From Paenibacillaceae bacterium (GTDB lineage Bacteria; Bacillota; Clostridia; Lachnospirales; Lachnospiraceae): 33,141 nt of DNA. Shown piece after piece: positions 1 to 33,141 of the stretch. The notes beneath the pieces are model-generated. The model was not told the origin of the DNA. It saw only the letters and a list, made by a program, of their open reading frames with translations, and made no database searches. A program made the position numbers and the translations under genes. The first letter of the stretch is position 1. Every line of letters begins with the position of its first letter. The stretch lies in contig SVDS01000046.1 in assembly GCA_015057715.1 (NCBI GenBank), positions 1 through 33,141 on the forward strand, given 5' to 3'.

Positions 1-885
1 ACCCATGCCAGTTCAGATGGAAAATATCTCTGTGTTCCCATGACAGATGGCAGATGCCTGGATTTTGATCCGGAAACGGAAGGCTCAGGTCTGGACAAAA
101 GACCGGTTTATGATATTGACGGCCGCGTTCAGGAAGAAAATTTAAACAGTTACTTGTGCGTCTATGATACTCATACGGGCAATATGGTGTTTGAGAAAGT
201 GGTAGAAAAGTGCTGGATTACACATGTACAGTTTCACCCGCAAAATTCGGATCTGATTATGTATAATCACGAATGGGCCTCTTTTGACTGTGGAATCCGC
301 AGAATCTGGCTTTATGATCATAGCCGGGACACGCTGACCCCTGTTAGAAGAGAAGGAAGTGATACGCTTGGGAGACCCGGAGGCTATTTAAGAAGCAGAA
401 ACGACTGGGTCTGCCACGAGATGTGGAGTGAGGACGGGGCGAGCATTATCTATCATGGAGGCTATGCAGGAGGTCCGGCCATGGTTGGCAAATATGAGCT
501 GGGTACTGGGAAATACTGGGAGATTGCTCTTCCTGACAGCTATAATGCTTATGGACATTTCACCATGGATCATGCCGGTAATCTGGTGTGCGACGGTTAC
601 TTTAAATATCCATGGGAAATTAAAAAAACAAGGGAAAACAGTACGGATAATGGACCGGATCCACATAAAAAAGATGCGGAATACATCTGCCGGGTACTGG
701 TCGACTGGGATGGTGGAGAACTGAAATGGATTCCGCTTTGTAAGCATGAAAGTGACTGGCTGGGACAGGATGCCCATCCCCATCCGATATACAGTCATTC
801 GGGAGACCGTATATTTTTTAACAGCCGCTGGAATCAGAATGTAAATGTATACTGTGTGTCATCCATGGAGCCTTTAAACGGATAA
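1..885 (+). CDS. Oligogalacturonate lyase-like beta-propeller protein (5' end missing)
   Basis: The frame is open from base 1, so the start lies left of the window; 294 codons are visible against roughly 390 for the family. The visible part resembles oligogalacturonate lyases (Pectate_lyase22 group), seven-bladed propellers that cleave short unsaturated or saturated galacturonides by beta-elimination in the cytoplasm. Recognisable pieces are HPQNSDLIMYNHEW, RIWLYDH, CHEMWSEDG followed by IYHGG, and GQDAHPHP near 763-786. In characterised Ogl the Mn ligands include a Q-x2-H-x-H set; here Q (766-768), H (775-777) and H (781-783) have exactly that spacing, and a further His upstream (YGHF) could be the fourth ligand. 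The role would be the last steps of pectin breakdown. A terminator follows, so it ends its own transcription unit. The family call is fairly sure; the exact substrate is inferred. Confidence 0.75.
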   Translation, partial: THASSDGKYLCVPMTDGRCLDFDPETEGSGLDKRPVYDIDGRVQEENLNSYLCVYDTHTGNMVFEKVVEKCWITHVQFHPQNSDLIMYNHEWASFDCGIRRIWLYDHSRDTLTPVRREGSDTLGRPGGYLRSRNDWVCHEMWSEDGASIIYHGGYAGGPAMVGKYELGTGKYWEIALPDSYNAYGHFTMDHAGNLVCDGYFKYPWEIKKTRENSTDNGPDPHKKDAEYICRVLVDWDGGELKWIPLCKHESDWLGQDAHPHPIYSHSGDRIFFNSRWNQNVNVYCVSSMEPLNG

Positions 886-896
886 AAGTTAAGAAG

Positions 897-944
897 CAGG
901 CATCAGATCGTCGGAAAATGGCGAATGAATGGTGTCTGTTTTTT
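897..944 (+). terminator. Rho-independent terminator after the lyase-like gene
   Basis: CAGGCATC (897-904) pairs with GGTGTCTG (931-938), an 8-bp stem with two G-U pairs, followed by six T. It lies 12 bases past the stop codon. Confidence 0.6.
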
Positions 945-952
945 CATCCTTC

Positions 953-981
953 TGTTAAATATAAGCTCCTTATGGTATGAT
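953..981 (+). promoter_or_regulatory. Extended -10 promoter for sbcDC
   Basis: TGGTATGAT at 973-981 is an extended -10 (TGn plus TATGAT). A poor -35 (TGTTAA, 953-958) sits 17 bases upstream. The sbcD start is 28 bases further on, with AGGAGG at 996-1001. Confidence 0.5.
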
Positions 982-1008
982 AGTTAAAAAGAGAAAGGAG
1001 GCAGAAGG

Positions 1009-2178
1009 ATGAAATTCTTTCATTTGTCTGACTTACATATTGGCAAACAGTTAAATGGTTACAGCCTGAAAGAAAATCAGGAGGCTGTATTAAACCAGAT
1101 TGTTAATTACGCAGTTACCGAAAAACCCGATGTAATATTAATCTGCGGTGATATCTATGATAAGACAGCTCCTTCGGCAGAAGCTTACACCCTGTTTGGG
1201 GGATTTTTAAATGCCCTCTCTATGATCCAGCCGCAGCCTTCCGTTCTCATCATAGCAGGAAACCACGATTCTCCGGAACGGCTTTCCTATGCAGGTTCCT
1301 TTCTGGAGAAGCATTCCATTCATTTGTCTGTAATGCCGCCCCAAAATCAGGACGAATACTTAAAAAAAGTGGTGCTTTCCGATCAATACGGCCCGGTTAA
1401 TTTCTATCTGATGCCTTTTCTAAAACCCGGTTACGTAAGAAATTTATTTCCCGAAAGTCAGCCGGAAGGATATGAAAATGCAATTAAAGAGGTTCTGGCA
1501 AGAGAAGCCATAGACACCAGGGAGCGGAATGTTCTTTTGTCCCATCAGTTCTATACTGGAGGAAGCACAGACCCGGAAACCTGTGAATCGGAACAGGCGG
1601 TCATAATTGCAGGCGGTCTGGACCGGGTAAATGTTTCCGTGCTTCCGCCATTTGACTATGTGGCACTGGGGCATCTTCACGGTCCCCAAAAGGTTTCAAC
1701 AGACTGGATCCGTTACTGCGGGACTCCTTTTAAATATTCCATCAGTGAGGAACACCATAGAAAAGGAATCACTGTCATAGAAATGGGAGAAAAAGGGGAA
1801 TTACCTGCTTTAGAAGTTCTTCCTCTTGGCGGAATTCAGGATGTTAGGCGTGAGAGAGGAACACTGAAGGAGGTTCTAAGCCGTGCAGATGATAAAAACC
1901 GGCATGATTTTGTCAGTGTTACGCTGACCGATGAGGATGAGCCATACCGGATCAGGGAACAGTTAAAGGAAGTTTATGATTATCTGCTGGAACTGAAAGT
2001 GGATAATGTGCGCACCAGGGAAAAGATGATGGAGGAAGAGGAGCGTGTATCTGTTTTAAATCCACTGGAAGCTTTCCAGCAGTTTTATAAGGCTGTAAGT
2101 GGGGAAGAGATGACGAAGGAAGCTTATGAGGCCATGGAAAAAATTGTGCAGGAAGCAAAGGAGGAGGAAGGATTATGA
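1009..2178 (+). CDS. sbcD: Exonuclease SbcCD, nuclease subunit SbcD
   Basis: Calcineurin-like metallophosphoesterase of the Mre11/SbcD family, 389 residues, close to the usual length. The metal-binding motifs are all present: D8-L-H10, G47-D48-x2-D51, G84-N85-H86-D87, H179 in LSHQF, and G221-H222-L-H224. With SbcC it forms a cytoplasmic ATP-dependent nuclease that opens hairpins and trims protein-blocked double-strand ends, removing palindromes and stalled replication intermediates. AGGAGG seven bases before the ATG supports this start. The stop overlaps the sbcC start by four bases (ATGA), as expected for a translationally coupled two-gene operon. Confidence 0.95.
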   Translation: MKFFHLSDLHIGKQLNGYSLKENQEAVLNQIVNYAVTEKPDVILICGDIYDKTAPSAEAYTLFGGFLNALSMIQPQPSVLIIAGNHDSPERLSYAGSFLEKHSIHLSVMPPQNQDEYLKKVVLSDQYGPVNFYLMPFLKPGYVRNLFPESQPEGYENAIKEVLAREAIDTRERNVLLSHQFYTGGSTDPETCESEQAVIIAGGLDRVNVSVLPPFDYVALGHLHGPQKVSTDWIRYCGTPFKYSISEEHHRKGITVIEMGEKGELPALEVLPLGGIQDVRRERGTLKEVLSRADDKNRHDFVSVTLTDEDEPYRIREQLKEVYDYLLELKVDNVRTREKMMEEEERVSVLNPLEAFQQFYKAVSGEEMTKEAYEAMEKIVQEAKEEEGL

Positions 2179-5100
2179 AACCGCTGAAACTGACTATGTC
2201 GGCATTTGGTTCCTACAAAGATCTGGAAACGGTGGATTTTCAGATTGCAGGTCATGGGATTTTTCTCATTACCGGAGACACCGGTTCTGGAAAAACTACA
2301 ATTTTTGATGCTGTTTCCTACGCTCTTTTCGGAGAAACCAGCGGACAGAGAAGAGAACCCTCCATGATGCGCAGCCAGTATGCAGATGATGACAGGGAGA
2401 CTTTCGTTACCTTCCGCTTTTTAGAACAGGGAGAAACTTATGAAATTACAAGAAGCCCTTCCTATTTAAGAAGCAGTAAGAGGAAAAACAAAGACGGAGA
2501 ATATACAAAAATCTCAGTTCCTGCAAAAGCTTCCCTGATTCTTCCAACCGGACTTGAATTTGCCGGAAATATTCGGGATATCAACCAGAAGATAGAAGAA
2601 ATTATAGGAGTGGATTTAAGTCAGTTTTCCCAGATTGCAATGATTGCTCAGGGAGACTATTTAAAACTTCTTCTGGCCTCTTCCAAAGAAAGAAAAGAAA
2701 TCTTTTCCAGAATTTTCAATACGGGAATTTACAGCCGGATACAGTATAAGTTAAAGGAAAAAAACAATTTCTATGCAGGAAAGCTGGAAGACAACAGGAA
2801 GCTTTGCGCTCATGAGACAGGAAATCTGGAGCTTTTGAATGACAGCATACATAAAGAAGAGTGGTTTATGCTGATGGAATTTCCAGAGACGAAAATAGAA
2901 GAGATCATAAACCAGGTATCTGTTATCCTGGCCGAGATATCCGTAAAAGAAAAGCAGCTGTCTGAGGAGAGGGAAAAAAGCAGTGAAACTCTATCTAGCG
3001 TGGAACGTAAACGAAATCAGGCAATGGAACAGAACCGGTTGTTAGATAAATTAAATGAGGCCGCTGACCGCATGGAGGCACTGAGGCTTCAGAGTGAAAG
3101 CTGGGAGCTGAAAAGAGAACGCCTTGCCATAGGTGAACGGGCAGAAAAAGCATATACGGCAGAGATTCAGTATAAGGACAGAAAAAACAACTGGGAAGCG
3201 GCTAAGAAACGGGAAGCAGAGCTTGAGGAAGAGCTTAAAAAAGCAGGGGAAATACTTGCCGTAGTAAAGAAAGCTGCGTTGGAAACCCAGGAAGCATCAG
3301 AAAAAGAAGTTCCTAAGCTTACTATTTTACTAGACAGGCTTAATTCTTCCATGCCTCTGTACAAAGACTGGAAGAAGATGGAAGAACTATGCCGGATCAA
3401 AAAAAGTGTTGAGGAGGAATCCCAGAAACGGTTTTTGGAAGCAGAGAAGGAACTGGAACGGGTCAGTCTGCGCTTAAAAGAATATGAAAAAAGACAGGAG
3501 TCTCTGACAGCAGCAGCTGCAAAACTTTCTGACTTAAAGGAGCTTACAGGCCAGTATACGAGAAAGGAAGAAGCTTTAAAGGACCTTCTGCAGGCATTAA
3601 AACAGTACAGAGAGGTACAGCTGGAAGTATCCCAATTAAGGCTCTCTGAGAAGGAGGCACAGACTGAATACGAAGAAGCACAGTCCAGGTATGCCACTCT
3701 CTATCAAAGCTTTTTTGAACATCAGGCAGGCCTGCTGGCAAAGGATTTAAATGAAGGAACTGCATGTCCTGTATGTGGCTCCATCCATCATCCACAGAAA
3801 GCGAAGTTTTATGATGACAGCATCACAGCTGAAATGGTAGATGAAGCCAGGGTTAAGAGAGATCAGGCAAATGAACGACGATCTGAGGCAGCACTCCTTA
3901 CGATACGAAGATATGAAAGCTGCCGGCACCAGGAAGAATGGATCAAGAAAGAAGCCAGTTTATGGTTTGATCCCTGCATTGATCTGGATTTAATGGAGGA
4001 GCGTTTCTTACTGGAAGAGGAAAAAACAAAAGACCTGTTAATGAAAGTACGGGAGGAAGAAAAGGAAGCGAAAGAAGCAGAAGCCGATTTAAAGGAACTG
4101 ATTGAAAACAGGCAAACAGATGCGCTTCGTATGGCAGAGCTGGAGCAGATAAGAGAGAAGCTTAGGAGTGAGTGGCAGGATAAGAAAGTGGAGAATTCTG
4201 CTTTATTTGCCCAGCGGGAACAATTAGAAAAAAATCTTCCTTACCCGGATGAGAAGCAGGCTATAATACAGCTGGAAAAGATAAAAAACAGGAGAGATCT
4301 CTTCCTTTCCCAGGAGAAACAGGTAAATGAAAGGTTTCTTCTTTTATCAGAAGAAGAACAGGAGAAAAGAGGTCGTCTTGCTTCATTAAAGGAGAACAGA
4401 GAGACCCTTTTAAAGGCACAGGAGAGTTCAAAAGAGGCTTATTATTCCCTGCTTTCCGAACTGGAATTTTCTGATGAAACAGATTATCAAGCGGCAAAGA
4501 TTTCTTTGGAACAACGGACAGCCTGGCAGCAGGAATTACGAGGCTATGACGAAGCGTGTCTTACTGCCAGGACGATTTATAACCAGTACAAAGAAGAGAC
4601 AAAAGGCCGGGATAGAATTGATACTTCACAATGGGAAGAGCAGGCTGCCGTCTTAAGGGAAGAACAAAAGATGCTCCAGTTAAAATCAGCAGAAATAGCA
4701 GGGATCAAAAGCCGGACAGAGCGGACAGAGAGTAATTTGAAAAAGCTTTTTAAGGAACGGAATGAACTTGAAAAGCAATACCAGCTGTATCACAGTTTAA
4801 ACCAGACAGCCAATGGAAAGCTTTCCGTCAGTCTGGATTTTCAGACCTATGTGCAGCGTCAGTATTTTAATCAGATGGTACATGCCGCCAATAAGCGGTT
4901 AAAGATTATGTCTGACGGTGAGTTTTTACTTCAGTGCCGGGATTTAAATGCACTGGGAAGACAGGGGGAGGTTGGACTGGATCTTGACGTGTACAGCCTG
5001 TCGACCGGGCAGCTGCGTGATGTGAAAACATTGTCTGGAGGAGAATCTTTCATGGCAGCACTTGCCATGGCTCTTGGAATGGCAGATATTATTCAGAGGA

Positions 5101-5339
5101 CAGCAGGAAATGTGCGGATGGATGCCATGTTTATTGATGAAGGCTTCGGATCACTAGATGAGGAATCCAGGTTAAGAGCAGTGCGGATACTTCTGGAACT
5201 TGCGGGAGAACACAGACTCATTGGAATTATTTCCCATGTAAGTGAATTAAAAGAACAGATTGATAAGAAACTGATCGTTTTCAAAAACGAGAGCGGCAGT
5301 AAAATCCGGTGGGAGCTGGATCAACTGTCCTGCATTTGA
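2175..5339 (+). CDS. sbcC: Exonuclease SbcCD, ATPase subunit SbcC
   Basis: SMC/Rad50-type ATPase of 1054 residues. Walker A GDTGSGKTT is at 34-42. Long Glu/Lys/Arg-rich coiled coils on either side meet at a zinc hook, CPVC (531-534), where two molecules dimerise through a shared zinc ion. The C-terminal half-ATPase carries the ABC signature LSGGES (953-958) and Walker B with D988-E989 in FIDEGFGSLDEES. All landmarks of a working protein are present and the frame is uninterrupted. It opens and closes around DNA to deliver it to SbcD, and starts inside the sbcD stop codon. GAGGAAGG just upstream is the ribosome binding site, placed within sbcD. Confidence 0.95.
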   Translation: MKPLKLTMSAFGSYKDLETVDFQIAGHGIFLITGDTGSGKTTIFDAVSYALFGETSGQRREPSMMRSQYADDDRETFVTFRFLEQGETYEITRSPSYLRSSKRKNKDGEYTKISVPAKASLILPTGLEFAGNIRDINQKIEEIIGVDLSQFSQIAMIAQGDYLKLLLASSKERKEIFSRIFNTGIYSRIQYKLKEKNNFYAGKLEDNRKLCAHETGNLELLNDSIHKEEWFMLMEFPETKIEEIINQVSVILAEISVKEKQLSEEREKSSETLSSVERKRNQAMEQNRLLDKLNEAADRMEALRLQSESWELKRERLAIGERAEKAYTAEIQYKDRKNNWEAAKKREAELEEELKKAGEILAVVKKAALETQEASEKEVPKLTILLDRLNSSMPLYKDWKKMEELCRIKKSVEEESQKRFLEAEKELERVSLRLKEYEKRQESLTAAAAKLSDLKELTGQYTRKEEALKDLLQALKQYREVQLEVSQLRLSEKEAQTEYEEAQSRYATLYQSFFEHQAGLLAKDLNEGTACPVCGSIHHPQKAKFYDDSITAEMVDEARVKRDQANERRSEAALLTIRRYESCRHQEEWIKKEASLWFDPCIDLDLMEERFLLEEEKTKDLLMKVREEEKEAKEAEADLKELIENRQTDALRMAELEQIREKLRSEWQDKKVENSALFAQREQLEKNLPYPDEKQAIIQLEKIKNRRDLFLSQEKQVNERFLLLSEEEQEKRGRLASLKENRETLLKAQESSKEAYYSLLSELEFSDETDYQAAKISLEQRTAWQQELRGYDEACLTARTIYNQYKEETKGRDRIDTSQWEEQAAVLREEQKMLQLKSAEIAGIKSRTERTESNLKKLFKERNELEKQYQLYHSLNQTANGKLSVSLDFQTYVQRQYFNQMVHAANKRLKIMSDGEFLLQCRDLNALGRQGEVGLDLDVYSLSTGQLRDVKTLSGGESFMAALAMALGMADIIQRTAGNVRMDAMFIDEGFGSLDEESRLRAVRILLELAGEHRLIGIISHVSELKEQIDKKLIVFKNESGSKIRWELDQLSCI

Positions 5340-5349
5340 TAAGTGGTGG

Positions 5350-5397
5350 AAGCGGGAGACTGGAAAATTAAAAGTCAGTTTTCCCGCTTGCTTTTTT
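5350..5397 (+). terminator. Terminator after sbcC
   Basis: AAGCGGGA (5350-5357) pairs with TCCCGCTT at the right arm, extended by ACTG/CAGT past a small bulge, and followed by GCTTTTTTC. The T run is only on the plus side, so it serves sbcDC rather than the convergent regulator gene. Confidence 0.8.
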
Positions 5398-5399
5398 CG

Positions 5400-5720
5400 C
5401 TATTCTCTTATTTTTTTCTGGCCTTCAAACAGTAGGTTTAGCAGATTATCGAAGTCCTGGTCCTTCAGTGGTTCCAGTTCTGTGATCAGTTCATGAAGCA
5501 GGATGGGGTTTGGATTTTCTTCATCAAAAAATTCCCTTGGCGATATCCCTAAATATTCACAAATCAATAGAAAGTGGTCCATTGATGGTGTGTTGTTTTT
5601 GGATTCTATATCGCTGATGTAATCTTCCGCCTGTCCCAGTGAAAGACTCATTTCTCTGGCTGATATGCCTTTTTTAGTCCGAAGCTGTGCCAGCCTTAAC
5701 GGTATGTAATTTTCATCCAT
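5400..5720 (-). CDS. Xre-family HTH transcriptional regulator
   Basis: Small cytoplasmic DNA-binding protein of 106 residues. A Cro/C1-type helix-turn-helix fills about residues 4-62 (LRLAQLRTKKGISAREMSLS, then the recognition segment AEDYISDIESKNNTPS), with the typical ending ICEYLGISPREFFDE. A short acidic/hydrophobic tail follows. Two ATGs are possible: the one at 5729 sits only one base from AAGGAG, whereas the one at 5720 is ten bases away, so the shorter form is preferred. It has its own promoter, is convergent with sbcC and divergent from the ThyX-like gene, and may regulate itself or that neighbour. The target is unknown. Confidence 0.8.
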   Translation of the reverse strand: MDENYIPLRLAQLRTKKGISAREMSLSLGQAEDYISDIESKNNTPSMDHFLLICEYLGISPREFFDEENPNPILLHELITELEPLKDQDFDNLLNLLFEGQKKIRE

Positions 5721-5755
5721 TGGTATCATTCTCCTTCCAAAAACTTAATATTATA

Positions 5756-5784
5756 ATTATAGAAGACTATTGGCTATGATTCAA
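5756..5784 (-). promoter_or_regulatory. Promoter for the Xre-type regulator
   Basis: Reading the minus strand, TTGAAT (5784-5779) is followed after exactly 17 bases by TATAAT (5761-5756), an almost perfect sigma-A promoter 36 bases before the start codon. Confidence 0.75.
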
Positions 5785-5870
5785 TAGAAAACAGATATTA
5801 TTTTTTTTATTATGTAAATTTTCGCAAAAATAATGTTTGTTTATTAAGAACAAATCGGGTAATAAAGGAA

Positions 5871-5899
5871 TAGACGTAACACATGTTTTGTTTTATAAT
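5871..5899 (+). promoter_or_regulatory. Promoter for the ThyX-like / folA operon
   Basis: TAGACG (5871-5876), a 17-base spacer and TATAAT (5894-5899) lie 47 bases before the ATG at 5947. The rest of the 5730-5946 divergent gap is AT-rich and shows no further gene. Confidence 0.6.
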
Positions 5900-5946
5900 G
5901 GATAGGATCATGCAAGAGGGAATCCGCAGTTAGAAAGGAAGATACC

Positions 5947-6570
5947 ATGTTAAAGTGTGAAAGAACCAGTGTTATGAACATAGAAAACGCCATACGTGGT
6001 GCAAGAAACCCAATGAACAGCTGGGACCGTATGGACAGCCAGTATAATGAGGAAGGGGAGTACATACTGGGACCAAATGATCTGGGTCTTGCCAGACGTT
6101 TAAGAAAAGCTGGCAGCGATCATAGAAAATTTATTCGGCAGATCTTTGTTTCGGTAGATGTGACTGCTCCTATATACTGGTGGAAGGAATACGATACCTA
6201 TAAGGTATCTACTGTAGCGAATTCTACAAGTACCATGCATAAGATGCATTCAAAACCATTTGATATGGATGATTTCAGCCATGATCATATGACAGAGGAA
6301 ACCCTTTCCTTTATGGGAAGTGTTGTGGATGAATTAGAGAAGATTCGTCTGCGTTATATAGAAACAAAGAACAAGGAAGACTGGTATGACATGATCCAGC
6401 TTCTCCCTTCCAGCTACAATCAGATGCGTACCTGTACATTAAATTATGAAACTTTAATCAACATTTATTTTGCAAGAAGAAGTCACAAATTAAAGGAATG
6501 GCATACGTTTTGTAGTTGGATCGAAAGCCTTCCTTATGCAAAGGAGCTGATTCTTGCAGAGGAAGAATAA
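5947..6570 (+). CDS. Divergent ThyX-like protein, uncharacterised
   Basis: A 207-residue soluble protein, about the size of FAD-dependent thymidylate synthase (ThyX) subunits. The C-terminal part, LLPSSYNQMRTCTLNYETL (152-170) then INIYFARRSHKLKEW, follows the ThyX pattern LP..x..N.R.L.xF..LR.xxHAQ: a Leu-Pro, an Asn thirteen residues after the Leu-Pro, a Leu four later, then an Arg near an S-H. The central segment FIRQIFVSVDVTAPIYWWKE (62-81) sits where ThyX carries its RHRxxS signature, but here the block reads YWWKEYDTYKVSTVANSTST, so the canonical motif is absent. It may be a divergent or repurposed relative. It is 15 bases upstream of dihydrofolate reductase and almost certainly co-transcribed, which fits folate/thymidylate metabolism. 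The family link is my reading of motifs and is not certain. Confidence 0.6.
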   Translation: MLKCERTSVMNIENAIRGARNPMNSWDRMDSQYNEEGEYILGPNDLGLARRLRKAGSDHRKFIRQIFVSVDVTAPIYWWKEYDTYKVSTVANSTSTMHKMHSKPFDMDDFSHDHMTEETLSFMGSVVDELEKIRLRYIETKNKEDWYDMIQLLPSSYNQMRTCTLNYETLINIYFARRSHKLKEWHTFCSWIESLPYAKELILAEEE

Positions 6571-6585
6571 AAGGTGGACATGCTT

Positions 6586-7083
6586 ATGAATTTAATTGTA
6601 GCGGTGGATAAAAACTGGTCCATCGGGAACCAGGGGCAGCTTCTGGTAAACATACCAGAGGACAAGCGGATGTTCCGTGAGGAAACTCTTGGAAAAGTAA
6701 TTATCATGGGGCGCAAGACATTGGAGAGTTTTCCGGGCAAACAGCCATTATATGGAAGAACCAATATTGTGCTCACCAGAAATACCAATTATAAAGTGAA
6801 AGGCGCTACCATCTGCCACAGCATAGAAGAAGTAATGAAAGAGCTTGAAAAGCATCCTGGTAAAGAATGTTTTGTTATTGGCGGTCAGAGTATCTATGAA
6901 CAGTTCCTTCCGTACTGCCATACAGCTCATGTGACATATATAGACTATGCATACAGTGCAGATACCCATTTCCCGAATCTGGATCAGGACACCGGATGGG
7001 AGATGTGTGCTGAAAGTGAAGAACAGACATACTTTAACTTGTGCTATACGTTCCGCATGTACCAAAGGACTGGTAATCGATAA
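6586..7083 (+). CDS. folA: Dihydrofolate reductase
   Basis: NADPH-dependent reduction of dihydrofolate to tetrahydrofolate in the cytoplasm; 165 residues, normal for bacterial DHFR. The N-terminus NLIVAVDKNWSIGNQGQLL matches the family, the catalytic acid is D26 in NIPEDKRMF, the cofactor loop is IIMGRKTLES, and VIGGQSIYEQFLP is the second nucleotide motif. In-frame GTG (6574) and ATG (6580) lie upstream, but AAGGTGG at 6571-6577 sits eight bases from the ATG at 6586, which also gives the family-typical start. The residue aligned with E. coli Trp22 is Val21, a variation seen in divergent DHFRs. It is second in an operon with the ThyX-like gene. Confidence 0.92.
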   Translation: MNLIVAVDKNWSIGNQGQLLVNIPEDKRMFREETLGKVIIMGRKTLESFPGKQPLYGRTNIVLTRNTNYKVKGATICHSIEEVMKELEKHPGKECFVIGGQSIYEQFLPYCHTAHVTYIDYAYSADTHFPNLDQDTGWEMCAESEEQTYFNLCYTFRMYQRTGNR

Positions 7084-7110
7084 AAAAATAATGATATTTT
7101 TTATTTCGTA

Positions 7111-7139
7111 TTGTCTTTGATATTTAAAAATGATAATAT
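7111..7139 (+). promoter_or_regulatory. Promoter for nfnAB
   Basis: TTGTCT (7111-7116), a 17-base spacer and TAATAT (7134-7139) preceded by TG at 7131-7132 (extended -10). No convincing terminator separates it from folA, so some read-through is possible. Confidence 0.6.
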
Positions 7140-7225
7140 GGAACGAGTACCATTTCACCTGATTGTCAGGATGGCTATCAGGAACGGTGCAAAGGTATAT
7201 TCACGAAGACATTAGGAGGATGAAG

Positions 7226-8116
7226 ATGTACAGGATTTTAAAAGCAGAGATGTTAGCTGACAAGATCTATCTGATGGATGTGGAAGCACCCCGGATTGCC
7301 AAAGCCTGCCAGCCTGGAGAATTTGTTATCGTAAAGATGGATGACAGAGGGGAGCGTATTCCGCTCACGATCTGTGATTATAACCGTGACAAAGGGACAA
7401 TTACCATTGTATTTCAGACAGTGGGTGCCAGCACGGAAAAGATGGCTGATTTAAAAACAGGGGACAGCTTTGAGGATGTAGTAGGACCTTTAGGTAATGC
7501 ATCTGAATTTGTAGAAGAAGATTTAGAAGAAGTAAAGAAACGGAAATATTTATTTGTAGCCGGTGGTGTTGGAACTGCTCCTGTTTATCCTCAGGTTAAA
7601 TGGATGAGAGAGCACGGAATATCGGTTGATGTAATCGTAGGCGCAAAGACAAAGGATCTGCTGATCTTAGAAGATGCTATGAGAGAGCAGGCCGGCAATT
7701 TATATGTGACCACGGATGACGGTTCCTATGAGAGAAAAGGAATGGTTACCGAAGTAATTAAGGATCTTGTGAATAATCAGGGAAAACAGTACGATGTCTG
7801 TGTTGCCATCGGCCCCATGATTATGATGAAGTTTACCTGTCTTTTAACAAAGGAATTAGGAATTCCAACCGTTGTCAGCTTAAACCCAGTCATGGTAGAC
7901 GGTACAGGAATGTGCGGAGCCTGCCGTATCACAGTTGGGGACGAAGTCAAATTTGCCTGTGTGGATGGACCGGAATTTGACGGCCATAAAGTGAATTTTG
8001 ACGAGGCCATGAAGCGTCAGATGATGTATAAGAGCGAAGAAGGGCGTGCAATTTTAAAAACCCGGGAAGGCGATACTCATCATGGCGGCTGCGGACAGTG
8101 TGGAGGTGACAACTAA
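7226..8116 (+). CDS. nfnA: NfnA-type FAD/NAD-binding, [2Fe-2S] subunit of ferredoxin-dependent NADP oxidoreductase
   Basis: Member of the ferredoxin-NADP reductase superfamily also annotated as sulfide/dihydroorotate dehydrogenase-like electron-transfer subunit; 296 residues. An FAD-binding barrel with RIPLTICDYN comes first, then a nucleotide-binding domain beginning at FVAGGVGTAPVYPQ, then cysteines C230, C233 and C245 for a [2Fe-2S] cluster, with two more Cys near the C-terminus. With the next gene it forms the NADH-dependent reduced ferredoxin:NADP+ oxidoreductase, which bifurcates electrons to balance NADPH, NADH and ferredoxin in anaerobes. AGGAGG (7214-7219) is six bases from the ATG at 7226; the ATG at 7220 abuts it and is unlikely. 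The stop overlaps the next ATG by one base. Confidence 0.88.
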   Translation: MYRILKAEMLADKIYLMDVEAPRIAKACQPGEFVIVKMDDRGERIPLTICDYNRDKGTITIVFQTVGASTEKMADLKTGDSFEDVVGPLGNASEFVEEDLEEVKKRKYLFVAGGVGTAPVYPQVKWMREHGISVDVIVGAKTKDLLILEDAMREQAGNLYVTTDDGSYERKGMVTEVIKDLVNNQGKQYDVCVAIGPMIMMKFTCLLTKELGIPTVVSLNPVMVDGTGMCGACRITVGDEVKFACVDGPEFDGHKVNFDEAMKRQMMYKSEEGRAILKTREGDTHHGGCGQCGGDN

Positions 8117-9501
8117 TGGATGTTTTAAAGAAAGTACCAGTCAGAGAACAGGATCCAAAGGTAAGAGCAACAAATTTTGAAGAAGTATGTCTTGGATATA
8201 ATGAAGAAGAAGCTAGAGAAGAGGCCAGCCGCTGCATTCAGTGTAAGAATCCCAAGTGCGTAAAGGGCTGTCCTGTATCCATTAATATACCTGGTTTTAT
8301 TAAAGAGGTGGAAGAGGGCAATATTGAGGAAGCTGCAAAAGTAATCGCACTATCCTCAGCACTTCCTGCAGTATGCGGACGTGTATGTCCCCAGGAGAGT
8401 CAGTGTGAAGGTCAGTGCATCCGCGGAATTAAGGGTGAGCCGGTTTCCATCGGCAAGCTGGAGAGGTTTGTTGCAGACTGGTCCAGAGAGCATGGAATTG
8501 TTCCAGAAGCACCTGAAAAAACCAATGGAAAGAAAGTGGCAGTCATCGGTTCCGGCCCTTCTGGTCTTACCTGTGCAGGGGATCTTGCAAAGCTGGGATA
8601 TGAAGTTACAATATTTGAAGCACTTCATGAGCCTGGCGGTGTACTTACTTATGGTATTCCTGAGTTCCGTCTTCCAAAAGACGGCGTAGTACAGCCGGAG
8701 ATCGATAACGTTAGAAAGCTGGGCGTTAAGATTGAGACCAATGTAATCGTTGGAAAGTCTGTGACCATTGATGAACTTCTTGATGAAGAAGGGTTCCAGG
8801 CTGTATTTATCGGTTCAGGAGCCGGTCTTCCCATGTTCATGGGAATTCCGGGAGAGAATGCCAACGGTGTATTCTCCGCCAATGAATACTTAACAAGAAG
8901 TAATTTAATGAAGGCATTCCGTGACGACTACGATACCCCGATTGTAGCGGGTAATAAGGTAGCAGTTGTCGGCGGAGGCAACGTTGCCATGGACGCAGCC
9001 AGAACGGCTCTTCGTCTTGGCGCTGAGGTGCATGTTGTTTATAGACGAAGCGAGGCGGAGCTTCCTGCAAGAGCGGAAGAAGTCCATCATGCAAAAGAAG
9101 AAGGAATTATATTTGATCTTCTGTCAAACCCGATTGAAATTCTCACCGATGAGAAGGGCTGGGTTAACGGAATGAAATGTATCAGAATGGAACTTGGAGA
9201 ACCGGATGCTTCCGGCAGAAGAAGACCTGTAGAGGTGGAAGGATCTGAATTTGTCATTGATGTAGATACTGTCATCATGTCACTGGGAACATCCCCCAAT
9301 CCTTTAATATCCAATACCACCAAGGGACTGGATATTAATAAGCGCAGATGTATTATTGCAGAGGAGTCTACAGGAAAGACAAGCAAGGAAGGCGTATATG
9401 CCGGAGGAGATGCAGTGACAGGTGCTGCAACTGTAATCCTGGCCATGGAAGCCGGACGTGCTGGCGCAAGAGGAATTGACGAATATCTTTCTGCCAGGTA
9501 G
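8116..9501 (+). CDS. nfnB: NfnB / GltD-like NADPH-binding flavoprotein subunit
   Basis: 461-residue protein of the glutamate-synthase small-subunit family. The N-terminal domain has two [4Fe-4S] cysteine sets: C40, C43, C48, C52 and C87, C91, C97, C101. The FAD-binding motif GSGPSG is at 145-150 and the NADPH-binding motif GGGNVAM starts at 286. A conserved family ending (YAGGDAVTGAATVILAMEAG) is intact. Such proteins are often labelled homotetrameric glutamate synthase GltA, but no large GltB-type subunit is here, and the one-base overlap with nfnA points to the bifurcating transhydrogenase large subunit. A stand-alone glutamate synthase role is the alternative. Confidence 0.88.
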   Translation: MDVLKKVPVREQDPKVRATNFEEVCLGYNEEEAREEASRCIQCKNPKCVKGCPVSINIPGFIKEVEEGNIEEAAKVIALSSALPAVCGRVCPQESQCEGQCIRGIKGEPVSIGKLERFVADWSREHGIVPEAPEKTNGKKVAVIGSGPSGLTCAGDLAKLGYEVTIFEALHEPGGVLTYGIPEFRLPKDGVVQPEIDNVRKLGVKIETNVIVGKSVTIDELLDEEGFQAVFIGSGAGLPMFMGIPGENANGVFSANEYLTRSNLMKAFRDDYDTPIVAGNKVAVVGGGNVAMDAARTALRLGAEVHVVYRRSEAELPARAEEVHHAKEEGIIFDLLSNPIEILTDEKGWVNGMKCIRMELGEPDASGRRRPVEVEGSEFVIDVDTVIMSLGTSPNPLISNTTKGLDINKRRCIIAEESTGKTSKEGVYAGGDAVTGAATVILAMEAGRAGARGIDEYLSAR

Positions 9502-9515
9502 TAATCCGGACAGAT

Positions 9516-9545
9516 AAGGGCTGCCGCTAATTTGGCAGCCCTTTT
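9516..9545 (+). terminator. Terminator after nfnB
   Basis: AAGGGCTGCC (9516-9525) pairs perfectly with GGCAGCCCTT (9534-9543) around an 8-base loop, ending in four T. Confidence 0.75.
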
Positions 9546-9565
9546 GAAACGGAGAAAAATTTTTT

Positions 9566-10930
9566 ATGAATAAAAAAGTAGATTTACTAAAGGGACACAT
9601 CTTTACTTCGCTCACAGAGCTGGCACTTCCTATTATGGTCACTGCATTGGTACAGATGGCTTATAACCTGACGGATATGGCGTGGATCGGTATTGCTGGC
9701 GCTTCATCGGTTGCTGCGGTGGGAGCAGGGGGTATGTATGTGTGGCTTTCCCAGGGTGTTGTTGCACTGGCTAAAATGGGCGGACAGGTTAAAGTTGCCC
9801 ATGCTCTTGGCGGAGGCAGGAAAGAAGAAGCCGCTCAATATGCATCAGGGGCACTTCAGCTTGGCATTCTGTTCTCTATTCTTTACGGTGCTCTTTGCAT
9901 ATTTGGGGCTAAGCCGCTGATTGTTTTTTTTGGACTGAGCAACAGATGGATTGTGGAGAATGCCCAGATATATTTAAAAATAACCTGCGGGCTGATTGTA
10001 TTTTCCTATATGAATGTGATCCTGACCGGAATCCTTACAGCCATGGGAGACAGCAGAACTCCTTTAAAGGCGAATGTGGTAGGACTTGTATTAAATATGG
10101 TTTTAGATCCCATCTTAATTTTTGGATTGGGACCGGTAAAAGGTTTTGGCGTGGCCGGGGCAGCAGCAGCTACGGTATTTGCCCAGGCAGTTGTAACACT
10201 TGTATTTATAATAGCAATTCGTAAAGACAAACTGGTATTTGATAAAGTACGGCTGATCCAGAAAGTTCCGTGGGACTATATGAGCTCTATGATCAGAATT
10301 GGATTCCCTGCTTCTGTTCAGAATTTAATCTACACCAGCATTTCCATGATTTTAACCCGGTTTGTAGCTGAATTTGGTGATACGGCAGTTGCCGTACTCC
10401 GGGTAGGCGGGCAGATTGAATCCATCTCATGGATGACTGCAGATGGTTTTGCAGCTGCAATTAACTCCTTTGTGGGTCAGAATTACGGAGCAAAGCAGTA
10501 TGGGAGAGTAAAAAAGGGATATTTTACGGCAGTGGCAGTCATGTTTTTATGGGGATTATTCTGCACCTTTTTGCTGATTGTTTTTCCGAAGCAGATATTC
10601 GGACTATTCATACATGAGGCAGATGTAATTCCTATGGGAGTGCGTTATCTTGTTATTATAGGTGTCAGCCAGATGTTTATGTGTGTGGAGCTTACCACGG
10701 TAGGCGCGCTCTCGGGGCTTGGAAAAACCCTGCTCAGTTCTGTAATCAGTATTGTGTTTACCACAGCAAGAATTCCTCTTGCCATGTTCCTTGGAAGTAC
10801 CTCTTTGGGACTTGACGGAATCTGGTGGGCCTTTTCCATATCCAGTATTATAAAAGGAATACTGTTTTTCCTGTGTTTTATTGTGGTATCCAGAAAGATT
10901 GGAAAACATCAGGAGAAAAATTTTCTATAA
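9566..10930 (+). CDS. MATE family multidrug/Na+ efflux transporter
   Basis: 454-residue inner-membrane protein with about twelve hydrophobic segments arranged in two similar halves. Family features include the N-terminal LTELALPIMVTALVQMAYNL segment with TDMAWIG after it, SFVGQNYGA in the second half (a hallmark of MATE proteins) and GxxxALG-type glycine patterns (AHALGGG). It would export cationic drugs or metabolites using a Na+ or H+ gradient; the substrate cannot be told from the sequence. A GGAG 11 bases before the ATG is a rather distant ribosome binding site. A terminator precedes it, but no clear promoter was found in the 20-base gap, so transcription may come from read-through. Confidence 0.9.
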   Translation: MNKKVDLLKGHIFTSLTELALPIMVTALVQMAYNLTDMAWIGIAGASSVAAVGAGGMYVWLSQGVVALAKMGGQVKVAHALGGGRKEEAAQYASGALQLGILFSILYGALCIFGAKPLIVFFGLSNRWIVENAQIYLKITCGLIVFSYMNVILTGILTAMGDSRTPLKANVVGLVLNMVLDPILIFGLGPVKGFGVAGAAAATVFAQAVVTLVFIIAIRKDKLVFDKVRLIQKVPWDYMSSMIRIGFPASVQNLIYTSISMILTRFVAEFGDTAVAVLRVGGQIESISWMTADGFAAAINSFVGQNYGAKQYGRVKKGYFTAVAVMFLWGLFCTFLLIVFPKQIFGLFIHEADVIPMGVRYLVIIGVSQMFMCVELTTVGALSGLGKTLLSSVISIVFTTARIPLAMFLGSTSLGLDGIWWAFSISSIIKGILFFLCFIVVSRKIGKHQEKNFL

Positions 10931-11016
10931 AATTTCATTTTGGACTTGAATTTTACCCTCAGTTTACGTTAACATATAGGAGGGATAAAGATAGAAAAAA
11001 TGCAAAGGAACTGACG

Positions 11017-12264
11017 ATGAAACGAAAAGTACAGATTATGTATCATAAAAATGCAGGGGTACTGCGAAGACTGTTCTGCGGTATAATGATAAGTGCCATG
11101 GTCTGCACACAGACTGTTCCGGTCTTTGCGACTTCCAAGGCGGAAAAAGAAAAGCAGGAAGCTCAGAAAAAGCTGAATGAGGCTAATAAACAGGCACAGG
11201 ATGCTGCCAATAAGAAAAATGCGGCTCAGAATCAGGTCTCTAAGCTTACCACTGATTTAACCGCTCTTTTATCAGATATTAAGGTCTTGGAAAACGATAT
11301 GGCCAATAAAGAAAAAGAAATTAAACAGGCTGAATCGGATTACCAGGAGGCGAAGAAAGAAGAAGAAAAGCAGTATCTTGCCATGAAAAAAAGAATCCAG
11401 TATATGTATGAGAAGGGTGATACAGAATACATGGATATTTTTCTGCAGGTAAAGGATATGTCGGATCTGCTTAATAAAGCAGAATATGTGGAAGGAATCT
11501 ATACATATGACCGGAAGATGCTTGTAAAATTCCAGGAGACCAAGCAGCAGGTTGCTGATTATAAGGATGATCTGGAAGAGGACAAGAATGAGATGGAAGT
11601 AATGGAGCTGGAGTATAAGGATCAGAAGAAACAGCTGGAAACTCTCATTGCAACAAAGAAAAAAGAAGTCTCTAATTTTGACAGCCAGCTGGCACAGGCC
11701 AAAAAGGATGCCGATATTTATGCCCAGACGGTAGCAAAAAAGAATGAAGAAATCCGTAAGACCAAAGAAGAAGAAGCCAGAAAAAAAGCAGCAGAGCAGG
11801 CAAGAAAAAAGGCAGAAGAGGATGCAAGGAAAAAAGCCGCCTCTAACACTGGCAGCCGAAGCACCAATAATAATAACAAATACTCCGGACCTACTGCATC
11901 GAAAAGTACAGGGGGAACGGCTCAGGGAAGATCAGTTGCGGATTACGGTCTGCAGTTTGTGGGTAACCCCTATGTGTTTGGCGGAACCAGTCTGACAAAC
12001 GGAACAGACTGCTCCGGATTTGTGCAGGGCGTATACAAGCATTTTGGATATTCGTTGCCAAGAAGTTCCTCCGAGCAGCGTTCTGCCGGAGCAGAAGTCT
12101 CTTATTCCGATGCCCAGCCTGGAGATTTAATCTGTTATGCAGGTCATATTGGCATTTATATCGGGAATGGTCAGATCGTTCATGCAAGCTCTCCAGCTAC
12201 CGGTATCAAGGTTGGTACTGCCACCTATCGTACGATCTTATCGGTGAGGAGAATCATACAATAG
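11017..12264 (+). CDS. Secreted NlpC/P60 peptidoglycan hydrolase with N-terminal coiled coil
   Basis: 415 residues. A signal peptide (basic start, hydrophobic core to about residue 37) ends in VFA before TSKAEK. A long Lys/Glu/Ala-rich coiled coil (about 40-270) of the PcsB/CwlO type follows, then a low-complexity RKKAEEDARKKAAS to Asn-rich linker, then the NlpC/P60 domain. The catalytic residues are visible: C332 in DCSGFV, H377 in GHIGIYIG and H389 in IVHAS. Such enzymes cut D-glutamyl-diamino acid bonds in the cell wall during division or growth, with the coiled coil restraining or positioning the enzyme. The start is chosen because AAAGGAA lies six bases before this ATG and gives a complete signal peptide; an open frame extends upstream into the MATE gene without meaning. 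Confidence 0.9.
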   Translation: MKRKVQIMYHKNAGVLRRLFCGIMISAMVCTQTVPVFATSKAEKEKQEAQKKLNEANKQAQDAANKKNAAQNQVSKLTTDLTALLSDIKVLENDMANKEKEIKQAESDYQEAKKEEEKQYLAMKKRIQYMYEKGDTEYMDIFLQVKDMSDLLNKAEYVEGIYTYDRKMLVKFQETKQQVADYKDDLEEDKNEMEVMELEYKDQKKQLETLIATKKKEVSNFDSQLAQAKKDADIYAQTVAKKNEEIRKTKEEEARKKAAEQARKKAEEDARKKAASNTGSRSTNNNNKYSGPTASKSTGGTAQGRSVADYGLQFVGNPYVFGGTSLTNGTDCSGFVQGVYKHFGYSLPRSSSEQRSAGAEVSYSDAQPGDLICYAGHIGIYIGNGQIVHASSPATGIKVGTATYRTILSVRRIIQ

Positions 12265-12279
12265 TCAGTATTATGGCCG

Positions 12280-12322
12280 GCCGGAGGGAAGATATGGGTC
12301 AGTTTCTTCCTCCGGCTGTTTT
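12280..12322 (+). terminator. Terminator after the NlpC/P60 gene
   Basis: GCCGGAGG-GAAG (from 12280) pairs with CTTCCTCCGGC (12306-12316) with one bulged G, then TGTTTT. The upstream GGCCGGCC palindrome partly overlaps the left arm. Confidence 0.65.
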
Positions 12323-12385
12323 GCAAGCCCTAAAAAACACTTGCGGAATTCGACAGAATATGAGAAAATGATATCAAGTATGATG

Positions 12386-12394
12386 TGATATAAT
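12386..12394 (+). promoter_or_regulatory. Extended -10 promoter for the NifU-like/GGGtGRT operon
   Basis: TGATATAAT (TGn plus TATAAT at 12389-12394), 49 bases before the ATG. No good -35 is seen at the right distance. Confidence 0.5.
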
Positions 12395-12442
12395 TAACAA
12401 AGTACTTTTCATGATGATTACTTATTTGAAAGGAGTTTTAAC

Positions 12443-13135
12443 ATGATTTATTCACATGAAGTAGAAGAGATGTGCACAGTAGCACAGGGCGTTCATCACG
12501 GCGCTGCTCCAATCCCAGAAGAAGCAAAATGGGTAAAATCAAAAGAAGTTAAAGATATCTCCGGTCTGACACACGGTGTTGGCTGGTGTGCTCCCCAGCA
12601 GGGCGCATGCAAGCTGACCCTTAACGTAAAAGAGGGTATTATTCAGGAAGCATTAGTAGAAACAATCGGATGCTCCGGTATGACACACTCCGCTGCTATG
12701 GCAGCTGAGATTCTGCCAGGATTAACCGTTTTAGAGGCATTGAATACAGACCTTGTTTGTGATGCCATCAATACAGCGATGAGAGAATTATTCTTACAGA
12801 TCGCATACGGAAGAACTCAGAGTGCATTCTCAGAAGACGGACTTCCAGTTGGTGCGGGACTGGAAGACTTAGGAAAAGGTCTTCGTTCTCAGGTTGGTAC
12901 CATGTATGGAACCTTAAAGAAAGGTCCTCGCTATTTGGAAATGGCTGAAGGCTATGTAACCGGCATTGCTCTTGATGAAGAAGATCAGATCATTGGATAT
13001 CAGTTCGTAAGTCTTGGTAAGATGACTGATTTCATCAAAAAAGGTGATGATCCCAACACTGCATGGGAAAAAGCAAAAGGACAGTACGGCCGTGTAGCGG
13101 AAGCTGCAAAGATCATTGACCCAAGACACGAATAG
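12443..13135 (+). CDS. NifU-like iron-sulfur scaffold protein, partner of GGGtGRT protein
   Basis: 230-residue cytoplasmic protein. The first half resembles the NifU/IscU N-terminal scaffold domain: GWCAPQQGACKL (C49, C56), then ETIGCSGMTHSAAMAAEI (C77) and C106, matching the family layout of three cluster-binding Cys and the GC-x-S/M-x2-S block. The second half is not familiar. Genes of this kind are usually annotated iron-sulfur cluster assembly scaffold protein and sit next to a GGGtGRT protein gene, as here. AAAGGAG is eight bases from the ATG. Codon choice (many GGT, GCT, CGT) suggests high expression. The actual client or function is unknown to me. Confidence 0.75.
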   Translation: MIYSHEVEEMCTVAQGVHHGAAPIPEEAKWVKSKEVKDISGLTHGVGWCAPQQGACKLTLNVKEGIIQEALVETIGCSGMTHSAAMAAEILPGLTVLEALNTDLVCDAINTAMRELFLQIAYGRTQSAFSEDGLPVGAGLEDLGKGLRSQVGTMYGTLKKGPRYLEMAEGYVTGIALDEEDQIIGYQFVSLGKMTDFIKKGDDPNTAWEKAKGQYGRVAEAAKIIDPRHE

Positions 13136-13136
13136 T

Positions 13137-13156
13137 CGGTCGGCGAAAGCCTGCCG
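13137..13156 (+). other. Intercistronic GAAA-tetraloop hairpin
   Basis: CGGTCGGC (13137-13144) and GCCTGCCG (13149-13156) pair around a GAAA loop, with one G-U pair and one mismatch. It lies between the two co-oriented genes and has no T run, so it may affect mRNA stability rather than termination. Confidence 0.35.
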
Positions 13157-13209
13157 GTATCCGGTTATGAAAGCGAAGAGATTTGGCCAATAATAAGGAG
13201 GACAAGATA

Positions 13210-14220
13210 ATGGCTTTATTTGAATCATATGAGAGAAGAATTGACAAAATCAATTCTGTTTTAAACAGCTATGGCATCGCTTCCATTGAAGAAGCGGAAA
13301 AGATTACAAAAGATGCAGGTCTGGATGTTTACGAACAGGTGAAGAAGATCCAGCCTATCTGTTTTGAAAATGCTTGTTGGGCTTATACAGTAGGCGCAGC
13401 GATCGCAATCAAAAAAGGCTGCAGAAAAGCAGCAGATGCAGCAGCAGCAATTGGTGAAGGTCTTCAGGCTTTCTGTATCCCAGGTTCCGTAGCTGATCAG
13501 CGTAACGTAGGTATTGGTCATGGTAATCTTGGAAAGATGCTTCTGGAAGAGGGCACAGACTGTTTCTGCTTCCTTGCTGGTCATGAGTCCTTTGCAGCAG
13601 CAGAAGGCGCTATCGGTATTGCTGAGAAGGCAAACAAAGTACGTCAGAAACCATTAAGAGTAATCTTAAACGGTTTAGGAAAAGACGCAGCTCAGATCAT
13701 TTCCAGAATCAATGGATTTACATATGTAGAAACTGAAATGGATTATTACACAGGCGAAGTGAAAGAACTGTTCAGAAAATCCTATTCAGAAGGTTTAAGA
13801 GCAAAAGTTAACTGCTACGGCGCTAACGACGTAACAGAAGGCGTTGCTATCATGTGGAAGGAAGGCGTTGACGTTTCCATCACTGGTAACTCCACCAACC
13901 CAACCAGATTCCAGCATCCAGTAGCAGGAACCTACAAAAAAGAATGTACAGAAAAAGGCAAAAAGTACTTCTCAGTCGCTTCCGGCGGCGGTACAGGACG
14001 TACGCTTCACCCAGATAACATGGCAGCAGGTCCAGCTTCCTATGGTATGACAGATACTATGGGACGTATGCACTCTGACGCTCAGTTCGCAGGTTCTTCT
14101 TCCGTTCCGGCTCACGTAGAGATGATGGGTCTGATCGGTATGGGTAACAACCCTATGGTTGGAGCCACTGTAGCTGTAGCTGTTGGTATTGAAGAGGCTG
14201 CTAACGCAGGTAAATTCTAA
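13210..14220 (+). CDS. GGGtGRT family protein
   Basis: 336-residue protein with the name-giving motif GGGTGRT at 259-265 inside SVASGGGTGRTLHP, followed by the conserved Gly/Met-rich tail (AAGPASYGMTDTMGRMHSDA, then MMGLIGMGNNPMVG). No membrane segment or signal peptide. The family is widespread in anaerobes and its biochemical role is not known to me; the recurrent neighbour is the NifU-like scaffold upstream, suggesting a metal- or Fe-S-linked task. AAGGAGG (13195-13201) eight bases before the ATG sets this start; an in-frame TTG at 13183 lies upstream of that site and is not used. Codons look adapted to strong expression. Its last codons and terminator are duplicated 5.5 kb downstream. Confidence 0.85.
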   Translation: MALFESYERRIDKINSVLNSYGIASIEEAEKITKDAGLDVYEQVKKIQPICFENACWAYTVGAAIAIKKGCRKAADAAAAIGEGLQAFCIPGSVADQRNVGIGHGNLGKMLLEEGTDCFCFLAGHESFAAAEGAIGIAEKANKVRQKPLRVILNGLGKDAAQIISRINGFTYVETEMDYYTGEVKELFRKSYSEGLRAKVNCYGANDVTEGVAIMWKEGVDVSITGNSTNPTRFQHPVAGTYKKECTEKGKKYFSVASGGGTGRTLHPDNMAAGPASYGMTDTMGRMHSDAQFAGSSSVPAHVEMMGLIGMGNNPMVGATVAVAVGIEEAANAGKF

Positions 14221-14300
14221 TGATAAAACCTTGATTTTTCAAGGGAAAATACCATTTGATATAGAAAAGAGGAGTTCGCTTTGGGCGGCTCCTCTTTTTG
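14195..14300 (+). repeat. Left copy of a ~107-bp direct repeat (3' end of GGGtGRT gene plus terminator)
   Basis: Matches 19746-19853 with about 11 mismatches and one 2-base gap. It begins in the last codons of the GGGtGRT gene, passes the shared stop segment AGGTAAATTCTAA, and ends with the terminator. Confidence 0.85.
14266..14299 (+). terminator. Terminator after the GGGtGRT gene
   Basis: AAAGAGGAG (14266-14274) pairs with CTCCTCTTT (14289-14297), followed by T residues to 14299. Confidence 0.85.
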
Positions 14301-14400
14301 CATGGGTGTGGGAAGATAATGCATTTGTCAGCCATTTGTCTTCTAATAACGCTCTTGCGGCACCTTAGGTAAGATATATAAATTTTATTTTTAAGTGTAA

Positions 14401-14437
14401 AAATGAGCCTTTTAAGTGTAAAGGCTCATTTTTTTTA
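14401..14437 (+). terminator. Strong stand-alone terminator at the left of the island
   Basis: AAATGAGCCTTT (14401-14412) pairs perfectly with AAAGGCTCATTT (14420-14431) across a 7-base loop, followed by a T run. The minus strand also has T residues after the stem, so it may work both ways. No gene is seen between it and the previous terminator (14300-14400); it may be the scar of a lost gene. Confidence 0.8.
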
Positions 14438-14507
14438 TTTTTCGCGTTATTCTTCTTGCAACTTGCATTATTATTTCCAATCTTTTTAGTCAAAGGAGTG
14501 TGATGGA

Positions 14508-14723
14508 ATGGAAAAGCGCAGGCGTGAGGATTCACCGCTTCCAGCCCCAAATACGGAGGGCAATGTGTGGCCAAAGCAGACTTGCCCAGCTTTTGAGCCA
14601 AGGGCTGACACACCTGAAGGATTGCGGCAGTGCTGGTATTGCCGGTATGCTGATTTTCACCTGGACAAGCCTCGTGCACTGGAGGTAGGCGTATGTTACT
14701 GGCCAAAAAAAATATTAAAATAG
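14508..14723 (+). CDS. Small Cys/Trp-containing protein upstream of the surface protein
   Basis: 71 residues, Arg-rich at the start (MEKRRRED), with C26, then Q-C42-W-Y-C45-R-Y-A-D-F and C63 in VGVCYWP. The CxxC plus flanking Cys suggests a small zinc- or disulfide-stabilised fold; I do not recognise a named family. AAAGGAG (14492-14498) is nine bases before this ATG; the ATG at 14503 is too close and opens another frame. Its TAG (14721-14723) runs into the GGAG that serves the large surface-protein gene 15 bases on, which suggests coupled translation of the two. Whether it regulates or assists the surface protein is inference. Confidence 0.6.
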   Translation: MEKRRREDSPLPAPNTEGNVWPKQTCPAFEPRADTPEGLRQCWYCRYADFHLDKPRALEVGVCYWPKKILK

Positions 14724-14737
14724 GAGAATAAAACAAA

Positions 14738-17700
14738 ATGCGAAAGAGAGTTTTAAGTATTTGGCTCTCGGTGTGCATGGTGCTGACTATGCTGCCGATT
14801 TCGGTTATGGCAGAAGAAGTAAGTAAACCAGCGGGTGCAAGGGGTGAAATTATAGCTTTTGAACCGCTTGCCGAATCAGAAAAATCCGTTGAGACCGGCA
14901 CATCGATTGAAAATTTGGAACTTCCCGAAGAACTCACGGCAACAGTGCGGACAGCCCTATCTGCCGACAGCGGGACAGAGGAGGAGCCTGTGCAGGATTC
15001 AGGCGAATTCCAGGAAAATGATGCGTTGGCTGATCCGGCGGTGGCAACAGCCTCTTCTGCTATAAAAGAGAGTGGTGATGACCATGAGAAGGCTCCTGCT
15101 CCCGAATGGGAGGAAACGACTGTTGATATTCCGGTTACATGGACAGCTGAGCCGGAATATACCGGAAATGAAACCGGTGATTTTGTATTTACGCCGGTAA
15201 TAAAGGGTTACACAGTGAGTGCGGATCTGCCGGAAATTAACGTAACGGTGGGTGTACAGCTCCCTATGATGGTTCTGCGTGCAGGTACTCCCACCACCTA
15301 CGGAGATTTTTCAGTCAGCATAGATGAAGACGGTGCAGCACCGGTCTATGACAATGGTGTCCTGTCATTGGGCACGGCTGGTGAGTACACGGTGAGCATG
15401 GCTGATGGGAAAGACTCTACTTCCGACCGCATTGTAGTTACTGTGGCAGGTGTCACACTAAATCTGGACGGCGTGGAAATCAACGCACAAGATGGATTAA
15501 AGGGTGGGCAAAACGGCGCGAATGCTTTAACCGTGACAAGCGGTACCGTCACCTTGAGTGTGATTGAGGATAGTTCCCTGACAGGTGGTGCGGGCTACTC
15601 CTCTACTTATGCCCCAACCAACGGCGGTTCAGGAATCAGCGGTAATGTTGCGGTCACTGGTACGGAAACACTCTGTGTCAATGGAGGTACAGGGGGATTT
15701 TCCGAAGTAGTCCTCAGCAACAGTGGCAGCGGTATCCTTGGCGACGTTTCTATCAGCGGGGCGGTGAACGTTATCGCAGTGGGTGGCAATAACCAGAACC
15801 CCGGTCCTGGCAGGGCTGGCAACGGCATTACCGGTCATGTGTCCGTTAGTAATGGTGCGATTCTTACTGCCGTCGGCGGTATGAGCCAAAGCCCTATGTA
15901 TACAGGCGGCAATGGCATTAATGGAAACCTGACCGTCACAGGAAACGCCTCGGCCAATTTAACCGGCGGAGACGCTATTTTGAGTACTCCAGGCATTGCG
16001 CTCACTGGCACCTTGACTGCCACGGGCGTTACGCTCAAGGGTGGATTTACCGGCCTTACAGATGAGATAACCAGCAAAGACCCACGTCTCAACCAATTCC
16101 ACTATGTCGCGGTTGAACCTACGCTGATTTCGGATAACTCAACCTTCGATTTCTGTAACGGTACAGCTACCGTAACTGTTAAGCCCAGCTCCGATCCCCA
16201 ATGGGAAGAAACCGGCTATTCTTTTGCTGGCTGGTATACGGCTCCCAACGGACAGGGAACGGAACTCATTGGTGCCGGTGACCGCGGAGTTACTTATTAC
16301 GCCAAGTGGAACTATAACGGTTACACCGTCCGCACCACGGCGCTGGATTTGACGGGTATCAGTGGTTCCAGGCCCTACGGCTCAACCCCAAGTGGCAGTG
16401 TATACACCAACCCTGCTGAGGGCTGGACATGGTACGCGGCCGAAACTACAGTGGACGGGGAAAGATATGCTGCCAATACACTTGTTCTCTCCGGTATGAC
16501 CGTTCACACCACTACTTCCGCCGCTTTGACAGTTCCGGCCGAAACGACCGTTGTGTTGGAGGAGGATTCTGAAAACGCCGTCATAAGCGGCTATACCTCA
16601 TCAAATAGTGAGGATGTTTTTACCTATGGTCTTTATGGCAAAGGTGCATTGCACATGAAAGGCGGCGGAACGCTGAATGCCCAAGCTGGTACAGCTGCAT
16701 ATACCAACAGCAACGGTGAAAAAGAAGGCAGCAGCTATGGTATTTACAGCGTGGGAGCGCTCAACTTTTCTTCCTGCACCGTCAATGCCTATGGTGGTCG
16801 CGGTGTAACAACAGGTTCTGATAACAAAAGCTCCGGAATATATTCCGATGCAACACTGAATATCAGCAGTGGCTCTATTACCGGTTACGGCGGATCGGGA
16901 AGGGTTCAAAGCATAGGAATCGTCTCCCAAGGCAATATAGAAATAACAGGCGGCACTGTTACCGGAGAAAGTGGTTCTGATGATATACGTCAGGGCTACG
17001 GATTGGCTTCGTTGCAAGGGAACATCTCCATCTCCGGCGGCAGCGTTACCGGCACGGGCAGTGCGATAAGCGGAACAAATACTTTCAGTGCGGGCATTCT
17101 TGCATTGGGAGCAGTGGAAATCACAGATGGAAGTGTCACCGGGATCGCAGGCAATGCCGAGGCCAGTTACGGTATCATCGGTGGCTTTTTGTCAGTAAAT
17201 ATTACCGGAGGAACAATCACAGCCAAAAACGGTGCGGCTGCGAATTCTGCTGCGATCGCCACCCTCGGCGACGGCTCCATAAGCAAACTCACCGTAGGCA
17301 GTCTGGAAAAGCCTGCCGCAATAGCCAATGCCTCCGACGGCACAAACCTAATTGCAACCAGCAACGGTGAAATTTTGAGCAAACAATTAGTGATGTCCGG
17401 CAGTGATGCCGTGGTGGTTAGCTTCTCTACCTATGTCATTACTGCGAATGCCGCCATCAATGGAAGCTACAGCGTAACGGTAAACGGCAGCACTTTGGCC
17501 TATGCCAGATCAGGGGATACTGTCGCCATTACCCACACCGCAAAAAGCGGATACGAGGTGGATAGCATTTCCGTCTGCAAAACCAGCGACACAAATATTG
17601 CCGTGACTGTTACAAATGGCAGCTTTACCATGCCCGATTACGCGGTTACCGTCAGTGTGATTTTTAAACTGTCTGCTCCAACGGATGCACAGCTCCTTGC

Positions 17701-19696
17701 AGCAGCAAAAACAGCCGCGCAAAACAAAGGCTATGGCAATATGACCCAAGCGGCTGCACCGGATGGGGAAGTGATTATAGCGGCCTTGAAGCAAATCGCA
17801 GAAACGGCAGTCAACAACAGCAGCATTACAGTTACTATTAATAAAGTTAGTTACATCCCCCCAATTGCCGGAACATCTGCAAATCACATGGGTACAGATG
17901 GCAGCTACACCTTTACTATTACGGTGTCCAAAGGCGGACAAAGCCAAACAACAGAGCTGAAAACCATTATTATCACAGCCACACCTTATAGCGGTGGAAT
18001 TGGTGACGGATCTGGAAATGGAGGTGGTTCCGGCAATGGCTCCGGCAATGGTTCCGGCAATGGCTCCGATACACCCGCTCAATCTGTAAAACCCACTGAG
18101 TCTGTCAGCGGCAGCACTGAAAACAAAGCCACAGTTGACAATGAGGGTAACGCTAATGTCAGCCTGATTGACAAAAATATTACCGATGCCATTGCAGACG
18201 CAAAAGCTGTGGCAGCGAAAAAAAATGTGAACGCAAGTGATATTACCGCAATCATTCATGTCACCACAGGCGGCAAGGACCCGGACACGGTAATCGTTAA
18301 CCTGCCCAAGACAACCCAGGAGCAGGTCATTGATAATAAGATTGCCAGCGTTCAGCTTGTTATAGACCACCCTGATCTTACCATTGGAATCAACCTTGCT
18401 GCAATAGCGGAAATCAACCGACAGGCAAAGGCTGATGTCCAGCTTTCCGTTATTCCCATGGACATGTCAAAATTGTCCGGTTATGCAAAAGCTGCCATTG
18501 GCAATCGGCCAGCCTATGATTTCAAGACGGTTAGTGACAGCGGAGAATCTGTGACTGATTTCGGTAATGGCAGAGTCAGTGTGGAGATTCCGTATACTTT
18601 GCAAAATGGCGAGGCTGCGGGCAACATTTGTGCCGTCTATGTGGATGCAAATGACAAAATAACCTATCTCACTGATTCCAGCTATGATGCAAAGCGCGGG
18701 ACGGTAGTGTTTTCCACCAGCCATTTCTCCACTTATGGCATAGCCTGCAAGGGTGACGCCAGCTTTACTGATATTAACGAACATTGGGCAAAGGACGATA
18801 TTCTGTTTGCTGTAAACCGGGGGATTCTGACCGGCACCAGCTCCACCACCTTCAGTCCCAATGCTTCTATGACAAGGGGGAGGTTTGTTACAGCACTGGG
18901 ACGTTTGGCAAATGCCGACATCAGTGCTTACAAGAAATCCAGCTTCAGTGATGTGAAAACCGACGCCTTTTACATGGGCTATATCGAATGGGGAGTTAAG
19001 AATAACATTCTGGACGGCATTGGTGGTGGTAAGTTTGACCCGGACGGCCTTGTAACCCGTGAGCAGATGGCGGTTATGATGGACAGGTATGCCACAGCTA
19101 TGGGATTTAAGCTGCCGGAGGTACACACACAGAACACCTTTGCCGATAACGCTCAAATTGGTACGTGGGCGATTTCTTCTGTGAAGCGTATTCAGATGGC
19201 GGGTATCATTCAAGGCAAAAACAATAACTATTACGACCCGCAGGGGTTGGCTACCAGTGCCGAAGTTTCGTCAGTGCTGCGGCGCTTTGTAGAGTTAATG
19301 ATTTTAAGAGATACTGCCCAGGGGTGGGTAAGAAATGATTCTGGTGAATGGATGTTTTTTAAAGAAGGGAAAGCCCTTACTGGCTGGCAGACCGTAGGCG
19401 GCAAGGTTTACTGCTTTGATAGCAGTGGGGGTGCCTTTGCAAGTGGCTGGAAGGAAAACGCAAAAGGCGAATGGTTTTTTCTTACCTCAGACGGCAGTGC
19501 AGCCACAGGATGGAGAGATATTGAAGCAAACGGTAATTCAAAGCGCTATTATTTTGATACTTATGGTGTCATGATTGCTGGCAAATGGCTCCAGATTGAC
19601 GATAAATGGTATTACTTTAATGCCGATGGCTCTCTTGCCAGAAGTACAAAAATTGACGGCTACGACATTGATGCAAACGGCGTTACATGGCTCTAA
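14738..19696 (+). CDS. Large secreted surface protein: beta-helix-like repeats, InlB-type repeats, three SLH domains, choline-binding-type repeats
   Basis: 1652 residues. A signal peptide ends at A25 (SVMA before EEVS). Regions in order: acidic N-terminus; Gly/Ser/Thr-rich segments with repeated GISGNVAV/GITGHVSV and, later, GIYSDATLNISSGSITGY-type units, which look like a right-handed beta-helix; a Listeria-Bacteroides (InlB B) repeat at about 493-525 (FAGWYTAPNGQG to YYAKWN); a second, divergent InlB-like repeat at about 899-977; a Gly/Ser/Asn linker near 1088-1115; SLH domains at about 1341-1395, 1401-1458 and 1466-1525; and glucan/choline-binding type repeats (GWQTVGGKVYCFD, WYYFNADGS) from 1527 to the end. 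It would be exported and held on the cell wall by SLH binding to secondary wall polymers. Possible roles are adhesion or polysaccharide binding. The gene is visibly richer in G+C than its neighbours and sits between direct repeats, suggesting acquisition by transfer. Confidence 0.88.
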   Translation: MRKRVLSIWLSVCMVLTMLPISVMAEEVSKPAGARGEIIAFEPLAESEKSVETGTSIENLELPEELTATVRTALSADSGTEEEPVQDSGEFQENDALADPAVATASSAIKESGDDHEKAPAPEWEETTVDIPVTWTAEPEYTGNETGDFVFTPVIKGYTVSADLPEINVTVGVQLPMMVLRAGTPTTYGDFSVSIDEDGAAPVYDNGVLSLGTAGEYTVSMADGKDSTSDRIVVTVAGVTLNLDGVEINAQDGLKGGQNGANALTVTSGTVTLSVIEDSSLTGGAGYSSTYAPTNGGSGISGNVAVTGTETLCVNGGTGGFSEVVLSNSGSGILGDVSISGAVNVIAVGGNNQNPGPGRAGNGITGHVSVSNGAILTAVGGMSQSPMYTGGNGINGNLTVTGNASANLTGGDAILSTPGIALTGTLTATGVTLKGGFTGLTDEITSKDPRLNQFHYVAVEPTLISDNSTFDFCNGTATVTVKPSSDPQWEETGYSFAGWYTAPNGQGTELIGAGDRGVTYYAKWNYNGYTVRTTALDLTGISGSRPYGSTPSGSVYTNPAEGWTWYAAETTVDGERYAANTLVLSGMTVHTTTSAALTVPAETTVVLEEDSENAVISGYTSSNSEDVFTYGLYGKGALHMKGGGTLNAQAGTAAYTNSNGEKEGSSYGIYSVGALNFSSCTVNAYGGRGVTTGSDNKSSGIYSDATLNISSGSITGYGGSGRVQSIGIVSQGNIEITGGTVTGESGSDDIRQGYGLASLQGNISISGGSVTGTGSAISGTNTFSAGILALGAVEITDGSVTGIAGNAEASYGIIGGFLSVNITGGTITAKNGAAANSAAIATLGDGSISKLTVGSLEKPAAIANASDGTNLIATSNGEILSKQLVMSGSDAVVVSFSTYVITANAAINGSYSVTVNGSTLAYARSGDTVAITHTAKSGYEVDSISVCKTSDTNIAVTVTNGSFTMPDYAVTVSVIFKLSAPTDAQLLAAAKTAAQNKGYGNMTQAAAPDGEVIIAALKQIAETAVNNSSITVTINKVSYIPPIAGTSANHMGTDGSYTFTITVSKGGQSQTTELKTIIITATPYSGGIGDGSGNGGGSGNGSGNGSGNGSDTPAQSVKPTESVSGSTENKATVDNEGNANVSLIDKNITDAIADAKAVAAKKNVNASDITAIIHVTTGGKDPDTVIVNLPKTTQEQVIDNKIASVQLVIDHPDLTIGINLAAIAEINRQAKADVQLSVIPMDMSKLSGYAKAAIGNRPAYDFKTVSDSGESVTDFGNGRVSVEIPYTLQNGEAAGNICAVYVDANDKITYLTDSSYDAKRGTVVFSTSHFSTYGIACKGDASFTDINEHWAKDDILFAVNRGILTGTSSTTFSPNASMTRGRFVTALGRLANADISAYKKSSFSDVKTDAFYMGYIEWGVKNNILDGIGGGKFDPDGLVTREQMAVMMDRYATAMGFKLPEVHTQNTFADNAQIGTWAISSVKRIQMAGIIQGKNNNYYDPQGLATSAEVSSVLRRFVELMILRDTAQGWVRNDSGEWMFFKEGKALTGWQTVGGKVYCFDSSGGAFASGWKENAKGEWFFLTSDGSAATGWRDIEANGNSKRYYFDTYGVMIAGKWLQIDDKWYYFNADGSLARSTKIDGYDIDANGVTWL
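18026..18070 (+). repeat. 12-bp tandem repeat coding a Gly-Ser-Gly-Asn linker
   Basis: Units GGTTCCGGCAAT / GGCTCCGGCAAT alternate for three full copies plus a partial one, encoding GSGN repeats between the beta-rich half and the SLH half. It is a likely place for length variation. Confidence 0.8.
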
Positions 19697-19745
19697 TGGT
19701 TACCCATTATCTGCTCCAAACAAATTTTTGGGTTGTCAAAGTAAT

Positions 19746-19853
19746 AGGCTGCTAGTACAGGTAAATTCTAATAATAAAATCTTGAATTTTCAAAGGAAAA
19801 TACCATTTGCTATAGAGAAGAGGAGTTCGCATTGTGTGCGGCTCCTCTTTTTG
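19746..19853 (+). repeat. Right copy of the ~107-bp direct repeat
   Basis: Carries the same AGGCTGCTA...AGGTAAATTCTAA segment (end of a GGGtGRT reading frame, Gly-Lys-Phe-stop) and the same terminator as 14195-14300, but no gene body upstream. It is therefore a detached 3' fragment. Confidence 0.85.
19818..19852 (+). terminator. Terminator after the surface-protein gene (inside right repeat)
   Basis: AAGAGGAG (19818-19825) pairs with CTCCTCTT (19842-19849) and continues in T. The surface-protein gene apparently uses the borrowed GGGtGRT terminator. Confidence 0.8.
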
Positions 19854-19880
19854 TACGATGGAAAAGAAAAATACATGAAT

Positions 19881-20057
19881 CTATTTTTCCAGAAGTTTTG
19901 AAAGTTTCTGATCAATACTAGCCAAAATTTTTATTATCTGCTTCTGACTATTATCGCAATCAGTATAGGTGGCTGAAGAAAGATCCTCTTCACAACTCTC
20001 ACCATAAGTGCCGTATTGTTTGCATAAATTGTAATTGCTACATTTAGTCTCTGACAT
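19881..20057 (-). CDS. 58-residue Cys-containing small protein
   Basis: Minus-strand frame from ATG at 20057 to TAG at 19881, read codon by codon. The N-terminal half holds C6, C12, C22 and C34 (C-x5-C-x9-C-x11-C) with many Tyr, Ser and acidic residues. The C-terminal half, from about residue 38, is an amphipathic helix-like segment (QKQIIKILASIDQKLSKLLE). AAAGGGG ten bases upstream is a plausible ribosome binding site, and a near-consensus promoter lies about 50 bases upstream. No family is recognised. It sits just outside the right island repeat and is oriented with the LytTR gene but separated from it by a terminator, so it has its own transcript. Confidence 0.6.
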   Translation of the reverse strand: MSETKCSNYNLCKQYGTYGESCEEDLSSATYTDCDNSQKQIIKILASIDQKLSKLLEK

Positions 20058-20106
20058 ACTAACATTTCCCCTTTAGTCGTATTTGGTTCTGTCTGAACCT
20101 ATTTAT

Positions 20107-20135
20107 AGTATAAAGTAAATGGGAAATTTTTTCAA
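20107..20135 (-). promoter_or_regulatory. Promoter for the 58-residue protein gene
   Basis: Minus strand TTGAAA (20135-20130), 17-base spacer, TATACT (20112-20107). Good match and spacing. Confidence 0.7.
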
Positions 20136-20147
20136 TAATGGAAGCGA

Positions 20148-20184
20148 ATAATAAAAGGGAGTGCTCATTTTGCAGCACCCCCTT
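20148..20184 (-). terminator. Terminator after the LytTR regulator gene
   Basis: Reading the minus strand, AAGGGGGTGCT pairs with AGCACTCCCTT (one mismatch) around an 8-base loop and is followed by TTATTATT. Confidence 0.65.
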
Positions 20185-20222
20185 AAATGATCGTTAAAAT
20201 AGAACGACAGGGCGTAATGGTA

Positions 20223-20942
20223 CTAATCATGTATAGACTTCAAGAGCCAATTAAGGTGGGTTTCCCGATGCTTTAAACGTTCCCGTTTTGATATGGGTAT
20301 GAATTGTTTATTTGTAAGAAAAAAACCAGAGTCGTTATATTCTTTAATAAAATGCATATTAACCAGATAGCTTTTATGACACCGGAGAAATCCTTCTTTA
20401 TTTAATTTCTCTTCCAATTCACTTAATGATATGGAACTGGTAATTGTTTTTTGTTTCGTATAAATAATACAGGTTTTATTAAACACCTCAATATAGATAA
20501 TATCCTTGAGAGGTATATTCATTGTCATATAATCTGAACGGATCTGAATTTTCTTGTAAACAAAGTTAATATTTTTTAGACTTTTATCTAAAGATGCTTC
20601 TAATTCTTTGGTCCGAATAGGCTTGAGAAAATATCCATCAGCTTGCATTCGATAAGCTTCCGCTGCATGTCGGGTACTGTTGGAAGTAAAGAATATAATA
20701 CTATCCTGATTCATTTCACGAATTTTATGGCCTACTTCTAAACCATTTTGCTCAGTTTCTGATAAGTTGATGAAACAACATGGAAGTTTTTCGCACTGGA
20801 AATTTACACAATCAAACATATTTTTATGAAATGAATACTCATGTAATGAAAAATCTATCAGTCGTTTACGAAAATATCTTTCTAAAGAAATGATCAGAAG
20901 ATTTCTATCTGTTGTAATTGAATCTAAAATTACAAGTTTCAT
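20223..20942 (-). CDS. LytTR-family response regulator with atypical receiver domain
   Basis: 239 residues. The N-terminal receiver-like domain (about 1-120) keeps the switch Thr (IIFFTSNS) and the Lys of DGYFLKPI, but the usual phosphoacceptor Asp position reads CFINLSETEQNGLEVG with N59, and the acidic pair near the start is reduced to D7 in VILDS. The C-terminal LytTR DNA-binding domain (about 135-235) is well formed, with IIYIEVFNKTCIIYT, FLRCHKSYLVN and FIPISKRERLKH. It is probably a DNA-binding regulator working without ordinary phosphorylation. The ATG at 20942 follows TTGGGGAT by a normal distance; the open frame runs further up but lacks a good start there. No sensor kinase gene is adjacent. 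Targets may be the divergent lipoprotein or the surface gene. Confidence 0.8.
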   Translation of the reverse strand: MKLVILDSITTDRNLLIISLERYFRKRLIDFSLHEYSFHKNMFDCVNFQCEKLPCCFINLSETEQNGLEVGHKIREMNQDSIIFFTSNSTRHAAEAYRMQADGYFLKPIRTKELEASLDKSLKNINFVYKKIQIRSDYMTMNIPLKDIIYIEVFNKTCIIYTKQKTITSSISLSELEEKLNKEGFLRCHKSYLVNMHFIKEYNDSGFFLTNKQFIPISKRERLKHRETHLNWLLKSIHD

Positions 20943-20974
20943 AATAATCCCCAATTTTTTTAATCTATGTATCA

Positions 20975-21002
20975 AATATATCATAATTATGCCGAATTGC
21001 AA
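20975..21002 (-). promoter_or_regulatory. Candidate promoter for the LytTR gene
   Basis: Minus strand TTGCAA (21002-20997), 16-base spacer, TATATT (20980-20975), 32 bases before the chosen start codon. Confidence 0.45.
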
Positions 21003-21051
21003 TTGTTTTTTTGATTTTTACGCCATAAACATGCATTTTGCGACAAAACTA

Positions 21052-21080
21052 TTGACTGGAAATATATATTATAATAAACT
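21052..21080 (+). promoter_or_regulatory. Candidate promoter for the lipoprotein gene
   Basis: TTGACT (21052-21057), 17-base spacer, TAAACT (21075-21080). A better TATAAT at 21070-21075 is only 12 bases from the -35, so the exact pairing is unsure. Confidence 0.45.
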
Positions 21081-21155
21081 TTACCAGAACTCAGGTACGA
21101 ATATAGAAGTAGTACTGAGAGAATTATTTAAATTACGAAAGAGGGAATGGAAGTT

Positions 21156-21533
21156 ATGAAAAAGAGATTATCATTATTACTTGCTATTTTAATGATGCTT
21201 GGGGCTATGCTGGTAGGCTGCGGAGCAAAAAATGATTCTGTCTACGTAGGAACTACATGGACGTTGAATTCAGTGGAAGCTGAGGGAATCGTACTGGAAG
21301 GGGAACTCTTAGCGAGTGCTATGGATGCTGCAACCATTAAATTTGATGCAAAAAAAGTAACACTTAATTTTGGAACAGAAAACGGAGAGGGTACCTGGTC
21401 AGAAAAGGACAATGTTATTACAATAGAGTCTGATGGAGAGACCATCGAATGTCCGATCACAGATTCCAAACTGCTTTTCGAACTGGAAGGCACTAAGATG
21501 TATTTTGTAAAAGATGAAAAAGCTGAAAAATAG
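21156..21533 (+). CDS. Small secreted lipoprotein
   Basis: 125 residues with a lipoprotein signal peptide: MKKRLSLLLA core and lipobox LVGC, lipidated at C22. The mature part is about 100 residues of alternating beta-strand-like stretches (YVGTTWTLNS, KVTLNFGTENGEGTW, NVITIES, LLFELEGTKMYFVKDE), suggesting a small beta-barrel or sandwich on the outer face of the membrane. No named family is recognised. An in-frame ATG at 21147 is one base from GAGGGA; the ATG at 21156 leaves ten bases and gives the typical signal start, so it is preferred. It is divergent from the LytTR regulator, which may control it. Confidence 0.75.
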   Translation: MKKRLSLLLAILMMLGAMLVGCGAKNDSVYVGTTWTLNSVEAEGIVLEGELLASAMDAATIKFDAKKVTLNFGTENGEGTWSEKDNVITIESDGETIECPITDSKLLFELEGTKMYFVKDEKAEK

Positions 21534-21555
21534 GTTTATATAAACATGGAATCAC

Positions 21556-21586
21556 AACGCTCTCTGACATGAGAGCGTTCTTTTTT
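21556..21586 (+). terminator. Terminator after the lipoprotein gene
   Basis: AACGCTCTC (21556-21564) and GAGAGCGTT (21571-21579) form a perfect 9-bp stem, followed by C and six T. Confidence 0.9.
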
Positions 21587-21592
21587 GCGTTT

Positions 21593-21758
21593 ACCCAACA
21601 GCACCATTAAATAAGTGTTAGTCCTGAATGGCTAATCGGTGCTGCACCTGGGTAATAATTGGTTTAACTTAGTTATATAGTTCTTTCTAAACCGCAAACA
21701 CATGTGTTTTTAGCACATTTATAGGGAGTAACCAAGTTAATACCTGGTTCTCCCTTTT
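21593..21758 (+). ncRNA. Possible structured RNA ending in a terminator
   Basis: A chain of pairings with no gene: ACCCA/TGGGT (21593-21597 with 21649-21653) enclosing GCACC/GGTGC (21601-21605 with 21638-21642) plus ATTA/TAAT; GGTTTA/TAAACC (21661-21666 with 21688-21693); a 14-base palindrome AAACACATGTGTTT (21696-21709); then a terminator-like stem AGGGAG-AACCA with TGGTT-CTCCCT (21723-21755) ending in four T on the plus strand. There is no convincing promoter directly in front, and the T run faces away from the sodA gene. It could be a small RNA, or just a set of hairpins between convergent genes. Confidence 0.3.
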
Positions 21759-21761
21759 GCA

Positions 21762-22403
21762 TTATTGCTCCTCATCAATCCCCATACACCGTTTATACCG
21801 TGCATCAGCCTCCTGCCAGTTAACCACATGGAACCAGTCTTCGATGTATGCAGCCCGGTCATTATAACGCTGCAGAAAATAAGCATGCTCCCAGACATCC
21901 ATGCCGGAGATTACACAAAATCCAAATGAGATTGGAGTATTCTGGTTAGGGGTGGTTACTATTGATAGTGTTCCATTCTGGTCAACAACCAGCCATGCAT
22001 ACCCCGAACCGAAAACAGATAGTGCATTTCTTTTATATTCATTAAAAAAATTCTCTATTGTTCCGAAATCTCTTAATATAATGGGATATAGTGTTTCAGC
22101 CTGTGAACGCTCCTGGGAATTAATCATGCCATTAAAGTAGATAATATGATTGTAAACGCCGCCGCCGTAGTTGATAATAGACTGTCGGATCTCTTCGGGA
22201 AGGCTTTCCGTATTGGTAAGAAGCTGTTCCAGAGAAAGATTTTGCAGCTCCGGATAATCGCGCAGGATGGTGTTTAGTTCCACTACATATCTCTGAAGCT
22301 GCCTGTCGTGGTGAATGTACATGGTCTGAGTGTCGATATAAGGTTCAAGTGAGTCGTATGCATAGGGAAGCGGTGGATTCACAAATGGATAATGTTCGTT
22401 CAT
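21762..22403 (-). CDS. sodA: Superoxide dismutase (Fe/Mn family)
   Basis: 213 residues. The SOD landmarks are LPYAYDSLEPYIDTQTMYIH with the first metal His at H31, a second His in GGVYNHIIYF, and Asp and His in DVWEHAYFLQRY, with the family ending AAYIEDWFHVVNW. A Gln in TTPNQNTPIS is at the place where Mn-type enzymes keep their second-sphere Gln, which leans to manganese. It converts superoxide to oxygen and peroxide in the cytoplasm, an oxygen-defence role in an anaerobe. Some usual residues differ (GGVYNH instead of GGHxNH; RQLQRY instead of KHHxxY), so it is a divergent member. AAAAGGA lies about 12 bases before the ATG. Confidence 0.85.
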   Translation of the reverse strand: MNEHYPFVNPPLPYAYDSLEPYIDTQTMYIHHDRQLQRYVVELNTILRDYPELQNLSLEQLLTNTESLPEEIRQSIINYGGGVYNHIIYFNGMINSQERSQAETLYPIILRDFGTIENFFNEYKRNALSVFGSGYAWLVVDQNGTLSIVTTPNQNTPISFGFCVISGMDVWEHAYFLQRYNDRAAYIEDWFHVVNWQEADARYKRCMGIDEEQ

Positions 22404-22510
22404 GGGCAGATTTTTCCTTTTGCATTTTTGTATATATATATTCCAAAGCCAATGAGATATGATGGATAAGCAAGGAATAAAAAAATAGTGTGCTGGTGGA
22501 AAATCTGTTG

Positions 22511-22516
22511 TATAAT
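22511..22516 (+). promoter_or_regulatory. -10 box for the HIT protein gene
   Basis: A perfect TATAAT 48 bases before the start codon. No -35 at proper distance is recognisable. Confidence 0.35.
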
Positions 22517-22563
22517 AACAAAAGATGAGAAGCAGAAAAAGTGGAAAAAGGAGAGGTGCAGCT

Positions 22564-23022
22564 ATGTGCGGAGTGTGTGACCGGATACAGCTTATTAAAG
22601 AAGGCAGAAATCCGTATTTTGTAAAGGAATTGGAGACTGGATATGTGGTGCTGGGGGATCACCAGAGATTTCAGGGTTATACTGTTTTTTTATGTAAGGA
22701 ACATGCGTCGGAGCTTCATTTTCTGGAAAAGGAATTTAAAAACCGGTTTTTACAGGAGATGGCTTTGACTGCAGAGGCAGTTTACCGGGCTTTTGGACCG
22801 GATAAACTGAATTATGAATTATTGGGGAGCGGTAATTTCACACATATGCACTGGCATTTTTATCCCAGAACCATTGGTGATACACCATCACCTGGTCCTG
22901 TCTGGAAGCTGCCAGTGGAGGAACTATATAATGATAAGTATCTGCCGGGAGATGAAACCCTTTTCCTTATGAAAGAAAAACTGAATGAGGAACTGGAGAA
23001 ACTTCTGGCTCAGCAGGAGTAA
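22564..23022 (+). CDS. HIT-family nucleotide hydrolase
   Basis: 152 residues. The histidine triad is H94-M-H96-W-H98-F in FTHMHWHFYPR, matching H-phi-H-phi-H-phi-phi. The N-terminus MCGVCDRIQLI has a CxxC pair often seen in HIT proteins with a bound zinc. Members hydrolyse diadenosine polyphosphates or nucleoside phosphoramidates in the cytoplasm; the exact substrate is not evident. GGAGAGG seven bases before the ATG at 22564 supports this start over an in-frame ATG at 22525. It lies between divergent sodA and metY and appears to be a single-gene unit. Confidence 0.85.
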   Translation: MCGVCDRIQLIKEGRNPYFVKELETGYVVLGDHQRFQGYTVFLCKEHASELHFLEKEFKNRFLQEMALTAEAVYRAFGPDKLNYELLGSGNFTHMHWHFYPRTIGDTPSPGPVWKLPVEELYNDKYLPGDETLFLMKEKLNEELEKLLAQQE

Positions 23023-23036
23023 TCTTATTATTAAGA

Positions 23037-23067
23037 ATCTGGTTATAGATTTTACCTATAACCAGAT
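23037..23067 (+). repeat. Perfect 12-bp inverted repeat between the HIT gene and metY
   Basis: ATCTGGTTATAG (23037-23048) and CTATAACCAGAT (23056-23067) around a 7-base loop. No T run on either side, so it is not a classic terminator. It is 14 bases upstream of the metY -35 box and could be an operator or an mRNA 3'-end hairpin. Confidence 0.6.
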
Positions 23068-23081
23068 AATAGTTATAAATA

Positions 23082-23111
23082 TTAACACAGGATAAAAAAA
23101 AACAGTATAAT
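23082..23111 (+). promoter_or_regulatory. Promoter for metY
   Basis: TTAACA (23082-23087), 18-base spacer, TATAAT (23106-23111), 54 bases before the start codon. The leader is too short for an S-box or T-box riboswitch. Confidence 0.65.
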
Positions 23112-23165
23112 ACCACTTAACAAGAACATGCGAAACAGCATTTTACCCCACAGGAGGATACGAAT

Positions 23166-24473
23166 ATGAGCAAGAAGACCAGAGGAGAAAGAAATCTTAA
23201 ATTTGAAACATTACAGTTACACGTTGGTCAGGAGCAGGCAGATTCCGTGACAGATGCCAGAGCAGTACCCATTTATCAGAGTTCTTCCTATGTATTCCAT
23301 AACAGCGACCATGCTGCTGCAAGGTTTAATCTGACAGATGCAGGCAATATTTATGGCAGACTGACCAATCCGACTCAGGATGTGTTTGAACGGAGAATTG
23401 CGGCATTGGAGGGCGGTGTGGCAGCCCTGGCTACGGCTTCTGGAGCGGCAGCAGTAACTTATTCCATTGAGAACCTTGCAAAGAACGGAGATCACGTAGT
23501 CGCAGCAAACAATATTTATGGAGGTACTTACAATCTGCTGGAGCACACACTTCCTGATTATGGTATTACCACTACATTTGTGGATCCATTTAATTATGAA
23601 GAAGTGGAGAATGCCATTAAAGTAAATACAAAGCTGATTTTTATTGAAACTCTGGGAAATCCTAATTCCGATGTGGTTGATATTGAACAGTTCGCAAAGA
23701 TTGCACACGCACATAAAATTCCGCTTGTTGTAGACAATACATTTGCAACACCTTATCTGGTAAGGCCTATTGAATACGGTGCTGATATTGTGGTACATTC
23801 TGCTACAAAATTCATTGGCGGACATGGAACCAGCATCGGCGGTGTCATTGTTGACGGTGGTAAATTTGACTGGGAGGCATCAGGTAAATTCCCTTCCCTC
23901 ACTGATCCAAACCCAAGTTACCATGGAGTCAGCTTTACAAAGGCAGCCGGTCCTGCTGCTTATGTAACAAAGATCCGGGCGATTTTACTTCGTGATACAG
24001 GAGCCTGCTTATCCCCAATTCATGCATTTGTCTTTTTACAGGGACTGGAGACCTTATCCTTAAGAGTGGAGCGCCATGTGGAGAATGCACTGAAAGTAGT
24101 GGAATATCTGAAAAATCACCCACAGGTTGAAAAAGTTCATCATCCATCTATTTCCGATGATGAGAGTCAGAAGGAATTATATGCTAAATATTTCCCCAAT
24201 GGAGGCGGTTCCATCTTCACCTTCGAAATCAAGGGAGATGCAAGAAAAGCAAAGGATTTTATTGACCAGCTGGAATTATTCTCTCTTCTTGCCAATGTTG
24301 CAGATGTGAAATCTCTGGTGATTCATCCTGCATCAACCACTCATTCACAGATGACAGAAGAGGAACTTGAAAATTCCGGAATTAAGCCTAACACCATCCG
24401 TCTTTCTATCGGAACAGAACATGCAACTGATATTATTGAAGATCTGGAAGAAGCATTTCAGGCGGTTAAATAA
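23166..24473 (+). CDS. metY: O-acetylhomoserine sulfhydrylase / aminocarboxypropyltransferase
   Basis: 435-residue PLP enzyme of the Cys/Met metabolism family. The PLP Lys is K215 in SATKFIGGHG; other family blocks are IYGRLTNPT, ETLGNPN, VVDNTFATPYL and IHPASTTHSQ. Its length and the insertion around FDWEASGKFPSL are typical of MetY rather than of cystathionine synthases. It makes homocysteine from O-acetylhomoserine and sulfide, and some members also act as cysteine synthase. AGGAGG is nine bases from the ATG. It has its own promoter and terminator, and begins the sulfur amino acid cluster that fills the rest of the window. Confidence 0.93.
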   Translation: MSKKTRGERNLKFETLQLHVGQEQADSVTDARAVPIYQSSSYVFHNSDHAAARFNLTDAGNIYGRLTNPTQDVFERRIAALEGGVAALATASGAAAVTYSIENLAKNGDHVVAANNIYGGTYNLLEHTLPDYGITTTFVDPFNYEEVENAIKVNTKLIFIETLGNPNSDVVDIEQFAKIAHAHKIPLVVDNTFATPYLVRPIEYGADIVVHSATKFIGGHGTSIGGVIVDGGKFDWEASGKFPSLTDPNPSYHGVSFTKAAGPAAYVTKIRAILLRDTGACLSPIHAFVFLQGLETLSLRVERHVENALKVVEYLKNHPQVEKVHHPSISDDESQKELYAKYFPNGGGSIFTFEIKGDARKAKDFIDQLELFSLLANVADVKSLVIHPASTTHSQMTEEELENSGIKPNTIRLSIGTEHATDIIEDLEEAFQAVK

Positions 24474-24493
24474 CTGAATCAGATTATATGCAG

Positions 24494-24520
24494 GCTGCCA
24501 TAGGTTCTATGGCAGCTTTT
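24494..24520 (+). terminator. Terminator after metY
   Basis: GCTGCCATAG (24494-24503) and CTATGGCAGC (24507-24516) form a perfect 10-bp stem with a 3-base loop, followed by TTTT. Confidence 0.8.
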
Positions 24521-24546
24521 GTGCAGGCAGAATAAAAGGAGGACTT

Positions 24547-25455
24547 ATGACATTACAGCAGCTTCGTTATGCCATTTGCATCGCAAACCAGAAATCAATG
24601 AATAAAGCGGCGGCGGAGTTATTTATTACCCAGCCCAGTTTATCCAGTACAATAAGGGATTTAGAAGAAGAAATAGGTCTTCAGCTGTTTTTGCGGTCCA
24701 ACCGGGGAATTGTAATCACACCCGAGGGAGAGGAATTTTTAGGATACGCAAGGCAGATGCTGGAGCAGTACCGTCAGATGGAAGAGCGGTTTGTGAAAAA
24801 AGAAAAATTCAAGAAGAAATTCAGTGTGTCTATGCAGCATTATACCTTTGCAGTGCAGGCATTTATTCATATGGCGAAAGAATTCGGTATGGATGATTAT
24901 GAATTTGCGGTTCACGAAACCAGAACTTACGACGTAATTGAGTATGTGAAAAATCAGAAGAGTGAACTGGGGATTCTTTATCTCAATGAATTTAATCAGA
25001 AATCCATGGAAAAGCTGATCCATGACAGTGATCTTGAATTTACAGAACTGTTTCAGTGCAAAATCTATGTATATCTCTGGAAAGGAAACCCTCTGGCCAG
25101 AAAGGAACTGATTGAATTTGAGGATTTGAAAAATTATCCCTGTCTTTCTTTTGAACAGGGAACGAATAATGCGTTTTATCTTGCGGAAGAAGTATTCAGT
25201 ACCTATGAATATAAGCAGATAATTAAGGCAGATGACAGAGCCACACTTCTTAATTTAATGGTGGGATTAAACGGCTATACCCTTTGTTCAGGAATTATAT
25301 GCGAGGATTTAAACGGAGATGAATACTGTGCCATTCCTCTGAATACCAGCGATCGGATGCGGATTGGTTACATTAAAAAGAAAAAAATGCCCCTCAGTAT
25401 TCTGGGAGAAAAATATATAGCGGAATTGAAAAAATTTGAGAAACAGGTTCTGTAA
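24547..25455 (+). CDS. LysR-family transcriptional regulator
   Basis: 302 residues with the standard LysR layout. The N-terminal winged helix-turn-helix (about 1-60) contains SMNKAAAELFITQPSLSSTI and GLQLFLRSNRGIVITPEGE. A linker helix is followed by the effector-binding domain from about residue 90. It lies between metY and a transsulfuration gene, all on the same strand, with a 138-base gap to the latter that holds dyads and an extended -10; control of sulfur amino acid genes in response to a thiol precursor or product is a fair inference, in the manner of CysB/CysL/YtlI. AAAGGAGG is next to the ATG at normal distance. The effector is unknown. Confidence 0.88.
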   Translation: MTLQQLRYAICIANQKSMNKAAAELFITQPSLSSTIRDLEEEIGLQLFLRSNRGIVITPEGEEFLGYARQMLEQYRQMEERFVKKEKFKKKFSVSMQHYTFAVQAFIHMAKEFGMDDYEFAVHETRTYDVIEYVKNQKSELGILYLNEFNQKSMEKLIHDSDLEFTELFQCKIYVYLWKGNPLARKELIEFEDLKNYPCLSFEQGTNNAFYLAEEVFSTYEYKQIIKADDRATLLNLMVGLNGYTLCSGIICEDLNGDEYCAIPLNTSDRMRIGYIKKKKMPLSILGEKYIAELKKFEKQVL

Positions 25456-25493
25456 GAGTAAGAAATCAGTTTGCTGTTGTTATAGAAATAATA

Positions 25494-25549
25494 AATAGCA
25501 GGCTATTGTTTTTCAATCATACCGCTACTGTCTGTGGGGCTGATATACT
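25494..25549 (+). promoter_or_regulatory. Operator/promoter region for the transsulfuration operon
   Basis: AATAGC-AG-GCTATT (25494-25507) is a perfect dyad. It is immediately followed by ATTG-TTTTT-CAAT (25505-25517), which fits the LysR T-N11-A rule (T25504, A25516). Further on is an extended -10, TGATATACT (25541-25549), without a recognisable -35, as expected of an activator-dependent promoter. The LysR gene directly upstream is the natural candidate. Confidence 0.5.
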
Positions 25550-25593
25550 AATATACAAGAATCACGATAAAGAAAAGAAAGCGGTGACATAAC

Positions 25594-26748
25594 ATGGAAT
25601 ATGGAATTTCAACAAAATGTTTATATGGTGACGGGAAAGAAATTACGGTGGATCAATCAGGAGCAATCAGCTTCCCCATTTATCAGACTGCCACATTTGC
25701 CCATAAAGGAGTAGGAGAAGGAACCGGATACGATTACAGCCGTTTGCAAAACCCCACCAGAGAGCATTTGGAAAATATAGTAGCCTCTTTAGAAGGCGGC
25801 GTGGATGCTCTGGCTTTTTCCAGCGGAATGGCAGCAATTACAGCACTTATGGAACTGTTTTCTCCGGGTGACCACATAATTACAGACTGCGATTTGTACG
25901 GAGGCAGTATCCGGCTGTTTGACAACATCAGCAAGAAAAACGGTATCTTAATTGATTCCGTTGACTGTTCCGGTTCCTCATACGGTAACGTGGAAGAACT
26001 GATTGGTGTAAACACAAAGGCTGTTTTTATTGAAACCCCTACCAATCCCATGATGAATGTAACCGATATTGAAGAGCTTGCTAAAATCACGAAAAAGCAT
26101 GGAATTCTTCTGATTGTGGATAATACATTTATGTCTCCCTACTTCCAGAACCCGTTAAAACTGGGAGCAGATCTGGTGGTTCACAGCGGAACCAAGTACC
26201 TGGGCGGACATAACGATACCATAGCCGGATTTCTTGTCACTTCATCTGCTGAAATCGCAGAAAGACTACGTTTCATTATAAAGACAGTGGGCTCCGGTCT
26301 GGCCCCGTTTGACAGCTGGCTTATTTTACGAGGAATCAAGACACTGGCCATTCGTATGAATCAGGCAGAGAAGAATGCCAAAAATCTGGTGGACTGGCTT
26401 AGAAATGAGAAAAAAGTAAAGAAGATCTATTATCCTGGACTGACAGATCATCCCGGACACGAAGTCTGTAAAAAACAGGCAAGAGGCTTTGGCTGTATGG
26501 TGACCTTTGAGGTGGAATCAAAGGAGCTTGCCCATAGTATACTAAAGAATGTACGTCTGATCCGGTTTGCAGAGAGTCTTGGAGGTGTAGAAACACTGAT
26601 CACCTATCCTATCACTCAGACACATGCAGATGTGCCAGCGGATGTACTGGCTGCCAATGGAATCACAGACCGGATCTTAAGACTTTCGGTGGGAATTGAG
26701 GATGTACATGATTTAATCAATGAATTGGAGCGGGTATTTCATGAGTAG
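25594..26748 (+). CDS. Transsulfuration PLP enzyme (cystathionine gamma-synthase / lyase family)
   Basis: 384 residues, the standard size for MetB/MetC/CGL-type enzymes. The PLP Lys is K201 in HSGTKYLGGHND; further motifs are YDYSRLQNPTR, AFSSGMAAITAL, ETPTNPMM and IVDNTFMSPYFQ. The ESLGGVETLITYP block near the C-terminus is characteristic of the family. It could condense O-acyl-homoserine with cysteine, or split cystathionine or cysteine; sequence alone does not decide. Its 8-base overlap with a PatB/MalY C-S lyase gene suggests the two act in sequence, for example cystathionine formation then beta-cleavage to homocysteine. Likely controlled by the LysR regulator upstream. Confidence 0.88.
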   Translation: MEYGISTKCLYGDGKEITVDQSGAISFPIYQTATFAHKGVGEGTGYDYSRLQNPTREHLENIVASLEGGVDALAFSSGMAAITALMELFSPGDHIITDCDLYGGSIRLFDNISKKNGILIDSVDCSGSSYGNVEELIGVNTKAVFIETPTNPMMNVTDIEELAKITKKHGILLIVDNTFMSPYFQNPLKLGADLVVHSGTKYLGGHNDTIAGFLVTSSAEIAERLRFIIKTVGSGLAPFDSWLILRGIKTLAIRMNQAEKNAKNLVDWLRNEKKVKKIYYPGLTDHPGHEVCKKQARGFGCMVTFEVESKELAHSILKNVRLIRFAESLGGVETLITYPITQTHADVPADVLAANGITDRILRLSVGIEDVHDLINELERVFHE

Positions 26749-27925
26749 AGAACGAATTGATTTTGATGAACGAATAGACAGAAACAATACAAGCTGCATC
26801 AAATATGATTTTACAGTTCAGAGGGGAAAACCGGAAGGAATTCTGCCGCTCTGGGTAGCAGATATGGATTTCAAAGCACCACAGCCTGTGCTTGATGCAT
26901 TAAAAGCACGTGTGGAGCATGGGATTTTCGGCTACAGTGAGGGGAAAGAGGAGTACTTCGAGGCAGTGCAGGACTGGATGAAGCGCCGTCATGGCTGGAG
27001 CGTTGAGAGAAACTGGCTGGTAAAAACTCCGGGTGTGGTTTTCGCACTTGCCATGGCAGTGAAAGCATACACAAAACCGGGAGACGGTGTCATGATTCAG
27101 CAGCCTGTTTATTATCCTTTTAGTGAAGTGATTGAAGATAACGGCAGAAAGATCGTTGATAATACCTTATATCTGGGTGAAGATGGAATCTATCATATGG
27201 ATCTTGAAGATTTTGAAAAAAAGGCGGTTGAAAATCAGGTAAAACTGTATTTCCTCTGCAGTCCTCATAATCCGGTGGGAAGAGTATGGACAAGAGAGGA
27301 ACTGACTCAGCTTGGAGAGATCTGTGAGCGCCTTGATATCATTGTTGTCAGCGATGAGATTCATCAGGACTTTGTGTTTAAGGGTGAGCATCAGGTGTTT
27401 GCGGCGATTAATGAAAAGCTTAAGAACAGAACCATTACCTGCACTGCCCCCAGTAAGACGTTTAATGTGGCGGGACTGCAGATCTCCAATATTTTTATTT
27501 CCAATCCGGAACTAAAGCATAAATTTAAAAAAGAAATTGCAGCTGCCGGTTACAGCCAGTTAAACGCATTAGGGTTAACCGCTTGTGAGGCCGCATACCG
27601 GTATGGAGAAGACTGGCATGACCAGCTGATGGAGTATTTAAAAGAAAATATCCGCCTTGTCCGTACTTATCTGGAAGACAATTTACCGGAGATTAAACTG
27701 ATTGAACCGGATGGGACTTATCTCATATGGCTGGATTTCAGGGCATTAGGCTTAAGTGAACAGGAACGGGAAGAGCTGATTGTAAAAAAGGCTGGTTTGT
27801 GGCTGGACAGTGGCGCCATGTTTGGTTCCATAGGAGAAGGTTTTGAACGAATTAACATAGCATGTCCCCGATCTATTATCATGGAAGCATTGAGTAAATT
27901 AAAAATAGCGGTTAAAAATTTATAG
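26741..27925 (+). CDS. patB: PatB/MalY-type cystathionine beta-lyase (C-S lyase)
   Basis: 394 residues, fold-type I aminotransferase family. The N-terminus (FDERIDRNNTSCIKYD, then LPLWVADMDF) is diagnostic for MalY/PatB, the PLP Lys is K239 in APSKTFNVAG, and the cofactor Asp lies in VVSDEIHQDF. The enzyme releases homocysteine plus pyruvate and ammonia from cystathionine, or sulfide from cysteine. The start at 26741 overlaps the previous stop by eight bases; a GGAG lies 11 bases before it within the upstream gene. A longer open frame to 26720 lacks a better ribosome site. It is co-transcribed with the preceding gene. Confidence 0.9.
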   Translation: MSRERIDFDERIDRNNTSCIKYDFTVQRGKPEGILPLWVADMDFKAPQPVLDALKARVEHGIFGYSEGKEEYFEAVQDWMKRRHGWSVERNWLVKTPGVVFALAMAVKAYTKPGDGVMIQQPVYYPFSEVIEDNGRKIVDNTLYLGEDGIYHMDLEDFEKKAVENQVKLYFLCSPHNPVGRVWTREELTQLGEICERLDIIVVSDEIHQDFVFKGEHQVFAAINEKLKNRTITCTAPSKTFNVAGLQISNIFISNPELKHKFKKEIAAAGYSQLNALGLTACEAAYRYGEDWHDQLMEYLKENIRLVRTYLEDNLPEIKLIEPDGTYLIWLDFRALGLSEQEREELIVKKAGLWLDSGAMFGSIGEGFERINIACPRSIIMEALSKLKIAVKNL

Positions 27926-27943
27926 AATCTTTGAAAAAAGGTA

Positions 27944-27972
27944 TTGACACATTTCGCATTCTGCATTAATAT
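27944..27972 (+). promoter_or_regulatory. Consensus promoter for the cysK leader
   Basis: Perfect -35 TTGACA (27944-27949), 17-base spacer, TAATAT (27967-27972). An imperfect dyad AACAT...ATGTT (27979-28000) follows around the likely transcript start and could be an operator. The start of cysK is almost 300 bases further on, leaving a long leader. Confidence 0.85.
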
Positions 27973-28025
27973 AATTATAACATATAAACATATTAATGTT
28001 GTAGGTAGAAAGGTGGCAGTTCCAT

Positions 28026-28133
28026 ATGAAAAAGAACAGAGATCAGATTAACCGTAAGTGGAATCAGTATATATGTTGTTGCCAGGCTGTTTGTTATAGA
28101 AATAAAACAGTTTTATTGGATTGCTCTTTCTAA
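28026..28133 (+). CDS. Cysteine-rich leader peptide of the cysK attenuator
   Basis: A 35-codon frame read directly from the bases: ATG at 28026, TAA at 28131. Residues 1-16 are basic/polar (MKKNRDQINRKWNQYI), then three consecutive Cys codons C17-C18-C19 (TGT TGT TGC, 28074-28082), C23 (28092-28094) and C33. Five Cys in 35 residues is far above chance for this genome. AAAGGTGG (28009-28016) nine bases upstream is a proper ribosome site, and a consensus promoter precedes it. It ends two bases before the 3' arm of a stem whose 5' arm starts inside the third Cys codon. By analogy with trp/his-type leaders, ribosome stalling at the Cys codons would report cysteinyl-tRNA shortage. The peptide itself probably has no function. 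Confidence 0.75.
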   Translation: MKKNRDQINRKWNQYICCCQAVCYRNKTVLLDCSF

Positions 28134-28221
28134 TGCCTGGCAGCATCGGATATGGGGATATTTATTTATCCCATAAAAGATGAAAGCAGGTGCCTTAGGA
28201 GCAGCTGCTTCTTTATAATTT
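28080..28221 (+). promoter_or_regulatory. Attenuator region: alternative hairpins between leader peptide and cysK
   Basis: Stem A: TGCCAGGC (28080-28087) with GCCTGGCA (28135-28142), perfect, its 5' arm covering the end of the Cys run. Inside it TAGAAA/TTTCTA and AATAAAA-CAG-TTTTATT also pair. Stem B: ATGGG(G)ATA with TATCCCAT (about 28152-28173). Stem C: AAGCAGGTGC (28184-28193) with GCAGCTGCTT (28201-28210), one mismatch, followed by CTTTATAATTT, terminator-like. An alternative pairing GGCAGC (28139-28144) with GCTGCT (28204-28209) would link the 3' arm of A to the right arm of C and break the terminator. The antiterminator is a proposal from pairing by eye. Confidence 0.55.
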
Positions 28222-28269
28222 AAAAACAATATAATGAAATAATAAAATGATAATATGGAGGATAAGGAT

Positions 28270-29202
28270 ATGGGATCAATTAAAGAAAGCGCAGTAGAAC
28301 TTATTGGAGGAACACCGATACTGAAAATCAGCCGCTACGGTGCAGCAGAGGGTGTAGAAGGAGTTACGCTTCTGGCAAAGCTGGAATATCTAAATCCAGC
28401 CGGATCCGTAAAGGACCGGATCGCTTTAGCCATGATTGAAGATGCAGAGGAAAAAGGAATTTTAAAACCAGGAGCTACTATTATTGAACCAACTTCCGGT
28501 AACACTGGAATCGGTCTTGCAGCTGTAGCAGCGGCAAAGGGGTATAAAACAATCCTGACTCTTCCTGATACCATGAGCGTGGAACGAAGAAATCTCTTAA
28601 AGGCATATGGCGCAGAGCTGGTTCTCACAGAAGGTGCCAAGGGTATGAGAGGTGCCATAGAAAAAGCAGATGAATTAAAGGATACCATTGAAGGATCCGT
28701 TATATTAGGTCAGTTCGTAAATCCTGCCAACCCAAAAGTGCATAAAGAGACAACAGGACCAGAGATCTGGGAACAGACTGACGGAACCGTTGATATCTTT
28801 ATTGCAGGCGTGGGTACAGGCGGAACTGTAACAGGTGTTGGTGCATATTTAAAGGAAAAGAATCCTAATGTGCAGATTGTTGCAGTGGAACCGGCAAGCA
28901 GCCCCGTACTTAGCGGAGGCAAACCAGGACCTCATAAGATTCAGGGAATTGGTGCGGGATTTGTACCAGAGGTATTAAATACTGCAATCTATGATGAAGT
29001 AATTACTGTTGAAAATGAAGATGCATTTAAAGAAGGCAAATCATTTGCAGTTACAGAAGGAATTCTGGTTGGTATTTCCTCCGGAGCTGCATTAAAAGCA
29101 GCAAAGCTTGTTGCGGAAAGACCTGAAAACAAGGGAAAGACCATTGTTGTATTACTTCCCGATTCTGGTGATCGTTATCTTTCAACACCATTATTTGCAT
29201 AA
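28270..29202 (+). CDS. cysK: Cysteine synthase A (O-acetylserine sulfhydrylase)
   Basis: 310-residue PLP enzyme making cysteine from O-acetylserine and sulfide. The PLP Lys is K48 in NPAGSVKDR, the substrate loop is PTSGNTGIG, the phosphate-binding glycine loop is [12 protein letters not shown], and the C-terminal [10 protein letters not shown] and DSGDRYLST are typical of CysK. An ATG at 28255 overlaps the Shine-Dalgarno itself (TGGAGG, 28256-28260); the ATG at 28270 is nine bases from it and gives the usual N-terminus, so it is chosen. It is preceded by the Cys-codon leader and hairpins described above, which would link its expression to cysteine supply, and is followed by its own terminator. 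Confidence 0.93.
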
Positions 29203-29229
29203 AATATAATAAGTTACTATATTAAAAAA

Positions 29230-29270
29230 AACGGCTGGTTATAAGATATTCTTATTGCCAGTTGTTTTTT
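29230..29270 (+). terminator. Terminator after cysK
   Basis: AACGGCTGG (29230-29238) pairs with CCAGTTGTT (29258-29266), including two G-U pairs; an inner ATAAG/CTTAT stem extends it; T run to 29270. Confidence 0.75.
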
Positions 29271-29298
29271 ATACATATTACCCACTAACATACGAATG

Positions 29299-29307
29299 TG
29301 GTATGAT
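29299..29307 (+). promoter_or_regulatory. Extended -10 promoter for the GST-like / ABC importer operon
   Basis: TGGTATGAT (TGn plus TATGAT at 29302-29307), identical to the extended -10 in front of sbcD. No clear -35. Confidence 0.5.
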
Positions 29308-29349
29308 ATTAACACGAAGCAAGACAGAGATGGAAAGAAGGAAAAAAAT

Positions 29350-30327
29350 ATGGCGATAGAAGATAAATTCGGTAAGGTAGCAACCAGTGAGGATGCACAT
29401 GAAGTATCGGAAACAGGGGCTTTTGTAAGACAGGATAATTATTTTATCACTCCTTTTGGCAGTGGTGAGGGTGAACTTCCGGTTGAAGCCGAAAGATACC
29501 GGCTGATTTGGACTCCCCTTTGTCCCTGGGCTACAAGACAGATCATTGCACTGAAACTTTTGGGGCTGGAAGATGTAATCAGCGTTGGAACCGTCAGTCC
29601 GGTCAGGACAGAGAACGGCTGGGAATTTTCTTTAGATGAGGGAAATGTGGATCCAGTACTTAAAATTCGTTATCTGCCTGAGATCTATGCAGAAACCGAT
29701 CCAGACTACGAAGGAAGAGCAACCGTTCCTGCGGTTGTAGATTTAAAAACACGGAAGGTGGTAAACAACGATTATCATCATCTGACTAATTACTGGGAGA
29801 CTGTGTGGAAACCGTTTCATAAGCAGAACGCACCAGATCTTTATCCCGAACACTTAAGAAAAGAAATTGATGAACTGAATGTAATTCTATTCCATGAAAT
29901 TAATAACGGAGTATACAAAGCCGGGTTTGCCAAGTCCCAGACGGAATACGAAAAAGCGTATGATGTTTTGTTTCAGAGACTTGACTGGCTGGAGGAGCGG
30001 CTCTCAAAAAGCAGATATTTATTTGGAGATCAGATTACCGATTCCGATATCCGGCTTTATGTAACACTTGCCAGATTTGATACAGCATACTATTTTGCAT
30101 TTAAGACCAACAGAAACCGGTTATCAGAATTTGAAAATCTGTGGAATTATGCAAAGGATCTATATTCCATACCGGCATTTAAGGAAGCCACAGATTTTGA
30201 TTCCATTAAAAAAGGATACTTACTTGGAAATCATGCACATAACCCATATGGTATTCTTCCCTTAGGACCGGATTTATCAATCTGGGATGAACCTCATAAC
30301 AGGAAAGAAAAATTTGAAGCAAAGTAA
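29350..30327 (+). CDS. Glutathionyl-hydroquinone reductase-like (Xi-class GST, YqjG/ECM4 family)
   Basis: 325 residues. The thioredoxin-fold motif WTPLCPWATRQ with catalytic C58-P-W-A is the signature of S-glutathionyl-(hydro)quinone reductases, followed by the family pattern TVPAVVDLKTRKVVNNDYHH and an all-helical C-terminal domain (RYLFGDQITDSDIRLYVTLA). Known members use glutathione to strip glutathionyl groups from quinones. Few Clostridia make glutathione, and this gene leads an operon with a cystine-type importer, so it may act on imported glutathione adducts or another thiol; that is inference. AAGGAAAAAAT precedes the ATG at 29350; an in-frame ATG at 29296 overlaps the promoter and is not used. 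Confidence 0.8.
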   Translation: MAIEDKFGKVATSEDAHEVSETGAFVRQDNYFITPFGSGEGELPVEAERYRLIWTPLCPWATRQIIALKLLGLEDVISVGTVSPVRTENGWEFSLDEGNVDPVLKIRYLPEIYAETDPDYEGRATVPAVVDLKTRKVVNNDYHHLTNYWETVWKPFHKQNAPDLYPEHLRKEIDELNVILFHEINNGVYKAGFAKSQTEYEKAYDVLFQRLDWLEERLSKSRYLFGDQITDSDIRLYVTLARFDTAYYFAFKTNRNRLSEFENLWNYAKDLYSIPAFKEATDFDSIKKGYLLGNHAHNPYGILPLGPDLSIWDEPHNRKEKFEAK

Positions 30328-30358
30328 AAAATAGAGTTAAAAAAGAGGAGAAAAAATT

Positions 30359-31297
30359 ATGAAAAGAGATGGATTAAAAAAGGCGATAGTTGGAGTATTG
30401 GGAGCAGCCACCATATTAGGAGCATTGTCCGGATGCAGCAGTAATTCACAGAAACCAGCTGAAACTACCTCAGCAAAAGCATCAGAAGAATCAAAGAAAG
30501 AGGAAACAAGCTCTGCAACAGCCCAGTCAGGCAGCGAAACCACTGCAGCGGCAGAACCTGTCACAATTTATGCGGCAACAGGCGGATCCCCTAAGCCATT
30601 CACATTTGTAGACAGCAGCAATCAGCTGACTGGTCATAACATTGAACTGATTAAAGCTGTTTTTGACCGTCTTCCCCAGTATAAACTGGAAATAGAAGTA
30701 ACGGATTTCCCATCGATTTTTGCGGGACTTGATTCGGATCGTTACCAGATTGGAGTGAATAATTTTGCAAAAAATGAAAAGAGAAAAGAAAAATATTTAT
30801 TTACAGATCCCATTTTTGCCAACGAGTACGTTGCAGTTTTTGCAAAAGGTAATAAGAAGGCGGAGAGCATCAATACCTGGGAAGATCTTTCCGGATTAAA
30901 AACCATATCACAATCAGGAATTAACATCACAACTGCTTTGGAAAACTACAATACAGCAAATCCTCAGAAAGCCATTAACATTGAGTATAGCGAAGAGGAT
31001 CTGGTCCTTCAGATACAGGATGTGGAAGCTGGAAAATATGATTTTGTTTTAATGGATAAACCCATGTATGAATATTACGAAAAAGAATTCAATTTTAACG
31101 TGACAGGGGTTTCCATCAGCAGTGATGTAGCAAAGGATTTAATGGAAGAGCCTTACAGCTACTTAATTGTAAGCAAAGGGAATGAAAAGCTGGTTGAGGA
31201 TCTTAATCAGGCATTAAAAGAAGTGATTGAAGACGGAACCTCTAAGGAAATCAACTTAAAATGGTTCGGTTCCGACTATTCTCCTTCTTATAAATAA
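30359..31297 (+). CDS. Amino acid (cystine-type) ABC transporter substrate-binding lipoprotein
   Basis: 312 residues. A lipoprotein signal peptide with lipobox ALSGC (C26) is followed by a Ser/Thr/Glu/Lys-rich linker to about residue 65 and a family-3 solute-binding domain (YAATGGSPKPFTFVDSSNQL, then GHNIELIKAVFDRLP, FPSIFAGLDSDRYQIGVNNF, KYLFTDPIF). Relatives such as TcyJ/TcyK bind cystine or related sulfur compounds. It is anchored outside the membrane and delivers ligand to the permease. GAGGAG precedes the ATG by a normal distance. It is 31 bases after the GST-like gene and is the first of three consecutive transporter genes. Cystine specificity comes from context and resemblance and is not proven. 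Confidence 0.85.
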   Translation: MKRDGLKKAIVGVLGAATILGALSGCSSNSQKPAETTSAKASEESKKEETSSATAQSGSETTAAAEPVTIYAATGGSPKPFTFVDSSNQLTGHNIELIKAVFDRLPQYKLEIEVTDFPSIFAGLDSDRYQIGVNNFAKNEKRKEKYLFTDPIFANEYVAVFAKGNKKAESINTWEDLSGLKTISQSGINITTALENYNTANPQKAINIEYSEEDLVLQIQDVEAGKYDFVLMDKPMYEYYEKEFNFNVTGVSISSDVAKDLMEEPYSYLIVSKGNEKLVEDLNQALKEVIEDGTSKEINLKWFGSDYSPSYK

Positions 31298-31320
31298 AAA
31301 CCGATGGCTGGAGGCACAAG

Positions 31321-32046
31321 ATGAGCAAAATATTTGATTGGCAGCTGGTATTTACAGAGATCCCTTTATTATTAAAATATTTACCGGTAACCATACAGCT
31401 GACGCTGATTGCGTTAATCATCGGCTGGGTGGCAGGACTTTTCATTGCAATTGTAAAGATACATCGTATCCCGGTATTACAGCAGCTTTGTACCCTGTTT
31501 GTTTCAGTGGTCAGGGGAACTCCTATTATCGTTCAGCTGTACTTAACGTACTTCGGAATTCCCATTTTCTTAAAATACTACAATTTCTATAATGGAACTT
31601 CCTATAACGTGAATGGGATCCCGCCGATTATTTTTGCAATTGTAGCACTTGGGTTAAACCAGTCAGCATTCGATTCAGAGACCATTCGGGCCGCCATACA
31701 GTCTGTAGAAAAAGGTCAGGTGGAAGCAGCGAAATCATTAGGAATGAATGGGCTGCAGATTTTCTTTCGGGTTCTGCTTCCCCAGGCTGTAACGGTGGCA
31801 ATCCCTTCTCTTGGAAACTCCCTCATCGGACTTGTAAAGGGCACTTCCCTGGCCTTTACCTGTTCGGTGGTGGAAATTACGGCACAAGGCAAAATCCTGG
31901 CAGGAAACAGCTATCGTTATTTTGAAGTTTACTGTTCCCTCGCTATCATTTACTGGGTTATTACCATTTTTATTGAACGACTCTTTACTTACATAGAAAA
32001 GAAGATGAGCGTACCGGAACAGATTGCAGAAAAAAAGGAGGCATAG
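31321..32046 (+). CDS. Amino acid ABC transporter permease (TcyL/TcyM-like)
   Basis: 241-residue inner-membrane protein with about five hydrophobic helices. It starts with YLPVTIQLTLIALIIGWVAG, has the polar amino acid transporter motif VRGTPIIVQLYL, and carries the EAA loop EAAKSLGMNGLQIFFRVLLP that contacts the ATPase. It belongs to the HisM/TcyL type. CTGGAGG seven bases before the ATG is the ribosome site. It is the only permease gene here, so a homodimeric channel is likely. Co-transcribed with the binding protein upstream (23-base gap) and the ATPase downstream (3-base gap). Confidence 0.9.
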   Translation: MSKIFDWQLVFTEIPLLLKYLPVTIQLTLIALIIGWVAGLFIAIVKIHRIPVLQQLCTLFVSVVRGTPIIVQLYLTYFGIPIFLKYYNFYNGTSYNVNGIPPIIFAIVALGLNQSAFDSETIRAAIQSVEKGQVEAAKSLGMNGLQIFFRVLLPQAVTVAIPSLGNSLIGLVKGTSLAFTCSVVEITAQGKILAGNSYRYFEVYCSLAIIYWVITIFIERLFTYIEKKMSVPEQIAEKKEA

Positions 32047-32049
32047 GAG

Positions 32050-32814
32050 ATGAGTGTGGTTGAAATTCGCGGACTGTGCAAAAAGTATGGCAGCAATGTG
32101 GTTTTAGATCATGTGGACCTGGATATTGAAGAAGGTGACGTTGTGGCAATTATCGGACCTTCCGGAACTGGAAAATCCACGCTTCTGCGCTCTATTAATC
32201 TGCTGGAGAAGCCGGAAGAGGGAACGATACGGATCAATAATAAAGAAATTAATTTAACTACCCGATCCGCGAAAGAAAAGCTGGAGTTAAGGCGTTTTAC
32301 TGAGATGGTGTTCCAGCAGTTCAACCTTTTTAAAAACCGGACTGCACTGGAAAATGTGATGGAAGGCCTGACAGTGGTAAAAAAGATAAAGAAGAGCGAG
32401 GCAAGGAGCATTGCTGAGAAGCAGCTTGAAAAAGTAGGGATGGGTGACCGGCTTTCCCATTACCCCAGGCATTTATCAGGCGGTCAGCAGCAGAGAGTAG
32501 CAATTGCCAGAGCTCTTGCCATGGAGCCAAAACTGCTTTTGATGGATGAACCTACTTCGGCATTAGATCCGGAACTGGTCAGTGAAGTTCTGGTGACAAT
32601 TAAAAAGGCGGCTACCGAAGGCAATACCATACTTTTAGTTACCCATGAAATGAATTTTGTAAAGAATGTGGCTAACCGGATTATATTTCTGGAAAACGGG
32701 AAGATCGTTGCAGACGGCACTCCAAGGCAGATTTTTGACAATCCGGACAATGAGCGGTTAAAAGAGTTTCTGGTAAAAATCCATATGCTTGAAAACACGG
32801 AATATGCAATATAA
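32050..32814 (+). CDS. Amino acid ABC transporter ATP-binding protein (TcyN/GlnQ-like)
   Basis: 254-residue ABC ATPase. Walker A GPSGTGKST is at 36-44, signature LSGGQQQR starts at L142, Walker B with D166-E167 in LLLMDEPTSALD, and the H-loop His in VTHEMNF. The short C-terminus (DNPDNERLKEFL) is typical of polar amino acid importers. AAGGAGG (32036-32042) inside the end of the permease gene is the ribosome site. It powers import by the two preceding gene products. Confidence 0.93.
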   Translation: MSVVEIRGLCKKYGSNVVLDHVDLDIEEGDVVAIIGPSGTGKSTLLRSINLLEKPEEGTIRINNKEINLTTRSAKEKLELRRFTEMVFQQFNLFKNRTALENVMEGLTVVKKIKKSEARSIAEKQLEKVGMGDRLSHYPRHLSGGQQQRVAIARALAMEPKLLLMDEPTSALDPELVSEVLVTIKKAATEGNTILLVTHEMNFVKNVANRIIFLENGKIVADGTPRQIFDNPDNERLKEFLVKIHMLENTEYAI

Positions 32815-32827
32815 GGAGGCGGGCAGT

Positions 32828-33141
32828 ATGTCTGAAATTACATTTAAAACAACAAAAGAAAATATTAACTGGCAGGAGGTAGCCGATGTTTTACGCCGTT
32901 CTGGTTTATCGGATCACACTGCAAAGGAACAGGAGACTATTTTCACAAACAGCTATGCAGTTGTCTTCGTCTATCACGAAGAAAAGATAATAGGCGTCGG
33001 AAGAGCGCTGTCTGACGGTGTCTGTCAGGCAGCTGTTTATAATATTGCACTTGATGATGAGTTCCAGGGACAGGGAATAGGAAGAACCCTGATTACAAAG
33101 CTGCTTGATCAGGTCAGAGGTCAGAATATTATTCTCTACAC
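32828..33141 (+). CDS. GNAT-family N-acetyltransferase (3' end beyond window)
   Basis: Open from the ATG at 32828 to the window edge, 104 complete codons. AAGGAGG a few bases upstream marks the start, 13 bases after the ATPase stop. The acetyl-CoA binding motif Q80-G-Q-G-I-G-R86 follows a beta-strand YNIALDDEF, and the core strand VVFVYHEEKIIGVGRALSDG is typical of GNAT. In Bacillus subtilis the sulfur-compound importer operons (ytmI-tcyJKLMN and yxeLMNO) also carry a GNAT gene, so acetylation of an imported S-substituted cysteine is a reasonable guess. Confidence 0.8.
   Translation, partial: MSEITFKTTKENINWQEVADVLRRSGLSDHTAKEQETIFTNSYAVVFVYHEEKIIGVGRALSDGVCQAAVYNIALDDEFQGQGIGRTLITKLLDQVRGQNIILY

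Follow-up and report, generated by a model that had tools for sequence, protein, structure and literature searches.

A cysteine-codon leader peptide predicted to operate a terminator before cysK in Clostridia

Introduction

Sulfur metabolism in Firmicutes is usually controlled by T-boxes, S-boxes or CymR. The window studied here, meaning the whole stretch of 33,141 nucleotides that was analysed, encodes a cysteine synthase (cysK) that is preceded by a short reading frame with consecutive cysteine codons and by several hairpins. The initial annotation read this arrangement as a ribosome-mediated cysteine attenuator. Does a translating ribosome decide here whether cysK is transcribed, which RNA strands would carry the decision, and how widely does the arrangement occur?

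Results

Anatomy of the leader

A cysteine-codon leader with hairpins before cysK is confirmed: promoter, Shine-Dalgarno sequence, 35-codon cysteine frame, 8-bp stem and hairpin all lie where the initial annotation had placed them (Table 1). A promoter similar to that of the window is found 5' of cysK at loci of the genus Lacrimispora, including both genomes that have no leader (G004 and G011). The frame would encode MKKNRDQINRKWNQYICCCQAVCYRNKTVLLDCSF, with five cysteines at codons 17, 18, 19, 23 and 33. By its sequence it appears to be a short translatable frame with a ribosome-binding site, as a leader-peptide attenuator requires. Shine-Dalgarno-like motifs also precede 30 of 31 tabulated leader starts, which were picked partly by the presence of such a motif. 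For cysK itself, the ATG at 28270, behind GGAGG (28257-28261), is more likely to be the start than the mechanical ORF start at 28255.

The leader (27985-28260) folds better than shuffled sequences (z = -2.74), as do the subregion 28070-28225 (z = -3.90) and the region of stem A (28074-28146, z = -4.27). Stem A is a perfect 8-bp helix, 28080-28087 with 28135-28142. A scan for terminator-like hairpins found one before cysK against a mean of 0.2 in shuffled sequences; its U-tract (28210-28221, TCTTTATAATTT) is imperfect and weak.

Table 1. Features of the cysK leader in the window
Feature	Position	Strand	Basis
Sigma-70-type promoter, TTGACA-17-TAATAT	27944..27972	+	10/12 consensus matches
Degenerate copy of 17-bp palindrome CCTAY-N7-RTAGG near start site	27989..28005	.	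family palindrome scan
Shine-Dalgarno-like AAGGTGG of leader frame	28010..28016	+	sequence
Leader peptide frame, 35 codons, ATG 28026 to TAA 28131-28133	28026..28133	+	translation, genus conservation
Putative regulatory Cys codons 17-19 (TGT TGT TGC)	28074..28082	+	conservation in genus and family leaders
Stem A 5' arm (putative anti-antiterminator), starting inside third Cys codon	28080..28087	+	genus alignment
Small hairpin within stem A, 28087-28092/28105-28110	28087..28110	+	genus alignment
Putative antiterminator 5' strand (UUCUAA-U-GCCUG)	28128..28139	+	window fold, genus consensus fold
Stem A 3' arm	28135..28142	+	genus alignment
Hairpin B, enclosed by antiterminator	28151..28175	+	window fold
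Intrinsic-terminator-like hairpin 28184-28189/28205-28210 plus inner pairs, imperfect U-tract	28184..28221	+	scan, alignment, fold
Putative antiterminator 3' strand = terminator left arm and loop (CAGGUGCC-UUAGGA)	28187..28200	+	window fold, genus consensus
cysK, cysteine synthase A, probable start ATG 28270	28270..29202	+	NCBIfam TIGR01139, E 1.1e-132, above cut-off

Conservation in Lacrimispora

A DNA search recovered the region in 22 of 25 genus genomes, and reading the loci placed the leader in 21 of the 25. Cys-Cys-Cys is kept in 20 of these 21 leaders, and cysteine codons recur in family leaders; an attenuator needs control codons that specify the amino acid made or imported by the product of the downstream gene, and this conserved run has them. 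The run is Ser-Cys-Cys in L010 and has four cysteines in L016, and the later cysteine of Q(A/T)VC is retained in 18 of the 21. N-terminal halves diverge in both sequence and length while the cysteine run is kept. In L006, a one-base deletion after the run alters the C-terminus and leaves the stems intact, so the tail of the peptide is seemingly unimportant. The reading of the initial annotation depended on the cysteine codons and the frame persisting in relatives, and they do, in the 21 leader-bearing genus genomes as well as in divergent members of the family.

Two genomes have lost the element. G004 (locus L013) keeps the promoter and cysK and is missing both leader and terminator, and G011 (L144) presents the same picture. 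In G014 and G016 the sole find was a cysK of 72-73% identity.

A stem that contains a cysteine codon

The stems were assessed in an alignment of 20 distinct genus leaders (A1). Stem A, the hairpin inside it and the terminator together have 95.6% of their cells paired, compared with at most 56.2% when the partners are slid. Stem A reaches 96.1% and the inner hairpin 98.3%. Column pair 18-76 of stem A is UA in 11 rows, CG in seven and UG in two. The third cysteine codon has its wobble base in column 18, and the synonymous change there is matched by the partner in the stem. In the inner hairpin, column pair 27-42 at a valine wobble base is AU in 12 rows and UA in seven. The initial annotation had proposed synonymous-site covariation as a check of the stems. 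It holds at the third cysteine codon; double changes, which affect 3 of the 25 pairs over the three stems, may be single clade events. None of 500 shuffles reached the observed paired cells or covariation score, and 260 of the 500 reached the number of doubly changed pairs.

Outside the genus the picture differs. Stem A duplexes have p below 0.05 in 18 of 42 leaders, 16 of them among the 21 from the genus, and swapping partners among 20 clade representatives gave p 0.18, no family-wide support. A control-codon stem that would block the antiterminator is thus predicted for the genus and unsupported family-wide.

A proposed antiterminator

In the window, the transcript beyond a stalled ribosome (28098-28200), cut like all leaders in this folding immediately 5' of the terminator right arm, has a minimum-energy fold of -26.7 kcal/mol (z -1.75; 12 of 200 shuffles folded at least as well). 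This fold contains a pairing with the terminator left arm and loop (28128-28133 with 28195-28200 and 28135-28139 with 28187-28191), and counterparts of both strands are present in relatives. Run unsupervised on 20 genus leaders (A2, with only the duplicate L012 omitted), RNAalifold returned one helix only, in which RCCUG pairs with CAGGU in all 20 rows, with double changes in none of the five pairs; its core is CCUG/CAGG plus one G-U or A-U pair. In a third alignment (A3) of 12 leaders, hand-picked out of 42 for a common motif, RNAalifold found 10 pairs that join UUAUGAURCCU to AGGURCCAUAA, that is, the sequence after the cysteine run to the terminator left arm and loop. Over 12 pairs, 93.5% of A3 cells are paired against at most 54.9% with partners slid. 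The pairing percentage was reached by 15 of 500 shuffles and the covariation score by six, with double changes in 2 of the 12 pairs.

The initial annotation had instead paired the 3' arm of stem A with the right arm of the terminator (28139-28144 with 28204-28209). That candidate was rejected: its CAGC is missing in L014, L016, L017 and L021, and when strands were swapped among the 20 clade representatives, cognate pairing gave p 0.066 for the right arm against p 0.02 for the left arm (controls: p 0.44 and 0.85). The better supported model therefore joins 28128-28139 to 28187-28200, a conserved antiterminator that would exclude the terminator; its support from the swap test is modest. For these duplex calculations a sequence rule defined every genus terminator, and the terminator of L027 was placed manually. 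Compared with shuffles, the duplex energies of single leaders fell below p 0.05 in five of 42 leaders for the left arm and in one for the right arm. The window's own values are 0.52 for the left arm, 0.057 for the right arm and 0.003 for stem A.

Folding around the ribosome

Pairing of the terminator left arm and loop with upstream RNA was then used as the measure of switching in 42 leaders (L065 and L075 omitted, as for the duplex energies). Its mean is 0.65 when the ribosome sits on the last cysteine codon and 0.31 when it has reached the stop codon; with no ribosome it is 0.52, and with shuffled upstream sequence 0.50. The stalled value exceeds the stop-codon value in 41 of 42 leaders, a difference to which the smaller amount of RNA available for pairing contributes, and the shuffled mean in 35. 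Among 20 clade representatives the corresponding counts are 19 and 17. Stalled pairing exceeds the ribosome-free value in just 29 of 42 leaders and 11 of the 20 representatives, and therefore a blocking stem is not evident outside the genus. Eight leaders found later gave 0.73 stalled, 0.24 at the stop codon and 0.51 shuffled, with the stalled value above the stop-codon value in all eight and above the shuffled value in seven; they are not wholly independent, because the search model contained the motif. In the window alone, stalled pairing is 0.52, not above its shuffles (0.56).

The terminator-like hairpin

For 34 of the 44 leaders, an automatic finder reported a hairpin of -12.8 kcal/mol or lower that lies downstream of the leader and ends in a U-run; these are 13 of the 21 genus leaders and 21 of the 23 from elsewhere. 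Attenuation requires an intrinsic terminator that separates the leader frame from its gene, and one is predicted in most leaders; in the window the hairpin is present with its weak U-tract. A longer T-run is found in 13 of the 21 genus leaders and not in L001-L006, L010 and L015. The finder took a different hairpin in L001-L005 and the second hairpin in L027, returned a weak one in L065, and found none in L006, L010, L015 and L075.

Occurrence in the family and beyond

The cysK loci tested numbered 95; almost all came from the family sample, and the window and six more genus loci were among them. Eight had no N-terminal match and were removed, which left 87 anchored. Short cysteine-rich upstream frames occur in the sense direction in 10 of the 87 regions, window included, compared with one in antisense and zero to three in 20 shuffled sets. 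When eight amino acids were tried, a clear sense-strand excess appeared for cysteine only. Five of the ten loci (L056, L057, L058, L064 and L085) have a clear terminator; the window, L053 in this set, has its weak U-tract. L065 and L075, which have no good terminator, and L110 and L111 were not counted as attenuators. Within the family, only a minority of cysK loci have the leader.

Genome-wide searches extended the set. A pattern scan of genome contigs returned 51 stretches, and by frame and downstream sequence 24 were judged to be leaders (11 in the genus, 13 on other contigs) and 27 were not. The contigs of those 13 are mostly named Lachnospiraceae, and several come from deer. The cysteine run is three to six codons long in these 24 leaders, and some other family leaders have interrupted clusters. 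Across 397 family genomes, a DNA pattern of cysteine codons matched 15 (7 leaders, 8 not) and its reversed control matched one. Search model R1 matched 43 of these genomes at E 0.1 or better, with six leaders among the 28 non-genus loci that were read; matches without loci lie outside that count. Model R2 gave 34 matches in 32 of the 397. Nineteen new loci were read, yielding eight leaders, one remnant without the cysteine run (L296) and ten that are not leaders; three more new matches without a locus fall outside the 19.

For class Clostridia outside the family, 66 sampled loci were reduced to 54 by removing 12 without an N-terminal match and to 50 by removing four family members. These 50 cysK upstream regions contain one sense hit (L243, unconvincing) and three antisense hits.

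Other target genes

Several leaders precede genes other than cysK. A MetQ-like gene (Pfam NlpA lipoprotein) follows L025, and MetN-like genes follow L028 and L292-L295 (Pfam ABC_tran, with a NIL domain except in L295, a 233-residue frame). These names are best matches; each scores below the curated cut-off of the NCBIfam model that fits it best. Solute-binding proteins of family 5 and family 3 are encoded after L027 and L173, respectively. An ABC permease of the amino-acid type follows L300, and a rhodanese-TusA-DsrE protein follows L297. Downstream of L309, L181 and L290 lie, respectively, an M20 peptidase, a NifB-like radical SAM gene and a frame that contains part of an ABC domain. The gene after the L177 leader we take, from its N-terminus, to be cysE-like; this downstream fragment of 45 residues matched no NCBIfam model. 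The targets identified are largely sulfur amino-acid genes.

Leaders of the metN/metQ-like genes are richer in methionine codons than those of cysK (17.8% versus 6.7%, Mann-Whitney p 0.0006), and cysteine codons make up 12.0% versus 15.9% (p 0.11); both comparisons have n 6 and 16, one leader per clade, and count residues after starts that were chosen by the analyst.

Known RNA regulators and a palindrome at the start site

The initial annotation had seen no known RNA signature, and the Rfam search agrees: no family reached its gathering score in the window, and three permissive matches lie far below it, none of them a T-box. At 40 other cysK loci without the leader no T-box was found either, the Rfam matches being two tRNAs and one Gut-1 RNA.

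Of 84 family regions upstream of cysK, 28 contain a palindrome, CCTAY-N7-RTAGG (30 when spacers of 4-9 are admitted), compared with zero to one in 20 mononucleotide-shuffled sets. It is perfect in 6 of 22 genus loci, a like palindrome occurs in 10 of 54 regions of the class sample, and leader-bearing and leaderless loci carry it alike. We speculate that it is an operator of the Rrf2/CymR type. CymR control of cysK has been proposed in Clostridium acetobutylicum (PMC3828012).

Discussion

Comparison and computation establish the target gene and, conserved before it, a leader frame with its cysteine codons, mutually exclusive stems and a terminator-like hairpin. Together they strongly support a cysteine-codon leader peptide that would work a terminator before cysK in a member of the Clostridia. 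We conclude that the locus very probably acts as a ribosome-mediated transcription attenuator responsive to cysteine.

From sequence and folding we infer how translation, stalling, termination and read-through of the cysK leader could be coupled. RNA polymerase would transcribe the leader while a ribosome translates its frame. With ample Cys-tRNA, the ribosome would pass the cysteine run, reach the stop codon at 28131-28133 and cover the 5' strand of the antiterminator. After its release, stem A could hold that strand, the terminator (28184-28210) would form and transcription would stop before cysK. Under cysteine shortage the ribosome would stall at codons 17-19 and prevent stem A, leaving 28128-28139 to pair with 28187-28200 and allowing read-through into cysK.

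A stall at the cysteine codons could also act on translation, by changing access to the ribosome-binding site of cysK. This would resemble the polycysteine frames of mycobacteria, and translation attenuation has been described for cysteine genes of M. smegmatis (PMC13236596). The weak U-tract of the window and the family cysK leaders L065 and L075, with cysteine runs and no good terminator, would fit such a mode. We nevertheless regard it as improbable: a good hairpin with a U-run lies between leader and gene in the 34 leaders noted above, and the conserved alternative pairing uses the left arm of the terminator, not the Shine-Dalgarno sequence of cysK. Control by a DNA-binding repressor of the CymR/Rrf2 type at the start-site palindrome, with the leader as a relic or of minor effect, appears less probable again. 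The conservation and covariation of the leader would then be left unexplained, and the palindrome is perfect in only 6 of the 22 genus loci and degenerate in the window, even if its excess in the family (28 of 84 regions, near absence in shuffles) and the retention of the promoter region in the leaderless G004 and G011 speak for an operator. A repressor layer and a leader attenuator are compatible.

The least probable reading takes the product itself as functional, for example as a small cysteine-rich peptide that binds a metal or thiol, and the hairpins as an ordinary constitutive terminator and spacer. Such a terminator would sever cysK from its only evident upstream promoter. The core CCCQ(A/T)V(C/Y), conserved in most of the genus and part of the family, could be seen as a peptide signature, but its Q-A-V codons lie largely within stem arms, both termini and the number of cysteines vary, and L006 has an altered C-terminus with its RNA stems kept.

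A broader reading of the same data is possible, and we hold it tentatively, at rather less than even confidence. The leaders may belong to a dispersed regulon of leader-peptide attenuators in Lachnospiraceae that senses the supply of sulfur amino acids through ribosome stalling. Cysteine runs would precede cysteine genes, mixed Met-Met-Met/Cys runs would precede methionine importers (metN/metQ-like), and variants of one antiterminator (UUAUGAURCCUG/CAGGURCCAUAA) would act behind an older operator. If so, the methionine codons would be genuine sensors, and one leader peptide would report on both methionine and cysteine.

The attenuation reading has several consequences. If it is right, cysteine, and possibly methionine, would join the small set of amino acids for which leader-peptide sensing is known in Firmicutes. 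The reading also offers a defined and testable cysK switch in a genus with named cultured strains, in which the two natural leader losses (G004 and G011) can be compared. It also widens the options for family cysK loci without a known riboswitch, of which 20 were examined, with only a minority carrying such a leader.

Among the closest described elements is uORFC-8-2, in cysS leaders of Rhodobacterales, which likewise has tandem cysteine codons in its first stem and a terminator-consistent U-run, and for which ribosome-mediated attenuation was proposed computationally (PMC8632094). That element belongs to Alphaproteobacteria and cysS, whereas the present one belongs to Clostridia, cysK and other genes; the comparison is with its published description, the window has no Rfam match at the gathering threshold, and by position the window, with cysK as target in Lacrimispora, is not uORFC-8-2. 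Cys-operon leader peptides of Actinobacteria are also short frames with cysteine runs before cysteine genes, for which the report describes finding no conserved terminator hairpin (PMC1262725), unlike the intrinsic-terminator-like hairpin here. The mycobacterial frames share the cysteine run but reportedly use translation attenuation and are leaderless according to a title cited in PMC13236596, whereas a promoter and a Shine-Dalgarno-like sequence lie upstream of the ATG here. The metL leader of Streptomyces lividans metNIQ, MSTTSDRTPATEATTTPGARCMCRRMCAF, has methionine and cysteine codons intermixed and lies upstream of a methionine importer, in which it resembles L025, L028 and L292-L295; the study describes its start as leaderless, reports that a typical Rho-independent terminator is missing, and names methionine and threonine (PMC8079986).

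Within Firmicutes, the histidine leaders of hisS/hisZ in bacilli (PMC2965389) and the leucine-rich ilv leader of Staphylococcus aureus (PMC5794164) are classical leader-peptide attenuators for other amino acids and other genes. The cysteine T-box of Clostridium perfringens (cysK, cysP1 and cysP2) also couples cysteine to premature termination and senses the charging of tRNA-Cys (PMC2940859). In that system the RNA reads the tRNA directly, and the paper makes no mention of a leader peptide (PMC2940859); no T-box is seen here. Among the matches listed in a search of open-licence literature on leader peptides and attenuation, we recognised no cysteine leader attenuator in Clostridia. The mechanism is already known; its amino acid, host group and targets mark this as a new instance.

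Variation of the cysK leader

Two loci of the genus Lacrimispora, L013 (genome G004) and L144 (G011), are without the leader and the terminator yet retain the promoter and cysK, and are natural losses of the leader within the genus. A cysK leader remnant in L296 (G362) has no Cys run and retains the terminator and antiterminator-like sequence. L026 (G185) has a Cys leader and terminator, then what appears to be a short remnant of cysK and, after it, a radical SAM gene of NifB-like type. Radical SAM genes similar to the NifB-like ones are seen repeatedly 3' of leader-bearing cysK, as called by Pfam for locus L057 and from the sequence start alone for L166, L174, L178 and L179.

The window's clade carries TTGGATTGC where most other leaders of the genus have the in-frame stop TTGTAATGC; because of this difference, its leader frame runs on and stops inside the antiterminator strand. 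The terminator U-tract is imperfect in L001-L006, L010 and L015, from which the other 13 leaders of the genus differ.

In leaders of metN/metQ-like genes (L025, L028 and L292-L295), Met codons adjoin the Cys codons, and Met content is higher than in cysK leaders.

Gene neighborhood and upstream palindrome

Downstream of cysK, the window encodes a protein that we take to resemble glutathionyl-hydroquinone reductase of the ECM4 type; an NCBIfam search with this gene returned no match. For the solute-binding protein encoded by the next gene, the top NCBIfam match is a cystine transporter protein and falls below the cut-off.

Features of the window
Feature	Position
Palindrome copy, degenerate	27989-28005
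Run-on part of the leader frame, with TTGGATTGC	28116-28133
Terminator U-tract	28210-28221
ECM4-type gene	29359-30327
Solute-binding protein gene	30359
Permease and ATPase frames	after the solute-binding protein gene, reaching 32814

A 17-bp palindrome, CCTAY-N7-RTAGG, occurs in 28 of the 84 cysK upstream regions of the family Lachnospiraceae. It is possibly an operator for a repressor of the CymR/Rrf2 type.
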